DNA of 64,000 nt, taken from contig JACMNO010000073.1 of assembly GCA_014378485.1 (NCBI GenBank), positions 1 through 64,000 on the forward strand, in the 5' to 3' direction. Each line of letters opens with the position of its first letter. The first letter of the stretch is position 1. Below the pieces are notes generated by a model. That model was not told where the DNA came from and made no database searches. It worked only from the letters and a program-made list of their open reading frames with translations. The position numbers were made by a program, and so were the translations under genes. This document shows positions 1 to 64,000 of this stretch, piece after piece. Source of the DNA: Bacteroidia bacterium. GTDB taxonomy: Bacteria; Bacteroidota; Bacteroidia; B-17B0; Aurantibacillaceae.

Positions 1-2288
1 GCGGTAGGATTAGATACAGCTGTTACTGTTGGGTTAGGATTTACCGTCAAGTTTAAAGTTGTGGCAGCTGTACAACCTAAAGTTGTTGTTCCAACAACCG
101 TGTAAACAGTCGTTGCAGTTGGTGTAACAGCAATTGTAGTTCCTGAAACTGCTCCCGGATTCCAGGTGTATGTTGAGGCACCGGAAGCGGTTAATGTAGC
201 AGTAAAGCCGGCACATAAAACCGTTGGATTTGAAGTTGCATTTACCGTAAGGTTGGAAACAGTAACACTAACTGTTTTTGTATTAGTACAACCTGATCCG
301 TTCGCGCCGGTTACAGTAAAAATAGTGGTAGATGATGGCGTTACGTTAACTGTTGATCCTGATAGTGCGCCGGGTGTCCATGTGTAACTAACTGCACCCA
401 AAGCCGTTAATGTAGAACTGCTACCTCCACAGATAATGGTTGGGCTTGCCGCAGCTGTAATATTTGGAAGTGCTTTTGTGTTTATGGAAATAGTTCCTGT
501 CCCTATGCATCCTGCGGCGTTTGTACCATCCACTGTATAAATGGTTGTTGCTGTAGGTGTGATCGCAATTGTAGCGCCTGTTAAAGCGCCAGGATTCCAT
601 GTATAGGTGGAAGCACCGCTGGCCGTTAAGGTAGCCGTACTTCCTAGGCATAATAAAGTCGGACTAGAGGAAGAAGTAATTGTAGGTGAAGTGCTGACTG
701 TTAGAGTAATTGTTTGGGTATTCGAACATGATCCCGTAACGCCAGTAACAGTATAAACAATTGTTGCTGTTGGAGTAACAACCACAGTTGCACTTGTTGT
801 TCCACCTGGATTCCAGGTGTAGGATGTTGCACCGCTTGCTGTCAAAGTCGAAGATCCTCCGTTACAAATAACTGTAGGACTAGCGGTGGTTGTTAAAGAC
901 AATGGAGAGACCACTAATGTAACGGTTTGGGTGCTTGAACAGCCGGAAATATTTGTTCCGGTCACTGTATAAATAGTAGTAGCTGAAGGAGAAACAACTG
1001 CTACCGGACCTGCTAAGGCTCCTGGGTTCCATGTATAAGTGATTGCGCCAAAAGCTGCAAGAGTTGCACTACTTCCTGGGCAAATAGCTGTGGCTGTAAC
1101 CACAGCAGTAATAGTTGGCGATGGTTGTACAAGTAAATTTAATGTACTTGTACTTGTACATGAGCCATTTGTTCCGGTCACAGTATAAACGGTAGTAACA
1201 GTGGGTGACACACTAACTGACGCTCCGGTTATCGCACCCGGGTTCCAGGTGTATGAAGCAGCACCGGAAGCTGTTAAGGTTGCCGAAGATCCACTGCAAA
1301 TTGAAGTCGGGTTTGCTACTGCAACAAGAGTTGCTGTTGGAGTAACAGAGACCTGAACAGCACTTGAAAAAGTAGAAGTTGTACCTCCGCAATTTGATTC
1401 AGTCATGGTTGCTGTATAATTACTGGTTGCAGTAGGGCAAGGCGCTGCCGTTAAGCCTGTTGCCGTGAACCCGGCAGGTCCCGCCCAGTTTACTGTATAA
1501 GTCGGAGCTCCTGTCGGCGTAAATCTCCAGGCCTCATTAATTGCTGTCCATGGAGTTAAAATGTTTCTCCCGGGAGGAGTAACCGCCGTTGTTCCGGTGC
1601 CATCCTGGATGCCTACCAAACCTTTTCCATTCTGCCATGCAAGACAGGCAGTGCTATTTTGGATATAAATGTCTATTATATTAGATCGTTCATATAATAC
1701 AATCTGAAAGGTGGAGGTCGGATTATTACAACTGTATAACGGCACGTTTGTCCAATTTGCAACAAATCTTCTACAGGGCGCAACACCAACAGAATAGTAA
1801 GTAACAGTAGAACCGAATCCAATTGATGGATCAATATCCCTGTATGCACCACAAATTGTATTGGGTTGATGTTCAACTAAATTTGGGAGAACCGTATTTA
1901 CAGTAAAAAATTCAGAGCCGTTTGCGGCAGCTAAATTAAAAGTGATCTCACCATTGCTTCCGATTACTAATTGATTAAAGGTATTTCCGAAATAGCAAAA
2001 ATTAAATCCAATGTTTATTGCGGCTCCCCAAACATCATCAATGTTGCCAATAGCAGGCGCACCTCCAAAAAAAGGTTGCGGAGTAAATGCAGTAGCGCCA
2101 ACACTATATGTCGATGATGTATTTAACGCTGAAACACTTGCTGTTAAGCTTGCGCAATTCCCGCTGCAAATAGTTGTGTTTGAGCCTGCGGTAATGCTGG
2201 ATGTTGGTGGGCAGGTTTGGGAAATACCTACTTGCTGCATAAATGCAACAATCAATAGAACCTTGAAAGATTTAAAAAAGAACTTCAT
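1..2288 (-). CDS. Large secreted repeat adhesin (Ig/PKD-like repeats), 3' end outside window
   Basis: The frame is open from ATG at 2288 to the left edge, so at least 762 residues are present and the C-terminus is missing. It starts with a signal peptide (MKFFFKSFKVLLIVAFMQQ, then VGISQ). A roughly 280-residue N-terminal region follows, with cysteine-containing beta-rich segments such as GSNGEITFN and CGAYRDIDPS. From about residue 340 at least six tandem units of ~72 residues run to the edge, each carrying versions of ICxGSSxTLTASGA, YTWNPG and TTVYTVTGTN. The architecture is that of Bacteroidota surface proteins carrying Ig/PKD-like repeats, which normally end in a T9SS or gliding-type C-terminal domain; that end cannot be seen here. 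It lies 7 bp downstream of the small exported protein gene and is probably co-transcribed with it. A role in adhesion is inferred from the architecture only. Confidence 0.85.
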   Translation of the reverse strand, partial: MKFFFKSFKVLLIVAFMQQVGISQTCPPTSSITAGSNTTICSGNCASLTASVSALNTSSTYSVGATAFTPQPFFGGAPAIGNIDDVWGAAINIGFNFCYFGNTFNQLVIGSNGEITFNLAAANGSEFFTVNTVLPNLVEHQPNTICGAYRDIDPSIGFGSTVTYYSVGVAPCRRFVANWTNVPLYSCNNPTSTFQIVLYERSNIIDIYIQNSTACLAWQNGKGLVGIQDGTGTTAVTPPGRNILTPWTAINEAWRFTPTGAPTYTVNWAGPAGFTATGLTAAPCPTATSNYTATMTESNCGGTTSTFSSAVQVSVTPTATLVAVANPTSICSGSSATLTASGAASYTWNPGAITGASVSVSPTVTTVYTVTGTNGSCTSTSTLNLLVQPSPTITAVVTATAICPGSSATLAAFGAITYTWNPGALAGPVAVVSPSATTIYTVTGTNISGCSSTQTVTLVVSPLSLTTTASPTVICNGGSSTLTASGATSYTWNPGGTTSATVVVTPTATIVYTVTGVTGSCSNTQTITLTVSTSPTITSSSSPTLLCLGSTATLTASGASTYTWNPGALTGATIAITPTATTIYTVDGTNAAGCIGTGTISINTKALPNITAAASPTIICGGSSSTLTALGAVSYTWTPGALSGSTVNVTPSSTTIFTVTGANGSGCTNTKTVSVTVSNLTVNATSNPTVLCAGFTATLTASGASTYTWNPGAVSGTTIAVTPTATTVYTVVGTTTLGCTAATTLNLTVNPNPTVTAVSNPT
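161..1253 (-). repeat. Tandem 216-bp coding repeats
   Basis: The codons for the Y-T-W-N/T-P-G motif recur on the minus strand with plus-strand anchors at 161, 377, 596, 812, 1028 and 1244. The spacings are 216, 219, 216, 216 and 216 bp, equal to 72 or 73 codons. The units are clearly related but diverged. The segment upstream (around 1453) is only a degenerate relative. Confidence 0.85.
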
Positions 2289-2295
2289 ACTATTG

Positions 2296-2745
2296 TTATT
2301 GAATGGTTAAAGTAAGCTGATTAAGATTTTGAGTATTCATGACCTCCATGTTTTCAATTTCTTGTAATTCTGTGGTTGACAGAACTTTTGTACTGGTTTC
2401 CGTACCTGTTTTTAAAAACGATTTTTCGGAATCGGCTATTTCGAAATACTCTGTAGAACCTTTTGCATGGCCTTTAAGGAAGGCAAGGCACTCATTTCTT
2501 ACCAGTAATGCAAAATGAGAACTAGTCGATTTATCAGTACTGTAAATTTTTACAGCTGCTTCCTGATTTTTCAGAATCTGTTTAAACGAGATTGCAAATG
2601 TATTACTGTTTTCACGAAGCATGTTTTTTTGAACAGACCTGATCGCCGTATTGTTTTTATTGATGAACTCTTTTAAATCTGCACTCGACTGACCTTTACA
2701 AATAGTGCAAAAAAATAAAACTGGTAAGAATAACTTTAAACTCAT
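2296..2745 (-). CDS. Small exported protein of unknown function
   Basis: This is a 149-residue protein that I do not recognise. It begins with a clear signal peptide (MSLKLFLPVLFFCTICKGQ, cleavage probably before SSADL). The mature part is mostly polar and predicted helical (ADLKEFINKNN, SFKQILKNQEAAVKIY), with no cysteines beyond one in LVRNECLAF, and a polar C-terminal tail. It precedes the large adhesin gene by 7 bp on the same strand, so the two probably form an operon and this may be an accessory exported factor for it. No domain can be named. Periplasmic or surface location is inferred from the signal peptide. Confidence 0.75.
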   Translation of the reverse strand: MSLKLFLPVLFFCTICKGQSSADLKEFINKNNTAIRSVQKNMLRENSNTFAISFKQILKNQEAAVKIYSTDKSTSSHFALLVRNECLAFLKGHAKGSTEYFEIADSEKSFLKTGTETSTKVLSTTELQEIENMEVMNTQNLNQLTLTIQ

Positions 2746-2908
2746 ATATACCTTATTAAAATGTATGTTAAAGTTATAAAAATACTACAATTATTAACAT
2801 GTTTTTAACAAAACGAGTAAATGCAAGTGCCTTCATAAACTAACATGTTGAAGTTCAATAATTTATATATGTTAAAGTTCGGAAGTTCAATAGTTAAGGT
2901 TACAAAAA

Positions 2909-2931
2909 AAAGCCGCTGGTAATGCGGCTTT
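2909..2931 (-). terminator. Intrinsic terminator of secA
   Basis: Perfect 8-bp stem (AAAGCCGC at 2909-2916, GCGGCTTT at 2924-2931) with a 7-nt loop. Read on the minus strand it follows the secA stop codon and is continued by a run of T residues (plus-strand A run 2904-2910). Confidence 0.85.
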
Positions 2932-2943
2932 AATAGAAGCAAA

Positions 2944-5900
2944 TTAAGCAATACCAACACCGTGGCAACTTTTATATTTTTTTCCGCTGCCGCATGGACA
3001 AGGATCATTTCTTCCTATTTTTTGTTCTACCCGAATAGGTTGCTGTTTTGGCTTTTGAACTTCCTGGTGTTCCTGCTGATCATTTTCACTTCTGCTTTCC
3101 ACCAATTTTTCTTTTGGACGCTGTTGAACCTGTTCCTGCGTAAACTGGGCTTTTTGTAATTTAGGTTTGTCTTTGCTATTTTCCTCGATTGGCAATCCAC
3201 CTTTCATTAAAAAAGAAATAATGTCCTTGCTCGTTTTAGAAATCATTTCCCTGAACAGATTGAATGATTCTAACTTATATACAACTAAAGGATCTTTTTG
3301 TTCAAGAGAAGCATTTTGAACGGATTGCTTTAGATCATCCATTTCACGTAAATGCTCTTTCCATGAATCATCGATCATGGCAAGTATCACTGTTTTTTCA
3401 AAAACAGAAACAAGTTCGCGTCCTTTTGTGTCATATGATTTTTTGAGATTAGCCATTACCTGGATTCCTCTAACACCATCAGTAAATGGAGTTACAATAT
3501 TTTCAAAATTATTATTTGGATTAGTATAAACATCTTTTACAACAGGGAAAGTCATCTCAGCAATTTCAGCTGATTTTGCCCTGTAATGATGTTCTCCTGC
3601 CTCAAATAATTTCTGGATGAGGTCATCCTCTTTTCCGGAAAAAAATTCTTTTTCAGTAAAAGGAGATTCAATGCCAAAGTTTTTAATGCATTCAAAAGTA
3701 AAGCCTTGGTAATCTTTTAATACATGGAACTCCGTAACAATGCTTTCTGATACTTCATAGATCATGTTTGCAATATCAATACTGATCCTGTCTCCGTTTA
3801 ATGCATTACGCCTGCGTTTATATACAACATCACGTTGCGCGTTCATCACATCATCATATTCGATCAAACGTTTACGGGTACCAAAATGATTTTCTTCTAC
3901 TTTCTTTTGCGCACGTTCAATGGATTTTGAAATCATTGGATGTTGGATGACTTCGCCTTCCTCAAGACCCATTCTGTCCATTAAACTGGCAATACGCTCA
4001 CTGCCGAATAAACGCATCAGGTTATCTTCCAATGAAACAAAAAACTGCGAACTTCCCGGATCTCCCTGACGGCCGGCGCGACCACGTAACTGCCTGTCAA
4101 CACGACGACTTTCATGACGCTCGGTACCTATGATTGCTAAACCACCTGCATCTTTCACACCTGCACCTAATTTAATATCGGTACCACGACCTGCCATGTT
4201 AGTTGCAATAGTAACGGTTCCTGTCTGCCCTGCTTCCGCAACAATGTCGGCTTCTCTTTGGTGTAACTTTGCATTTAATACATTATGCTTAATTCCTCTC
4301 AACTTAAGCATACGGCTCAATAATTCAGATATCTCTACACTGGTTGTACCAACTAACACCGGGCGACCTGCCGCAACTAACTTTGCAGTTTCTTCAATAA
4401 CGGCATTGTATTTTTCACGCTTGGTTTTGTAAACTAAATCTTGTTCATCTTTACGAGAAATGGCTCTGTTTGTTGGAATCACAACCACATCTAATTTATA
4501 AATATCCCAAAACTCATTTGCTTCTGTTTCAGCCGTTCCGGTCATACCAGCTAATTTGTTATACATTCGGAAATAATTCTGTAAGGTAACAGTTGCATAA
4601 GTTTGAGTAGCCGCTTCAATCTTTACATTTTCTTTCGCTTCAAGGGCCTGATGTAAACCATCGCTGTAACGTCGGCCTTCCATGATACGCCCTGTTTGCT
4701 CATCCACAATTTTAATCTGCCCTTCAGCAATCACATATTCCTGGTCAATTTCAAATAAAGAGTAAGCTTTTAATAATTGATTAACGGTGTGAATTCGTTC
4801 GCTTTTTACACTGAAATCACGCATCAAAGATTCCTTCAGTAATATTTTTTCTTTTGGATCAGCAAATGTTTTCTTTTCAAGATCAGCTATTTCTCCGCCA
4901 ACATTAGGGATGATAAAGAAATGTGGGTCATCGGTTGTGCTTGTGATCAGGTCAATTCCTTTTTCAGTCATGTCTACTGAATTATTTTTTTCATCAATCA
5001 CAAAAAACAGATCCACATCAATTTTATGCATTTCCTTTTGCTGGTCCTGCATATAATAATTTTCTGTTTTTTGCAGCAAGGCCTTTACTCCGGGTTCACT
5101 TAAATACTTAATTAATGCGCCATTTTTTGGTAAACCTCTGTAGGCTCTTAATAATGGAATGCCCGCTTCTTTTTCGTTTCCTTCAGCAAATAAACGTTTA
5201 GCATCCGTTAAACATAACTGAACAAATGATTTTTGTGCAGCCAGTAATTTTTCAACGCGAGGCTTGAATTCCATAAACTCATGCTTGTCTCCTGTTGGTG
5301 TTGGTCCTGAAATAATTAAAGGCGTTCTCGCATCATCAATTAACACTGAATCGACCTCATCCACAATCGCGAAATTATGCTTACGCTGGACAAGATCTGA
5401 TAATTCACGGGCCATATTGTCACGCAGGTAATCAAAACCAAATTCGTTATTGGTACCATAAGTAATATCTGCCATATAAGCAGCGCGACGTTCTTCCGTA
5501 TTCGGATCATGTTTATCAATGCAGTCTACACTTAATCCGTGAAATTGAAATAAAGGTGCATTCCATTCGCTATCACGTTTTGCAAGGTAATTGTTTACAG
5601 TTACTACATGAACCCCTCTTCCGGATAAAGCATTTAAAAAAACAGGCAGTGTAGAAACCAAAGTTTTTCCTTCACCTGTAGCCATTTCCGAAATTTTACC
5701 AGAATGTAATACTGCTCCACCAATCAATTGCACATCATAATGCACCATATTCCACAATACTTCAACACCTGCAGCTGTCCACTTATTTTTCCATGCAGCT
5801 TGCGATCCGCGAATTTCAATATTTTTATGATTTTTCGCGAGCTTTGCATCAAAATCATTAGCTGTTACAACGAGCTCTTCACTTTCTGAGAAACGGCGTG

Positions 5901-6255
5901 ATGTATCTTTTAAGATAGCATACGTTTCAGGTAAGATCTCATTTAATACTTCTTCTATTTTTTTTGTAATCGTTTTTTCAAGCTCATCTACTTCTTTGTA
6001 AAGAGATTCTTTGGTATCGATATCCATCTCTAAGTCTTGTTCGACCCTGGTCTTGATATCCTTAATCTCAGTTTGTTCCGTTTTTATGGTGTCCTGAACT
6101 TTCTGTTTTAAAACATCAACTTTTGCTCTTAATTCATCGTTAGATAATACAGCTAAGCTTGGGTAAATTTCTAAGATTTGATCAACCTGCGGTTGAATGG
6201 TTTTAATATCTTTTTCTGATTTTGTACCAAAAAATTTCTTCAGGAACGTTAACAT
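2944..6255 (-). CDS. secA: Preprotein translocase ATPase SecA
   Basis: SecA is the ATPase motor that drives unfolded preproteins through SecYEG at the inner membrane. The 1103-residue product has the expected order: an N-terminal DEAD-like motor with the Walker A variant GEGKTL and DEVDSVLIDDARTPL, a preprotein-binding domain, the second motor domain (TNMAGRGTDIKLG), helical scaffold and wing domains, and a C-terminal zinc-binding tail (CPCGSGKKYKSCH) preceded by a Gln/Lys-rich linker. It is ~200 residues longer than the E. coli enzyme. Extra sequence sits just after the DEVD region (roughly residues 320-470), as is usual in Bacteroidota. It is a single gene with its own terminator. The gene is chromosomal housekeeping and the assignment is firm. 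Confidence 0.98.
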   Translation of the reverse strand: MLTFLKKFFGTKSEKDIKTIQPQVDQILEIYPSLAVLSNDELRAKVDVLKQKVQDTIKTEQTEIKDIKTRVEQDLEMDIDTKESLYKEVDELEKTITKKIEEVLNEILPETYAILKDTSRRFSESEELVVTANDFDAKLAKNHKNIEIRGSQAAWKNKWTAAGVEVLWNMVHYDVQLIGGAVLHSGKISEMATGEGKTLVSTLPVFLNALSGRGVHVVTVNNYLAKRDSEWNAPLFQFHGLSVDCIDKHDPNTEERRAAYMADITYGTNNEFGFDYLRDNMARELSDLVQRKHNFAIVDEVDSVLIDDARTPLIISGPTPTGDKHEFMEFKPRVEKLLAAQKSFVQLCLTDAKRLFAEGNEKEAGIPLLRAYRGLPKNGALIKYLSEPGVKALLQKTENYYMQDQQKEMHKIDVDLFFVIDEKNNSVDMTEKGIDLITSTTDDPHFFIIPNVGGEIADLEKKTFADPKEKILLKESLMRDFSVKSERIHTVNQLLKAYSLFEIDQEYVIAEGQIKIVDEQTGRIMEGRRYSDGLHQALEAKENVKIEAATQTYATVTLQNYFRMYNKLAGMTGTAETEANEFWDIYKLDVVVIPTNRAISRKDEQDLVYKTKREKYNAVIEETAKLVAAGRPVLVGTTSVEISELLSRMLKLRGIKHNVLNAKLHQREADIVAEAGQTGTVTIATNMAGRGTDIKLGAGVKDAGGLAIIGTERHESRRVDRQLRGRAGRQGDPGSSQFFVSLEDNLMRLFGSERIASLMDRMGLEEGEVIQHPMISKSIERAQKKVEENHFGTRKRLIEYDDVMNAQRDVVYKRRRNALNGDRISIDIANMIYEVSESIVTEFHVLKDYQGFTFECIKNFGIESPFTEKEFFSGKEDDLIQKLFEAGEHHYRAKSAEIAEMTFPVVKDVYTNPNNNFENIVTPFTDGVRGIQVMANLKKSYDTKGRELVSVFEKTVILAMIDDSWKEHLREMDDLKQSVQNASLEQKDPLVVYKLESFNLFREMISKTSKDIISFLMKGGLPIEENSKDKPKLQKAQFTQEQVQQRPKEKLVESRSENDQQEHQEVQKPKQQPIRVEQKIGRNDPCPCGSGKKYKSCHGVGIA

Positions 6256-6278
6256 AAGTGTATTTTAATTTAGGCTAA

Positions 6279-6306
6279 CGAAAGTACAAAAAATACACGT
6301 TCACAA
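6279..6306 (-). promoter_or_regulatory. Candidate promoter of secA
   Basis: On the minus strand TACTTTCG (6279-6286) is one base off the Bacteroidota -7 box TAnnTTTG, with a TTG (6304-6306) 17 bp upstream. It lies 23 bp before the secA start codon. The spacing is at the short end, so support is moderate. Confidence 0.4.
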
Positions 6307-6518
6307 AAGATATTTTTTACTAAATAATCACCTGATTATCAGGTTGTTTTATTCTAAAAGTGATAAGGTAAGCATTTGCAAGACCCAATTAAAAAATATT
6401 TGCATTAAGAGTTAATCTTTATTCAGAACTAATTATTTTCCAGTTATGAACTCAAACCAACCACTTACAAAAAGAAGTAGGCAAGCTACTGATTAATCAG
6501 TAATTTAGTAAAGCTCCA

Positions 6519-9503
6519 ATGAAACTGCTTTTTAAAACATATATCCTCCGTTTATTTCTTGCAGGATTTTTTTGTTTATTTTGTTTTAAACAATCAGCCC
6601 AGCAATATAATTTTAAAAATTATTCGGTTGAAAGCGGCTTACCTTATGTACAGATCTTTGCCATGTACCAGGACAGTAAAGGTTATTTGTGGAGCGGTGG
6701 ATATGGTGGCGCCAGTAAATTCAACGGCAAAATCTTCCAAAATTATTCCCCAAAAAACGGTTTGGCAAATCACTATGTAAATGCAATTATTGAAGATCAG
6801 TTTCATTTAATCACTGTAGGAACTATTGATGGATTAAGCGTTATTGATAAAGTAAAAGGACAGATAAGTAATTATTATATCAAGGATGGGCTTCCTTCAA
6901 ACAATGTAACGGGCTTTTGCCTGGATCCACGAATTGGATTATGGACAGGGACTAATAATGGATTATGTATCTGGGATGGAAAAAAAGTAATCGGTGTTCC
7001 ATTCTTCAAAAATTACAACATCACCTGTTTGCTGTATTCTGAAAAATACGGAGTATTAGTTGGAACCAGCAAGGGTTTATACAGGCAGGACGGGAATTCA
7101 AAAAAGTTCAATTTAATTATTGATAGTGTTAATATTACCTGTGTATCCGAATCAAAAGAAAATTTTAAAATATACGCTGGAACTGATGATGGATTATACA
7201 TGTTGCAGCCAGAAAAAAACACCAGGCATATATTTCATGTCAGTAACGGGTTGATCGATGAAAATATTACCAGCGTTTTGTGTCAAAAAAACGGAACCGT
7301 TTGGATTGGTTCTAAAACAGGCCTTATCAGTTTTAATGGAAAAGACTTTTCTTATTTTACCATCGGCTTTGATAATAATTCCAACCACATTCGGTCTTTA
7401 TTAATCGACTATGAAGAAAACCTTTGGATTGGTACCCATAGTGGTTTATACAAATACCGTGGTAAAGGTTTTACTGTTTATGACCGCCAAAATGGATTAG
7501 GTAGCGCTTTCATTTACCAGATTATCCGGGATAAATACCAGAATTTATGGTTTGGAACCGAAGCAAACGGAGTATTCAAATTCTCTAATGGATTTTTCAA
7601 AAATTATTCCGTGAAACAGGGCTTATTGGATAACAAAGTTGCGGCCATTCTTCCCATGGACGACGGTTCTGTTTGGCTTGGAAGTGACAAGGGCATTTCT
7701 GTTTATAAAAATGAAAAAATTGAAAGTTTGTTTTTTGGTTCAAATTTTAAACAGGAATCGCCTATTAATTGTTTTTATAAGGATAGTAAAAATGTTATTT
7801 GGGTTGGAGGGAAAAATGGATTGTGTGCAATCAAAAAAACCTCAAGTTCATACACAATTACTTATTATAAGCTTCCTGTTAAATCAGCAGAAAATAATGA
7901 TTACGAAGTGTGGAGTATTATAGAAGATTATAAAGGCGCTATATGGGCGGGAACTTATTTAGCGGGCCTGTTCAAGTTGGAAGGAAATGAATTTAAACAA
8001 CAAAACATTACTTCGCCCGAACCTGTTACTACGGCACTTGATTTATGCAAAGATCAATACGGAAATATTTATGTTGCTACTTTAAATGGCGTTCTCATGT
8101 TTAACCCTGACAAACACAATTATAAAATAATTTCCGAAAAAGAAGGTCTGAGTTCTGAATTGGTTTATGCTATTGGCATTACAAGAGATCACAAATATTT
8201 ATGGGCCGGAACCAACCAGGGTGTTAACAGAATTGATGTGAAAAAACTGCAATATGATTTTATAGATATTTTAAAATATGGTAAAACTGAAGGGTTCAGT
8301 GGAGTAGAATCAAATACGCATGGCATATTTGAAGATGTGGACAGTAGTATATGGTTTGGCACAGTGAATGGCTTAATAAAATATTCTCCCAACGAATTTA
8401 TTGAGAATGATAATTTATCAAAAACAGCCATCACTACTATTAAATTAGCATATACTGATACTTTATTAGCAAGCGGCTCCGTGTTGCCATATTCATTAAA
8501 TAATATCAGTTTTTATTTTGACGGGATTTGCCTGACAGCGCCGGAAAAAGTATTATACACCTATAAGCTTCAAAACTATGACAAAGAATGGAGCCCTCCT
8601 TCGGATGTAAACAGCACTAAATATGATAACTTACCCCCTGGCAAATACACATTTAAAGTAAAGAGCTGCAACAACGAAGGAATATGGAACATTGAACCTA
8701 TAGAATTTGTTTTTATCATTAAATCCCCTTTTTATAAAACCTGGTGGTTCATTTTATCTTGTATTCTTTTGGCTTCCGCTTTGATTATTACTATTTTCAG
8801 GCTAAGATTGATGCAGATCAAACGCAAACAGCAATTGGAATTTGAACAAATGGTAGAAATTTCAAAAGCAGAATTAAAAGCTTTACGAGCACAAATGAAT
8901 CCACATTTCGTATTCAACTCTTTAAATTCAATACAGCATTATATTTTGAACAATAAAGGTGATGAGGCCGCAAAATATTTAAATAAATTTGCGAAATTGA
9001 TTCGGATAATTTTAAATAACTCAGAAAAACCTACTGTAACAATTAATGAAGAGATCGAAGCATTGGGTCTTTATCTGGAATTAGAAAAAATGCGTTTTGA
9101 TAATAAGTTCGAATATACATTTTCGGTTGACTCATCTATTGATAGTGATTACGATGAAATTCCTCCAATGTTAATTCAGCCATATCTTGAAAATGCCATT
9201 TTGCACGGTATAAATCCTAAAGAAGGCACTGGGCACCTTCATATTTATATAAAAGTAGTAAATCAATTTATAAAAATTTCTGTAACGGATGATGGAATAG
9301 GACGTGAAAAATCAAGGGCGATTCATAGTTTGCAACCAGCGGCCCGCCATAAATCATTAGGAATGAAAATCACAAAAGACAGAGTTAGAATTTTAAATAC
9401 TCTGCACCAGTCCAGTTTAAATGTAAATATTATAGATTTGTATAATCACAAAAATGAACCAATAGGTACCAGAGTAGATTTATTTATCCCATATATAAAA
9501 TAA
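6519..9503 (+). CDS. Propeller/Y_Y_Y sensor histidine kinase, LytS type
   Basis: A membrane sensor of 994 residues. After a signal peptide (cut near SAQQYNF), residues ~25-660 form repeated two-component-regulator propeller blades, with recurrent motifs such as DSKGYLWSGG, EENLWIGTHSGLYK and DGSVWLGSDKG. A Y_Y_Y domain follows (~680-735, YTYKLQNYDKEW), then one transmembrane helix (~741-765, WWFILSCILLASALIIT). A short coiled linker leads to a LytS-type His_kinase domain with phospho-acceptor H796 in NPHFVFNSLN and an HATPase domain (LIQPYLENAILHGI). The blades and Y_Y_Y face the periplasm and presumably sense a ligand. The LytTR regulator starts 24 bp downstream, so the two make one operon. 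The ligand and target genes are unknown. The adjacent convergent T9SS surface protein is a possible target, by position only. Confidence 0.92.
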   Translation: MKLLFKTYILRLFLAGFFCLFCFKQSAQQYNFKNYSVESGLPYVQIFAMYQDSKGYLWSGGYGGASKFNGKIFQNYSPKNGLANHYVNAIIEDQFHLITVGTIDGLSVIDKVKGQISNYYIKDGLPSNNVTGFCLDPRIGLWTGTNNGLCIWDGKKVIGVPFFKNYNITCLLYSEKYGVLVGTSKGLYRQDGNSKKFNLIIDSVNITCVSESKENFKIYAGTDDGLYMLQPEKNTRHIFHVSNGLIDENITSVLCQKNGTVWIGSKTGLISFNGKDFSYFTIGFDNNSNHIRSLLIDYEENLWIGTHSGLYKYRGKGFTVYDRQNGLGSAFIYQIIRDKYQNLWFGTEANGVFKFSNGFFKNYSVKQGLLDNKVAAILPMDDGSVWLGSDKGISVYKNEKIESLFFGSNFKQESPINCFYKDSKNVIWVGGKNGLCAIKKTSSSYTITYYKLPVKSAENNDYEVWSIIEDYKGAIWAGTYLAGLFKLEGNEFKQQNITSPEPVTTALDLCKDQYGNIYVATLNGVLMFNPDKHNYKIISEKEGLSSELVYAIGITRDHKYLWAGTNQGVNRIDVKKLQYDFIDILKYGKTEGFSGVESNTHGIFEDVDSSIWFGTVNGLIKYSPNEFIENDNLSKTAITTIKLAYTDTLLASGSVLPYSLNNISFYFDGICLTAPEKVLYTYKLQNYDKEWSPPSDVNSTKYDNLPPGKYTFKVKSCNNEGIWNIEPIEFVFIIKSPFYKTWWFILSCILLASALIITIFRLRLMQIKRKQQLEFEQMVEISKAELKALRAQMNPHFVFNSLNSIQHYILNNKGDEAAKYLNKFAKLIRIILNNSEKPTVTINEEIEALGLYLELEKMRFDNKFEYTFSVDSSIDSDYDEIPPMLIQPYLENAILHGINPKEGTGHLHIYIKVVNQFIKISVTDDGIGREKSRAIHSLQPAARHKSLGMKITKDRVRILNTLHQSSLNVNIIDLYNHKNEPIGTRVDLFIPYIK

Positions 9504-9527
9504 TTAATCACACTAATTTTTAATGTT

Positions 9528-10280
9528 ATGAAAGCTGTTATTATCGAAGACGAAAAGAAAAGCCGGGAAATGCTGGCTGATCTTTTGAAGAAAAATTTCC
9601 CACAAATAACTATTTTGGGATTAGGTAAAAATGTGGCGGAAGGTGTTGAACTAATCAAGACTTTAAAACCGAATCTATTATTTTTAGATATAAGTATGCC
9701 AGATGGCACTGGATTTGACGTACTTGAAAAAGTTCAAGGCTCAAAATTCGATATTATTTTTACAACAGCAACTGATAAGCATGCCTTGAAAGCAATCAAG
9801 TACAGTGCCTGTGATTACCTGCTAAAGCCTATTGATATTGATGAATTAAAATCAGCCATCAACAGGCTTATTGAAAAACGTTCTTCCAGTATGCCCAGCA
9901 TGGATAATTTGCAATTTCTAATACAGAATTTAAAACGCGCAGATGACAATTATAATAAGATTACTTTGCCAACTTTCAACTCATATGAGATTGTAAGTAT
10001 TAAAGATATTATTCGTTGTGAGGCCGATGGAAGTTACACCAACTTTCATTTAACCGGTGGAAAAAAATTAATGGTATCTGCTAGTTTAAAACATTATGAA
10101 GATTTGTTACCAGTTAATGATTTTATTAGGATCCATCATCATCACTTAATCAACATGAATCATGTGACCCGTTTTTTAAAAGTGGATGGTGGTTATGCCA
10201 TCATGAGTGATGATACGCAGTTAGAGATCAGTAGGCGTAAAAAAGATGCATTTCTTGAAAGATTAAATGCATCGATGTAA
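9528..10280 (+). CDS. LytTR-family response regulator
   Basis: Cytoplasmic response regulator of 250 residues. The receiver domain (1-~120) has the acidic pair in IIEDE, phospho-acceptor D54 in LFLDISMPDG, and the conserved lysine in LLKPID. A linker leads to a LytTR DNA-binding domain (~140-245), with the typical segments IIRCEADGSYTNFHL, FIRIHHHHLINMNHV and DTQLEISRRKK. It is separated by 24 bp from the propeller-type histidine kinase gene and is its obvious partner. A strong hairpin terminator follows. LytTR regulators bind direct repeats upstream of their targets; I could not find a convincing repeated site within this window, so the regulon is not known. Confidence 0.95.
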   Translation: MKAVIIEDEKKSREMLADLLKKNFPQITILGLGKNVAEGVELIKTLKPNLLFLDISMPDGTGFDVLEKVQGSKFDIIFTTATDKHALKAIKYSACDYLLKPIDIDELKSAINRLIEKRSSSMPSMDNLQFLIQNLKRADDNYNKITLPTFNSYEIVSIKDIIRCEADGSYTNFHLTGGKKLMVSASLKHYEDLLPVNDFIRIHHHHLINMNHVTRFLKVDGGYAIMSDDTQLEISRRKKDAFLERLNASM

Positions 10281-10300
10281 TTGAGTTGGTAAATAAAAAA

Positions 10301-10332
10301 AGCTCCCTAAAGTATTCAGGGAGCTTTTTTTA
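10301..10332. terminator. Bidirectional intrinsic terminator
   Basis: Perfect 8-bp stem AGCTCCCT (10301-10308) and AGGGAGCT (10318-10325), loop of 9 nt, flanked by an A run on the left and a T run on the right. It serves the LytTR regulator gene on the plus strand and the convergent T9SS surface protein gene on the minus strand. Confidence 0.9.
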
Positions 10333-10348
10333 TGGATCATGAATACAT

Positions 10349-13300
10349 TTATTCAAGGATTAGTTTAAATAGTTTAGATCCATTATCCGTTGTAGCCTTC
10401 AGATAATAAATTCCTTTACTTAATTTGCTTATATCTACAGTAACATCTTTTGTAGTTTTAAAACTTTCAGAAAATACAGATTGACCTAAAGGATTAAAAA
10501 CAATAATGTCAATTTTATTAAGAATGTCATTACTCAATAAATTAAAAATACCATTTCCGGGATTTGGATAAATGATTAAGCCATTTGTTTCTGATACCTC
10601 CTCTAACTTTGTACTAAATGAAACGCATGCCACACTCATAGCGCTATTGGAGTTGGAATCTGTTATAGTTACAGTATAACATCCAGGAAGTAAACCGGAA
10701 ACGGATTGTGTGGTTGCACCACCAGGACTCCATGAATAAGTATATGGTCCGGTACCACAATTTGTGGTCACTTGAACAGCGCCATTTGCACAGCTTCCGC
10801 AACTGGCATTACTTGCCGTTGCAACAGCTGATAAGCCTGATGACATGGTGTAAGTTTGTGATGCCGTGCAACCTCCTTGAGGATTTGTTATAGTAATAGT
10901 ATATACTATGGCAGTTGTAGGAGTAATAGCAGGCACAACTTTAATAGCTGTATTATTACTGTTTTGGACGATTGCTCCATTGGATGAAACCGAAATTGTA
11001 TAGGAAGATGGAGATGTTGACCCACAATTTTCAAATATTATATTTGGCCTGTTCGGTGAAGAATTCGCTACGTTTGTAGTCATGCATGCTACAGTGACAT
11101 CATTATTAAAATATAAAACAGAGCCGAATGAAGTTACTGTATATGGAGATGAAGAGTTATTAGTATAATTTGTTGTCAGGTCACTACACACATCAATTAA
11201 AATATTTGAAACGCCATCCCATTCGTAAGCTGTTGGAAACTGATAAGTGTTCCACCCGGTATTGATATTAACAGAAGGAGAAGAATAAACCTGAGTTAAT
11301 CCTGAATTATCAAATGAGGCCCCAAATAAATCATTAACAGTTGTACATTTCATTTTAATAGTAAAGTTTGGATATACTGTTGTACCAGCAATAGAGCTAA
11401 TATTAAAAGAGATGCTGGATAGTTTTCCGGGTTGTACGCCTGAAGCCTGCAATTCGGAAGCCCTATACAATAGTTGATGCCTAGCATTTTTATACCAGTT
11501 ACTATAAATTGCAGGGTATGAGGTGTTAGAGTTTATAGCTGTCCCATTACCTATTTGGATTGCATTTGGAGTCGTGCAATTTCCTGATGAGGACAGGGCA
11601 CAAACGGAAGGTGTGACCGCACCAAAATTAAAATTAATTCTTGCGGTGTCAGATGGAGAACAAGAGCTGGTATTTGCTCCGGTCATTGTAAATGAAGTTT
11701 GTATTGCATTTATGATAAATATATTGTTATAAGTACAGTTACCATCATTAACTGTACTGGTATATGTTCCTGCAGATAAATTGATAACAGAATAAGTTGT
11801 AGAACTATTAGTAGCATTAGAAACTACGTTATTACTAATGTCCTTGATGGAATAGGAATAAGGTGAAGGATTAATAGGACTAAGATTTAAAACAACTGAA
11901 CCATTTGAATTCCCTGGACAAACGTTTGCAATATTATTTATGTAAATTGAGCCACCAGCAACTTGATTAATAATATACCTGATAGAATCTCTACAATTTC
12001 CAGCATTAGTATACACGACCGTATAATTACTACCATTTATTGGATTACTGATAGATAATGTATCGCTTGTGCCATTTGGAGCTGGAATTGGAGTTGTTCC
12101 CATATACCATTGGTAATTTGTTCCAATGTTAGTGCTGATAAACGTATTATTACCGCAATATGTTTTAGTTTGCTGGTAATAGGCGGGTGCTGAAACAGGA
12201 ACAGTAACTGTAGCAGAAGATTGACCACAAGTTCCTGAACTAATATTTACGCTGTAATTTCCGGGGCTTAAATTAACAGCTGTCGGGTTGTTACTAATTA
12301 CACTTCCTGTACTGATGCTTGTCCACGTGTAAGAAATGGCACCATTACCTCCATTAATATTCACTGTGGCAGAACCTAAGTTGCCACCTAAGCATGTGCC
12401 TGTTGCAGAAATGTTTGTGATAGTAATACTTGATGTTGCAACAGTTACTGTTTTTGTTTCAACGCACCCATTACTTCCGGTTAATTGAACGGAGTAGATG
12501 TTTCCAACTGTTGGATTTGAAACAGATAAAGTATTAGAAGTGGCTCCGGCAATTGGATTACTACTAGGGTTTAGCCATTGATAACCTGTATAACCCAAAG
12601 GTGCAATGAGCGAAGCAGTCGTTGATCCTGAACACATATTAGATGTAATGTAATCAGGTCCGCCACCACTACCTGTGGCTCCGCATTCCGCATCTACATA
12701 GGCATAACCCCAATGGCCTCCCTGAGAACATCCTGCAACCTCAAAGTTAACAGATACATTCGAACCCAATGGCAATGAAGATAAATCGATAGTATAGAGT
12801 CTCCATTTTCTGCACATGATATCATTAAAACCAAATGGGGAAGTGAAAATTGAATCTGATGCAAGAGGCGCGGTTACGTTAAAAACCGCCGAGGAATTAC
12901 AGCTTGTTAAAAGGGCGCCTGTACTTTCGTTTTTTACCTCAACTTTGAAATACGGAGATTCTTCTGCCGTATGTCCGCCATTATATAATACCAAAGCGAA
13001 GCTGTAGCTTAGTTTTTTATTGGTTGCAGAAGTAGTGGTAATATATTTTAATTTACAGCCTCTATAATTTGGATTTGCTCCATTCATTCTTACAGAAGCT
13101 CCATCTAAACTAAAAGGACTTACTACAGGTATTTGAGAAATAGTATTTGTCCCAACAACTTTACAGGCAATAGAATCATAACCAGTACAATTTGGATATA
13201 CAGGATTAGTTGCCGCAGTTGTCATTATTGTATGATAGTTTATTGTATTCACCAAACTAACATTATTACCTGCTGTATTCACTATGGTTGGTGATGTTTG

Positions 13301-13705
13301 TGAATAAGTCGGGAAGCCTGATCCTGCATTTCCGGTAGAAACCATTCCATAACTCCCTGTCCAACTAGAAAAACTTAACTGCTCAAATCCCATATTAGGG
13401 CAACTTGCACTTGAGGTTTTATTTGGGTTTAAATAAATTACTGTTTCCTGAATTTTATCAGAACTGTTTTCATAAGGAGTATGTTTATGATTTTGTTTAG
13501 CCAATGCTGTTTTTGAAGAAAAATCATTTTTTAAAAACTGCACATATCCCTTTATTTCTGAAGTTTTCATGCCTTTTGAAATACATTGTTCAATAGCTGC
13601 CTTTTCATCAAAATATTGATTTTGTTCCGAATTAGCATTTTTGTTTTGTGATGTTGCAAGCATTGTAAAACAACAAAACACAGTACATAAAAAGAGTTTT
13701 CTCAT
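10349..13705 (-). CDS. T9SS-exported multidomain surface protein
   Basis: A secreted protein of 1118 residues. It has a signal peptide (MRKLFLCTVFCCFTMLATSQ), a short acidic N-terminal segment, then a beta-rich domain of ~250 residues (SFSSWTGSYG ... HWGYAYVDAECG). Ig-like and SprB-like segments follow (for example YQWLNPSSNPI, ISYTWTSISTG, PYTYSWSPGGATTQSV and LLPGCYTVTITDSNS). The last ~75 residues are a type A T9SS sorting domain (IIYPNPGNGIFNL ... NPLGQ ... LSKGIYYLKA ... FKLILE). It is therefore predicted to cross the outer membrane by T9SS and be anchored or released. The T9SS machinery is not encoded in this window. It stands alone on the minus strand and shares a bidirectional terminator with the LytS/LytTR operon. 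Function beyond surface display is unknown. Confidence 0.92.
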   Translation of the reverse strand: MRKLFLCTVFCCFTMLATSQNKNANSEQNQYFDEKAAIEQCISKGMKTSEIKGYVQFLKNDFSSKTALAKQNHKHTPYENSSDKIQETVIYLNPNKTSSASCPNMGFEQLSFSSWTGSYGMVSTGNAGSGFPTYSQTSPTIVNTAGNNVSLVNTINYHTIMTTAATNPVYPNCTGYDSIACKVVGTNTISQIPVVSPFSLDGASVRMNGANPNYRGCKLKYITTTSATNKKLSYSFALVLYNGGHTAEESPYFKVEVKNESTGALLTSCNSSAVFNVTAPLASDSIFTSPFGFNDIMCRKWRLYTIDLSSLPLGSNVSVNFEVAGCSQGGHWGYAYVDAECGATGSGGGPDYITSNMCSGSTTASLIAPLGYTGYQWLNPSSNPIAGATSNTLSVSNPTVGNIYSVQLTGSNGCVETKTVTVATSSITITNISATGTCLGGNLGSATVNINGGNGAISYTWTSISTGSVISNNPTAVNLSPGNYSVNISSGTCGQSSATVTVPVSAPAYYQQTKTYCGNNTFISTNIGTNYQWYMGTTPIPAPNGTSDTLSISNPINGSNYTVVYTNAGNCRDSIRYIINQVAGGSIYINNIANVCPGNSNGSVVLNLSPINPSPYSYSIKDISNNVVSNATNSSTTYSVINLSAGTYTSTVNDGNCTYNNIFIINAIQTSFTMTGANTSSCSPSDTARINFNFGAVTPSVCALSSSGNCTTPNAIQIGNGTAINSNTSYPAIYSNWYKNARHQLLYRASELQASGVQPGKLSSISFNISSIAGTTVYPNFTIKMKCTTVNDLFGASFDNSGLTQVYSSPSVNINTGWNTYQFPTAYEWDGVSNILIDVCSDLTTNYTNNSSSPYTVTSFGSVLYFNNDVTVACMTTNVANSSPNRPNIIFENCGSTSPSSYTISVSSNGAIVQNSNNTAIKVVPAITPTTAIVYTITITNPQGGCTASQTYTMSSGLSAVATASNASCGSCANGAVQVTTNCGTGPYTYSWSPGGATTQSVSGLLPGCYTVTITDSNSNSAMSVACVSFSTKLEEVSETNGLIIYPNPGNGIFNLLSNDILNKIDIIVFNPLGQSVFSESFKTTKDVTVDISKLSKGIYYLKATTDNGSKLFKLILE

Positions 13706-13794
13706 AAGATTAAAATTTATTTATTACATTAAATGTAATAAAAAAGTCCCTACGAAAAACGTAAAGACCTTTTAAAGTTTAAATTTAATTTCTT

Positions 13795-14263
13795 TTATTC
13801 AAGGATATACTTGAATCGTTATATTTTGCGAAGTTGTTCCTCTTACATAATAAACGCCTTTACTGTATTTACATAGATTAATACTCATCACGTTGGTATT
13901 TTCAGCTGATTCTTCCATGATAGTTTGCCCTACTGTATTAGTTGTACTAACATCCAATTTATTCTTAACGATTGTGTTCGAAATAGTAAGGATGCCTTTA
14001 CTTGGATTCGGGAAAAGGATTAACCTACATTCTGATAATTGCAGTTGTATAAGGCTTTTACCAAACCTGATGCCAGCGGTGGCCGCAGCCACGCAGCCAT
14101 TATAAAGATTGCATTCTTTAAACAAAACCGAGATCATTTAATAAAAGTTGTTGGTGAAGTTCGTCAGCGTCACATGCTTTGATTTGAGCATTTAACTTAA
14201 ATAATGGGGCTAATACTAAAATCAAGCACAGTATAGAGCTAATTTTTTTGTATTTCTCATCAT
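13795..14263 (-). pseudogene. Decayed T9SS-secreted protein gene
   Basis: Both ends of a secreted protein are present but the reading frame is broken and the middle is gone. From ATG at 14263 the frame encodes MMRNTKKLALYC and then hits a stop. In another frame it continues LILVLAPLFKLNAQ, completing a signal peptide, and IKACDADELHQQLL, a typical mature start of Bacteroidota secreted proteins, before stopping at GFV. A third segment opens at 14137 and carries a type A T9SS sorting domain (LILFPNPSKGILTI ... YSKGVYYVRG). A final shift restores the expected ending FKYILE with TAA at 13797-13795. I infer at least two frameshifts plus a large internal deletion. TG duplication at TGTGC near codon 11 is one visible candidate lesion. 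Confidence 0.8.
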
Positions 14264-14270
14264 ATATTAT

Positions 14271-14528
14271 TTAAGGTTGCCTCAATAAGTCAGTTTTACT
14301 TTTTATTTTCTTTTTGCTTGGCCCTTCCACTGCGCGCAGGATAAACTGCAAAGAAACAAAAACACCTTGGCGTGACAAGGCGAAAGACCAACTCCCATTT
14401 TTTATCGCACAAAATGTCACCGCATTGCCGCCTAAAAATCGTAGTTCGCTCTCTTTATTCATATTGTTTTTATTATTCTTTAGGAATAAATGAGTGCTCC
14501 GCAATTCGCCAAAAGCAGCCGCAATCAA
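14271..14528 (-). other. Protein-like intergenic sequence, coding status doubtful
   Basis: An 85-codon open frame on the minus strand (internal ATG at 14462) reads NAVTFCAIKNGSWSF, LSRQGVFVSLQFIL and RAVEGPSKKKIK. From memory, very similar short peptides are widely annotated as hypothetical proteins in Bacteroidota intergenic DNA, which suggests a dispersed repeat rather than a gene. There is no signal peptide, domain or clear promoter. It lies just upstream of the decayed T9SS gene and is more GC-rich than the neighbouring intergenic DNA. I treat it as a probable repeat-derived sequence. Confidence 0.35.
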
Positions 14529-14839
14529 GCCATGGCGTGACTAAAGTATGATAAATTTGCTGCTAAATGATGCAAACCTTTTCAAATATTTTCCGCAAAA
14601 GCCTAGCATAAAAAAGAAAGTAAACTCTTTAAAATAGTTGAATCTATTACTATTTCAGTATTTTGAGTGAACCCTATTTTGAAAGATAAATAATATTTGA
14701 TTTTTTGGATGTTTTTTCGGAAAAAACCGAAAGATTTAATAATTTGGAGTATAAACAATATAGTGTTTATTTCTATTAACTAACCGAAGATTTTAATACT
14801 TCAAAACAGATAGTTTTACTTTAAATCAAATTTTAGATT
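14529..14839. other. AT-rich intergenic stretch upstream of phoH
   Basis: No gene is seen in these ~310 bp. The only structure noted is a small hairpin (TTTCGG/CCGAAA around a run of A at about 14717-14734). The phoH promoter presumably lies here, but no full TAnnTTTG box with a spaced TTG was found. Confidence 0.6.
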
Positions 14840-16189
14840 ATGGCAAAGAAAGTAGTTTCAAAAAGTATCGAAAAAAAGATATTCGTTCTCGATACATCAG
14901 TGATCATTTATGACCATACAGCAATAAAAAATTTCAAAGAACATGATGTGGTAATTCCCATCACCGTTTTAGAAGAGCTAGATAATTTTAAAAAAGGAAA
15001 CGATACCAAAAACTTTGCCGCCAGGGAGTTTACGCGTTATGTTGATAATATGTCGGGCGATAATTCTTTACAGGAATGGACACCCATTAATGGAAAACAT
15101 CATGGCCATTTTAAAATAGAAATGCATAATTCTTCCAAACTTGATGCAGAGAAAATTTTCCAGGAAAAAAAAGGCGACCACCGTATTTTAAACGCGGCAT
15201 TATATACAGCAGAAACTAACCCTGATCGAAAGGTGGTATTGGTGACTAAAGACATTAATTTGCGTATTAAAGCAAAATCATTGAATCTGCACGCAGAAGA
15301 TTACACAACAGGTAAAATATTAACAGTTGATGAACTGTATACAGGAAATACCTTTATGGATAAGGTGAATCCCACAACCATTAATCAGATTTATGAAAAA
15401 GGATCTTGCCTTGCAAAGGACGTACTTAAAAAAGAGGTGCCTGAAGCAAACCACTATTATGTTTTAAAAAATGGAAATGCTTCTGTTTTGGCCCGCTATG
15501 AAGAGTCTTCCAAATCTTTAAAGCGTGTTACTAAAACGTCATCATATGGTATCATTCCAAAAAATGCGGAGCAATCTTTTGCACTGGATGCAATCATGAA
15601 TCCTGATATACGACTTGTAAGTGTTCAGGGAGTTGCAGGAACAGGAAAAACATTATTATCATTAGCAGGTGCCTTGGAACAGCGTCGTAATTATCATCAG
15701 ATCTATCTTGCGCGCCCCATTGTTCCATTAAGCAATAAGGATATTGGTTATTTACCCGGCGATGTGACCTCTAAGTTAAATCCTTACATGGAGCCATTAT
15801 GGGATAATTTAAAATATATAAAAAGCCAGTTTTCCGAAAAAGACAAAGAATATAAAGCAATCAATGAAATGATCGAGAACGAAAAAATAGTCATCTGTCC
15901 TTTGGCGTTTATTCGCGGACGAAGTTTAAGTAATATGTTTTTTATAGTAGATGAAGCCCAAAATTTAACTCCGCACGAAGTAAAAACTATTATTACTCGT
16001 GCCGGTGAGAACACCAAAATTATTTTCACAGGTGATATTTATCAAATTGATACTCCTTACCTGGATGCACAAAGTAACGGTTTAAGTTATTTGATTGACA
16101 AAGTAAAAGGTCAGCCTTTATATGCACACATCACTTTACAAAAAGGAGAGCGAAGCGAGCTAGCCAATTTGGCAAATGATTTGTTATAG
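14840..16189 (+). CDS. phoH: PIN-PhoH family ATPase
   Basis: A 449-residue fusion of an N-terminal PIN nuclease-like domain (~12-150) and a C-terminal PhoH P-loop ATPase (~240-449). The PIN part shows the acidic residues in FVLDTSVIIYD, VLEELDNFK and DHRILNAAL. The ATPase has Walker A GVAGTGKTLL, the segment ARPIVPLSNKDIGYLPGD, and Walker B FFIVDEAQNLTP followed by the sensor IIFTGD. This PIN-PhoH (PhoH2/YlaK-like) architecture is linked in other bacteria to RNA unwinding and cleavage, but the physiological role here is unproven. The older phosphate-starvation name is historical. The gene stands alone and ends at a strong bidirectional terminator. Confidence 0.95.
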   Translation: MAKKVVSKSIEKKIFVLDTSVIIYDHTAIKNFKEHDVVIPITVLEELDNFKKGNDTKNFAAREFTRYVDNMSGDNSLQEWTPINGKHHGHFKIEMHNSSKLDAEKIFQEKKGDHRILNAALYTAETNPDRKVVLVTKDINLRIKAKSLNLHAEDYTTGKILTVDELYTGNTFMDKVNPTTINQIYEKGSCLAKDVLKKEVPEANHYYVLKNGNASVLARYEESSKSLKRVTKTSSYGIIPKNAEQSFALDAIMNPDIRLVSVQGVAGTGKTLLSLAGALEQRRNYHQIYLARPIVPLSNKDIGYLPGDVTSKLNPYMEPLWDNLKYIKSQFSEKDKEYKAINEMIENEKIVICPLAFIRGRSLSNMFFIVDEAQNLTPHEVKTIITRAGENTKIIFTGDIYQIDTPYLDAQSNGLSYLIDKVKGQPLYAHITLQKGERSELANLANDLL

Positions 16190-16207
16190 TTGTTTGATTT
16201 ATTTTTT

Positions 16208-16238
16208 AAAGAAGCTGCCTCTAAAGGGCAGCTTCTTT
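16208..16238. terminator. Bidirectional intrinsic terminator
   Basis: Perfect 12-bp stem AAAGAAGCTGCC (16208-16219) and GGCAGCTTCTTT (16227-16238) with a 7-nt loop, between the convergent phoH and ybaB-like genes. Confidence 0.9.
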
Positions 16239-16268
16239 AGTTTTAGGAATATCGAAATATTTTAATAA

Positions 16269-16574
16269 TTACATCCCAGGCAACATCCCACTGGCCACTG
16301 ACTTCATTTCATCATCGTTCAACTCATTAGCTTTAAATAAAGCTTTATTTAAAGTAACAGTCAATTGCTCTTCAAGTTCTTCTGTATTGCCATGTTGCAA
16401 TCCCGGAGCAATGACTAATGATTTTATTTCGCGGTTTCCAGTAATGGTAATTTTGATATCACCCCCCGCTCCTTCCACACTAAGAAGAGTGCGGTCTAAT
16501 TTTAATTTGATCTCATCGGCTTTCTGCTTCATTTCCTGAAGCTTACCCATCATGTCTCCAAATTTTCCTAACAT
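16269..16574 (-). CDS. YbaB/EbfC family nucleoid-associated protein
   Basis: A 101-residue cytoplasmic protein of the YbaB/EbfC family, which dimerises and binds DNA. The sequence has the family layout: an N-terminal helix rich in Met, Lys and Gln (MLGKFGDMMGKLQEMKQ), a central beta region (GDIKITITGNREIKSLVI), and a C-terminal helix (TVTLNKALFKANELNDDEM) ending in a short Gly/Met tail (SGMLPGM). In many bacteria ybaB lies next to dnaX and recR. Here it lies downstream of an rRNA methyltransferase gene on the same strand, with a ~100-bp gap that contains a quasi-palindromic repeat. Confidence 0.92.
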   Translation of the reverse strand: MLGKFGDMMGKLQEMKQKADEIKLKLDRTLLSVEGAGGDIKITITGNREIKSLVIAPGLQHGNTEELEEQLTVTLNKALFKANELNDDEMKSVASGMLPGM

Positions 16575-16595
16575 ATTTTTTTGTTTTACAGATTT

Positions 16596-16667
16596 CCCGC
16601 AGATATCGCAGATTACACAGATACAAATTTAAGAAATAAATCCGCGTACATCAGCGGGATCTGCGGG
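16596..16667. repeat. Intergenic quasi-palindrome with CCCGCAGAT arms
   Basis: Perfect 9-bp terminal arms CCCGCAGAT (16596-16604) and ATCTGCGGG (16659-16667) enclose further imperfectly paired GCAGAT-like words over about 70 bp. It sits between the rRNA methyltransferase and ybaB-like genes. The arms resemble those of the quasi-palindromes at 34430-34514 and 43228-43311. Confidence 0.7.
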
Positions 16668-16673
16668 ACATTT

Positions 16674-18035
16674 TTATTTTAAAATTCTGAATTCATTTGG
16701 TAGATAATTATTCAATCGATTGCTTAAATGTTTGATCCAGCCAAGCCCAAATCCGTTATAGCTCATTAAATTCCAGCCTTTGTTTCCTTCAATATATTGT
16801 AATTCTTTTTTCAAAAATAGGATGGCTTGTTCATGGGTGCAATCGATAGTTTGTGCATTTTCAGATCTGTGAATGCTTAACGCCAGGTCATGATGAGGAA
16901 TCACTTCATCCTTTATTAAACTGCCAATAGTAGTACCCGCTTTTTTAAGATACAGGTGCGTAAACCGATTAATAAAATTTAATGCAGTTTGATTGATCAA
17001 TAAATAATCATCTTTAAATTTTATAATGACTTGTTCCTCTATATTATTTATCCAGTTAGTAAATAATTCTTTCTCTTTCGGCTTAACAGGACTAAACGCT
17101 TCCCGTTTGTTTTTCTTTTGCTGGTGATGATCATCAGGCTCACCTGGTTTTTTAAGTACCGAACAAAAAAATCCTTCTGATTTTGTTTTGTCAGGATAAA
17201 AGCGATAGCCGAATCCTTTATGAATATCGCTTTGTGTTTCAACAATGCCCCAATTTTTTTCTATAGGAATTTGAACAGTTGTTAATTCAAACTCTGTTAT
17301 GAGCCAATCGATAATGTCTTCATTTTCCTGCCGAGAATAGGAACAGGTTGAATAAAGTAAAGTTCCTCCTGGTTTTAAACTGCCGATGACATCAGATAAA
17401 ATTCTTTTTTGTCGTTGCGAACATAAGTTCACGTTATCCAAACTCCACTCATCAATTGCATCATGTTGTTTTCTGAATAAACCAGACCCACTGCATGGCG
17501 CATCTACAAGGATGACATCAAACACCCGTTCCATATCCGAAAACTTAGATGGATCATTATTGGTTACTACAACATTGGCACAGCCCCATTTGCTAAGGTT
17601 CTGCGCTAGGACTTCCGAACGTTGTTTTACAACATCATTGGCAATCAACGCACTTTCTTTGTTTAATAAAGAATTTAATAAAGTGCTTTTTCCTCCGGGA
17701 GACGCGCAAACATCAAAAGCTAAAAGAGTTTCATTAAAATCAACACAAGAAGTTAAAGCATGTTCAATAAACATGGAACCCGCCTCTTGCACATAATAGC
17801 AGCCCGCTTGGAATAACACATCGTGGGTGAAATTCGGACGCTCCTTTAAATAAAACCCTCTCTGATTCCATAATACAGCATTATCCAAAGGAAAACTTAA
17901 AGCGGTATTTTTAAAAGGATTGATACGGATACTGGTTGGTGATGATATTTGATGTGCTTCAATAAATTGTTCTTCATTAAAGCCGGGACAACAGGAAATG
18001 GATTGTATAAATTCAGTAGGTAATTGTAATGTCAT
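16674..18035 (-). CDS. rRNA (cytosine-C5-)-methyltransferase, RsmF/NOP2 type
   Basis: A 453-residue SAM-dependent RNA m5C methyltransferase of the Sun/NOL1/NOP2 (RsmF-like) group. The catalytic Rossmann fold contains the SAM loop DVCASPGGKSTLL, motif IV DAPCSGSGLFRK with the first conserved cysteine, and motif VI STCSYSRQENEDI with the catalytic cysteine. The N-terminal part holds the SIRINPFK segment of the family. The C-terminal ~150 residues are the RsmF-like extension that helps bind RNA (HEQAILFLKKELQYIEGNKGWNL, IKHLSNRLNNYLPNEF). Substrate is probably 16S rRNA by family. It is divergent from recX, with very little space between the start codons (18035 and 18071). Confidence 0.93.
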   Translation of the reverse strand: MTLQLPTEFIQSISCCPGFNEEQFIEAHQISSPTSIRINPFKNTALSFPLDNAVLWNQRGFYLKERPNFTHDVLFQAGCYYVQEAGSMFIEHALTSCVDFNETLLAFDVCASPGGKSTLLNSLLNKESALIANDVVKQRSEVLAQNLSKWGCANVVVTNNDPSKFSDMERVFDVILVDAPCSGSGLFRKQHDAIDEWSLDNVNLCSQRQKRILSDVIGSLKPGGTLLYSTCSYSRQENEDIIDWLITEFELTTVQIPIEKNWGIVETQSDIHKGFGYRFYPDKTKSEGFFCSVLKKPGEPDDHHQQKKNKREAFSPVKPKEKELFTNWINNIEEQVIIKFKDDYLLINQTALNFINRFTHLYLKKAGTTIGSLIKDEVIPHHDLALSIHRSENAQTIDCTHEQAILFLKKELQYIEGNKGWNLMSYNGFGLGWIKHLSNRLNNYLPNEFRILK

Positions 18036-18037
18036 GG

Positions 18038-18067
18038 TTGATCAAAGATAAAGAAATATTACTTTTG
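18038..18067 (+). promoter_or_regulatory. Promoter of recX
   Basis: TTG (18038-18040), 19 bp, then TACTTTTG (18060-18067), an exact match to the Bacteroidota consensus TTG-N19-TAnnTTTG. The start ATG at 18071 follows after only 3 nt, so a leaderless or nearly leaderless transcript is predicted. The -33 end lies just outside the divergent methyltransferase start codon at 18035. Confidence 0.65.
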
Positions 18068-18070
18068 TTT

Positions 18071-18556
18071 ATGCCCGAAATAAAGACACCCTTAAAACTA
18101 ACCGACCCTTATCTTGCATTAATGAAATTGCAAAGCTGGTGCGCCTACCAGGAACGCTGTCAACAGGATGTCAGGAATAAATTATATGAATTAGGGATGT
18201 GGGAAGAAGCAGTAGAAAATATTATTGTAAAGCTGATTGAAGACAACTTTTTGAATGAGGAACGTTTTGCTATGGCTTTTGCCCGCGGAAAGTTCAATAT
18301 TAAAAAATGGGGGCGGGTTAAAATAAAACAGGAATTGAAACAAAAAAGAGTGAGCGAGTATTGTCTGAAAAAAGCGTTGCAACAAATTGATGAAATAGTA
18401 TATTTGACGACACTTAAGAAAATCATGGAAATTAAACGTAAACTTATTAAGGAGAAAAGCCCCATCAAGCTGAAATTTAAATTAATGAACTATGCTTTAT
18501 CCAAAGGGTATGAAAAAGACCTCGTGTTTGATGTATTGAATAGCGAGGATAAATAA
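18071..18556 (+). CDS. recX: RecX regulatory protein
   Basis: RecX binds RecA filaments and limits recombination. The protein has three tandem three-helix modules typical of the family: ALMKLQSWCAYQERCQQDV, then NFLNEERFAMAFARGKFNIKKWG, then the C-terminal helices including VSEYCLKKALQQID. The frame is open back to 18029, but that start would overlap the divergent methyltransferase gene. ATG 18071 (MPEIKTPLKLTDPYLA) fits the promoter and family length, giving ~161 residues. There is no recA in the window. A terminator shared with groL follows. Confidence 0.9.
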   Translation: MPEIKTPLKLTDPYLALMKLQSWCAYQERCQQDVRNKLYELGMWEEAVENIIVKLIEDNFLNEERFAMAFARGKFNIKKWGRVKIKQELKQKRVSEYCLKKALQQIDEIVYLTTLKKIMEIKRKLIKEKSPIKLKFKLMNYALSKGYEKDLVFDVLNSEDK

Positions 18557-18606
18557 TCAATTGTTATCTACTTCGGTTATCGAGATCGCTCGAACTGACA
18601 ACAAAA

Positions 18607-18640
18607 AAAACACCCCTCCGTTTTAACGAAGAGGCGTTTT
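18607..18640. terminator. Terminator between recX and groL
   Basis: Imperfect 14-bp stem with arms about 18607-18620 and 18627-18640 (AAAACACCCCTCCG against AAAACGCCTCTTCG, three wobble-compatible differences). It has A/T-rich flanks on both sides, consistent with bidirectional termination. Confidence 0.75.
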
Positions 18641-18663
18641 ACATTATATCTAAGAAGAAACGA

Positions 18664-20322
<1,659 letters not shown>

Positions 20323-20370
20323 TTAAAATTTTATGTTGTCACGCTATTCATAATCGAAGCGCATTTGTAA

Positions 20371-20661
20371 TTAGATAACCGCGTAGATATCGCTTTCACG
20401 CATAATCAATAGATCCTTTCCATCGACCTGAATTTCCGTTCCTGCATATTTACCATACAAAACAGTATCACCAACTTTTACAGTCATTGGTTCATCTACT
20501 TTACCATTACCTACTGCAATTACTTTACCTTTCATAGGCTTTTCTTTTGCTGTGTCGGGGATAATTAATCCGCCTGCTGTTTTTGTTTCTGCCGGAGCCG
20601 CCTCTACCAATACTCTATCGGCTAAGGGCTTTACATTTACATTTGTACTTGATTTTGCCAT
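20371..20661 (-). CDS. groS: 10-kDa co-chaperonin GroES
   Basis: GroES caps the GroEL ring. The 96-residue protein has the family core [19 protein letters not shown] (mobile loop region [13 protein letters not shown]), [10 protein letters not shown], the segment [17 protein letters not shown], and the ending [13 protein letters not shown]. It is the first gene of the groSL operon. The ~160 bp upstream carry a 10-bp direct repeat and a sigma-54-like but imperfect motif, so heat-shock regulation is plausible but not demonstrated. Confidence 0.98.
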
Positions 20662-20717
20662 AATTATGTGATTTTTATAATTTAAATTTTCCGCAATGCT
20701 ATTGTCTAAAAATGTGC

Positions 20718-20787
20718 CAATGGAATATTTTAAAAAAAATCGTACAATATGACAGATTTTAAGTTGGTAAAGAGATAAATATGACAG
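20718..20787 (-). promoter_or_regulatory. groSL upstream region with direct repeats
   Basis: Two copies of CTGTCATATT on the minus strand (plus-strand AATATGACAG at 20746-20755 and 20778-20787) are spaced 32 bp apart, about three helical turns. Closer to groS, TTGGCAC followed by ATTTTTAGAC (around 20709-20725) resembles a sigma-54 -24/-12 site but lacks the -12 GC. No TAnnTTTG box was found. The assignment is tentative. Confidence 0.3.
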
Positions 20788-20826
20788 TTTGTGGCAGAGT
20801 TCGGTTTAGATAAATAGTTTGTTTTC

Positions 20827-21053
20827 TGGGCGCGCCCGGCGGTAGCCGGTCCGGGCTTTTGTTGCAATCTTTTTTTGTGTCAAAAAAAGGATTTACACAA
20901 CAATCCCTCGCGCGGGCTTGCGGTTCAAAAAATGGTAACTTACTTTCTCAACAGACACTAGCACTTTAGGTTGCGTTAGGGATAGAACAAAAATCCTTTT
21001 GCCTGCCTCCTGCAAAAGATTGCAGTGATAGCCCGAGCCGCAGGCAACGCCCA
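20827..21053. repeat. Long imperfect palindromic element (227 bp)
   Basis: The left half reads inward from TGGGCG (20827-20832). The right half ends in CGCCCA (21048-21053), and its reverse complement matches the left half at several nested levels: TGGGCG, then GGGCT, then TGCAATCTTTT, then AAAGGATTT, and finally ATCCCT-N2-CGC near the centre. The unpaired centre is about 20930-20965. The GC content of the outer arms is far above the surroundings. A short, non-coding, hairpin-forming unit of this kind suggests a MITE- or REP-like mobile repeat. It lies between groS and fabH. Confidence 0.7.
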
Positions 21054-21076
21054 AATCCAAATAAGAAAATTAAAAA

Positions 21077-22081
21077 TTACTTGCCGACTTTACTTCCATC
21101 GTAAGCCCATTTTACCCAAATAGAGCCCCAGGTAAAGCCACCACCAAAAGCGGAAATGATGATGTTATCCCCTTTCTTCAGTTGTTTTTCGTAATCCCAT
21201 AATAACAAAGGAATAGTGCCAGCCGTGGTATTACCATAACGTTCAATATTCATCATCATTTTATCAAGACTCAAACCCATGCGGTTGGCGGTTGCTTCGC
21301 AAATCCGTTTGTTAGCCTGGTGTGGCACTAACCACGATACATCATCGGCAGTTAGATTGTTCTTCGCCATTATTTCGGCACTTACTTCAGCCATATTTAC
21401 CACAGCGTGTTTAAATACTGTTTGGCCTTCCTGGTGCACATAATGCAAACGTTTTTCAACGGTTTCATGTGTTGGAGGCATTAAAGATCCACCGGCAGCC
21501 TGGTATAAATAGTTACGGCCTGAGCCATCACTTTTTAATATAAAATCCTGTATTCCGTCTCCGTCTTCGGAGGGTTCAAGTAAAACTGCGCCTCCACCAT
21601 CTCCAAAAATTACACAAGTAGTTCTATCCTGGTAATCAAGGATGGCACTCATTTTATCAACTCCAACCACAACTACTTTTTTATAACGACCGGTTTCAAT
21701 AAACTGAGAGCCTGTTGCTAATGCAAAAATAAATCCTGAACAGGCGGCTGACAGATCATAACCCCAGGCATTTTTAGCGCCAATTTTATCACAAATAATA
21801 TTAGCAGTGGCAGGAAAAATTAAATCGCCGGTAATTGTTCCCACAATTAAAAGATCAATTTCCAAAGCAGTAATGCCACGCTTTTTTAAAAGCTCTTCAA
21901 TAGCAATCACCATCATATCGGAGGTTGCTTTTCCCGGTTCTTTTAAAACGCGTCTTTCTTTAATACCGGTTCGGGAGGTAATCCACTCATCGTTAGTATC
22001 AACAAATTTTGCCAACTCGTCGTTAGTCATCACAAAATCAGGAACGTGGCCACCAACGGCAGTAATTGCAGCTTTAATCAT
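21077..22081 (-). CDS. fabH: Beta-ketoacyl-ACP synthase III
   Basis: FabH condenses acetyl-CoA with malonyl-ACP to start type II fatty-acid synthesis. The 334-residue protein has the thiolase-fold catalytic triad: Cys in DLSAACSGFIFALA, His in WLVPHQANKRI, and Asn in RYGNTTAGTIPLLL, plus the C-terminal FGGGFTWGSIW. Its ATG overlaps the stop codon of plsX by one base, so the two are translationally coupled in the usual plsX-fabH order. Confidence 0.97.
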   Translation of the reverse strand: MIKAAITAVGGHVPDFVMTNDELAKFVDTNDEWITSRTGIKERRVLKEPGKATSDMMVIAIEELLKKRGITALEIDLLIVGTITGDLIFPATANIICDKIGAKNAWGYDLSAACSGFIFALATGSQFIETGRYKKVVVVGVDKMSAILDYQDRTTCVIFGDGGGAVLLEPSEDGDGIQDFILKSDGSGRNYLYQAAGGSLMPPTHETVEKRLHYVHQEGQTVFKHAVVNMAEVSAEIMAKNNLTADDVSWLVPHQANKRICEATANRMGLSLDKMMMNIERYGNTTAGTIPLLLWDYEKQLKKGDNIIISAFGGGFTWGSIWVKWAYDGSKVGK

Positions 22082-23019
22082 TATTGAAATACGGTTTTAA
22101 TTTTTTCGTTTAAGTTGGCTTCCACAATATCCTTGCTTAGCAACATCATATTTTTAAAGGCTAAAGGAGTTGATTTTCCATGCGCAATCATCACATTTGA
22201 ATTGATACCTAAGATGGGCGTACCTCCATATAATTCGTAATTGAATTTATCAAAATACTCATCGTTTAAGTTACGTTTTTTGAGCATGGAATAAAAAGCT
22301 TCTGCTGTTTTTAATAAAACGTTTCCGGTAAAGCCTTCGCAAACAATTACATCTGCTTTGTCTTCAAAAACGTCCTGACCTTCAACATTCCCAACAAAAT
22401 TAAAATCTTTAGAATCTTTCATTAAGGAGTGAGTAGCCTGCGCCACTAAATTTCCTTTTTCAGGTTCTTCGCCAATGTTTAATAAACCTACTTTAGGATT
22501 ATCGATCTTGTAAACTTCTTTGGCAAAAACAGAACCAAGTATAGCAAACTGATACAATACATCCGGCTTACAATCGGCATTAGTACCAACATCTAAAATA
22601 ATTCCAAAACCACCCTTTATTTTTGGTAAAATGGAAGTGATACACGGACGAATAACGCCAGGAACAGCTTTCACAGAAAACATGGCACCTACCAGCATAG
22701 CTCCTGTATTGCCTGCGCTTGCAAAACAATCCAGTTCATTTTCTTTTAATAATTTGAACCCAACAGAAATACTGCTTTGAGGTTTTTGAGCAAGGGCTTT
22801 CGTCGGATGCTCTCCCATTTCAATTACATCGGCAGCATGCACAAAATCAAATTTATCTTCGGAGATACTTTTCTCTTTTAAATAATTTTTTGCTTTCTCA
22901 CTATCACCAATCAAAACGATTCTAACATCAGAAGGTAATGAATCCAAAGCCATTATGGCTCCATCCATACTATTTGCCGGGGCAAAATCCCCGCCCATTA
23001 TATCTAAACCAATTTTCAT
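22081..23019 (-). CDS. plsX: Phosphate acyltransferase PlsX
   Basis: PlsX converts acyl-ACP to acyl-phosphate, the substrate of PlsY in phosphatidic acid synthesis. The 312-residue protein shows the family features: IGLDIMGGDFAP at the start, EMGEHPTKALAQKPQSSI, SAGNTGAMLVGAMF, and VVCEGFTGN-like VIVCEGFTGNVLLK. It is first in the plsX-fabH unit. In many bacteria rpmF lies directly upstream, but here no rpmF is seen; 220 bp of non-coding DNA and sufE (opposite strand) follow instead. Confidence 0.97.
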   Translation of the reverse strand: MKIGLDIMGGDFAPANSMDGAIMALDSLPSDVRIVLIGDSEKAKNYLKEKSISEDKFDFVHAADVIEMGEHPTKALAQKPQSSISVGFKLLKENELDCFASAGNTGAMLVGAMFSVKAVPGVIRPCITSILPKIKGGFGIILDVGTNADCKPDVLYQFAILGSVFAKEVYKIDNPKVGLLNIGEEPEKGNLVAQATHSLMKDSKDFNFVGNVEGQDVFEDKADVIVCEGFTGNVLLKTAEAFYSMLKKRNLNDEYFDKFNYELYGGTPILGINSNVMIAHGKSTPLAFKNMMLLSKDIVEANLNEKIKTVFQ

Positions 23020-23117
23020 ATTCTGCTATGTTATTTTTGCTAATGCTATAATATGAATGAGCCGAAATCAAGCGGCTAAGCAACCAATTTATAAGTAAAT
23101 ATGCAATATTTACCGGG

Positions 23118-23125
23118 CAAAGTTA
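23118..23125 (-). promoter_or_regulatory. -7 box of the plsX-fabH promoter
   Basis: TAACTTTG on the minus strand (plus-strand CAAAGTTA, 23118-23125) fits TAnnTTTG and is followed by GCCCGG. No good TTG is present 19-20 bp upstream. The leader to the plsX ATG would be about 95 nt. Confidence 0.5.
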
Positions 23126-23254
23126 TTAACCTTGATTAGATAATTGTATTTTAAATAGTAGGATTTTTTTTATTAAAGCTATTAAGCTGATATTCTGCAT
23201 GATAAACTAAGACTGAAAACCATTTTATAGAAAAATTGATTGTATTTTTACACT

Positions 23255-23668
23255 ATGAACATCAAAGAAATTGAAAGTGAAATAATTGAGGAATTTGAAT
23301 TGTTTGGAGATGATTGGGAAGGTAAATATGAGCATTTGATAGAATTAGGAAAATCGTTGCCGAAAATTAAAGAAGAGTTGAAAACAGATGACAGGCTTAT
23401 CAGAGGCTGCCAAAGTAAAGTATGGCTTCATTCTGAAAAACAAGACGAAGAAATAATTTATACTGCCGATAGCGATGCTATAATTACTAAAGGCATGGTG
23501 GCTCTCATGATCAGGGTATTGTCTCAGCAAAATCCTAAAGATATTCTCAGTGCAAACCTGGATTTTATCAATAAGATTGGATTAGCAGAACATCTGTCTC
23601 CTACGCGCGCCAATGGCTTGGTGAGCATGATCAAGCAGATGAAACTAGACGCTATGGCATTAAGCTAA
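23255..23668 (+). CDS. sufE: SufE-like cysteine desulfuration protein
   Basis: SufE accepts sulfane sulfur from SufS and passes it to the SufBCD scaffold for Fe-S cluster assembly. The active-site cysteine is C52 in LIRGCQSKVW, and the region around GMVALMIRVLSQQ and GLAEHLSPTRANGL is family-typical. I chose ATG 23255 (MNIKEIESEI); the frame extends to a TTG at 23240 but gives a non-conserved MYFYT prefix. The rest of the suf operon is not in this window, and the gene is followed 16 bp later by a transporter gene. Confidence 0.93.
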   Translation: MNIKEIESEIIEEFELFGDDWEGKYEHLIELGKSLPKIKEELKTDDRLIRGCQSKVWLHSEKQDEEIIYTADSDAIITKGMVALMIRVLSQQNPKDILSANLDFINKIGLAEHLSPTRANGLVSMIKQMKLDAMALS

Positions 23669-23684
23669 TTAGTAACGGAACTCA

Positions 23685-24569
23685 ATGAATAACAAGGCCG
23701 TTTCCTGGATCATATTAATTACACTTTCATTGGTTTGGGGAAGTTCCTTTATTTTAATGAAGCAAGGCTTAAAAGCTTTCAGCAGTGGTGAGGTAGCGGG
23801 TTTGCGCATTGTGATCGCTTCTGCCTTTATGCTACCTTTTCTGGTAAAACATTATAACAGACTTTCAGTAAAAAAAAACTTAAAAGGCTTATTGTTGATG
23901 GGAGTTTTTGGGAATCTGATTCCTGCTTTTTTGTTTACCAAGGCCGAAACACAAATCAGCAGCAGCTTAACAGGAATGCTAAACGCTTTAACGCCTTTGT
24001 TTACGATCATCATTGGCGTGCTGGTTTACAAGAACGCTGTTTCAAAAAATAAATGGCTGGGTGTTGTTGTTGGCTTTATAGGTGCCGTTATTTTGGTTTT
24101 AGCTAATGACAGCGCTGAACAGACTAAAAACGTTTTGTATTGTCTGCTAGTGGCCGCAGCCACATTATGTTATGCCATCAGTGTCAATGGCATAAAAGTG
24201 TATTTAGGGCAGGTCAATTCATTAACAGCAACGGTTTGGTCATTTACGTTGATAGGCCCAATAGCGGCCATTTATTTATTTGGTTTTACTGATGTGATTG
24301 ACCACGCGACCAACCACCCGGAAGCATTAAGTTCTTTATGGTACATCAGTATTTTAGCTATTGTGGGGTCTGCTTTATCTGTGGTTATTTACAATAACCT
24401 GATCAAAATGTCAGGAACTGTTTTTGCCGCCAGTTGCACATACCTGATTCCGATTGTAGCGATTTGTTGGGGGCTTTTGGATGGAGAATTGATCAATTTT
24501 ATCCAAATTATGGCAGTTATTGTTATAATCGGAGGCATTTGGATGATAAATGCGCCAAAAAAGGCATAA
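23685..24569 (+). CDS. DMT/EamA family transporter
   Basis: An inner-membrane protein of 294 residues with about ten transmembrane helices arranged as two EamA repeats. The first repeat begins AVSWIILITLSLVWGSSFIL with the W-G-S-S-F motif, and the second starts around LYCLLVAAATLCYAIS. This drug/metabolite transporter superfamily exports small metabolites or amino acids, and the substrate cannot be told from sequence. It follows sufE by 16 bp on the same strand and may be co-transcribed, which need not imply shared function. Confidence 0.92.
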   Translation: MNNKAVSWIILITLSLVWGSSFILMKQGLKAFSSGEVAGLRIVIASAFMLPFLVKHYNRLSVKKNLKGLLLMGVFGNLIPAFLFTKAETQISSSLTGMLNALTPLFTIIIGVLVYKNAVSKNKWLGVVVGFIGAVILVLANDSAEQTKNVLYCLLVAAATLCYAISVNGIKVYLGQVNSLTATVWSFTLIGPIAAIYLFGFTDVIDHATNHPEALSSLWYISILAIVGSALSVVIYNNLIKMSGTVFAASCTYLIPIVAICWGLLDGELINFIQIMAVIVIIGGIWMINAPKKA

Positions 24570-24640
24570 TTCTGTTGGCTCATTAAATTTAAAAACCTCT
24601 GATAAAATGCGGTTTCGCAGTAAATTATCGCTGAAAATCT

Positions 24641-24670
24641 TTGGCAGATAGAAAAAACCTCCTATCTTTG
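24641..24670 (+). promoter_or_regulatory. Promoter of rplU-rpmA
   Basis: TTG at 24641-24643, exactly 19 bp, then TATCTTTG at 24663-24670: a perfect Bacteroidota housekeeping promoter, followed by CCGTCC. The leader to the rplU ATG is about 36 nt. This is the clearest promoter in the window and calibrates the other calls. Confidence 0.85.
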
Positions 24671-24710
24671 CCGTCCTTAAAAAAATTATTAACAATAAAA
24701 ATTAACAAAC

Positions 24711-25199
24711 ATGTATGCAATTGTAGAAATAGCAGGGCAACAATTTAAAGTGGAACGAGGCAATAAAGTTTACGTTCACCGCCTAGATGCTAACGAAGGT
24801 GCAAAAGTGGAGTTTGACAAAGTTTTCTTAATTGATAACGGCGGAAAAATCTCTATCGGTAGCCCGACTGTTGATGGTGCAAAAGTTGCCGCCACAGTAA
24901 TTGAACACTTAAAAGGCGATAAAGTTATCGTGTTTAAGAAATTACGCCGTAAAGGTTACCAGAAATGGAATAACCACCGTCAGCATTTAACGCAGATATT
25001 AATCCAAGGGATTTTGGGTAAAGGTGAATCGTTAAAAGAAGAATTAACAGCAGAAAAATCAGTACGTGAGTTCTTAGCTCCAAGCCACAGAAATCCTGTA
25101 GTTAGAGAAGAAGTTGTTGCTGAGAAAAAAGCACCTGCAAAAAAAGCAGCGGCTAAGAAAGCGCCTGCAAAGAAAGCAGCTAAAAAAACTGAAGAATAA
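24711..25199 (+). CDS. rplU: 50S ribosomal protein L21 with basic C-terminal tail
   Basis: L21 binds 23S rRNA in the large subunit. Residues 1-~103 are the conserved domain (MYAIVEIAGQQFKV, HLKGDKVIVFKKLRRKGY). The protein is 162 residues, against ~103 in E. coli. The extra ~60 residues include an Ala/Lys-rich low-complexity tail (AKKAAAKKAPAKKAA), a common elaboration in Bacteroidota. It is the first gene of the rplU-rpmA operon, with rpmA 35 bp downstream. Confidence 0.97.
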   Translation: MYAIVEIAGQQFKVERGNKVYVHRLDANEGAKVEFDKVFLIDNGGKISIGSPTVDGAKVAATVIEHLKGDKVIVFKKLRRKGYQKWNNHRQHLTQILIQGILGKGESLKEELTAEKSVREFLAPSHRNPVVREEVVAEKKAPAKKAAAKKAPAKKAAKKTEE

Positions 25200-25234
25200 T
25201 TATTAAAAGTATTAACCATTAAATTTAATTTAAA

Positions 25235-25495
25235 ATGGCACATAAAAAAGGAGCGGGTTCCACAAACAACGGCCGCGAATCACATAGTAAACGTTTAGGC
25301 GTTAAAATTTTCGGTGGTCAGGCTTGTATCTCTGGTAACATTATCGTTCGTCAGCGTGGTACAAAGCATAACCCAGGTTTAAATGTTGGTCTTGGAAAAG
25401 ATCATACATTGTATGCATTAATCGATGGTAAAGTTGTTTTCAAAAAGAAAAAAGACGACAGATCATACGTTTCAGTTGTTCCTGTAGAGGCATAA
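25235..25495 (+). CDS. rpmA: 50S ribosomal protein L27
   Basis: L27 lies near the peptidyl-transferase centre. The 86-residue protein starts [19 protein letters not shown], directly with the mature family N-terminus and without the Firmicutes-type cleaved extension. It also has [11 protein letters not shown] and the GKVVFKKKK segment. It forms the standard operon with rplU and is followed by an intrinsic terminator. Confidence 0.98.
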
Positions 25496-25518
25496 CAAGA
25501 AACTCATTACAGTACTTG

Positions 25519-25556
25519 AAGCCCTCCGCAAAACCGGTGGGCTTTTTGTGTTTTTT
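25519..25556 (+). terminator. Terminator of rplU-rpmA
   Basis: Stem AAGCCCTCCG (25519-25528) with CGGTGGGCTT (25535-25544), one mismatch, followed by two T runs to 25556. Confidence 0.8.
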
Positions 25557-25570
25557 GGAGTTTTTGAATT

Positions 25571-25692
25571 TTAACCACATAGGCACATAGGAAAAGTGAT
25601 ATTGACTTAAATTCCTTATCACCTATGAAAAAGCGTAGCGTCTTCTTTGCTTAACCCCATGACATATAAAAACTATGTGCCTATGTGGTTAA
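25571..25692. repeat. Inverted repeat with 20-bp perfect arms
   Basis: The arms are exact reverse complements: TTAACCACATAGGCACATAG (25571-25590) and its complement at 25673-25692, separated by 82 bp. They are followed by a T run. It sits between rpmA and serS. The words CATAGG and CATAG recur within each arm. Confidence 0.85.
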
Positions 25693-25746
25693 TTTTTTTT
25701 ATTAATAGATTACAAAGATTAAATTTATCCTTTCAAACAAAAACGT

Positions 25747-27021
25747 ATGTTACAATTAAGCTATATAAGAGACAATAAGGACGACGTATTAAAGCGTTTA
25801 GCAATCAAAAATTTTAAAGATGCGGAAAACATTATTAATTCTGTAATCGAATTAGATAATAACCGTAAAACCGCTCAACGGCAGGCAGACGATACCAAAG
25901 CTGAAGCGAATGGTTTAGCTAAGCAAATTGGTGAGTTAATGAAAACCGGAAAGAAAGAGGAAGCGGAAATATTGAAAGCAAAAACGGCCGAATTAAAACT
26001 CAATGAAAAACAGTTTGATGAAACATTAAAAAACATTGAAGCAGAAATTCATAAGCTGTTAGTAACGGTTCCGAACCTGCCTAATTTAACTGTGCCGCTT
26101 GGTAAAACTCCGGAAGATAATGAAGTGGTAAATGAGCCTGGCGCTATTCCAAAATTACATACATCTGCTACTCCGCATTGGGAATTAACCACCAAATATG
26201 ATTTGATCGATTTTGAACTCGGCGTGAAATTAACCGGTGCGGGTTTCCCGGTGTATAAAGGAAAAGGTGCAAGATTGCAACGCGCTTTAATAAATTACTT
26301 TTTAGATAAGGCAACCGCTGCCGGTTATAACGAAGTTCAGGTTCCTATTTTAGTAAACGCTGATAGTGGTTACGGAACAGGCCAACTGCCCGACAAAGAA
26401 GGACAAATGTACCACTGCCAGGTAGATGATTTATATTTGATTCCTACTGCTGAGGTTCCTATTACTAATATGTACCGTGATGTAATGTTGAAGGAAAGTG
26501 ATTTACCGATTAAGAATTGCGGTTACACTCCTTGTTTCAGAAGGGAGGCAGGCAGCTACGGAAAAGATGTGCGGGGACTAAACCGTTTACATCAATTTGA
26601 TAAAGTGGAGATTGTGCAAATTACAACTCCCGAAAATTCTTACAAAACATTAGAAACCATGAGAGAGTTTGTTTGTGGTTTATTGCAGGAACTGGAATTG
26701 CCTTACCGTACATTAAAACTATGCGGTGGCGATATGAGTTTTGGTTCTGCATTAACATACGATTTAGAAGTGTGGAGTGCAGCTCAGCAACGCTGGTTAG
26801 AAGTAAGTTCTGTTTCTAATTTCGAAACTTTTCAAACAAACCGTTTAAAATGCCGTTATAAAGATGCAACCGGTAAAACACAATTAGCACATAGTTTAAA
26901 TGGCAGTGCATTAGCCTTACCTCGCATTGTAGCTTCTTTACTGGAGAATAATCAAACAGAAGCCGGTATTAAAATCCCGAAAGTGTTGGTTCCTTACACA
27001 GGATATGATATAATTTCTTAA
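25747..27021 (+). CDS. serS: Seryl-tRNA synthetase
   Basis: Class II aminoacyl-tRNA synthetase that charges tRNA-Ser (and tRNA-Sec where present). The 424-residue protein has the N-terminal long coiled-coil arm (~1-110, Lys/Glu-rich) that grips the tRNA, then the catalytic core with motif 2 CFRREAGSYGKDVRGLNR and motif 3 region GDMSFGSALTYDLEVW. The ending (LVPYTGYDIIS) is family-typical. It stands alone between two repeat-bearing intergenic regions. Confidence 0.98.
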   Translation: MLQLSYIRDNKDDVLKRLAIKNFKDAENIINSVIELDNNRKTAQRQADDTKAEANGLAKQIGELMKTGKKEEAEILKAKTAELKLNEKQFDETLKNIEAEIHKLLVTVPNLPNLTVPLGKTPEDNEVVNEPGAIPKLHTSATPHWELTTKYDLIDFELGVKLTGAGFPVYKGKGARLQRALINYFLDKATAAGYNEVQVPILVNADSGYGTGQLPDKEGQMYHCQVDDLYLIPTAEVPITNMYRDVMLKESDLPIKNCGYTPCFRREAGSYGKDVRGLNRLHQFDKVEIVQITTPENSYKTLETMREFVCGLLQELELPYRTLKLCGGDMSFGSALTYDLEVWSAAQQRWLEVSSVSNFETFQTNRLKCRYKDATGKTQLAHSLNGSALALPRIVASLLENNQTEAGIKIPKVLVPYTGYDIIS

Positions 27022-27046
27022 CCGCAAGGAGGACATAGATGATAGA

Positions 27047-27080
27047 AAAGGGCGCAGAGTTAATTTTTGCGCCCTTTCCT
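27047..27080 (+). terminator. Hairpin downstream of serS
   Basis: Perfect 10-bp stem AAAGGGCGCA (27047-27056) and TGCGCCCTTT (27068-27077), followed by a short pyrimidine stretch. The next bases to ~27118 hold further paired words (GCGTTCTCTGCGG, CTCTGCGTCTTTGCG), so the hairpin may be part of a dispersed repeat as well as a terminator. Confidence 0.65.
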
Positions 27081-27145
27081 TTTGCGTTCTCTGCGGAAAA
27101 ACTCTGCGTCTTTGCGTTTAAATCCCCATTAAAAACAATATCACG

Positions 27146-27177
27146 TTTGCAATAGCGTTATATAATTTCTACTTTAG
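27146..27177 (+). promoter_or_regulatory. Candidate promoter of the kinase gene
   Basis: TTTG at 27146-27149, 20 bp, then TACTTTAG at 27170-27177, one base off TAnnTTTG. The ATG at 27183 is only 5 nt beyond the box, so a leaderless or near-leaderless mRNA is predicted. Confidence 0.5.
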
Positions 27178-27182
27178 TATCA

Positions 27183-28688
27183 ATGAACATTTACTCTAAA
27201 AAACAACAATGGAAGTGGGCGCTATTTATAGTTGCCATTATCATTGTGTTTACTTCATTGTGGTACACCGATAAACTGGTGACCAGTATCAAAAATGACG
27301 AAGAGAAGAAAGTACGTTTATGGGCTGAAGCTGTTCAGAAAAAAGCGGGCCTTGTAAAATTTACGAATGACCTTTTTCAGAAACTGCAAACCGAAGAGCG
27401 GAAAAAAGCAGAGCTCTACGCATTAGCAACGAAGCAATTAAGCGCTGATGTATTCAGTGTATCTGAGTTTGTATTAAAAGTGCTACAGGACAACACCACG
27501 GTTCCTGTTATTTTAACTGATGATGAAGATAATATCACTGCCAGCAGAAACCTCGATTCGGTGATTGCTAATGATAAGGAGGCGCTCAAAATAGAACTGG
27601 TAAACATGAAAGCCTTGTATCAGCCAGTGGTAATCGATGTTTATAAAGGGAAAAAGAATTATTTATATCATAAAGACAGTCGTTTATTTTCGGATATTAA
27701 AGTAGTGTTCGATAGTTTGATCAGGTCTTTTATTTCTGATGTAGTAATTAATAGCGCAGCCGTTCCTGTAATTTATACCGATTCTACAAAATCGAATATT
27801 TTAGCCATTGGTAACATTGATTCTTTAAAAGTAAATACTTACGAAAAATTAAATGCAACCATTAAAGAAATGGAACTTCAGAATGTTCCTATAGTTGTAG
27901 ACCTTGGCGAAGGATTTAAAAATTATATTTTTTATGAGCAGTCTCCTTTACTTACCCAGCTTACATATTACCCTTACATCCAGTTTGGGGTCATTGGTAT
28001 TTTTCTATTGATTGCCTATATATTATTCAGCACTTCCCGGAAAGCAGAGCAGGACCAGGTGTGGGTTGGCATGAGTAAGGAAACAGCACACCAGTTGGGC
28101 ACACCACTTTCATCATTAATGGCATGGATCGATTATTTAAAAGAAAATGGCACTGATGAAAGTATTGTAAATGAAATGAACAGGGATGTACTTCGTTTAA
28201 ACATGATCACAGAGCGTTTTTCCAAGATAGGTTCGCAGCCAACGTTGCAGGATGAAGATGTTTGCCTTGTGGTGAAAAACGCCATGGACTATTTAAAACA
28301 ACGAACTTCTAAAAATGTAAATTATATTCTGGAAATTCCCGACACAGAAATTCATGCACTGTTATCGGCTCCATTATTTGAATGGGTGATAGAAAATATT
28401 TGCAAAAATGCCGTGGATGCTATGGATGGCAAAGGAGAATTCAGAGTAATCATCATTGATATCCCGGAAGGAGTTGCGATTGATTTAAAAGACAGCGGAA
28501 AAGGTATACCTAAATCAAAACATAAATCCGTATTTAAACCTGGATTTACTACTAAAAAACGCGGTTGGGGATTGGGCCTATCCTTATGCAAACGCATCAT
28601 CGAAAATTATCACGATGGAAAGATCTTTGTATTGAATAGTGAAGAAGGCAAAGGAACTACTTTCAGGATTTTATTGAAGAGGGGTTAG
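27183..28688 (+). CDS. Membrane sensor histidine kinase
   Basis: A 501-residue orphan histidine kinase. Helix 1 (~12-32, WALFIVAIIIVFTSLWY) and helix 2 (~262-285, FGVIGIFLLIAYILF) enclose a ~230-residue periplasmic sensor region without a recognised domain. That region seems to contain an internal repeat: VPVILTDDEDNITASRNLDS resembles VPVIYTDSTKSNILAIGNID. The kinase core follows directly, with phospho-acceptor H303 in AHQLGTPLSSLMAW, then an HATPase domain (NICKNAVDAMDG, DSGKGIP, GLGLSLCKRI). No HAMP domain is seen and no response regulator is adjacent, so its partner is elsewhere. Confidence 0.93.
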   Translation: MNIYSKKQQWKWALFIVAIIIVFTSLWYTDKLVTSIKNDEEKKVRLWAEAVQKKAGLVKFTNDLFQKLQTEERKKAELYALATKQLSADVFSVSEFVLKVLQDNTTVPVILTDDEDNITASRNLDSVIANDKEALKIELVNMKALYQPVVIDVYKGKKNYLYHKDSRLFSDIKVVFDSLIRSFISDVVINSAAVPVIYTDSTKSNILAIGNIDSLKVNTYEKLNATIKEMELQNVPIVVDLGEGFKNYIFYEQSPLLTQLTYYPYIQFGVIGIFLLIAYILFSTSRKAEQDQVWVGMSKETAHQLGTPLSSLMAWIDYLKENGTDESIVNEMNRDVLRLNMITERFSKIGSQPTLQDEDVCLVVKNAMDYLKQRTSKNVNYILEIPDTEIHALLSAPLFEWVIENICKNAVDAMDGKGEFRVIIIDIPEGVAIDLKDSGKGIPKSKHKSVFKPGFTTKKRGWGLGLSLCKRIIENYHDGKIFVLNSEEGKGTTFRILLKRG

Positions 28689-28767
28689 AGTTGTGAATAT
28701 AGGAAATTTACATTAAAATATTTCACACGCCACGTGTTAATGCTGTTCAAATAAATATTCGTTAATA

Positions 28768-28815
28768 AAAAATCTCTCATCAATTTATTAAATAATAAAC
28801 CGGTGAGAGATTTTT
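28768..28815. terminator. Bidirectional terminator
   Basis: Perfect 12-bp arms AAAAATCTCTCA (28768-28779) and TGAGAGATTTTT (28804-28815) with a 24-nt loop, between the convergent kinase and superoxide dismutase genes. Confidence 0.8.
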
Positions 28816-28828
28816 ATTTTATTTGAAA

Positions 28829-29437
28829 CTATTTTTTAGCCGCAGCGTAAAGCTCGCTTACTTTTGCCCAATTGATCACATTAAAAAATGCCGTCATATA
28901 ATCAGGACGACGGTTTTGATAATTTAAATAATAAGCATGTTCCCACACATCCATTCCTAAAATTGGAGTTCCTTTGCAATCTGCAATATCCATTAAAGGA
29001 TTATCCTGGTTTGGTGTAGAACAAATACATAATTTTCCTTCCTTTAAACATAACCATGCCCAGCCTGAACCAAAACGTGTTGCTCCTGCTGCCGCGAAAT
29101 CAGTTTTAAATTTTTCAAATCCACCTAAGTCAGTTTCAATAGCTTTAGCTAAATCTCCTGTTGGCATGCCGCCTGCATTTGGAGCCATAATCTGCCAAAA
29201 CAAAGAGTGGTTAAAATGCCCGCCACCATTATTACGAACCGGCATTGGGTACTTGGAAATATTTTTGCAAATATCCTCAATGCTCATTTTTTCAGCATCG
29301 GTTCCTGCTATTGCATTATTCAGATTGGTGACATAAGCCTGGTGATGTTTGCTATGGTGAATTTCCATTGTTTTGGCATCAATATGCGGCTCTAATGCGT
29401 TATACGCATATGGTAATTGTGGTAATTCAAATGACAT
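28829..29437 (-). CDS. sodB: Superoxide dismutase, Fe/Mn family
   Basis: Converts superoxide to oxygen and hydrogen peroxide. The 202-residue cytoplasmic enzyme (no signal peptide) has the family metal ligands: His in METHHSKHH-type [13 protein letters not shown], His in [14 protein letters not shown], and Asp/His in [11 protein letters not shown]. Iron versus manganese use cannot be decided from sequence alone, so the sodB symbol is only by analogy. It follows rpe by 19 bp on the same strand, and both probably share a promoter upstream of rpe. Confidence 0.96.
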
Positions 29438-29456
29438 ACGTTTATTTTTTTTAGGT

Positions 29457-30107
29457 TTATATTTGTTTTAATTGTTTGATTGCTTTTGCAGGATCAGCGC
29501 TTCCGAAAACTGTATTACCGGCTACTAATACATCAGCCCCTGCTGCTAATAATTTTTTATAATTGTTCATGTCAACGCCTCCGTCAATTTCAATAAGCGC
29601 TTTGGAGTTTTTTTCAATAATTAATTTTTTTAATGCGGCTACTTTTGCGTAAGTGTTCTCAATAAATTTTTGTCCGCCAAAACCGGGATTTACACTCATC
29701 ACACATACCAAATCAATATCCGCGATCACATCTTCCAATAAATGAACAGAAGTATGAGGGTTTAAGGCCACGCCTGCTTTCATTCCTGCGTTCTTAATAT
29801 TTTGTATGGAGCGGTGTAAATGCGCACAGGCTTCTAAATGAACAGTTAATATATCTGCGCCTGCATCTTTAAACATTTGAGTGTAACGATCAGGATCAAC
29901 GATCATCAAATGAACATCCAGTGTTTTTTTAGCATGTTTTTGAATGGCTTTTAAAACCGGAAAACCAAATGAAATATTCGGAACAAAGGCACCATCCATA
30001 ATATCAATATGAAACCAGTCAGCTTCAGAATTATTAATTAATTCAATATCCCTTTGTAAATTTCCAAAATCAGCAGATAAAACTGAGGGTGCTACTAAAT
30101 GCGACAT
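29457..30107 (-). CDS. rpe: Ribulose-phosphate 3-epimerase
   Basis: Interconverts ribulose 5-phosphate and xylulose 5-phosphate in the pentose phosphate pathway. The 216-residue TIM barrel shows the family motifs: [30 protein letters not shown] (metal and catalytic Asp), [23 protein letters not shown], and [11 protein letters not shown] with the second catalytic Asp. A box TATTTTTG (plus-strand 30125-30132) ~20 bp upstream could be its -7 element. It leads the rpe-sod pair. Confidence 0.96.
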
Positions 30108-30198
30108 AATTATTTATTGAAAGTCAAAAATATAAAATTAAAACCACATTGGGTTACATTTTTGTATATATGAATTATAACAATTGTGGGTACAAAAA

Positions 30199-30221
30199 AG
30201 GAGGCCAAACACTAGCCTCCT
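30199..30221 (-). terminator. Terminator of the sigma-factor gene
   Basis: Stem AGGAGGC (30199-30205) and GCCTCCT (30215-30221), 9-nt loop. On the minus strand it is followed by a run of six T residues, just after the sigma-factor stop codon. Confidence 0.8.
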
Positions 30222-30254
30222 GATTCTAACTAAACATAAACACACGCACACTCA

Positions 30255-31121
30255 CTATCCTAAATAGCCCATTAAAACCTTGCTTCTCGAAGCATGTTTT
30301 AAACGGCGAACTGCTTTTTCTTTAATTTGTCTTACACGTTCCCTTGTCAATTCGAATTTTTCACCAATTTCTTCCAATGAATGGGAATGGCCACCAGCTA
30401 AACCATAGTATAATTTTACAACATCGGCTTCTCTTGCTGTTAAAGACGTTAATGCCCTGGTAATTTCATTACGCAAACTTTCCATCATTAATTCATTATC
30501 GGGAGAAGCCTCATGCTTATTTTCCAATAATTCATACATGCTTCCACCGTCTTCCATATTTCCTAAAGGCGCATCCATACTCATGTGTCTCCCTTGGTTT
30601 TTCATGGTTTCGCGGATATCAGCCGGTAAAATATCAAGTACCTCTGAAATTTCTTCGGCAATTGGTTCCCGTTCAAGTTCCTGCTCAAGTTTTGCAAATG
30701 TTTTATTGATTTTATTAATCGCACCGATCTTATTTAATGGCAAACGAACGATACGAGATTGTTCTGCCAATGCTTGTAATATTGATTGACGGATCCACCA
30801 AACGGCGTATGAAATAAATTTAAAACCACGAGTCTCATCAAAACGCTGGGCAGCTTTTATCAAACCCATATTTCCTTCATTGATGAGATCCGGAAGACTT
30901 AGGCCCTGGTTCTGATATTGCTTGGAAACTGATACAACAAATCTTAAGTTGGCTTTCACCAATTTATCCAGTGCTTGTTGGTCGCCCTGTTTAATTTTCT
31001 GAGCCAATACTACTTCTTCGTCCGCAGTAATTAATTCTACACGGCCAATATCCTGTAAATACATATCCAGTGAAGCGGTTTCGCGATTGGTAATCTGTTT
31101 GATAATTTTTAACTGTCTCAT
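30255..31121 (-). CDS. rpoD: RNA polymerase principal sigma factor (short RpoD)
   Basis: A 288-residue sigma-70 family factor with regions 1.2 ([15 protein letters not shown]), 2 ([30 protein letters not shown]), 3 ([19 protein letters not shown]) and 4 ([29 protein letters not shown]). It lacks the long region 1.1, as in the characterised principal sigma of Bacteroidota (sigma-ABfr type), which recognises TTTG/TAnnTTTG promoters. Those promoters are what the window shows. It stands alone with its own terminator. Confidence 0.95.
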
Positions 31122-31376
31122 ATCTCAAAAGAATTTAATTATACTTAAAAAGAATTAAAACACCCGCAAACAGCACGTTTTGGTGTTCCTATATTGTAAT
31201 ACGCTAAATAAACAGAATCGTTACACGGTTTTGAGTGAAGCTATCGTTTAAATGATTGAACGTTTAATTTGATTTAGGGGCACCATATACATTAAGGTAA
31301 TTGTTGAAAAATGTACATGGTTTATGCGTAAAATATTCAAATGTCAAAGTTTTAATTTCCGATATTTAACCAAGCT

Positions 31377-33032
31377 ATGTTACATCATTTACGGATACAG
31401 AATTTTGCGCTTATAGAAGAAACCGAAGTTCGCTTGAACCATGGTTTAACAGTAATTACCGGAGAAACTGGTGCCGGTAAATCTATTTTATTAGGGGCAC
31501 TTGGATTAACATTAGGAAATAGAGCCGATGTGAGTTCGTTGCATAATAAGACAAAAAAATGCATCATTGAAGCGCAGTTCAATATTAAAGCTTATAAATT
31601 AAAAGCTTTTTTTGAAATCCATGAATTGGACTTTGAAGAAAATACAACGATACGAAGAGAGATTACGCCTGAAGGAAAATCTCGGGCCTTTATTAATGAC
31701 ACACCAACTACATTAACTGTATTAAAAGAATTAGGTGAAAAATTAATAGATATTCATTCGCAACACGAAACGCTTTTACTGAAAGAAACTAATTTTCAGT
31801 TTGAGATAGTGGATGCCTTTGCTCAAACCGGTAATTTATTTACAGAATACAAAAAACAATTTGGCCAGTTTACAAAACTCAAAAAACAATTAGAGGAATT
31901 AACTTCGCAAGAAATACAAGCCAAGAAAGAACTGGACTATTTTCAGTTTCAGTTTAATGAATTGGAAGAGGCTGCTTTTAAAACTGGAGAACAAAAAGTA
32001 TTGGAAGAAGAAAGTGAAACGTTAGAAAATGCCGAGTTCATAAAAGGCAATCTGACCAAATCTTCTTTAGCCATCTCTGGTAGTGAAGAAAATATTGTTT
32101 CTGCTTTAGCGATCGCAAAACAACAACTACAAGCAGTCTCTAAATTCGGAAAACAGTTCAATGAACTATTTGAACGGATTAATTCTGTTACAATCGAATT
32201 AAAAGAACTTGCCAATGATATAGACAATTGCGAAGAAGAAGTGGTTTATGATAATGTACGCCTGGAAGAAGTAAATGCCAGATTGGATAAATTGAATCGT
32301 TTACTAAAAAAGCATGGTGTCAATTCTGAAGAAGAATTATTAACTATTAAGAATGATATTGAGGCCAAACTCCAACAATTTTCTTCATTAGAATTATCGA
32401 TTGAAAAAACACAAAAGGAAATTGTTACCTTAGAAAAACAATGTAAGGTTTCCGCAAAAGACTTGTCAAATAAAAGACAAAAAGCTACTGCCGGAATTGA
32501 ACAAACTATCAAAACGATGCTCAGCGGTTTATCAATGGCTAATGCACAATTCAAAATTGAATTAAAGCCACTGGATGTTTTAACCGCTAACGGTCTGGAT
32601 ACTATCTCGTTTTTATTTACCGCCAATAAAGGAGCTGAATTTAAAGAACTTCATAAAACTGCTTCCGGTGGTGAGTTATCCAGATTGATGCTCTGCTTAA
32701 AAGCCTTGCTTGCAGAGCGCACATCATTACCAACCATTATTTTTGATGAAATAGATTCCGGCGTTAGCGGTGATGTAGGAGATAAGATCGGCAATATTTT
32801 ATTTGCCATGGGAAAAAGTATGCAGGTAATTACGATCACTCATTTGCCACAAATGGCAAGCAAAGGAATAAACCATTTGTTTGTATACAAATCAGACACA
32901 AAAGACAAAACCATTTCAAGCATTAAAACATTAACGCCTGATGAACGTGTGGCAGAAATTGCTAAAATGTTAAGTACAGGAATCCCAACAGAAACCGCTT
33001 TGAAAAACGCGAAAGAATTACTGAATGCTTAG
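31377..33032 (+). CDS. recN: DNA repair protein RecN
   Basis: SMC-like ATPase that acts in double-strand break repair. The 551-residue protein has Walker A in VITGETGAGKSILLGAL near the N-terminus, then a long coiled-coil (~155-370, Glu/Lys-rich). The ABC signature is around ASGGELSRLMLCLKA, Walker B is TIIFDEIDSGVSG, and a histidine switch appears in ITITHLPQMA. The layout and length match the family. A 254-bp AT-rich gap separates it from divergent rpoD. fabI follows 44 bp downstream. Confidence 0.97.
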   Translation: MLHHLRIQNFALIEETEVRLNHGLTVITGETGAGKSILLGALGLTLGNRADVSSLHNKTKKCIIEAQFNIKAYKLKAFFEIHELDFEENTTIRREITPEGKSRAFINDTPTTLTVLKELGEKLIDIHSQHETLLLKETNFQFEIVDAFAQTGNLFTEYKKQFGQFTKLKKQLEELTSQEIQAKKELDYFQFQFNELEEAAFKTGEQKVLEEESETLENAEFIKGNLTKSSLAISGSEENIVSALAIAKQQLQAVSKFGKQFNELFERINSVTIELKELANDIDNCEEEVVYDNVRLEEVNARLDKLNRLLKKHGVNSEEELLTIKNDIEAKLQQFSSLELSIEKTQKEIVTLEKQCKVSAKDLSNKRQKATAGIEQTIKTMLSGLSMANAQFKIELKPLDVLTANGLDTISFLFTANKGAEFKELHKTASGGELSRLMLCLKALLAERTSLPTIIFDEIDSGVSGDVGDKIGNILFAMGKSMQVITITHLPQMASKGINHLFVYKSDTKDKTISSIKTLTPDERVAEIAKMLSTGIPTETALKNAKELLNA

Positions 33033-33076
33033 TTTAAAAGCATTATTTGTATATTTACGCAACTAAAACAAACACT

Positions 33077-33889
33077 ATGGCTTACAACTTATTGAAAGGA
33101 AAACGCGGAATTATTACTGGTGCATTAGATGAAAATTCGATTGCCTGGAAAGTAGCACAAAAATGTCACGAAGAAGGTGCAACGTTTACATTAACCAATG
33201 CTCCTATTGCTATGCGTTTAGGAGAAATAAATAAATTAGCCGAAGAAACCGGTGCCAAAATTATTCCTGCGGATGCAACCAGTATAGATGACATTACTAA
33301 ATTGTATACCGAATCGATGGATGTATTAGGAGGTAAAATTGATTTTGTATTGCACTCGATTGGAATGAGCGTGAACATTCGCAAAAACATTCCTTATACA
33401 GAATTGAATTATGATTTTTACAATAAAGGAATTGATGTGTCTGCTTTATCATTTCACAAAATGCTTGCAGTTGCTCATAAACTGGATGCCTTAAATGAGC
33501 ACGCTTCTGTTGTAGCGCTTTCTTATATTGGTGCACAAAGAACCTATCCTTTTTATACAGATATGGCTGACATTAAAGCGATGTTAGAAAGTATTGCTCG
33601 CACCTTTGGCTACCATTATGGTAAACAAAAGAAGGTACGTGTCAATACAATTTCTCAGTCACCCACTAAAACATCTGCCGGTAACGGTATTAAAGGATTT
33701 GCTGATTTTTATACTTTCGCTGATCTACAATCTCCATTAGGAAACGCTAGTGCCGATGATTGTGCAGCTTTTACAGTAAGTATGTTCTCCGATCTAACCC
33801 GTATGGTAACGATGCAGAATTTGTATCACGATGGTGGATATAGTAATACTGGAATTAGCGCTGAACTGCTGGAGAAAATCCAGGGATAA
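33077..33889 (+). CDS. fabI: Enoyl-ACP reductase (NADH), FabI
   Basis: Last step of each fatty-acid elongation cycle: reduces enoyl-ACP. The 270-residue SDR-fold enzyme has the FabI-type start GKRGIITGALDENSIAWKVA, the diagnostic SIGM segment (LHSIGMSVN), and the catalytic Tyr-x6-Lys in YTDMADIKAMLESIA. The start chosen is ATG 33077 (MAYNLLKGKRG); an in-frame upstream start at 33047 would add a non-conserved MYIYATKTNT. It complements fabH and plsX elsewhere in the window. Confidence 0.95.
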   Translation: MAYNLLKGKRGIITGALDENSIAWKVAQKCHEEGATFTLTNAPIAMRLGEINKLAEETGAKIIPADATSIDDITKLYTESMDVLGGKIDFVLHSIGMSVNIRKNIPYTELNYDFYNKGIDVSALSFHKMLAVAHKLDALNEHASVVALSYIGAQRTYPFYTDMADIKAMLESIARTFGYHYGKQKKVRVNTISQSPTKTSAGNGIKGFADFYTFADLQSPLGNASADDCAAFTVSMFSDLTRMVTMQNLYHDGGYSNTGISAELLEKIQG

Positions 33890-33926
33890 GAATTAAAATA
33901 ATTAAATGCTCTTCGGCGTCAACTAA

Positions 33927-34424
33927 ATGGCAATACACAATTTAGATCATAACGCAGAAGAGCATTTTGATTTTGATGTATTTTCAATTACTTCTACCGA
34001 AACCATTTACAAAGTCATTCATGAACTCAACCATTGCCTTGACATTGACCTACAGTTAAATGAGTTGTTGGATTTCACTCGCAAGGAAGGAGAAGATTTT
34101 TACTTTCCTTTATATAGTTTTAATCATGAAGACCTCAACATTGAGTTTAATTTATTGTCAAACAAAACTTCTTTTCAACCCAAAACAGCAGAAGATAAAC
34201 CAAAAGAGTTAGATCTGTTTGCCGGTGATATTGAACAGACGACAAAGCTCCTTCCCGAACTGGAAAATTCAGACTACTTTTTAATTATAAAAGGAGATAA
34301 CCGTTACTTATATAACCATGTTGTCTTTGAAGCGATCAAATCCAATCCCTTCTTTATCATAGTCAATGAAATTTTTATTGAAGATCTGAAGGATAAAAAA
34401 TCTAAAGGGAATTTATTGTTTTAG
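33927..34424 (+). CDS. IPExxxVDY family protein
   Basis: A 165-residue cytoplasmic protein resembling the Bacteroidota-restricted IPExxxVDY family. It has the family-like N-terminal region (DFDVFSITSTETIYKVIHELN), the acidic middle, and the segment KLLPELENSDYFLIIKGD near the C-terminus. The function of this family is not known. In related genomes such genes often sit near pyruvate kinase, but here fabI lies 37 bp upstream. The signature motif itself is not clearly readable, so the family label is moderate. Confidence 0.6.
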   Translation: MAIHNLDHNAEEHFDFDVFSITSTETIYKVIHELNHCLDIDLQLNELLDFTRKEGEDFYFPLYSFNHEDLNIEFNLLSNKTSFQPKTAEDKPKELDLFAGDIEQTTKLLPELENSDYFLIIKGDNRYLYNHVVFEAIKSNPFFIIVNEIFIEDLKDKKSKGNLLF

Positions 34425-34429
34425 CGATG

Positions 34430-34514
34430 GAACGCTGATGAAACTGATAAATAAGATTGTCACTGATTTTGCAAAAATCATATAAGATCTTCACCATCTG
34501 CGTTATCTGCGTTC
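34430..34514. repeat. Quasi-palindrome with GAACGCAGAT arms
   Basis: Left arm GAACGCTGAT (34430-34439) and right arm ATCTGCGTTC (34505-34514) pair at 9 of 10 positions, with looser pairing inside. The right arm overlaps the 3' end of the small membrane protein gene and supplies its last codons (Glu-Arg-Arg) and its stop. Related arms occur at 43228-43311 and 16596-16667. Confidence 0.75.
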
Positions 34515-34745
34515 AATAAACGTTTTAATTAATCCAACCAAAGCTACAACGCTCCATGTTCCTTCCAAAACAATAAATGGCCAGGAACCTAACAGAACAC
34601 TTCCATAACAGGCGAAGGCTCCACCAATTAAATTCAATATAAAATATAATTTACAATTATCGGGCAGGTACTTAAATGTGTGTAGGAAGAAAGCCAGCAA
34701 AATTAAAAACACTCCAACGGTGCTGATTATATCTGTATAGTTCAT
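34503..34745 (-). CDS. Small membrane protein, CBU_0592-like
   Basis: An 80-residue protein with three predicted transmembrane helices (ISTVGVFLILLAFFLHTF, LYFILNLIGGAFACYGSVL, PFIVLEGTWSVVALVGLI). The W-P-F-I-V-L-E-G-T-W pattern matches the CBU_0592-type membrane family, whose function is unknown. The final residues IERR and the stop codon come from the right arm of the intergenic quasi-palindrome, so the original C-terminus may have been different. It stands alone on the minus strand. Confidence 0.75.
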   Translation of the reverse strand: MNYTDIISTVGVFLILLAFFLHTFKYLPDNCKLYFILNLIGGAFACYGSVLLGSWPFIVLEGTWSVVALVGLIKTFIERR

Positions 34746-34815
34746 GATTTTAGTATTATATTTTTAGGCCTATCTATCGGAACCTATTTAGTCAGTTATT
34801 TAGTTGACGATTTTG

Positions 34816-34888
34816 TTCGACCCTGCAAGGGTCGAATATAAATAGAATTAACATTTTCATATTAAAGTACGACCCTTACAGGGTCGAA
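34816..34888. repeat. Paired palindromes CGACCCT...AGGGTCG
   Basis: Two short palindromes sit 34 bp apart. Copy one (34816-34836) has arms TTCGACCCT and AGGGTCGAA around GCA. Copy two (34870-34886) has arms CGACCCT and AGGGTCG around TAC. Each is followed by AATAT. They lie just downstream of aroA, and their hairpins with AT-rich flanks could also terminate transcription. Confidence 0.8.
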
Positions 34889-34898
34889 TATTTTTATT

Positions 34899-36131
34899 TT
34901 ATTCAATGCCAATCTGTTTTAAATGTTGCCAAAATAAAGGATAAGATTTAGAAACTACATTCGCCTCTTCTATCTCTAAATTATCAAACACCAAACATAA
35001 GGGCGCAAAGCTCATTGCCATGCGATGATCATTGTAGGTTGCTATTGAAACTGTCTTTAGAGAACTATCATTTCGCGTGTTGCCCCACCGGATAGAATTT
35101 GCTGTAACATTTAATTCTATTCCCAATTTCCTACACTCGTTTTGTAAAGCTGAGATCCGATCTGTTTCTTTTAATTTCAGTGTTTGAAGTCCTGTAAAAT
35201 AAAAGGCTTGTTTTAATCCTATACACGTACAAACAATTGTTTGTGCAATATCCGGACATTTAATAAAATCGTATTCAAACAAAGTATTATTTACCGCCTT
35301 GGTTTTGGTAATTTTTACTTCATTTCCTGAGCATTCTGTGGTTACTCCAAAGATTTTATAAATTTCCCGGCAAACAGCATCTGCTTGTAAACTATTTAAA
35401 AATAAACTTCTCAAATTTAATGTTGTGCCCGTTGTAGATAGAGCAAGCAGGCTATAATAATAAGAAGCTGCGCTCCAATCAGATTCAACTACAAATTCTT
35501 TCTTTGAATAAGTATAAGGAACAGGCTGCACTTTTATCTGATTATTGTTCCATGAAACTGAAGCACCAAATTCTTTCATCAACTCAATCGTCATATTCAC
35601 ATAGGGTTTTGAAACAAGATCACCAATGATGGTCAGTTCCAATCCGTTTGTAAAATAAGGGGCCACCAGTAATAACGCCGTAATAAACTGGCTGCTCACA
35701 CTACCACTGATCTCCACATTGCCTCCCTCTAATTGTTTCCCTTTAATTAATAAAGGAGGATAACCTTCGGTGTTTTTATAAGTGATCTCTGCGCCTAAAT
35801 TTTGTAATACTTCTACCAAATCCTTAACAGGACGTTGCTGCAAGCGCTCAGACCCCGTTAATTCATAACTACCTTTTTTCAAAGAAAGAAAGGCGGTTAA
35901 AAAACGCATATCCGTTCCGGCATGACCAACGTCAATGACTGATGCGGTTGAGAAATTATCAAGCGCTGCCAACAAGTGCATGGTATCATCAGAATCAGAT
36001 AAATTTTGAATTGAAAAATCGAGTCCTGATAGTGCTTTGATAATTAAAATGCGGTTGCTGATACTTTTAGAACCCGGCAGATTTATTTCGCAGGGAATTA
36101 ATTGAGATGGCTTATGTAACTGCAAATTCAT
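34899..36131 (-). CDS. aroA: 3-phosphoshikimate 1-carboxyvinyltransferase
   Basis: EPSP synthase of the shikimate pathway, which joins shikimate 3-phosphate and phosphoenolpyruvate. The 410-residue protein shows the two-domain family motifs: LPGSKSISNRILIIKAL, VGHAGTDMRFLTAFL (usual TAGTAMRF), LQQRPVKDLVEVLQNLG, SVSSQFITALLLVAPY, ESDWSAASYYYSLLA, and LKETDRISALQNECRKLG with YNDHRMAMSFAPL. It is slightly shorter than the E. coli enzyme. It lies 3 bp downstream of a barrel-like gene on the same strand, so they are probably transcribed together. Confidence 0.96.
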   Translation of the reverse strand: MNLQLHKPSQLIPCEINLPGSKSISNRILIIKALSGLDFSIQNLSDSDDTMHLLAALDNFSTASVIDVGHAGTDMRFLTAFLSLKKGSYELTGSERLQQRPVKDLVEVLQNLGAEITYKNTEGYPPLLIKGKQLEGGNVEISGSVSSQFITALLLVAPYFTNGLELTIIGDLVSKPYVNMTIELMKEFGASVSWNNNQIKVQPVPYTYSKKEFVVESDWSAASYYYSLLALSTTGTTLNLRSLFLNSLQADAVCREIYKIFGVTTECSGNEVKITKTKAVNNTLFEYDFIKCPDIAQTIVCTCIGLKQAFYFTGLQTLKLKETDRISALQNECRKLGIELNVTANSIRWGNTRNDSSLKTVSIATYNDHRMAMSFAPLCLVFDNLEIEEANVVSKSYPLFWQHLKQIGIE

Positions 36132-36134
36132 GCT

Positions 36135-36890
36135 TTAAATTTTAATACCAACAGTGATTAATAAAAAGTGGCTGTTAATATACATGGCCGAAGGAGCAAA
36201 AGATTCAGTAAAATAAAAAGGTGATAAACCATATCTGAATTGAATTTCAGCGTAAACAGCATTTTGTTTTAAGGCCGTATTTTTTTGAAAGCCCGCGCCG
36301 CAACTCAAAAACGAACTGTTTGAAGGGGTAAAAGCAGGGCTCTTAAATTTTAATCGCTGGTAACGATCAACGATATCGTTACCATTATCACTCACTTTTA
36401 AACGGCTTTCAATGATCCAACGATAACAATAACCGGCAAAGATATATGCCGAATAAATGGAATTCGTTTCTTTTTGAAAAGAGTGTTTTATCTGAATCGG
36501 AAAATCAAGTTCATGAATACTGATGCTGTATTTATATTTTAAGCGCTCAGTAGTATAGAGTTTCAGGCTATCCTCATAAAAATAATAGGAATTAAAATTT
36601 ACACCATGAAACATATACTCTGCCCCTATCATTATAAAATTCTGATTACTTTTATCGAGTCTAATCTCTTCCTTTAAAGAAAAATTATAGGCCATTTTTG
36701 GTTTAGCGCCTGATGTATGGTTTTTATTTGATCTGTATAATCCCAGTACCGGTGAAATTCCAATTCTTGTTTTTACAATCGGGTTTTTACGCCTGTTACG
36801 AAGGTTTCTGCCTCCATCATCCTGAGCTGAAGCCAAACAGAAATGAAGAAGTAATAAAAGAGTAACTAAGTATTTGAAAGTATAAATCAA
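36135..36890 (-). CDS. Outer-membrane beta-barrel-like protein
   Basis: A 251-residue exported protein with a signal peptide (YLVTLLLLLHFCLASAQ). A basic linker (GGRNLRNRRKNP) is followed by alternating hydrophobic/polar segments ending in aromatic residues (KTRIGISPVLGLYRS, IMIGAEYMFHGVNF, AEIQFRYGLSPFYF), and the protein ends SHFLLITVGIKI. This pattern suggests an eight- to ten-stranded outer-membrane barrel of the PorT-like type, but no specific family is recognised. It precedes aroA by 3 bp; the pairing looks incidental. Confidence 0.65.
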   Translation of the reverse strand: MIYTFKYLVTLLLLLHFCLASAQDDGGRNLRNRRKNPIVKTRIGISPVLGLYRSNKNHTSGAKPKMAYNFSLKEEIRLDKSNQNFIMIGAEYMFHGVNFNSYYFYEDSLKLYTTERLKYKYSISIHELDFPIQIKHSFQKETNSIYSAYIFAGYCYRWIIESRLKVSDNGNDIVDRYQRLKFKSPAFTPSNSSFLSCGAGFQKNTALKQNAVYAEIQFRYGLSPFYFTESFAPSAMYINSHFLLITVGIKI

Positions 36891-36940
36891 GTTTTTAAAT
36901 ATACGACTTAATCGTAACTGAGAATTTGTAGGAAACCGGG

Positions 36941-37456
36941 TTACTTTGCAGCCGGGGCTTTATACAAAGGAACTGTACTGCAAGGCTCACCGTACATAAT
37001 TGATTTGGCAAATGGCCTTAAACCTCTTACTAATTCTACATAAGCATGCGTGGAAACCGGAAGATTACTACAACCTTTAATCACAACTCTCTTATCCTGA
37101 TAATCTTTATACACAAAAAAACTGAGTGCTTCATGAAAAACAATAGATTCTAATGTTTCTAAATCTCCAAATACTATTTTTTTAGCAAAAGGTTCTAATG
37201 CTATACTTATAAGCATATAGGCCCACGTAGGAACAATTGCATCAGCCGTACAATAGATAGCTACAAATTTTTCATGATATTGTGTCCAATCGTGCTGCTT
37301 AATATAGTCTCTGAAATCTTTTTCTTTTAAGATCAGCTCATGAAATAATAATGGCTTCAAGTCAAACAGTACGCGTTCGCCTTTAGGATAGAGCTCTTCC
37401 AGATCAATGGTTATTAAACCGCTATTGGCTACTTTATTAATGATCTCTTCAGACAT
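36941..37456 (-). CDS. DUF2480 family protein
   Basis: A 171-residue cytoplasmic protein of the Bacteroidota DUF2480 family, recognisable by GLITIDLEELYPKGERV, FDLKPLLFHELILKEKDFR, IYCTADAIVPTWAYMLI and VVIKGCSNLPV. Function is unknown. In related genomes it commonly neighbours Fe-S assembly (suf) genes. Here the DUF59 gene ends 25 bp upstream of its start on the same strand, which supports an Fe-S connection by context. The conserved Cys in GCSNLP is notable but unproven. Confidence 0.85.
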   Translation of the reverse strand: MSEEIINKVANSGLITIDLEELYPKGERVLFDLKPLLFHELILKEKDFRDYIKQHDWTQYHEKFVAIYCTADAIVPTWAYMLISIALEPFAKKIVFGDLETLESIVFHEALSFFVYKDYQDKRVVIKGCSNLPVSTHAYVELVRGLRPFAKSIMYGEPCSTVPLYKAPAAK

Positions 37457-37480
37457 TCCTTTTGCATTAAATCGTTTATA

Positions 37481-37810
37481 CTACATGAACCCTAACTCCA
37501 GCTGAGCCACGTCGCTCATCATGTCTTTTGTCCAGGTTGGTTCAAAGGTTAAGGTTAATAGAGCAGATTTTACACCTGGTACAAGTTTCAATTTATTCTC
37601 TATTTCGGCCGGCAATGATTCCGCCACAGGACAGTTTGGAGATGTTAATGTCATTGTAATTTTAAGCTCATCTTCATCATTCAGGTCGAGCTCGTAGATC
37701 AATCCTAATTCCCAAATATCCACAGGAATTTCTGGGTCATAACATGTTTTGATCTCATCGATCACCCTTTGCATTAATTCCGTATTCTTTGTAATTATGA
37801 TTGCACTCAC
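37481..37810 (-). CDS. DUF59/MIP18-type Fe-S assembly protein (SufT-like)
   Basis: A 109-residue protein of the MIP18/PaaD-like DUF59 fold, associated with Fe-S cluster maturation. Visible features are DEIKTCYDPEIPVDIWELGLIY, with the D-P-E-I-P-V-D-I motif, and MTLTSPNCPVAESLP with the conserved cysteine. SufT-type members help maturation of Fe-S enzymes including lipoyl synthase in some bacteria. lipA is also in this window, but far away. It sits between the DUF2480 gene and the LysM-containing gene in one apparent operon. Confidence 0.88.
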   Translation of the reverse strand: MSAIIITKNTELMQRVIDEIKTCYDPEIPVDIWELGLIYELDLNDEDELKITMTLTSPNCPVAESLPAEIENKLKLVPGVKSALLTLTFEPTWTKDMMSDVAQLELGFM

Positions 37811-37825
37811 TGGCTTTGTTATAAC

Positions 37826-38692
37826 TTAAAATTTATAATCCTTGTAATTTTTGGTAAACTCTGCATCATCAATTTTAGGGTTTACCTGTAAAAAATGATA
37901 ATCATATTGCTCATAGAGTCCTTTATCGTCTAAAATTTTTATACTGATCGGTAAAAAATAAAGTTGATCAATGTATAAAGTAACGTTCTTGGCATAGGCG
38001 TTTGGCACTTTTAAAACCTGGCCTTTTTTGAGGATGTCAAAATAATCATTAAGCTTTGGATTCACTTCTAAGATCATGTATTCACTGATGTGTAGCTTTC
38101 TCGCAATCGAAGTAATGCTTTCATTTTCTCCAACCGTATAATTTTCGTATCCGAAATCTTTATTGTCAATGATAATCTTGTAACAGGGCCGGTTGTTAAC
38201 GCGCTCTTCTCCTTCAAATTTAAAATAGCTATCAAATTTATCAAGATTCTTAATAGCGATATATTCTATAATGCTGGCAAAATAATCAACTCCCATTTCA
38301 TTTAAAGTGTGATGCTGATCCTGCCTCATTAAATAACCTAAAGGATCAAGGCTTAAGTTGACATAAGGAAATGAATTAGGTTTTACATAGGCTTTATTAT
38401 TATTCCACCCACTTACCCACAATAGTTCAATGCCTTTGATATATAAATAAATTTTTCGGGGCTTTCTGTTCAGCTTCACCGAAGACTCATAATAGTTAAA
38501 CCCTTTCTTGCCTCTTTCAATGATTTTAAGACTGTATTTTAACCTTTCCAATTCAGTGATGGATTTCACCATTTTAAATACAATTTCCTTTGCAGTTAAT
38601 GAAGCCTTTTGGGCAAGCGAAACACTGCTAAAAAATAAGCAAGAACAAAAAGCTATATATATATAAAATCGTCTCTTAAACATTGATTGCAA
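37826..38692 (-). CDS. DUF1571-like exported protein with inserted LysM domain
   Basis: A 288-residue exported protein with a signal peptide (FYIYIAFCSCLFFSSVSLAQ). Residues ~30-180 resemble the LolA-like DUF1571 fold (LKIIERGKKGFNYYESSVKLN, ELLWVSGWNNNKAYVKPN). A LysM module is inserted at 185-230 (YTVGENESITSIARKLH ... LKKGQVLKVP). The fold then resumes (VTLYIDQLYFLPISIKILDDKGLYEQYDY). LysM domains bind N-acetylglucosamine polymers, so the protein may associate with peptidoglycan. It starts the operon that continues with the DUF59 and DUF2480 genes. The family label is inferred from pattern, and function is unknown. Confidence 0.7.
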   Translation of the reverse strand: MQSMFKRRFYIYIAFCSCLFFSSVSLAQKASLTAKEIVFKMVKSITELERLKYSLKIIERGKKGFNYYESSVKLNRKPRKIYLYIKGIELLWVSGWNNNKAYVKPNSFPYVNLSLDPLGYLMRQDQHHTLNEMGVDYFASIIEYIAIKNLDKFDSYFKFEGEERVNNRPCYKIIIDNKDFGYENYTVGENESITSIARKLHISEYMILEVNPKLNDYFDILKKGQVLKVPNAYAKNVTLYIDQLYFLPISIKILDDKGLYEQYDYHFLQVNPKIDDAEFTKNYKDYKF

Positions 38693-38955
38693 AGGTAAAA
38701 TAATCTTTAATAAATTTAAAGTTTTTAACTAGTATCTAGGATATATAGCCGTGTGTTTAACAATTCTTCGGCATTTATCATAACCCATGCGTTAAATTAT
38801 GCCTCATTGGTGAAAAAAGACCCCTTTACTTATCAATTGTGCGTAACCTGTTAAATTCTATTGATAAATCATAAGCATTTGGTAATTAAACGATTAGTGA
38901 ACCCTGCTTTTATTTACTAAGTTTATAAGTGCAACCAAATTAAAAAAACAGTACA

Positions 38956-38968
38956 TTCGAAATTCGAA
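38956..38968. promoter_or_regulatory. TTCGAA-A-TTCGAA palindrome at the start codon
   Basis: Two TTCGAA hexamers separated by one base (38956-38968) end directly before ATG 38970. The 13-bp symmetric site could be an operator or leader structure; nothing more supports this. Confidence 0.25.
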
Positions 38969-38969
38969 A

Positions 38970-40052
38970 ATGTTACATTTTAATCATATAACTGAGTTAA
39001 TTGCCGAACTTTTGTTCAGGCATGATTGCGTGACTGTGCCAAATTTCGGAGGTTTTGTTGCGAGAAATTATAATTCTTCTTTCAGTAAAGGGAGTAACCT
39101 GCTGTACCCCCAATCAAAACACATTCTATTCAATAAAAACCTGATTCATAATGACGGCCTTCTGATCACTGCTCTTTCACAAAATAGAGATCTGTCGATT
39201 AGTGATGCCACAAAGCAAATTGAAAATTACAAAGAATATATCGAGTCCTTGTTATCAGCAAAAAAACGTTTTGAGTTAACCAATATTGGTTTGCTCTACA
39301 TGGATGCTGAAAACACCTTGCGTTTTGAAGCAAAGGCGGATGTTAATTTTTTATTAGAGTCATTTGGTTTTGACCCTGTGATTGCTAATGAACTGGTTAT
39401 CGAGCCTGAAAAACAAATTAAGCTTACACAATTTGAAGATAGGAAAATTGACCGTGAAGTTACTCTGCCACAAAAAAAATCGTATGCGAAAATTGCCACG
39501 CTGGCAATAGGCGTTCCCTTAACATTGGCATTTCTGTTATTTGCGGCTTATTCCAAACCGATGAAGCCATTGTTGCAATCCTCGTTTAATCCGTTTTATA
39601 CACCTGAAAAAACTTATACACCTAAAAAATTCAAAGAAACAAAAGCTTTATTTATTGGCACGATTGAAAAGCACTCGTTGCTGGTTGATGCTAACGGTTT
39701 TGCCACTTTCAAATTATCGGAAAATGGAAATGTGTTAGTGGCTTCTGTTAACGATAGCCTTGCAAGAACAGATAAAACCAACGTTGCAAAACCATCTTAT
39801 GCTGTTTCAAAAACAAACAATTCCTATGAAGGAAAATATCAGGTAGTAATAGGCTGTTTTGGTGTTGAAGAGAATGCGAACAAACTGGTGTATGAATTGC
39901 GTTCAAAAAATATCAAAGCAGGAATCAGTGGTGTTAATCTTAAAGGCCTGCATATTGTAAGTTGCGGCGGATTTAACGCTAAAGAAGATGCAACGCTTTT
40001 ATTATCCTCAGTAAGACCAGATTTTCCAAACGCTTGGGTCATGTCAAAATAG
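38970..40052 (+). CDS. HU-CCDC81/SPOR domain protein
   Basis: A 360-residue protein with an N-terminal HU/CCDC81-like domain (1-~130: ITELIAELLFRHDCVTVPNFGGFVA, FNKNLIHNDGLLI). One transmembrane helix follows (~173-195, TLAIGVPLTLAFLLFAAY), then a disordered linker and a C-terminal SPOR domain (~289-360, GKYQVVIGCFGVEENANKLV, GLHIVSCGGF). SPOR domains bind denuded septal peptidoglycan, and HU-type domains bind DNA. The order implies a cytoplasmic HU part and a periplasmic SPOR part joining nucleoid and cell wall, which is suggestive but untested. It is a widespread Bacteroidota architecture. Confidence 0.85.
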   Translation: MLHFNHITELIAELLFRHDCVTVPNFGGFVARNYNSSFSKGSNLLYPQSKHILFNKNLIHNDGLLITALSQNRDLSISDATKQIENYKEYIESLLSAKKRFELTNIGLLYMDAENTLRFEAKADVNFLLESFGFDPVIANELVIEPEKQIKLTQFEDRKIDREVTLPQKKSYAKIATLAIGVPLTLAFLLFAAYSKPMKPLLQSSFNPFYTPEKTYTPKKFKETKALFIGTIEKHSLLVDANGFATFKLSENGNVLVASVNDSLARTDKTNVAKPSYAVSKTNNSYEGKYQVVIGCFGVEENANKLVYELRSKNIKAGISGVNLKGLHIVSCGGFNAKEDATLLLSSVRPDFPNAWVMSK

Positions 40053-40062
40053 TAACAAAAAT

Positions 40063-40521
40063 TTATTTTGTTATAACGAAGTCTTCCTTTTTTTCTTTTC
40101 CTTTCATAAAACCATTCATTTTAATATTAATCGTGGTATCTGAAAGAATTTTATAGGTAATGATTGAAGGATAATCTCTGAACGGGTTTTCAAAAGTATA
40201 CACGTTATTTTCCTGATTTGTTAATCTGAATTCAACATCCTTATTATCATTCTGATTTTTGACATTAAAATACATAAAGGTCCCATCAGGAGTTTGCACC
40301 CATTTCATTCGTTGCCTAAAAAGAGTGTCTTCATTATCAGAATCCATAAAATAGCCCAATCCATAATATGTTACACTGTCTTGTTTTTCCCAGTTTTCAT
40401 AATAATTTCCATAAGACGCTTTTAAAAAGTATTTACCCGAAAGCCATTCAATCTGCGTTGGCTTGTCAGTTACATTATTTTTTACTTTTTTTTCGTCAGC
40501 ACAGGAGATTATAAAAACCAC
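40063..40521 (-). CDS. DUF6265-like lipoprotein, start uncertain
   Basis: A calycin-like small protein. The core reads IEWLSGKYFLKASYGNYYENW, EDTLFRQRMKWVQTPDGTFMY, FRLTNQENNVYTFENPFRDYP and IITYKIL, a pattern shared with DUF6265-type proteins. A lipobox-like VVFIISC precedes the mature part. From GTG 40521 the signal would be only six residues. The frame is open upstream to ~40606 (LKTSKDIFYYAFIVVFIISC) but contains no ATG. The true start is probably a non-ATG codon near 40560, or the original ATG has been lost. It is convergent with the SPOR gene. Confidence 0.65.
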   Translation of the reverse strand: MVFIISCADEKKVKNNVTDKPTQIEWLSGKYFLKASYGNYYENWEKQDSVTYYGLGYFMDSDNEDTLFRQRMKWVQTPDGTFMYFNVKNQNDNKDVEFRLTNQENNVYTFENPFRDYPSIITYKILSDTTINIKMNGFMKGKEKKEDFVITK

Positions 40522-40624
40522 TATGAACGCATAATAGAATATGTCTTTAGAAGTTTTCAGTTTATTAAAGATAGTCCTTTTTAAAGGGATTTTCTGACTA
40601 AATAGCTAAATTCTTTTTATATTC

Positions 40625-41233
40625 GTGTCATTGAGAAAGTTAATCATATTCACATTTTGTATTTTTTTTGTAAGTTTTATTATTGCTCAAACTGATACGT
40701 CAAAATATAATCCTAAAAAAGAAATTGCGTACGACGGAAAACGTTATCGTGTTTACAATAACTGGCTTTCAGTTGGCGCAGGAGCAGGTTATAATACCAG
40801 ATGGCCAAAGGATGAAAAAAACCTTGGCGCTGATTTTACTTTTCATGTTAAGGAACATTATTTAAGGCTTGGCGGCTTTTTGAGTGGCGCTGATTATACA
40901 GCTGCCAATAATTACAGTTTTCATTTTTGCTATGTATTTCGAAAAGAAGGTGAAAAATATAATTTGTCTGCGGCAATAGGCCCGTCAACTTCCTATTTCA
41001 GAAGGCCTTTGAGTGATTCCTCCAGCTATAATTTAGCTACTGTTTATAATAAAGTCGGTGGTTTTGCAGCTATAGAAGCCGTTTATAAATTTAAATATGA
41101 TGTTGGTATTGGTGGCCAGATCTTTTGTGATTATAATCAGGTGCAGATGGTGTACGGCGTGAGATTAATCGTTTATTTTTCAGGCGCTTACCGTGGTATA
41201 AAATATGGTTATGTTAAGCCAAAAAAGAAATAA
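40625..41233 (+). CDS. Putative outer-membrane barrel protein
   Basis: A 202-residue exported protein with a signal peptide (LRKLIIFTFCIFFVSFIIAQ) starting at GTG 40625 (TTG 40631 is possible). The mature part has short amphipathic strands (WLSVGAGAGYNTRW, GADFTFHV, HYLRLGGFLSGADY, YDVGIGGQIFCDYN, MVYGVRLIVYFSG), suggesting a small outer-membrane barrel. It ends in a basic tail (GYVKPKKK). It overlaps the next gene by 29 bp in another frame, so translation may be coupled. No family is recognised. Confidence 0.65.
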   Translation: MSLRKLIIFTFCIFFVSFIIAQTDTSKYNPKKEIAYDGKRYRVYNNWLSVGAGAGYNTRWPKDEKNLGADFTFHVKEHYLRLGGFLSGADYTAANNYSFHFCYVFRKEGEKYNLSAAIGPSTSYFRRPLSDSSSYNLATVYNKVGGFAAIEAVYKFKYDVGIGGQIFCDYNQVQMVYGVRLIVYFSGAYRGIKYGYVKPKKK

Positions 41234-42296
41234 CCCGGCTGCTGATTTTATTATTGTAGGGCAAGGCCTTGCCGGGTCTGTACTTGCTTTATCTTTAATA
41301 AAAGAAGGTTACTCAGTATCAGTCATCAATCAACCACACTTATCATCAAGTTCCAGGATTGCAGCAGGAATATGGAACCCCATCGTTTTTAAACGATTAA
41401 CCAAAAGCTGGTTAGCGGATGATCTGATCCCTGAATTAATTTCTTTTTATGAGTACTGGGAAAAAGAATTTGGGATCTCGTTTATAAATCACCGCCATAT
41501 TATAAAACCATTCACAGAAGAACAGGAAAAAAATTTATGGCTCAAAAAGTCACATGACCCCGAATCGGAAAATGTTTTTTTAGATCCTGTTATTTACGAG
41601 GATTTACAGATAGATGAGCATTATACCGTAAAACAATACTCTAAAGTTTTACAGGCCGGGAACCTTGATGTTTCTCTTTTTTTAGATCGCACTAAAAACT
41701 ATTTCAAAGAAAATCAAAATTACCTGGAAGAAGAATTTGATTTCGATCATTTAAAAATTAACGAAAACGATATTATCTATAAAGAACTCACAGCTAAAAA
41801 CATAATCTTTTGTGAAGGCCACTTGGTTAGCAACAACCCTTATTTTAACTGGGTCCCCATGAAACCTGCCAAGGGTGAAACCATTACAATTCACAGTACG
41901 AAACTGAAACTTAAAGAGAATATCTTTAACAAAGGGTTTTTTATTCTGCCCCTTGGAAATGATTTTTTTAAAATCGGTGCTACTTATGAATGGAATGAAC
42001 TGAATGATGTTCCTACTGAAAAAGGGAAACTTGAACTGATCAAAAAATTGAACAGCATTATCACTTCGCCTTACAAAATCATTTCACATGAAGCAGGTGT
42101 CAGGCCGGCCGTAACAGATCGGAGGCCGGTTGTTGGTAAACATCCCGATATTAAAAACATGTATGTATTTAATGGCTTAGGTACAAAAGCAGTGATGCTG
42201 GCCCCTTATTTTGCGAAACAACTGGTAAATTCAATTAAATATAATTTGGCTATTGATGTGGAAGTTGACCCAACACGTTTTATTAAGAAAGTGTAA
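41205..42296 (+). CDS. FAD-dependent oxidoreductase (DAO superfamily)
   Basis: A 363-residue enzyme with the N-terminal FAD-binding dinucleotide motif in ADFIIVGQGLAGSVLALSLI. The DAO-type catalytic domain follows, and a C-terminal FAD contact lies in GVRPAVTDRRPVVGKHPDI and NGLGTKAVMLAPYFA. It is related to glycine/D-amino-acid oxidases, but the substrate is not predictable. The start overlaps the preceding barrel gene by 29 bp (ATG 41205; 41211 is also possible). Its last ~55 codons are duplicated downstream beyond a toxin-antitoxin-like pair whose toxin stop codon lies 1 nt from this gene's stop. Confidence 0.9.
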   Translation: MVMLSQKRNNPAADFIIVGQGLAGSVLALSLIKEGYSVSVINQPHLSSSSRIAAGIWNPIVFKRLTKSWLADDLIPELISFYEYWEKEFGISFINHRHIIKPFTEEQEKNLWLKKSHDPESENVFLDPVIYEDLQIDEHYTVKQYSKVLQAGNLDVSLFLDRTKNYFKENQNYLEEEFDFDHLKINENDIIYKELTAKNIIFCEGHLVSNNPYFNWVPMKPAKGETITIHSTKLKLKENIFNKGFFILPLGNDFFKIGATYEWNELNDVPTEKGKLELIKKLNSIITSPYKIISHEAGVRPAVTDRRPVVGKHPDIKNMYVFNGLGTKAVMLAPYFAKQLVNSIKYNLAIDVEVDPTRFIKKV

Positions 42297-42297
42297 T

Positions 42298-42618
42298 TTA
42301 ACCATTTAAAAATTGAGCATCAGAAACATGATTGTTTGTTATGTACTCAATATAATAAGTTGTATTTACTTTATCAAAAAACACATACCACATAGTACGG
42401 TTATTTAATTTTATGCTAATATAATGTGCGCCGTATTGTTTATGCTTTGGTTTTGATGTTTTGCAAAACTTTAAATTGGATATTGTAATTTCATTAAGTA
42501 TAAAATCTTTATATTCAATAGCATTTTCGAAATAAGAGAAATAATTATTATTATATAAAATTAAAACAATATCATTTAAATAATTGGCAACACGTTTATT
42601 AAAAACTATTTTTTCCAA
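42298..42618 (-). CDS. RelE/ParE-like toxin candidate
   Basis: A 106-residue basic protein. The segment NNRTMWYVFFDKVNTTYYIEY followed by ITNNHVSDAQFLNG has the beta-strand pattern of small RelE/ParE-type toxins found in Bacteroidota. I recognise no exact family. It starts inside the end of the upstream antitoxin-like gene (13-bp overlap, 42606-42618), the classic arrangement of a type II toxin-antitoxin operon. Its stop codon (42298-42300) is one base from the stop codon of the convergent FAD oxidoreductase. Composition is Asn/Tyr/Lys-rich and more AT-rich than the neighbours, suggesting acquisition. Confidence 0.6.
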   Translation of the reverse strand: MEKIVFNKRVANYLNDIVLILYNNNYFSYFENAIEYKDFILNEITISNLKFCKTSKPKHKQYGAHYISIKLNNRTMWYVFFDKVNTTYYIEYITNNHVSDAQFLNG

Positions 42619-42821
42619 TTTAAACCAGTGATAAATTTATCAGTTTTCTTTTTCACTTCTTCTTTCGAGATATAATCACCGGCACTTTTTGAAGTAATGC
42701 CTTTTTTGCTTAAAAAATTAATTAAATCATCATCATCTGCATATTTTTTTAAATCAATATGCAATTTTGTTAAAACACCTTTGGTATTTTTTTCAACTTG
42801 TATACCTGCAATACGTGCCAT
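42606..42821 (-). CDS. Antitoxin-like small protein
   Basis: A 71-residue protein beginning MARIAGIQVEKNTKGVLT, followed by KLHIDLKKYADDDDLINFL and a charged helix ISKEEVKKKTDKFI. Short proteins with this ARIAGIxxEKxxKG...ARxxLKKY layout precede small toxin genes in other Bacteroidota. ATG 42821 was chosen; the frame extends further upstream without similarity. It is the first gene of the pair and overlaps the toxin start by 13 bp. A well-spaced promoter lies directly upstream. The antitoxin role is inferred from context. Confidence 0.6.
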   Translation of the reverse strand: MARIAGIQVEKNTKGVLTKLHIDLKKYADDDDLINFLSKKGITSKSAGDYISKEEVKKKTDKFITGLNWKK

Positions 42822-42838
42822 AATAAATGTTTTATATA

Positions 42839-42869
42839 CAAATTTAAGAAATAAGTTTAAATTTTGCAA
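42839..42869 (-). promoter_or_regulatory. Promoter of the toxin-antitoxin-like pair
   Basis: On the minus strand TTG (plus-strand CAA 42867-42869), 20 bp, then TAAATTTG (plus-strand 42839-42846), an exact TAnnTTTG match. It ends 17 bp before the antitoxin ATG and begins ~20 bp from the edge of the duplicated gene end, so the cassette carries its own promoter. Confidence 0.65.
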
Positions 42870-42888
42870 TGAAGTTTGTTCTGGGAAA

Positions 42889-43062
42889 AATAGAATGCCT
42901 TTATTTGGAAACCACCTCGATATTAAAAACATGTGTATATTTAATGGTTTTGGAACAAAAGCAGTGATGTTGGCCCCTTATTTTGCGAAACAATTGGTTT
43001 TTTCTATAAAGTATGCATTACCTATTGATAGTGAAGTGAGTCCGGAGCGTTTTAAAAAATAA
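42889..43062 (+). pseudogene. Duplicated 3' fragment of the FAD oxidoreductase
   Basis: This fragment encodes RMPLFGNHLDIKNM, then CIFNGFGTKAVMLAPYFAKQ, then VFSIKYALPIDSEVSPERF, and stops. It matches the last ~55 residues of the FAD oxidoreductase (RRPVVGKHPDIKNM, YVFNGLGTKAVMLAPYFAKQ). By eye the DNA is about 84% identical over the first ~110 aligned bases from GATATTAAAAACATG, and both copies are followed by a TAA(A)TTTAA sequence. The rest of the gene is absent on the left, where the toxin-antitoxin-like promoter begins. Confidence 0.85.
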
Positions 43063-43071
43063 ATTTAATTG

Positions 43072-43143
43072 GTACGCATTAATACAGACCAATTAGTAGC
43101 TGATGGAAAAGTAGTAGATAGTAAAAAAATGGTAAGAGAATAG
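43072..43143 (+). other. Possible short coding remnant
   Basis: An open stretch reads VRINTDQLVADGKVVDSKKM then VRE and stop, with protein-like composition but no start codon and stops immediately upstream. It may be the tail of a lost gene. The rest of the gene-free stretch 43063-43380 holds only AT-rich DNA and the quasi-palindrome at 43228-43311. Confidence 0.3.
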
Positions 43144-43227
43144 TTTCAACAAGCGCAGGACTAAGCTCAAGCCGAAGGCCCAACTAAAAGGCTTCTTGCT
43201 TTACTCAGGCAACATTGAATAAATATG

Positions 43228-43319
43228 GAACGCAGAAGACACGGATAGACAGATTTAAAGCAATGAACTAAAAATCATCTTAAATCATAAGAATCCGAGT
43301 TATCTGCGTTCTTTTTTTG
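43228..43319. repeat. Quasi-palindrome with GAACGCAGA arms and T tail
   Basis: Left arm 43228-43246 and right arm 43293-43311 pair at 16 of 19 positions (outer word GAACGCAGA). A run of seven T residues follows, so it could act as a terminator. The arms closely match those of the element at 34430-34514. Confidence 0.75.
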
Positions 43320-43380
43320 TTTACAATTAAAGCCCTTAGTATTAAATAATGTTTTTAAATTAGATCTTCATTTTTATAAT

Positions 43381-46332
43381 ATGAAACCTCTTTGTTTTAA
43401 ACTTATTTTATTTACCCTATTTTTAATAATGGGTCAATGGTTGCTTGCGCAACAAAAAGACAGCCTTCCCGTAAAACCTATTGAAATTAAAGAAGATGTT
43501 AACGTTGCAAAAAAAAGAAAATTCATTTATTTCGTCTCCAACCGTTTAAGTGATGACGATAAATATGATGTTTTTAAAGTTACTCCAAGCTCACAGTCGC
43601 CGGCATTAATTGTTATTCGAGGGCATATGGATGTTATTGGAAATCCCAACGAAAAAAAAGCAAAAATCAATGTATATAATGTTTCTAATAATGCTTTAGT
43701 AGGCACTTATAATTCCAATTCATATACAGGAAATTATCTTTTGATCCTGGCACCCAATGTTAAATATCTTTTTAAAGTTGAAGTATCTGGTTACGGAACA
43801 ACTGAAGAAATAGTTGAGGTTCCTTTAAAAATAGATTATGAGATTTGCCAGCAGGATATAAAGATCAAACTAAATGAAAAGCAAAAACCTGTTTTAATGA
43901 TCAACAGCTTTTTTGCCGATGAAAATGAAAAGGTTTTTTACTTAAGGTCTACCATCGATACAACAAAACTAAATTCTGAAAATACTGCATTGAATGATGG
44001 CGTTGATAAAGTAGATAAGAATGGAAAAGGTTATTCGAACATTGATGAGTTGGTAAAAAAACAATTAGAAGAAGAAAAGAAAAAACCCGAAGAGGCGCTC
44101 ACCGCTTTTAAAAATAACGAATTTGAAAAGGCATTGGGTATGTATGCCGGATTATTGAAAAATGATCTTGCTGACCCTTTGATGAATTATTACTATGGTA
44201 TTTGTCTGGTAAAATTAGATAAGAACAAGGCAAAAGCCATTAACTCTCTTTTAATAGCATCCGCTGTAAAAGAAACGCCGGCAGATGTATTTTATTATTT
44301 AGGAAGAGCCTATCATTTATCCTATTTATTTAATGACGCTATAAAAGCTTATGAACAATTTAAGGGCAGAGTGAAACCTTATGATTTTGAAGGATTAAAC
44401 GGTCCTTTACTCATTAAAAATTGCATGAACGGAAATAATGTAATGAATGATCCGATAAACATGGAAGTTGTAAAACGTACACCTACTCAATTGGAAAACA
44501 TTCTGGCCAACTATAATCCCGATCTGATCAATGAAAAAGTAAGATTCAAAACAGATTTTTTCAACTCTACAATTGATAAGAAAAAACAAACTAAATTTTT
44601 GATGAGTAATATTAATCCAAGGGAGTATTATCATATAAGTTACGGTGAAAAAGAGCAAACCCATACAGATCTTTATAAAAACACACTATTGCCAAATGGC
44701 ATCCTTGGCCCAAGTCAAACGCTTGGCCCAGAGATCAACACTCCTTACGATGAGAATTATCCTTACCTCACAACAGATGGCAATACGTTATATTTTTCTT
44801 CGAAAGGACATAACAGCATAGGTGGTTACGATATTTTCAAATGTACGCGTAAGGATAGTTTATCCGCATGGTCAAGGCCGCAAAACATGGGCTATCCTAT
44901 CAATTCTACCTATGATGATATTTTGTTTGTGCCCGATGAATCCAATCAAACGGCATCCTATTGTACTAATCGAAAAAACAGTAGTTACGAGTATACACAA
45001 ATTAAATTGCCTCAACATCCTGTGTCAAATTCTATCATCAAAGGTTGCTTCAACACATTAGATAGTATTCCAAAAAAGGAAGCTTACATCACGGTTTACA
45101 ATTCGGGTACCGGTGAAATAGCAGGTGTATATAAAACAAATCCCTTAACAGGCCAGTATTTAATGATATTATTATCCGGAACAAAATATGATATGTCTGT
45201 TGAATCAGAAGGTTATTCTGAGCAAACAAGTTCTTTTGAGCTTCCTGATAAAAAAGGAGAGTATGAATTAAAACAAACTATCAAACTTCAAACTACTTCT
45301 GGCCAAAAAACCATTAAGGTCAATAATTATTTTACTGAAGCGGAAGCGGCAAAAATTTCATTTGATATTATCCCGCCGAAAAAGGTCAATTCACTTGCTG
45401 GCCAGGAAATAAAAAAACCGCTGAAACTAAAAAAACCTAAACGAACTGTAGAAGAAGCTGAAAAAGATAAAGAGGATCTTAAACTGGCTGAAACTCTTTA
45501 TGATCAAACCGTTTACCAGGAGGCAGCATTGATTTACCAGACTCTTGACCATTATATTGACCTGAGCCCCATGGACGCATACCGTTATGGAATCTGTTTA
45601 TTTCATACAAAAAAAGATAAAACAAATTGTATCAATGCTCTTGAGGCTGCCTCAGCTTTAAAACCTGTTCCTATTGAGATTTACTATTACCTTGCCAAAT
45701 CCAACCACATGAGTTACCGGTTTAGCACTGCCATTAACTATTATAAAAAATACATGTCGCTGTGCAAGCCCGAAGATATTAAAAGCCTGAAGATAGAACA
45801 GGAAATCATTTACTGTAATAACGGGATCAAACTGGTTAACAATCCTGTAGTTTTAGAAGTGTATGGCAAAAAACACGTAGACCAAAATGCTATTCAAAAT
45901 TCTTTGATGCAAATTGAATCCGGCGGAAAGGTACTTGTAATAACAGATGATATGAGATCTTCCATTGATAAAAAGAAAGACTTTAAATCCTTGCTATATT
46001 TAACACCTGATAAGAACACAGTGCTTTATTCGAGTTATGGTGAAGATGAGAAAAATGGAAAAGATATTTACCAGCTAAAAAAACTGGCAAACGGCAAATG
46101 GAGTCCTCTCCCACAAAATATAACTGCTGTTAACAGTCCTTTAGATGAAGAGTATCCTTCTTTGTCAAAAGACGGAAAAATCCTGTATTTCTCCTCAAAA
46201 GGATTTGAGAATATGGGAGAGTACGACATTTTTAAAAGTGAATGGAACGAAAGTACTCAATCCTGGTTGGCACCTGTAAATTTAGGATCACCCGTTAATT
46301 CCCCTTTCGATGACATTTATTTCCTTGAGTAG
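43381..46332 (+). CDS. Internally duplicated TPR and PD40-propeller exported protein
   Basis: A 983-residue exported protein (signal peptide ending WLLAQQ). It consists of two homologous ~430-residue halves. Each half has a carboxypeptidase-regulatory-like beta-sandwich (NSYTGNYLLILAPNVKYLFK; TNPLTGQYLMILLSGTKYDM), TPR-like helices (YYYGICLVKLDKNKAKAI; YRYGICLFHTKKDKTNCI), and PD40/TolB-like blades (YPYLTTDGNTLYFSSKG; YPSLSKDGKILYFSSKG). The same domains occur in the T9SS-associated PorE/SprE-type proteins, but no OmpA domain is present here. Residues ~30-70 look like the end of another propeller unit, giving a permuted arrangement. Periplasmic location is inferred. No partner genes are adjacent. 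Confidence 0.85.
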   Translation: MKPLCFKLILFTLFLIMGQWLLAQQKDSLPVKPIEIKEDVNVAKKRKFIYFVSNRLSDDDKYDVFKVTPSSQSPALIVIRGHMDVIGNPNEKKAKINVYNVSNNALVGTYNSNSYTGNYLLILAPNVKYLFKVEVSGYGTTEEIVEVPLKIDYEICQQDIKIKLNEKQKPVLMINSFFADENEKVFYLRSTIDTTKLNSENTALNDGVDKVDKNGKGYSNIDELVKKQLEEEKKKPEEALTAFKNNEFEKALGMYAGLLKNDLADPLMNYYYGICLVKLDKNKAKAINSLLIASAVKETPADVFYYLGRAYHLSYLFNDAIKAYEQFKGRVKPYDFEGLNGPLLIKNCMNGNNVMNDPINMEVVKRTPTQLENILANYNPDLINEKVRFKTDFFNSTIDKKKQTKFLMSNINPREYYHISYGEKEQTHTDLYKNTLLPNGILGPSQTLGPEINTPYDENYPYLTTDGNTLYFSSKGHNSIGGYDIFKCTRKDSLSAWSRPQNMGYPINSTYDDILFVPDESNQTASYCTNRKNSSYEYTQIKLPQHPVSNSIIKGCFNTLDSIPKKEAYITVYNSGTGEIAGVYKTNPLTGQYLMILLSGTKYDMSVESEGYSEQTSSFELPDKKGEYELKQTIKLQTTSGQKTIKVNNYFTEAEAAKISFDIIPPKKVNSLAGQEIKKPLKLKKPKRTVEEAEKDKEDLKLAETLYDQTVYQEAALIYQTLDHYIDLSPMDAYRYGICLFHTKKDKTNCINALEAASALKPVPIEIYYYLAKSNHMSYRFSTAINYYKKYMSLCKPEDIKSLKIEQEIIYCNNGIKLVNNPVVLEVYGKKHVDQNAIQNSLMQIESGGKVLVITDDMRSSIDKKKDFKSLLYLTPDKNTVLYSSYGEDEKNGKDIYQLKKLANGKWSPLPQNITAVNSPLDEEYPSLSKDGKILYFSSKGFENMGEYDIFKSEWNESTQSWLAPVNLGSPVNSPFDDIYFLE

Positions 46333-46473
46333 AATTTTAGAAATAATTTTATATTTCTGCTTTTAATAAGAGAATAGGATTTTCCCATATTTAACGCAAA
46401 CCTTTCAGAATTATTATTCTTTGTTACATATGTTAAAGAATAGATTGGATTTAAATAAAATAATTTTTGTTTA

Positions 46474-46485
46474 CCAATTAATTGG
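46474..46485. promoter_or_regulatory. CCAATTAATTGG palindrome upstream of the rimK operon
   Basis: A perfect 12-bp palindrome at 46474-46485, 21 bp before the first start codon of the operon. It is placed where a repressor could act, but AT-rich DNA yields such sites by chance. Confidence 0.25.
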
Positions 46486-46506
46486 GTTAATTTGGAGTGG
46501 TATTTT

Positions 46507-46956
46507 ATGTTAGCAACTAAACAGAAATTAAAATTAATCGGCAGAAGAGAGCTTGTCAGTTTTCCTTTATTGAATATTAGTAAAGCGGAAGCGAAAATTG
46601 ATACCGGCGCATACACATGTGCCATTCATTGCAAGAATATTGTTTTAAAAACTAATACGGATTTGCCCTTATTGACTTTTCAATTATTGGATGATACAAT
46701 ATACAGTTTTGATCAATTCACAAAAAAAAATATAAAGAATTCTTTCGGTGAAATGGAAGAACGTTATATTATAAAAACAGTGATAGTTATCGGCAAAAAA
46801 AGAATCAAATCAACTATTTCTTTAAGTGACCGTGAAAATATGCGTTACCCTGTGCTGATTGGAAGAAGGTTATTAAAAGGAAAATTCATTGTTGATGTTA
46901 GTAAGATATACACCAATGGACTGAGTTTAAACACACTATTAAATTATAAAAAATGA
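46507..46956 (+). CDS. Retropepsin-like ATP-dependent zinc protease family protein
   Basis: A 149-residue protein of the RimK-associated aspartyl-protease-like family (Zn_protease, pfam05618-type). The active-site-like motif is [13 protein letters not shown] (D32-T-G-A). IIGRREL-like [13 protein letters not shown] and [19 protein letters not shown] are family-typical. The start is ATG 46507 (the frame extends to a TTG at 46492). Its stop overlaps the rimK start by 4 bp, so the genes are translationally coupled. Family members are encoded beside RimK ligases and are thought to process their products or substrates. Confidence 0.85.
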
Positions 46957-47843
46957 AAATTGCCATTTTATCCCGTAACAAAAATTTATATTCTACAAAA
47001 CGATTGATAGAAGCTGCTGAAAACAGAGGACATGAAGTGTTGGTGTTAGACCATATGAAATGCGTTCTCGTAATTGAGCAAAGCAGGCCGCATATTTATT
47101 ATAATGGCAAAGAAGTGAATGGTGTAAACGCTGTGATTCCACGTATTGGAGCAAGCGCAACATTTTATGGCTCCGCTGTGGTAAGACAATTTGAAATGAT
47201 GAAGATATTTACTGCCGTTGAATCGCAGGCACTCGTAAGATCAAGAGATAAATTACGCAGTTTGCAGATACTGGCACGGGCAGGAATCGGCATGCCTAAA
47301 TCAGCATTTGCCAATGAACCCAAAGATATTGAATCGGTTATCGCCAGTATAGGCGGCGCACCATGTGTAGTGAAACTTCTGGAAGGAACGCAAGGCATCG
47401 GAGTTATTTTAGCAGAAAATGATAAAGCAGCAAAATCGGTTATTGAAGCCTTTTTAAAACTGGATGCAAATATGCTGGTACAGGAATTCATTAAAGAATC
47501 TAAAGGTGCAGATATTCGTGTGTTTGTTGTTGACGGCCAAATTGTAGGAGCCATGAAACGCCAAGCAAAAGAAGGAGAGTTCAGAAGTAATTTACACAGG
47601 GGAGGAACCGCTTCACTTATACAGCTTACTCCCGAGGAAAGAGCAACCGCCATCAAGTCGGCAAAAAAATTAGGGTTGGGTATTGCCGGTGTCGACCTAT
47701 TGCAAAGCGACAGGGGGCCACTCGTTATGGAAGTTAATTCATCACCCGGGCTTGAAGGCATTGAAGGTGCAACCGGTGTTGATATCGCCAGTAAAATTAT
47801 TGAATACGTAGAGAGGAATGAATTTAATGCGCCCGGCCAATAA
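46953..47843 (+). CDS. rimK: RimK-type ATP-grasp amino-acid ligase
   Basis: A 296-residue ATP-grasp ligase. In E. coli RimK adds glutamates to ribosomal protein S6, and relatives add amino acids to other peptides. The sequence starts [22 protein letters not shown], with a pre-ATP-grasp domain, then the ATP-binding loop [37 protein letters not shown] and the metal-binding end [17 protein letters not shown]. It sits between the retropepsin-like gene (4-bp overlap) and the deacylase gene (1-bp overlap). The true acceptor is not known; rpsF (S6) is in this window, 12 kb away. Confidence 0.92.
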
Positions 47844-48787
47844 TGGAAGATTTTATTATCAATTCACAAATTGTAAAGCCCGGAGAATGTAAACAGATCG
47901 TCCTAAATTCATACGAGCTTCACACGAAAACAAAAATTGAAATTCCTGTTTTTGTTTTTAGAAGCAAAACAAAAGGGCCAACTCTTTTATTGTCGGCAGG
48001 GATGCATGGCGAAGAAACAAATGGGATTGAAATTATCCGTAAAATTATTACACGCGATGAAGTGAAAAACCTGAATTGCGGTAATGTGATCGCCATACCT
48101 GTGATCAATAGCGTTTCGTTTTTGTTTGGAAGCCGTGAACTGCCAGATGGTAGGGATTTGAACCGTTGTTTTCCGGGAACAAAAAATGGATCGTTTGGCA
48201 GTCGCATCGCTTATGATCTCATGAAATATATTGTTCCCTTGATTGACTTCGGTGTTGACTTTCATACAGGCGGTGCAAAAATTAATAACACTCCGCAGAT
48301 AAGATGTGTATTTGAATTTCCTGAAAACGTTTCACTTGCCGAGAAATTTTCACCACCACTGATTATTGACAGCTCATACAGAGATGGTACGTTTAGGAAG
48401 GAAGCATCTAAAAAAAATAAACCTATTTTAGTTTATGAAGGTGGCGAAAGCATGCGCTTTGATTACCGTGCCATTAATGAAGGGGTTAACGGATGCCTGC
48501 GTTTGATGAAGAGTTACGGTATGACGGATATTGATATTCCAAATAATCATGCAATAAAAATTAAAAAAGATACTTGGATAAGGGCTAATGCTAGCGGCTT
48601 ATTTCACATGAATGCAACAAATGGCACTTATGTTTCCAAAGGGGATCTGTTAGGTGTTATTTGTAATCCTTTTGGAGAAATAGAATATAAAATTGAATCA
48701 ACTGCCGATGGATATATTGTTGGAATTAATAACCAGCCTGTGGTTAATCAGGGTGATGCCTTAATACATATAGGCATAGAAGAATGA
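47843..48787 (+). CDS. Succinylglutamate desuccinylase/aspartoacylase family protein
   Basis: A 314-residue zinc-dependent M14-like carboxypeptidase/deacylase. Metal-binding and active-site segments are visible: SAGMHGEETNGIEI (HxxE), ELPDGRDLNRCFPG, GVDFHTGG and LVYEGGESMRFDY. The C-terminal part (~245-314) has a biotinyl-lipoyl-like barrel look (SGLFHMNATNGTYVSKGDLLG). The family hydrolyses N-acyl amino acids or amide bonds. Overlap with rimK by one base suggests it acts on the same product, perhaps trimming added residues. Confidence 0.88.
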   Translation: MEDFIINSQIVKPGECKQIVLNSYELHTKTKIEIPVFVFRSKTKGPTLLLSAGMHGEETNGIEIIRKIITRDEVKNLNCGNVIAIPVINSVSFLFGSRELPDGRDLNRCFPGTKNGSFGSRIAYDLMKYIVPLIDFGVDFHTGGAKINNTPQIRCVFEFPENVSLAEKFSPPLIIDSSYRDGTFRKEASKKNKPILVYEGGESMRFDYRAINEGVNGCLRLMKSYGMTDIDIPNNHAIKIKKDTWIRANASGLFHMNATNGTYVSKGDLLGVICNPFGEIEYKIESTADGYIVGINNQPVVNQGDALIHIGIEE

Positions 48788-48814
48788 AAAATGGTGATTT
48801 GAGATGAACTTAAA

Positions 48815-50764
48815 ATGTATATTAAAGTATACGCATATTCACATATAACCAGTGTCTTAGTTAAGTTTCTGAAAAGGCCTTATCAAAGATACTTAACCGG
48901 TGGTAAAGCCTATAACGTAATAAAGAGCTGCCTGTTCATTTTCATGCTGTCCTTTTTTTTGCCACAATTTTTATCCGCGCAGAAAAACACCTTTGAAAAC
49001 AAAGAACCTGAAAGAGACACGATGCTGGTTTATAAGAAAATAAAAAAAATGGCTTATAAACATAAGATCACACAAAGGGCTTACGAGCTGGTGTTTGTTG
49101 ATCCTGAACCTAAAGAATATCCTGTTCAACCTGCAACAAAAGAAGTAAAAAACGTTAATCCTTATCTTAAATATGAAGGTAAAATCATTAAAGATATTCA
49201 AATAACCATTTATGATCCCTTTGGCCATAATGTGAACGACACCAATATGAGTAATATAAACCGAATGCAAAAACTTGGGAACAGTGCTCATATTACCACC
49301 AGGCGTTTTGTCATTATAAACAAATTGCTATTTAAAGTCAATGATACAATTAATCCCTTATCACTTAGTGAAACAGAGCGAATTTTAAGGGAGGCGATTT
49401 TTATAAATGATGCCAGGATTTATATTACCAAGTCAAAACACAGGGATAGTGTTACAGTTAATGTGGTGGTACAGGATAAATGGCCGATCACCGTGCCAAT
49501 TTTAGTAACAGACATATTTGTAAATGCACGGTTCAGAAATTTTAATTTGTTTGGCGCAGGGCAACAGTTTGAGCAGTTTGGGAAAATAACTAAACCAGGT
49601 ATTTATGAATTTAACGGCTATTATGGGATAGCTAATATTGATAATACTTACATTTCTTCGAGGCTTGGATACTCTACAGATATAAATGAAACCAAAATTT
49701 ACCTAGGTTTCGACCGGCCATTCTTTTCTCCTCTAACGACATGGGCCGGAGGTATTGCTTTCAATCACTCCTGGAAAAAATATATTTATACCGATACCGT
49801 TATTGGTGAAACTAAAAAAATTCCTTTGAATAATTTTGGTTATGATGTTTGGGCAGGAAAGAGTTTCAAATTTAAAAAACTCAGTAAGGATAAAAGTATT
49901 TTTAACCAAAGTACCAGTTTCATTCTTGGAACACGCTATTATACCGCTACCTATTTAAATCGCCCCTCTCATTCTATAGATACTTCGCGCTCTTATTATA
50001 ATGCCAAAGCCGCTTTAGGTAATATTGGTTTTGCAGTGCAACAATATTATAAAGATAAATACATCTATCGTTTTGGAGCGAATGAAGATGTACCTGAAGG
50101 ACTAATTGTGCAGTTCACTTATGGCGGGCTCAAATACGAGTTTAAAAAAATCCGATACTATATTGGTATAGAAGTTGCAAAAGCAAAGCATTTTAAAAAA
50201 TTGGGTTATGTTTCAACAACTTTTTCGTATGGGATTTTCTTTAATGAAAAAGTTGCAAATGATGTAACAACTAATTATAAGCTATACTACTTCAGTAATC
50301 TACTTAAAAACGGACAATGGTTTTTCAGGCAATTTTTAACCTATAACTACGTTCATGGAGAAAATAAATTAGCGAATGAAACAATTAATTTTGGTGATGA
50401 ATTATATGGCTTTGAGAACAGAACCTTATCGGGCAACACTAAAATGACTTTAAATTCAGAAACTGTTGCCTATTTACCTTACAATCTTATTGGCTTTCGT
50501 TTGGCTCCGGTAATCAACATAGGTGTTGGTATGATTGGGAGCAAAACCAGCCAATTACAGAACAGTAATTTATACCAGGCATATACAATTGGTGTGATGG
50601 TAAGAAATGAAAATTTATTAAGCAGCACTTTTCAATTTGCGGTAGGGGCTTATCCGTTTTTTCCGGATGACGGAAAGTTTACACTGAAATACAATCCTGT
50701 GACGAGTTTTACGTTAAGGGTAAGGGCGTTCTCAGTTTCCAAGCCTGAGTTTATCAGTTATTAA
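48815..50764 (+). CDS. Omp85/BamA-like outer-membrane protein
   Basis: A 649-residue exported protein. The signal peptide is CLFIFMLSFFLPQFLSAQ, so the ~50 residues before it from ATG 48815 are unusual and a later start (MLSFFLPQ at 48944) may be the real one. A POTRA-like region (SLSETERILREAIFINDARIY, DSVTVNVVVQDKWPI) precedes a large C-terminal barrel (VNARFRNFNLFGAGQQFEQFG, NGQWFFRQFLTYNYVHG, SSTFQFAVGAYPFFPDDG). This matches D15/Omp85-family insertases or surface proteins. It starts 27 bp after the deacylase gene, so it may be co-transcribed with the rimK trio. Function is unassigned. Confidence 0.75.
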   Translation: MYIKVYAYSHITSVLVKFLKRPYQRYLTGGKAYNVIKSCLFIFMLSFFLPQFLSAQKNTFENKEPERDTMLVYKKIKKMAYKHKITQRAYELVFVDPEPKEYPVQPATKEVKNVNPYLKYEGKIIKDIQITIYDPFGHNVNDTNMSNINRMQKLGNSAHITTRRFVIINKLLFKVNDTINPLSLSETERILREAIFINDARIYITKSKHRDSVTVNVVVQDKWPITVPILVTDIFVNARFRNFNLFGAGQQFEQFGKITKPGIYEFNGYYGIANIDNTYISSRLGYSTDINETKIYLGFDRPFFSPLTTWAGGIAFNHSWKKYIYTDTVIGETKKIPLNNFGYDVWAGKSFKFKKLSKDKSIFNQSTSFILGTRYYTATYLNRPSHSIDTSRSYYNAKAALGNIGFAVQQYYKDKYIYRFGANEDVPEGLIVQFTYGGLKYEFKKIRYYIGIEVAKAKHFKKLGYVSTTFSYGIFFNEKVANDVTTNYKLYYFSNLLKNGQWFFRQFLTYNYVHGENKLANETINFGDELYGFENRTLSGNTKMTLNSETVAYLPYNLIGFRLAPVINIGVGMIGSKTSQLQNSNLYQAYTIGVMVRNENLLSSTFQFAVGAYPFFPDDGKFTLKYNPVTSFTLRVRAFSVSKPEFISY

Positions 50765-50780
50765 TTCAGTTGATGGCTTG

Positions 50781-51392
50781 TTATCCAGCGACAACTTTTT
50801 CTGATAAATTATTTTTAATGATCCACTTCTCAAGAGCGGATTTAAATTCAGCGTTTTGTTTCATCATATCAGTGCGAAGTGTAATTGCTTTTTTATTATA
50901 ATTAATAAAATACATTAGACCATGTCTGGCTTCAATTTTTGAAATTTCAATTGCCGATGTTGTGTCAATTTTATTTGTAGAAATAATTAGTTTGTCATCT
51001 TCCAAAGCAACAAAACAAAGGCCTTTTAATTTTCTCCAGATAGTAACTGCTATTTCTGTAAAGGCAATTAAAAAGCACAAAAAAGCCATATACTTAATAA
51101 TACTTCTTGAATAATACATTAAAACCCCAATGCAGGTGAATGATATAACTTTAATTGCCCTCTTGGCAACTAACCCATCCGGAAAGTAAATGAATTTGAC
51201 CGTGTCTTTTTTTACCTGAGATAAATTGTAGGCTTCATAACAGGCGCTTAAAACATATAAGATGCCCAAACCAATAAATATAAAACGCACTTCTTTATAA
51301 CCAATGTATTGAGTAAAAACAAAAATTAAACTAATGCAAATCAAGGCAAGGAGAATGATATTTTTTAAAAGAATAGAGAAAAGGGAATTCAT
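50781..51392 (-). CDS. Membrane protein of unknown function
   Basis: A 203-residue inner-membrane protein. Helices lie at ~8-28 (LLKNIILLALICISLIFVF), ~34-52 (VRFIFIGLGILYVLSACYEA), ~80-97 and ~99-117 (YMAFLCFLIAFTEIAVTIW). A cytosolic C-terminal segment with PH-like strands follows (LCFVALEDDKLIISTNKID, AITLRTDMMKQNAEFKSALEKWI). I do not recognise the family, though the layout resembles small bacterial PH-domain membrane proteins. It is transcribed toward the Omp85-like gene, with no evident operon partner. Confidence 0.7.
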   Translation of the reverse strand: MNSLFSILLKNIILLALICISLIFVFTQYIGYKEVRFIFIGLGILYVLSACYEAYNLSQVKKDTVKFIYFPDGLVAKRAIKVISFTCIGVLMYYSRSIIKYMAFLCFLIAFTEIAVTIWRKLKGLCFVALEDDKLIISTNKIDTTSAIEISKIEARHGLMYFINYNKKAITLRTDMMKQNAEFKSALEKWIIKNNLSEKVVAG

Positions 51393-51480
51393 TTACGATG
51401 TAGTTTAGAAGGATAATAGATTAAATTTTAAAAGACAATTGAATTCATAAAATTTTAATTTTGCGGATAATCCGTGTAAA

Positions 51481-52353
51481 TTAAAACACGTGCTTTTCAG
51501 CATGGTAAGAAGAGCGCACCAACGCACCGCTTTCTACATACCTAAACCCCTTTGACAGTGCTATTTCACCCCATTTTTTAAATTCATCTGGATGAACAAA
51601 TCGTTCTACAGGCAAATGCTTTGGTGTTGGTTGAAGGTATTGCCCGATGGTCATAACATCACAATGCACTGCGGCAAGTTCTTCGATGGTCTCTATAACT
51701 TCTTCCTCGGTTTCACCCAATCCAACCATTAAACCACATTTCGTCCTTATACCGGCTTCATGTAATCGTTTCAGAACTTCCATGCTTCGATCATATTTAG
51801 CCTGTATCCGAACCTGCGCTGTAAGACGACGAACTGTTTCAATGTTATGGGAAACGATATCTGGTTTCACATCAATAATGCGTTGCAAATTATCCCACTT
51901 TCCTGCAAAGTCTGGAATCAAACATTCAAACTTTGTTTCAGGGCTTATTTCACGGATCGCTTTAATCGTTTCTGCCCAAATAATGGATCCTCCATCCTTA
52001 AGGTCATCCCTGTCAACAGATGTAATCACACAATGCTTTACACCCATTAATTTTACTGAATTGGCTACTCGCTTTGGTTCGTCCCAATCAGCAGGCTTTG
52101 GCTTACCTGTAGCTACTGCACAGAAACCACAAGAGCGTGTACATATATTACCTAGTATCATGAATGTGGCAGTGCCTGCGCCCCAACATTCGCCCATGTT
52201 AGGGCAGTTGCCGCTTTCGCAGATTGTGTGTAGTTTATGAGTAGAAACTATATTTCTTACTTTCAGATATTCTTCGCCAATTGGTAATTTAACTCTTAAC
52301 CAATCTGGTTTGCGTGGCCGTTCAGCAATTATTTTTTCTTCGGTGTTTTCCAT
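51481..52353 (-). CDS. lipA: Lipoyl synthase
   Basis: Radical SAM enzyme that inserts two sulfurs into protein-bound octanoyl groups. The auxiliary Fe-S cluster cysteines lie in [12 protein letters not shown] (C45, C50, C56), and the radical SAM cluster in CTRSCGFC (C71, C75, C78). The family terminal [11 protein letters not shown] is complete. I start at ATG 52353 ([13 protein letters not shown]), directly after the stop of the preceding gene. A start at 52365 would overlap that gene and add MVLK. It is probably co-transcribed with the upstream exported-protein gene. Confidence 0.97.
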
Positions 52354-52355
52354 TT

Positions 52356-53111
52356 TTAAAACCATTTTTTACCGAACACAAAACCTACGTATAAAGTTAC
52401 GATAAAATTTTCGGCAGCATTATTTGCCATGATTGGCAAAGCCTTAGGATAATAATCCAATATGACACCGGTTTCAATGGCTTTTACTTTATTGGAAAAA
52501 GGAGCGTATTCAAAACTCAAATTCAGTTTAGCATATAAGCCCGGGTATACTTTCATTTCTGTTAAGCCATCTACTAACGGGCCTCGCCCTGATATACTAT
52601 CGATGGTGTGAATTTTCGGATCATACCTTATAGACTCCTGAAATTTTGTTCCGGTGGAGCTTTCTCTAAATACTAAAATGTAATTTGGTTTTGCAAAAGT
52701 TAAATTTCCTCCCACATAATAGGAGGTTCTGATCTCCACAGACTTCCGGTCAGACCGTTTAAAGATAGTGGTCTGGTAACCAACACCAGCTCTAAAAAGA
52801 AGGATATTATTTAATTTTCCGTAAATAAATCGTTTAGCATTATCTGTATTATTTGATACTTTAATTTCTTTGGGATGTTTCATATTCAATGCCTCGATCT
52901 CAAGCAGGCGTTTCCGCGTACCCGTAACATGTTTAGCACGCATCAGGTTAATCCCGAAACCGCGGCTGTGAGCAAAAATTCCGAATGACATTTCATTACG
53001 GTATAAAACATTTGGATCCTGTCCGTTTGCAATAGCCTGTGATGTGCTTTGTGCAAAACAAAAAAAGCTCAGTAAAACTGCTAAAAAGCTATATGAAAAC
53101 CGTTTCATCAT
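52356..53111 (-). CDS. Exported beta-barrel-like protein
   Basis: A 251-residue exported protein with a signal peptide ([21 protein letters not shown]). The rest has an outer-membrane barrel pattern ([60 protein letters not shown]), with an aromatic end ([13 protein letters not shown]). I recognise no named family. Its stop codon is immediately followed by the lipA start, so the two are co-transcribed. This arrangement is not obviously functional. Confidence 0.65.
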
Positions 53112-53162
53112 TCCTTAACAAAAGTAATTAATAATTTATGAATTTAGTGCCTAATGCTTTAT

Positions 53163-53170
53163 TATCTTTG
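53163..53170 (+). promoter_or_regulatory. -7 box upstream of osmC-like gene
   Basis: TATCTTTG at 53163-53170 fits TAnnTTTG exactly and lies 18 bp before ATG 53189, which argues for that start. No TTG sits at the usual spacing upstream (only TTT/TTA near 53143-53146). Confidence 0.5.
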
Positions 53171-53188
53171 AAATCTAAAACTGATGTA

Positions 53189-53596
53189 ATGATCACAAGT
53201 AAAGTAACTTATTTAGGAGAGTTAAGAACAGAAGCAACTCATCTTCAATCTAACACAACCGTATACACAGATGCACCAAAAGATAATCACGGAAAAGGAG
53301 AAATGTTCTCACCTACTGATCTTGTTGCAACGGCATTAGGAAGCTGCATGATCTCAATTATGGGAATTGTAGCGATGAAGGAAGGAATTAATACCGTAGA
53401 TGGTACTGTTGCAGAAGTAACCAAGATCATGTATTCGGAACCAAGACGTATTGGCGAGATCCACATTAAAATTACGTTCCCTAAAAAAGATTATACAGAT
53501 AAAGAAAAAAAAATATACGAGCATGCAGCTCAAACTTGCCCTGTTGCAAAAAGCTTACATCCAGACTTAAAGCAGGTGATTGAATTTATATGGTAA
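53189..53596 (+). CDS. OsmC family peroxiredoxin-like protein
   Basis: OsmC/Ohr-type proteins reduce organic hydroperoxides with a cysteine pair. With the start at ATG 53189 the protein is 135 residues and has both cysteines: C53 in ATALGSCMISIMG and C117 in AAQTCPVAKSLHP, in the OsmC (YhfA-like) arrangement. The open frame reaches 53138 (MNLVPNALLSL...), but the promoter-like box lies inside that extension, so the later start is preferred. The gene is monocistronic and convergent with the ytxJ-like gene. Confidence 0.88.
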   Translation: MITSKVTYLGELRTEATHLQSNTTVYTDAPKDNHGKGEMFSPTDLVATALGSCMISIMGIVAMKEGINTVDGTVAEVTKIMYSEPRRIGEIHIKITFPKKDYTDKEKKIYEHAAQTCPVAKSLHPDLKQVIEFIW

Positions 53597-53606
53597 ATTT
53601 GTAAGA

Positions 53607-53951
53607 TTATTTTTTTGCCGCTTCCAAAATTTCTGAAGCCACGATCCCATTGTGTGAATTATGATATATGCAGCTTCCGTTTTTAATTAAAAGAACTTGT
53701 GGTGAGGCGTGTTCTATCGAATATAAAGAAGCGATTTCATCAGAAATATGACGATGATTAAGAAGATCAAGAAAATAAGCGGGGATCTTTTCGTTGTCTT
53801 GCCATCTAGTTTCCAGGCGGCTTAAAGCCATGGAACTGATAGAACATCTGGTACTGTGTTTAAATAAGAGAATAGCGTCAATTCCCTGTTCTTTTGATAA
53901 GTCGGAAATGTCTTGTAACTGGTTAATATTGGAGAGCGTATGCCAAAGCAT
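53607..53951 (-). CDS. ytxJ: YtxJ-like bacillithiol-associated thioredoxin-fold protein
   Basis: A 114-residue thioredoxin-fold protein of the YtxJ (DUF2847) family, which is genomically linked to the low-molecular-weight thiol bacillithiol. The signature is LFKHSTRCSIS with the conserved cysteine. SPQVLLIKNG is the cis-proline segment, and HNSHNGIVASEIL is also family-typical. Presence suggests this organism makes bacillithiol, as many Bacteroidota do; the synthesis genes (bshA-C) are not in this window. A tiny lipoprotein gene lies 6 bp upstream on the same strand. Confidence 0.88.
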   Translation of the reverse strand: MLWHTLSNINQLQDISDLSKEQGIDAILLFKHSTRCSISSMALSRLETRWQDNEKIPAYFLDLLNHRHISDEIASLYSIEHASPQVLLIKNGSCIYHNSHNGIVASEILEAAKK

Positions 53952-53957
53952 AGAATA

Positions 53958-54089
53958 TTATACAGATTTTTTAGCGGAAACGGCAGGATTAGCTTTCGTA
54001 TAAGCAGGGCATTTTTCGTGCGATTTGCAGGAAGTTAATGATGCACAAAAAACAATTAACAAAGCTGATAGTAAAGCTAATTTTTTCAT
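53958..54089 (-). CDS. Small lipoprotein (43 residues)
   Basis: A 43-codon gene: ATG at 54089 gives MKKLALLSALLIVFCASLTSC, a textbook lipoprotein signal peptide with lipobox LTSC. A short polar tail (KSHEKCPAYTKANPAV then SAKKSV) ends at TAA 53960-53958. The next gene (ytxJ-like) starts 6 bp later, so the pair is probably co-transcribed. The tail carries one further cysteine. Function is unknown. Confidence 0.75.
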   Translation of the reverse strand: MKKLALLSALLIVFCASLTSCKSHEKCPAYTKANPAVSAKKSV

Positions 54090-54200
54090 AATTTTCAAAT
54101 TTTAATAATTAGAATAACAAATATATACTAATTTCGTTAAGTACAAAAAAAAAGTCCAGAAAAAGTCCAGCTTTTTTCTTAAAAACAATTAACAATACAA

Positions 54201-54896
54201 ATGATTGAGCTGATTTCCGATAATTCATGGCACACCAGGCTCTTGGTTGAGTGTAATAAGCCTTATTTCAAGGATCTTGAAGCATTCATACAAAAAGAAA
54301 GATCGGCATACCCTATTTATCCTGAACCAAAAGACATTTTTAACGCTTTCAACCTGACTCCTTTTAATAAGGTGAAAGTTGTTGTTATAGGCCAAGACCC
54401 ATATCACGGAAAAAATCAGGCACATGGTTTAAGTTTTTCTGTAAATGATGGAATAAAAACGCCGCCTTCGTTAATGAATATTTTTAAAGAAATGAGAACA
54501 GATTTAGGTTTTGACATTCCAAATCATGGAAATTTAACCGCATGGGCTCAGCAAGGTATACTTTTGCTAAACGCCACATTGACGGTGAGAGCAGGTCTTC
54601 CGGGAAGTCATCAGAAAAAAGGCTGGGAGATTTTTACCAACGAAATTATAAAGACGATCTCTGAAGAAAAAGAAAATTGCGTATTTCTTTTATGGGGTAG
54701 TTTTGCGAGATCAAAAAAAGAATTGATCAATTCTGAGAAACACCTTGTTTTAGAAGCTGCCCATCCTTCACCATTGGCGAGAGGCGCTTTTTTTGGATGC
54801 AGGCATTTCTCAAAAACAAATGATTACCTGGTTTCCAAAAATAAAACACCTATTGGTTGGGGTATGCCAAATTACAACTTGTTTGACCAAAAATAA
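54201..54896 (+). CDS. ung: Uracil-DNA glycosylase
   Basis: Removes uracil from DNA in base-excision repair. The 231-residue family 1 enzyme has the water-activating Asp (D66) in VVIGQDPYHGKNQAHGLSFS, the Ser/Pro loop TPPSLMNIFKEM, and the minor-groove loop AAHPSPLARGAFFGCRHFSKTN with the catalytic His. Just upstream (54145-54172) are two direct repeats of AAAAAGTCCAG, of unknown meaning. It is separated by ~90 bp from the downstream unknown gene. Confidence 0.98.
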   Translation: MIELISDNSWHTRLLVECNKPYFKDLEAFIQKERSAYPIYPEPKDIFNAFNLTPFNKVKVVVIGQDPYHGKNQAHGLSFSVNDGIKTPPSLMNIFKEMRTDLGFDIPNHGNLTAWAQQGILLLNATLTVRAGLPGSHQKKGWEIFTNEIIKTISEEKENCVFLLWGSFARSKKELINSEKHLVLEAAHPSPLARGAFFGCRHFSKTNDYLVSKNKTPIGWGMPNYNLFDQK

Positions 54897-54984
54897 TTAA
54901 CCATGTAGTTATATTATTTTAATAGATTATCTTGTATTAATAAAACATTATAATTAGGTTTAAAAAACATTATTTAATGAATCA

Positions 54985-56481
54985 ATGATTAGTATACAAA
55001 AACAAATTTTATTGCTGTCCGATTTTCATTTTAAAGAATTTGCAGATTATTTGTCGAAGACCAACGCGGAATTGCCTCATAAATTAATCTCAACAATTCG
55101 TCATTCAAAAAAACACCATGAATCTGATGAATTATGTGCCTTGATCTATGGTGATGCGATCGAAAAAACCAAAAGAAAATTTCTTCAGCTAACACATCAT
55201 ACATTTAAATTAAGTGGTTTCTTAAGCCGTAATTATCCTAATTACCTAAAACATAATTTACAAACTATTGAAGAGCTTCTCAGTAAAGGCGAGAAACAAA
55301 AGGCAAACGATATTGCCGAATGGCTTTTTGATGTTGCAGAAAAAATTGAAGATTTTACCACATTAATAGAAGTGACAAAGTTTTTCGCCCAGCAATGCTT
55401 TATAAAAGAATCAAAAGAAGCGAACAAATACCACAAAAAAGTAGAAACTTATATTTCTTTTGAGCAAATAAAAAATTCGATTTATTTGTATCTACGCGAA
55501 AACCTTTTTTTTAAAGGGAGAGAGAATATATCTAAAACTCAAACAAACAAGGACCTTGCTTTTTTTAACCAGTACATTGATCACGAATCCAGTTCAATTA
55601 ATATTTTAGCCAGATTCGGCAAATATTACGAACTCAGTTTTTTAAGCCACCCTGATTTTTATAAACCTGGTACAAGTAAAGGATTGGATGACCTTGAAAG
55701 GGATTTTTTAAATAACGCCCATGTGTGTTTTCACTACCTGGATGACATATATTTCAAAATATTAGGATTAAGGCTTCAGCTAACCGTTAACCAAAATAAT
55801 ACGGAGTCTATGCTTCAGGAAGTAAAGAAAATGAATAACGTCAGTTCATTTTTGAAATTTTGGGGGAGTTACATTAATATTCCTGAAATATTTTCTTTCT
55901 CTGTTCAGGCAAGCCATTATATGAGCTCTTACGCTTTTGTTTTCAGGGATGATTATCATAAAACATTACCAAATGATATTAAGGAAAATATCCAATTTCT
56001 AAAACAAAAACTTGAATCAGAACTGGTTAAAAACATCTGGGACGATGGGGAATACATTATCAAACTCATCAATTTAAAATGTTTTTATTCTGCCGTTCTG
56101 TTAACAGGAGATACCATTGACAAAACAAAATCTGTAAAAATTTTAGAAGATACATTGGTATCTTACCAGCAAATTCCATTTCAAAAATTCCTGGATGGTA
56201 TGTTCGTAGCTTTAATCATGGGTTATTTCAGCCTTCAACAATACGAAAAAGTAATTACCACTTATAAGCGTTATAAAAAAATAACTGCTGACCAGATAGT
56301 TGTGAAAGAAAATGACCTCACCATTGACGCGTATTACTTTACCTCACAATATTTAACTAACCATCGCAAACAATATACTGAGAAATTAAAAGCAACGTAT
56401 GATCAAGCCGGTAGTTTTGAGCATGTAAAATTGCTGATTTCAGAATTAGGAAATTATTATAAAATACCTGTTACTCTGTAA
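54985..56481 (+). CDS. Helical protein of unknown function
   Basis: A 498-residue soluble protein without signal peptide or recognised domain. The sequence is strongly helical with repeated aromatic/charged helices (KQILLLSDFHFKEFADYLSK, HNLQTIEELLSKGEKQKAND, YFSLQQYEKVITTYKRYKKI), suggestive of a TPR-like alpha-solenoid. It ends 3 bp before the GTG start of hemW, so the two are very probably co-transcribed and perhaps translationally coupled. In other Bacteroidota, unknown solenoid proteins of this size occur as lone genes, so no function is inferred. Confidence 0.75.
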   Translation: MISIQKQILLLSDFHFKEFADYLSKTNAELPHKLISTIRHSKKHHESDELCALIYGDAIEKTKRKFLQLTHHTFKLSGFLSRNYPNYLKHNLQTIEELLSKGEKQKANDIAEWLFDVAEKIEDFTTLIEVTKFFAQQCFIKESKEANKYHKKVETYISFEQIKNSIYLYLRENLFFKGRENISKTQTNKDLAFFNQYIDHESSSINILARFGKYYELSFLSHPDFYKPGTSKGLDDLERDFLNNAHVCFHYLDDIYFKILGLRLQLTVNQNNTESMLQEVKKMNNVSSFLKFWGSYINIPEIFSFSVQASHYMSSYAFVFRDDYHKTLPNDIKENIQFLKQKLESELVKNIWDDGEYIIKLINLKCFYSAVLLTGDTIDKTKSVKILEDTLVSYQQIPFQKFLDGMFVALIMGYFSLQQYEKVITTYKRYKKITADQIVVKENDLTIDAYYFTSQYLTNHRKQYTEKLKATYDQAGSFEHVKLLISELGNYYKIPVTL

Positions 56482-56484
56482 TTT

Positions 56485-57612
56485 GTGAGTGGAATATATA
56501 TCCATATTCCTTTCTGCAAAAAAGCCTGCGCTTATTGTGATTTTCATTTTTCTACTTCTTTGCAACAAAAAGAATCTTTGGTAAAAAGTATTCTATCGGA
56601 AATTGATCTTCGCCATCATTACCTAAATGATAGAAAAATAGACACCATTTATTTTGGTGGTGGCACGCCAAGCTTGTTATCTGAAAAGGAAACATTTTTG
56701 ATTTTAGAAAAGATCTATAAAACATATATAGTTTCCAATGATGCTGAGATTACACTAGAATGCAATCCAGATGATTTATCAAATGAAAAGTTAAAAGAAT
56801 TAAAACGACTGGAGATCAACCGACTTAGTATTGGTCTTCAAAGTTTTGATGATGATGAACTGATATGGATGAACAGGGCCCATACGGCAAAAGAAAGTGA
56901 AGCAAGTGTAAAGCGTGCGCAAGATCGGGGCTTTGAAAATATTACGATTGATCTGATCTATGGTTCCAAATTTTCTAATCTTGCTAATTGGAAAAAAACG
57001 TTGGATAAAGCTATTGGATTGAATGTGAAACATATCTCAAGTTATAACCTTACCATTGAAGAAAAAACAAAACTCGGGCACGACTTTAAAATAAAAAAAG
57101 AAGTCGCAATCGATGATGAGAAAAGTGCAGAATTATTTTTAGAAATGATTGACCGCCTAGAAAAAAATAATTTCATTCATTACGAGATTTCAAATTTTGG
57201 CAAGGAAGGTTATTTTAGCATTCACAACTCAAATTATTGGAAAGGAAAACATTATATCGGATTTGGGCCTTCTGCCCATTCCTTTGATGGTGTCTCCCGC
57301 CAATGGAATGTTTCAAATAACAGCCTCTACATCAAACAGGTTTCAGAAAAAACGGAAGCTTATTTTGAAAAAGAAATCCTGACTGAAAAAGAGCGTTTCA
57401 ACGAATATGTGCTCACATCCATGCGCACGATCTGGGGGCTAGACCTTAATTATCTGAAAACAAACTTTAACAGTGATTTTGTAAAGTCTTTTCTAAACCA
57501 GGTTGATACTTACATTAAACTGGAAAGTGTTTTAAGGAAAAACAATATTTACACGCTGACTGAAAAGGGGAAACTACTGGCGGATAAAATTGCAAGTGAG
57601 TTGTTTGTCTGA
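56485..57612 (+). CDS. hemW: Radical SAM heme chaperone HemW
   Basis: A 375-residue HemN-like radical SAM protein, now called HemW, which inserts heme into respiratory enzymes and is distinct from coproporphyrinogen oxidase. The 4Fe-4S motif is C11-x3-C15-x2-C18 in HIPFCKKACAYCDF. Other features are IDTIYFGGGTPSLL, ITLECNPDDL and the HemN C-terminal domain (FNEYVLTSMRTIWGL). Start is GTG 56485. The protein ends in the normal family way (KGKLLADKIASELFV), although an IS remnant begins right at the stop codon. Confidence 0.95.
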   Translation: MSGIYIHIPFCKKACAYCDFHFSTSLQQKESLVKSILSEIDLRHHYLNDRKIDTIYFGGGTPSLLSEKETFLILEKIYKTYIVSNDAEITLECNPDDLSNEKLKELKRLEINRLSIGLQSFDDDELIWMNRAHTAKESEASVKRAQDRGFENITIDLIYGSKFSNLANWKKTLDKAIGLNVKHISSYNLTIEEKTKLGHDFKIKKEVAIDDEKSAELFLEMIDRLEKNNFIHYEISNFGKEGYFSIHNSNYWKGKHYIGFGPSAHSFDGVSRQWNVSNNSLYIKQVSEKTEAYFEKEILTEKERFNEYVLTSMRTIWGLDLNYLKTNFNSDFVKSFLNQVDTYIKLESVLRKNNIYTLTEKGKLLADKIASELFV

Positions 57613-57929
57613 TTATAAATGCTTACAAAGACTTCACTTAAACTGTTTTTATTAGCATTAGATAATGTACTCCTCTTCGGAAACTTCGTTAATCCTAAAT
57701 GGTTGATTTTACCCTCACAAGCAAGCATAATGCTGCTAATCTCTCGTAGAGAACTACAGCCATTTATCAGTGCAAACATCATAGTTACTAATTGATCATT
57801 GGTTTTCAAACGCGTAAAATGTCTATCGGTATTATGTTCTTGCGCTGTCCTGGATATTATTGAACTCGGAAGAAAATTTAATAGTTGACTTATTATGGGC
57901 TGTCCGCTAAACTTTTTACTTTTACTCAT
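57613..57929 (-). pseudogene. IS4-family transposase fragment (DUF4372 N-terminus)
   Basis: About 106 intact codons from ATG 57929 encode the N-terminal DUF4372 domain of an IS4-family transposase: SGQPIISQLLNFLPSSII, HFTRLKTNDQLVTMMFALI, SSLREISSIMLACEG, FPKRSTLSNANKNSLSEVF. Full-length relatives have ~390 residues. Here homology ends at about VSIYNQ, and the open frame then continues antisense through the hemW 3' end as SLAILSASSFPFSVSV, which is not transposase. The DDE catalytic domain is absent, so it cannot transpose. Confidence 0.85.
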
Positions 57930-58014
57930 AATTTGGTTTTGTGGTAAAATTAAAGTAATAAAAAAAGGGAGGCGGTTGAAATACCACTCCCTTTTAAATT
58001 GTTTTATCGGACAC
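57613..58014 (-). mobile_element. Truncated IS4-family insertion sequence remnant
   Basis: The element runs from an end carrying TGTCCGATAAAA on the minus strand (plus-strand TTTTATCGGACA near 58003-58014), inward to a transposase N-terminus, and stops at the hemW stop codon. A hairpin with AAAGGGAG/CTCCCTTT arms (57964-57971 and 57987-57994) lies just inside this end, as in many IS elements. The remaining ~two-thirds of the transposase gene and the other terminal repeat are missing. No target duplication can be identified. Confidence 0.7.
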
Positions 58015-58040
58015 TAATGAATGGTAATTGTTTAATTTTG

Positions 58041-59087
58041 TTAAGCAACAATTTTTAAAAACTCTTTTAAAGAATAAAATACTGCATCAGAAACGAAATC
58101 ATAAAATTTATTTTTGTCATTATCAACCTGCGCTTTCTCTAATGAAGTATAGTAAGATAATCGATTTTGTTTATCGCCACTAATATTCGTGATCGGAAAA
58201 CCGTGTTGCATTAATATTAAATTCATTATTAATCTGGATGTTCTTCCGTTACCGTCAATAAAGGGATGAATAGTAACTAAGCGTTCATGCATTTCAGCAG
58301 ATAGTAAAACAGGATGCATTGTTTTTTTATGTGCTTCATAAAACATAAAATATTCTTCCATCAGGTTATTAAGCATAAATGGTTCAGGTGGCCTATGAGT
58401 GCTTCCGGATATCATAACATTAACCGAGCGATATTTACCGGCGTTGGTTTTATTAATACCTCGCAGGATCAAACCATGCAATTGCTTTAAAATATATTCT
58501 GTAAGGTCTGTTTTGTTTTGAACTAAATCTGTTATTAATTCAACAGCTTCCGAATGGTTAATTGCCTCCAAGTGTTCATGAACGGATTTACCGCTAATTG
58601 TAATTCCTTTGTCAACCACTAAAGCTGTTTCCTGTAGTGTTAAAGTGTTTCCTTCTATCCTATTACTGTCATAAGTATATTGAATTCTGAAGTACTCTTC
58701 CAGATTTTTTAATTGTTCTTTTGGCAAAGGCCATAAAGCATCCAATTTTTTTTTGAGTTTATCAATCTGCTTAATTATTTTTTCATCTTTGTAATTTGAT
58801 TTACCATAGCTTATTCTGTTTTCTGCAACCTGCAAAGCTTCTAATGCAAAATCCTCTCCATCCAGTTCATTATATATTTTTTCGGAAAGCCATTCTATTT
58901 GTAATTCTTTTAAACTGAGTTTATATACTTTAGAAATGTTCGTCAATTGCTCCTTTGTTGGTAAACGATTTCCTTTTTCAAAACGATTTAATAGGGATGC
59001 ATCAATCTTTAAGAGCTTTGAAGCGTCAGTACCCGTAAGTTTCTTTTTCTCACGGTTCATTTTAAGCGTATTTCCCAAATTTCCCAT
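58041..59087 (-). CDS. XRE-Fic domain protein (AMP transferase family)
   Basis: A 348-residue protein with an N-terminal XRE-type helix-turn-helix (~3-63, LKMNREKKKLTGTDASKLLKI ... NRLPTKEQ), a helical linker, a class II inhibitory motif SNRIEG (~141-146), and a Fic core with complete active-site motif HPFIDGNGRTSR (from H274). Fic enzymes usually AMPylate target proteins; the inhibitory helix would keep this one off by default. ATG 59087 is chosen over the TTG at 59096. It is not paired with a separate antitoxin gene. It lies next to an IS remnant, consistent with a mobile defence-like or regulatory cassette. Confidence 0.9.
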   Translation of the reverse strand: MGNLGNTLKMNREKKKLTGTDASKLLKIDASLLNRFEKGNRLPTKEQLTNISKVYKLSLKELQIEWLSEKIYNELDGEDFALEALQVAENRISYGKSNYKDEKIIKQIDKLKKKLDALWPLPKEQLKNLEEYFRIQYTYDSNRIEGNTLTLQETALVVDKGITISGKSVHEHLEAINHSEAVELITDLVQNKTDLTEYILKQLHGLILRGINKTNAGKYRSVNVMISGSTHRPPEPFMLNNLMEEYFMFYEAHKKTMHPVLLSAEMHERLVTIHPFIDGNGRTSRLIMNLILMQHGFPITNISGDKQNRLSYYTSLEKAQVDNDKNKFYDFVSDAVFYSLKEFLKIVA

Positions 59088-59135
59088 CTTTGTCAAAGAT
59101 ACTACATTTTAATATAAAATTGACAAATAATGTCA
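59088..59135 (-). promoter_or_regulatory. Promoter and possible operators of the Fic gene
   Basis: The box TATCTTTG (plus-strand 59094-59101) is an exact -7 match, only 6 nt before the ATG; a TTG lies 22 bp upstream of it. Two symmetric sites overlap the promoter: CTTTGTCAAAG (59088-59098) and TGACAAATAATGTCA (59121-59135, arms TGACA/TGTCA). Their position suits autoregulation by the XRE domain; this is inference. Confidence 0.5.
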
Positions 59136-59150
59136 TTTTAAACAAAATAA

Positions 59151-59185
59151 AAAAATTCCATAGCCGTTGACTATGGAACTTTTTA
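59151..59185 (-). terminator. Terminator of the rpsF-rpsR-rplI operon
   Basis: Perfect 8-bp stem TTCCATAG (59156-59163) and CTATGGAA (59171-59178) with a 7-nt loop. On the minus strand it is followed by a T run, just after the rplI stop codon. Confidence 0.85.
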
Positions 59186-59191
59186 AGAAAT

Positions 59192-59638
59192 TTATTCAGA
59201 TACTACCTCAAAATTAATTGTTGCAGAAACCTCTTTAAATAAACGAACTTTAGCAGTGTAAGTGCCCAAAGCCTTAATTGATTCTTCGTTCATTTCAATA
59301 TTTTTACGTTCAACATCATAACCGGCTTTTTTCAATGCTTCTGCCAATTGAATATTAGTTACTGAACCGAAAATCTTTCCAGATTCTCCGGCTTTAGCGC
59401 CAACCTTAACAGTTACATCAGCAAATTTAGCTACTAAAGCAGTTGCTTCATTACGTAATTTTTGTTCTTTAAATGAGCTTTGTTTAATTTCTTCCGCCTG
59501 CATTTTTTTATTGCTATCAGTAGCTAGCACTGCAATGCGTTGAGGAATTAAAAAGTTACGGCCGTAGCCATTTTTAACTTTTACAATGTCATTTTTATAT
59601 CCTAACCCTTTAAGGTCTTGTTTTAATATAACTTCCAT
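59192..59638 (-). CDS. rplI: 50S ribosomal protein L9
   Basis: Two-domain protein of the large subunit that helps frame maintenance. The 148-residue sequence has the N-terminal core MEVILKQDLKGLGYKNDIVKV with GYGRNFLIPQ, the long connecting helix (~45-75), and the C-terminal domain (AKAGESGKIFGSVTNIQLAEAL). It is last in rpsF-rpsR-rplI and is followed by a terminator. Confidence 0.97.
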   Translation of the reverse strand: MEVILKQDLKGLGYKNDIVKVKNGYGRNFLIPQRIAVLATDSNKKMQAEEIKQSSFKEQKLRNEATALVAKFADVTVKVGAKAGESGKIFGSVTNIQLAEALKKAGYDVERKNIEMNEESIKALGTYTAKVRLFKEVSATINFEVVSE

Positions 59639-59657
59639 GTTGTGTTTCCTCTTTAAA

Positions 59658-59921
59658 TTATTTTAAACCATCTGCTAAATAAGGCATTAAAGCAATATGA
59701 CGCGCACGTTTAACTGCCTGAGATACCTTACGTTGAAATTTCAATGAAGTTCCGGTTAAACGGCGAGGTAATAACTTACCTTGCTCATTTACGAACTTTA
59801 ATAAAAAGTCTGCGTCTTTGTAATCAATATATTTAATACCTAACTTTTTAAAGCGACAGTATTTTTTCTTTTTAATCTCTGCACTTGGCGGGTTTAAAAA
59901 GCGTACTTCATTTTTTGCCAT
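59658..59921 (-). CDS. rpsR: 30S ribosomal protein S18
   Basis: Small-subunit protein that pairs with S6 on the platform. The 87-residue sequence contains [19 protein letters not shown] and the conserved [19 protein letters not shown] with [14 protein letters not shown]. It lies 25 bp downstream of rpsF and 19 bp upstream of rplI in the standard order. Confidence 0.97.
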
Positions 59922-59946
59922 TTTGTAATTTTTTAGGAGTTAATAA

Positions 59947-60318
59947 TTAAGCTTCTGCTTTTTTAGTTGCCTTAGCAGCTTTTGATTCAGATAACCTACC
60001 ACGTCTTTTGTCTGCCCATGTTGCACCATGTTTTTCCAAAGCAATTGTTAAGAAACGTAAGATACGTTCGTCACGTTTGAATTGTAATTCAAGTTCTGCA
60101 ATCTCTGTACCTTTTCCGGAGTAATCAATCAGGTGGTAAAACCCGGTCGTTTTCTTTTGAATAGGGTAAGCCAATTTCTTTAGGCCCCAGTTTTCTCTGT
60201 GATTAATTTTCGCTCCCAAATCCGTTAGGATTTTTTCAAACTTTTTTGCGGCCTCCTTTGCCTGATCTTCAGACAAAACGGGAGTTAAAATGAAGACCGT
60301 CTCATAGCGTTTTTCCAT
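59947..60318 (-). CDS. rpsF: 30S ribosomal protein S6
   Basis: Small-subunit protein that binds S18 and 16S rRNA. The 123-residue sequence shows the family core (YETVFILTPVLSEDQAKEA, NWGLKKLAYPIQKKTTGFYHL) and a basic, Ala/Lys-rich C-terminus (SESKAAKATKKAEA). E. coli RimK acts on the S6 C-terminus by adding glutamate to a Glu-ending tail. Here the end is Lys-Ala-Glu-Ala, so S6 as target of the RimK-type enzyme in this window is doubtful. It is first in the operon. Confidence 0.97.
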   Translation of the reverse strand: MEKRYETVFILTPVLSEDQAKEAAKKFEKILTDLGAKINHRENWGLKKLAYPIQKKTTGFYHLIDYSGKGTEIAELELQFKRDERILRFLTIALEKHGATWADKRRGRLSESKAAKATKKAEA

Positions 60319-60343
60319 TATTATTTATTTTAAATTAGGGCTG

Positions 60344-60351
60344 CAAATATA
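60344..60351 (-). promoter_or_regulatory. -7 box of the rpsF promoter
   Basis: TATATTTG on the minus strand (plus-strand CAAATATA, 60344-60351) fits TAnnTTTG and is followed by CAGCCC, ~25 bp before the rpsF ATG. The -33 position shows only a T-rich run, with no TTG at the ideal spacing. Confidence 0.6.
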
Positions 60352-60687
60352 GGCTAATTATTTGATACTGAAAAATTTAATCACAAAATCGGCTGTTTTA
60401 TTAACACTCTTCGTAAAATTATTGTTTTAAATAGTTAATAATCAGATAATTAATAAATTACCTAGTTTTAAGCAAAAGCCCTTTTGAGGGGATAAGATAT
60501 CACGCAATTTTTTATATGGCTAATTTTTGGAGGACATTATTAGTTAAATCTCCCTCTTTTATAGACGGACTGTATTGTATTTCACTTGGCGAATTTTTAT
60601 CTTTATAAAAAGGTATTGTTGAAAAGTTGGTTGATACTCATCACTTGGTTTTACATTATAACTGTACCTTTTATAATTCATAAAGCC
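60352..60687. other. AT-rich intergenic stretch before the transglycosylase gene
   Basis: No independent gene is seen. The right part (60586-60687) is open in frame with the transglycosylase and may be its N-terminus if TTG 60586 is used. A TATCTTTA word at about 60597-60604 could be a weak -7 box, which would favour the ATG at 60688. Confidence 0.5.
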
Positions 60688-61689
60688 ATGCAGTTTTTTA
60701 TTTCCATATTACTTACGTTAAAGTTCATAACGTTACCGCCCGATAGTAATACCATGGCGGTGCCATATACTTCTTCTTTTGATTTGAGGCAGGATGTGAT
60801 TTCTGTTCCTAATTATAAAACTCAGGTAAAAATGGATTTTGTGTTTAATATGCAGGTATATCAATTAGGTTGTGACACCATGCCAAATGTGAAATTTTGG
60901 AGAAGCATTATGAACCTGCATAAAGATTCGGCTCTATTTAATACACCCGCTAACAGGAACGTGCTCAGCAAAACCCATATCAATCAATGGGAAGAAAAAG
61001 ATCTTACTCAAAAATCCTGTTTTAAAGACAGTCTCCGTGATTGTTATTGTTTAGAAGATTCTGCAAGAATATTATTAACAAATGGAAAAAGTTTTTTCTA
61101 TGATTTTGAAAAAGCTTCTGCTAATTTTCACAGAGGAATTAATGATTTCATAGCCAACGGAGTTGATCCATGGTACGCCCAGGCCATCTTAATGATCGAG
61201 AGCCCTAACAAACTTCAGAAGTCAAATGCAGGAGCCTACGGATCTTTTCAATTAATGAAAGATGTTGCCCGTTTGTTTGGATTAAAAGTCAATAAAAATA
61301 TTGATGAGCGTGTTGATTTTGACAGATCAGCTTTCGCGGCTTCAAGTTTGATCAAAAAGATCTGCATTCCGAAAACCCGACAAATATTAGATTCATTGGG
61401 AATTACCGGTTACCAGGAAAACGAATTATGGTTCCGCTTATTGGTAATGCATTCATATCATGCAGGCGCTGGAAACGTAAAAAAAGCATTGTTTTCGTTC
61501 AGGCCAACAGAAGGCAACATGAATTTGATATATACCTTATGGCATACAGAGACCAAACAATTCAGATCAGCGTCACAAAATTATTCGCAACTGGTATTAG
61601 CTGCAATGCTGGAGGTGAATGAGAAATTTAAATTGGCCCCACATCAGTTAGTAATTGAGCCTAAGCCAAAAGAAAATGCCTTACGATAG
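60688..61689 (+). CDS. Lytic transglycosylase (SLT domain)
   Basis: Cleaves peptidoglycan glycan strands. From ATG 60688 the protein is 333 residues with an N-terminal hydrophobic anchor or signal (MQFFISILLTLKFITLP), a ~125-residue region with three cysteines (SCFKDSLRDCYCLED), and a C-terminal SLT domain. Catalytic Glu171 lies in ILMIESPN, followed by NAGAYGSFQLMKDVA and later VMHSYHAGAGNVKKAL. The frame reaches a TTG at 60586, which would add a second hydrophobic helix; the ATG start is preferred but not certain. It stands alone, 100 bp before a two-component operon. Confidence 0.88.
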   Translation: MQFFISILLTLKFITLPPDSNTMAVPYTSSFDLRQDVISVPNYKTQVKMDFVFNMQVYQLGCDTMPNVKFWRSIMNLHKDSALFNTPANRNVLSKTHINQWEEKDLTQKSCFKDSLRDCYCLEDSARILLTNGKSFFYDFEKASANFHRGINDFIANGVDPWYAQAILMIESPNKLQKSNAGAYGSFQLMKDVARLFGLKVNKNIDERVDFDRSAFAASSLIKKICIPKTRQILDSLGITGYQENELWFRLLVMHSYHAGAGNVKKALFSFRPTEGNMNLIYTLWHTETKQFRSASQNYSQLVLAAMLEVNEKFKLAPHQLVIEPKPKENALR

Positions 61690-61789
61690 TGATATTTATA
61701 GGCGTAAAAGCCGGCCTAAAAATGTAATATTCTTGAAAAAAGTATTTTATTTGAATTTTAATATACATTTAGCTAATTAATTTTAACCT

Positions 61790-62464
61790 ATGAGAATTTT
61801 AATTATCGAAGACGAAAAATCATTGCGTGAAGATGTAGTTGATTATTTAACCGAGAATGGATACAAGTGTGATTTTGCTACGACCATAAAAAGCGCTATG
61901 CAAAAATTGACAGACATTGTTTATAGCTGTGCATTAGTTGACGTAGGGCTTCCTGATGGTTCCGGCATTGATATTGTTGAGCATATAAAAAAGAACAACC
62001 CAGAAATGGGTGTTATTATTGTAACGGCAAAAAATGCCCTGGAAGATAAGCTACAGGGTTTAAAAATCGGTGCGGATGATTACCTTACAAAGCCTTTTCA
62101 TCTCTCTGAATTAAGCGCACGTATTTATTCTGTATTACGCAGAAGAAATTTTGGCGGAAAAAATTCTCTTGTTTTTGATGGATTAGAGATTGACACCACA
62201 GAGAAAAAAGTAATTGCCAATGGTAACCACCTGCAACTGACAAAAAAAGAATATGAGATCCTGGTTTACCTTGCCAGTAATCCAACTCACTTAATTACTA
62301 AAGAAGCTTTGGCTGATGCTATTTGGGGCGATAAGGCTGAAATGGCAACATCTTTTGATTTTGTGTATAGTCAAATAAAAAATCTTAAGAAAAAACTGAA
62401 CGAAGCTGACCTTAAAAATTATATTAAAGTAGTTTATGGTATGGGCTATAAGTTTAAAGACTAG
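61790..62464 (+). CDS. OmpR-family response regulator
   Basis: A 224-residue cytoplasmic regulator. The receiver (1-~118) has the acidic pair in IIEDE, phospho-acceptor D51 in ALVDVGLPDGSG, and K101 in DDYLTKPF. The winged-helix OmpR/PhoB DNA-binding domain (~130-224) contains LQLTKKEYEILVYLASNP and VYSQIKNLKKKL, and ends YKVVYGMGYKF-like (IKVVYGMGYKFKD). It is 6 bp upstream of a histidine kinase gene, forming a cognate pair. Signal and targets are unknown. Confidence 0.96.
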   Translation: MRILIIEDEKSLREDVVDYLTENGYKCDFATTIKSAMQKLTDIVYSCALVDVGLPDGSGIDIVEHIKKNNPEMGVIIVTAKNALEDKLQGLKIGADDYLTKPFHLSELSARIYSVLRRRNFGGKNSLVFDGLEIDTTEKKVIANGNHLQLTKKEYEILVYLASNPTHLITKEALADAIWGDKAEMATSFDFVYSQIKNLKKKLNEADLKNYIKVVYGMGYKFKD

Positions 62465-62470
62465 CTCTTA

Positions 62471-63736
62471 ATGAAACTTCTTACCAAAACCAATATTTAT
62501 ACTACCATTACAACGGTATTACTGTTTGCAATAGGTATTTTTATTGTTTACCAGGTAATTTTACAAAAGCTTGACAGAGAGGTGGACAAACAATTGTTAT
62601 CTGCAAAAGAAAAAATTGTCAAGGGCTTGAATGATGGAATTTCACCGAATGATTTTTTTTCAAACCTTGGGCAAAAAGTTTATGTCAAAAAAATTGATTT
62701 GCAAACTATTTTTGATAATAAATTTATTGAGTATATTGAAAAAGACCCTGAAGAGCCAAATAACGGTAATATTACACAAAGAGAGTTATTGTTTCAAACG
62801 ACTGTAAATGATAAAATTTACGAAGTAACAGTATGTAGTTCTTTATCGGAAGGAAAAAAAATCGGTGATTACATCGCTGTAGTGGTTTTAATATTCCTGG
62901 TGATCTCTGTAATCATTTTATTTTTATTGAACCGTTTGATCTCCGCCTTTATTTGGTCGCCATTTTACGATACACTTTCTGAAATAAAAACATGGAATAT
63001 CAAGAAGAATAAAAACCTGAATTTTAAAAATACAGATATTGATGAATTTCATTTATTGAATGATACAGTAAAAGATCTTACTAGGCAGATACAATCCGAT
63101 TACCATAATTTAAAAGAGTTTACAGAAAATGTTTCTCACGAAGCACAAACTCCTCTATCCATAATCAGTACCAAAATTGAGTTGTTGATGCAGGAGACAA
63201 ATTACAATGAGAAACAACACAAACTATTAGTTCAGACATATAACGCGACACAGCGATTGTATAAGTTGAATGAAGGATTGATTCTCTTAACCCGCATCGA
63301 GAATAAGCAATTTATTGAAATAAACACCATTGATCTGACACAAGCCATTGATGAAAAAATTGAAATACTCGAAGATTTTATAGAAGCAAAACAAATTACT
63401 GTTGAAAAAGCATTTAATAAACAGATTACGAAAGAGGTGAATCCTGTTTTGATGACGATTCTGTTGAATAATTTATTCATTAATGCCATTAAATATAACC
63501 TGAAAGAAAATGGAGTAATCAGGATCACAGTCGATGAGGATTCCTTTACAGTTGAAAATACAAGCTATATTGAAAAAATTGACAAACAGTTCTTGTTCGA
63601 CCGATTTAATAAAAACTCCATATCAGGTTCTTTGGGATTGGGCTTGTCTTTAATCAAAAAAATAGTTGATTTTTATAATTGGCAGGTTTCTTATTCTCAT
63701 AAAGAAGGGATGCATAAATTTAAAATTTATATGTAG
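62471..63736 (+). CDS. Sensor histidine kinase
   Basis: A 421-residue membrane kinase. Helix 1 (~9-32, TTITTVLLFAIGIFIVYQVI) and helix 2 (~136-157, IAVVVLIFLVISVIILFLL) enclose a ~100-residue periplasmic region. The HisKA domain has H223 in ENVSHEAQTPLSI; the HATPase domain follows, with NNLFINAIKYNL and LGLGLSLIKKIVDFY. The usual N-box reads NNLFINAIKYN and is intact. It is co-transcribed with the OmpR-type regulator 6 bp upstream and is its cognate partner. Confidence 0.95.
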   Translation: MKLLTKTNIYTTITTVLLFAIGIFIVYQVILQKLDREVDKQLLSAKEKIVKGLNDGISPNDFFSNLGQKVYVKKIDLQTIFDNKFIEYIEKDPEEPNNGNITQRELLFQTTVNDKIYEVTVCSSLSEGKKIGDYIAVVVLIFLVISVIILFLLNRLISAFIWSPFYDTLSEIKTWNIKKNKNLNFKNTDIDEFHLLNDTVKDLTRQIQSDYHNLKEFTENVSHEAQTPLSIISTKIELLMQETNYNEKQHKLLVQTYNATQRLYKLNEGLILLTRIENKQFIEINTIDLTQAIDEKIEILEDFIEAKQITVEKAFNKQITKEVNPVLMTILLNNLFINAIKYNLKENGVIRITVDEDSFTVENTSYIEKIDKQFLFDRFNKNSISGSLGLGLSLIKKIVDFYNWQVSYSHKEGMHKFKIYM

Positions 63737-63759
63737 TTTCGCTTTTATATTTTAAATTC

Positions 63760-64000
63760 ATGAGCACTTCAATCTGGCACAAAACACCTGACTTATCTGA
63801 TATTAATACTTTAAATAAAAATACACTAGGAGAAAATTTAGGGATAGAATTTACAGATGTAGGGCCTGATTATTTGATCGCTACAATGCCGGTTGACCAT
63901 CGCACCAAACAACCTTTCGGCTTATTACATGGTGGTGCAAATGTAGCCCTGGCAGAAACCTTGGGGAGTGTAGCCTCCCTATTAACCGTTAACAGTGAAG
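63760..64000 (+). CDS. Hotdog-fold thioesterase, 3' end outside window
   Basis: The first 80 residues of a hotdog thioesterase are visible, running off the right edge. The sequence reads MSTSIWHKTPDLSDINTLN, then LIATMPVDHRTKQPFGLLHG with GGANVALAETLGSVAS, the PaaI/MenI-like segment with the catalytic Glu in LAETLGS. Candidates are DHNA-CoA hydrolase of menaquinone synthesis (MenI type) or a general acyl-CoA thioesterase; the missing part and downstream genes are needed to decide. It starts 24 bp after the kinase gene. Confidence 0.85.
   Translation, partial: MSTSIWHKTPDLSDINTLNKNTLGENLGIEFTDVGPDYLIATMPVDHRTKQPFGLLHGGANVALAETLGSVASLLTVNSE

Follow-up and report, generated by a model that had tools for sequence, protein, structure and literature searches.

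A toxin-antitoxin-like cassette lies between an intact oxidoreductase gene and a second, partial copy of its 3′ end in a Bacteroidia genome

The window analysed here is a 64,000-nucleotide stretch of DNA from a Bacteroidia bacterium. At the end of an intact oxidoreductase gene within it lies a compact minus-strand pair of genes resembling a type II toxin-antitoxin system, and beyond this pair the last part of the oxidoreductase gene occurs again. We consider it fairly probable that the cassette entered at the oxidoreductase end by recombination with an incoming homologous gene end, the resident tail being displaced in the process. The features of the locus are as follows:

41205..42296, plus strand: intact FAD-dependent oxidoreductase of the DAO family (Pfam PF01266, E=4.5e-24), the gene whose 3′ end is present twice in the window
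42118..42298, plus strand: tail copy 1, belonging to the intact oxidoreductase gene (from the repeat alignment)
42298..42618, minus strand: toxin candidate, 106 aa, TTG start, predicted ParE/RelE superfamily fold (open reading frame, predicted structure, relatives)
42606..42821, minus strand: antitoxin candidate, 71 aa (MARIAG...LNWKK), overlapping the toxin gene by 13 nt
42839..42846, minus strand: promoter -7 box TAAATTTG (Bacteroidetes TAnnTTTG), 25 nt upstream of the antitoxin ATG
42890..43070, plus strand: tail copy 2, a displaced gene tail lacking its 5′ part and probably decaying (from the repeat alignment and changes by codon position)
43093..43143, plus strand: second orphan gene tail, its last codons encoding LVADGKVVDSKKMVRE before the stop (peptide matches to the ends of a large-protein family)
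43381..46332, plus strand: TPR/PD40 protein, the conserved downstream neighbour, directly behind the oxidoreductase in genomes with an empty site

A reading of this DNA from sequence only had noticed that the oxidoreductase 3′ end recurs downstream and had proposed that the two copies be aligned. Indeed, positions 42118-42298 recur at 42890-43070 as an ungapped direct repeat of 181 nt with about 75% identity, the runner-up 181-nt match to the tail copy anywhere in the window reaching 43%. Over the best 110 nt (42133-42242 on the copy 1 side) identity is 84.5%, in line with the earlier estimate of about 84% over some 110 bp. Tail copy 2 encodes the final 57-58 residues of the oxidoreductase with 71-72% amino acid identity and closes with a TAA ending at 43062. 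Besides this repeat, the window has only one family of direct repeats of at least 40 nt spaced within 5 kb, a tandem array at 86-1292. There, a large reading frame on the minus strand contains six diverged direct repeats with a period of 216 nt.

The polarised changes are distributed over the three codon positions as 4/5/4 in tail copy 2 vs. 3/0/7 in the intact gene, with 21 further sites ambiguous; the latter pattern is as expected for a gene under selection. The even spread in the copy, set against the third-position bias in the gene, suggests that tail copy 2 is probably a fairly old fragment undergoing decay. This agrees, as does the 75% identity between the copies, with the earlier view that the event is not recent. 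Tail copy 2 is about 74% identical to its own gene at the nucleotide level and at most 70% identical to every relative; a phylogeny of the tails gave no supported placement for it.

Between the copies, the sequence-only reading had placed a compact minus-strand pair with its own promoter, and the two genes, their 13-nt overlap and the -7 box all bear this out. As had been pointed out, a single nucleotide separates the toxin stop (42298-42300) from that of the oxidoreductase (42294-42296). As in type II systems, two small overlapping genes run in one direction with the antitoxin ahead of the toxin, and have a promoter of their own. The gene order and 13-nt overlap are repeated in L002, L003, L005 and other related cassettes, and a TAnnTTTG-type box lies no more than 60 nt upstream in 9 of 14 related cassettes, vs. 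3.9% of random windows. The toxin gene is decayed in some relatives (L109-L112). The conserved order, overlap and decay are what would be expected of a type II system, from which toxicity is presumed. No mobility functions (transposase, integrase, terminal repeats) were seen at the cassette, nor were there convincing inverted repeats at its ends. A profile search gave no credible family match for the window antitoxin; a match to IF2_N (E=0.0013) fell below the cut-off and was taken as chance.

The toxin candidate has no Pfam, NCBIfam or PADLOC assignment. Its match to a PHROG family of unknown function was weak (E=0.0023), and the best result of a PDB sequence search (E 0.05) was taken as chance. 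The structures of the window toxin and of its relative L040 were modelled from a 3-sequence alignment, with only the best of five models confident in each case (pLDDT 73 and 87, respectively). The window model matched PfiT with Z 10.2 over 96 residues (rmsd 2.6) and the L040 model did so with Z 10.3 over 91 residues (rmsd 2.5). Both also matched ParE toxins, mostly at Z 8-10, and nearly all of the remaining listed structural matches of the two models were to RelE/YoeB/HigB/YafQ. It should be noted that the Foldseek E-values were weak (0.001-0.01), so that what carries the assignment is how consistent the match list is. The predicted fold places the toxin candidate in the ParE/RelE superfamily; since no curated family matches, it is filed there by fold only and under no named family. 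The structure prediction that had been proposed for the toxin thus returned a ParE/RelE fold in both models, and this predicted fold, together with the operon layout, supports the earlier description of a RelE/ParE-like toxin with its antitoxin as a type II-like pair.

The toxin family is patchily distributed, occurring in 5/87 genomes of the taxonomic family, 9/395 genomes sampled from the class and 13/395 sampled from the phylum (2-6% of those sampled). Most of the loci are unrelated. The family was found in none of the 19 other same-genus genomes. One scan of viral contigs yielded no relative, and plasmids yielded one match, in Parabacteroides (31%). The antitoxins encoded upstream are of several types (MARxAGIQ..., AQAQ..., DUF2080-like and Phd/YefM-like); for the partner of L056, a related toxin, the match to PF02604 Phd/YefM has an E-value of 1.9e-4, below the Pfam cut-off. 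In genus g67 of family f54, cassettes L102-L105, L108, L109, L111 and L112 occupy, in convergent orientation, the end of a fabD-like gene, and where shown a galE-like or EamA-like gene lies upstream of them. Broken toxin genes occur in several of these cassettes, and the site is stable and shared.

Exactly one match to the oxidoreductase was found in each of 54 of the 60 relatives searched, and, set beside these 54, only the window genome has an extra oxidoreductase tail. The comparison with genomes lacking the insertion, also proposed earlier, was provided by five same-genus genomes (G003, G011, G017, G008 and G019), in which the site is empty: each has a single tail and no cassette, with 70-115 bp between the oxidoreductase and the downstream gene, and the neighbours are conserved.

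Flanking repeats above a cross-locus null were present at 2 of 17 cassettes, the window and L007; no tail repeat surrounded the other 15 tested, nor any of 11 further loci. At L007 (G029, JAHBTI01), an intact dciA gene stands on one side of the cassette and, on the other, 46 nt of the dciA tail occur again (91% identical); the cassette is in the opposite orientation relative to the gene from that in the window. A scan for spaced direct repeats, which covered 615 kb of stretches from G000 and G029, yielded one more gene-tail case, L152. At this locus (G029, contig C44), positions 12488-12691 are repeated at 15205-15408 (204 nt, 94% identity); the repeated sequence is the tail of a methyladenine glycosylase gene and brackets a 2.5-kb insert with two thioredoxin-like genes and a propeller gene. 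This insert contains no toxin-antitoxin pair, which indicates that tail stranding is not special to such pairs. In all three cases (window, L007 and L152), the repeat ends at the gene stop codon or no more than about 10 nt from it.

Three further candidates were set aside. A flank match at L047 (score 22.5, reached by 0.7% of the null) was not significant among 17 tests, and a 33-nt repeat at L008 (76%) was not above the null. A 50-nt repeat at L003 (92%; 2049-2098 and 3002-3051) surrounds not the cassette but a kinase-like ORF next to it, where it is possibly another tail-type scar. At L139 (G029), 84-nt direct repeats (2908-2990 and 3908-3991; 88%), mostly non-coding, flank a Bro-N gene beside an ftsA-like gene.

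The differences between the paired tails bear on how they arose. At L007 they are synonymous in 4/4 cases, plus a TAA vs. TAG stop (P about 0.017), and at L152 in 9/12 (P=0.0014), in post hoc tests of a model with equal mutation rates in which the copies are identical at the start and the stranded one decays neutrally. The tails of these two loci seem to resemble two functional lineages. Given this synonymous bias, both tails were apparently functional while they diverged, which favours a homologous tail brought in by a donor. In the window pair, the substitution pattern would fit a simple duplication of the target equally well, its copies being too diverged to decide. It is conceivable, if rather doubtful, that some form of recombination copied about 180 bp of the target, giving copies that were identical at insertion and diverged later. 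Such an event would produce the same anatomy as published restriction-modification units, and would account for a window copy that is nearest to its own gene (74% vs. at most 70%) and whose changes are unconstrained. However, the differences at L007 and L152 are too synonymous for neutral decay after copying, the repeats end very close to stop codons, and the L152 insert has no selfish genes to explain its mobility. The sequence-only reading had envisaged an insertion at a gene end that left the host gene intact and duplicated its tail; the intact gene, the tail copy and the empty sites speak for the insertion, while duplication of the host's own tail fits L007 and L152 less well than a donor tail does.

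That reading had offered, as its other possibility, a complete second oxidoreductase in tandem, whether a paralogue or an acquired copy, into which the cassette inserted with loss of the 5′ part. Tail copy 2 does retain its reading frame and stop, but none of the searched relatives has more than one matching oxidoreductase, which leaves the tandem paralogue unsupported, and the downstream gene directly follows a single oxidoreductase in the five same-genus genomes. We regard this origin as unlikely. We think it very unlikely indeed that the pair is not a toxin-antitoxin system at all, consisting instead of two small proteins of another function. The lack of a curated assignment for the toxin would agree with this, as would its one weak PHROG match, but the ParE/RelE fold in two models, the overlapping operon in the family members examined and the promoter box all argue against it, as do the patchy distribution, the decay of the toxin in some relatives and the Phd/YefM-like partner in some.

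For the entry by homologous recombination that we favour, we propose the following course. A type II operon from a patchily distributed Bacteroidetes family would have arrived between the oxidoreductase and the neighbour conserved downstream of it, on incoming DNA in which the cassette adjoined a related version of this oxidoreductase's 3′ end. On one side the exchange would be anchored by homologous pairing inside the gene, and on the other an illegitimate join would close it. The gene would thereby keep a full 3′ end, now partly donor-derived, while the resident tail would be pushed beyond the cassette, where, once stranded, it would decay. The repeats would end near gene stops because homology between species ends where the intergenic DNA differs. 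The cassette presumably persists as an addiction unit, in which the antitoxin would block the toxin and repress the operon, and loss of the unit would free the toxin. The target of the toxin may be gyrase, if it acts like ParE, or mRNA, if it acts like RelE.

Just behind the stranded oxidoreductase tail lies the second orphan gene end (43093-43143), which was absent from the sequence-only reading. In G004, G005 and G013, ORFs of about 1000 aa terminate in the LVADGKVVDSKKMVRE peptide, and a similar orphan copy of this tail is present in the same-genus genome G005 (L157). Judged by the look of their sequence, the roughly 1000-aa proteins may be T9SS-like cargo with a C-terminal sorting-type domain. 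A second orphan gene end behind the stranded tail suggests that the junction has received DNA more than once. Further downstream, the sequence at 43271-43318 is a short dispersed repeat, to which three further contigs of this genome have matches.

In a genome of another genus (G029, contig C1, L002, around 97982-98308), a cassette also stands beside this oxidoreductase gene, with side and orientation both as in the window; no second oxidoreductase tail is present there. L002 belongs to a different sub-lineage, with an AQAQ antitoxin and a toxin that groups with those of L005 and L006 at 96/98. A rough post hoc estimate puts the chance of this coincidence at 0.004-0.015 (ten cassettes in the family, roughly 3000 genes). 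It may reflect a preferred target, or such a neighbour may be the donor configuration. We think it quite improbable that the toxin-antitoxin family is self-spreading, with a preference for gene 3′ ends, rebuilding the gene end and stranding the old tail; if this were so, the independent arrival of L002 at the same oxidoreductase end would reflect target choice.

Type II toxin-antitoxin pairs are horizontally mobile, and to our knowledge it is seldom possible to see how a pair by itself, with no transposase, comes to settle in a chromosome. Here, what serves as the scar of the insertion is a gene tail. Scars of this kind accompany cassettes of either orientation as well as cargo of an ordinary sort, so a search for stranded gene tails can serve as a general way to recognise one-sided recombination. 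With its ParE-like predicted fold, the toxin family is a candidate for functional test. It resembles members of the ParE/RelE superfamily (PfiT 9w3a, ParE2 5cw7, PrpT 7ycs and ParE 6xrw) in the predicted beta-alpha-alpha-beta-beta-beta fold over nearly the whole chain and in the small antitoxin encoded upstream in an overlapping operon. It differs from them in its low sequence identity (7-16% for the window toxin, which matches no curated family) and in a conserved C-terminal NNH motif.

Insertion with long target duplication was reportedly described by Nobusato in 2000, as cited in PMC3874152 and PMC1643837, for restriction-modification genes. The window shares with such insertions a selfish two-gene unit, long imperfect direct repeats of the target and an empty site; indeed, it has long flanking direct repeats and a single-copy empty site, the anatomy by which long target duplications are recognised. 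It differs in that the unit is a toxin-antitoxin pair and the repeats are gene tails, and the cases related to it diverge with a synonymous bias, which argues for a donor tail. In PMC3874152 and PMC1643837, the target duplications of restriction-modification insertions are on the scale of 100 bp and vary in length. Homology-facilitated illegitimate recombination is proposed for the orphan T6SS immunity genes of V. cholerae arrays in PMC5361080, which also cites Rhs tails as similar orphan gene ends. The likeness to the V. cholerae arrays lies in the one-sided homology, with a new 3′ part and cargo coming in and the resident 3′ part displaced downstream; in the window, by contrast, the gene is that of an ordinary enzyme and ends up restored, and what has been displaced is a fragment with no function. 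The event and its components are of known kinds; what is new is a toxin family without a curated entry and the clear scar that accompanies it.
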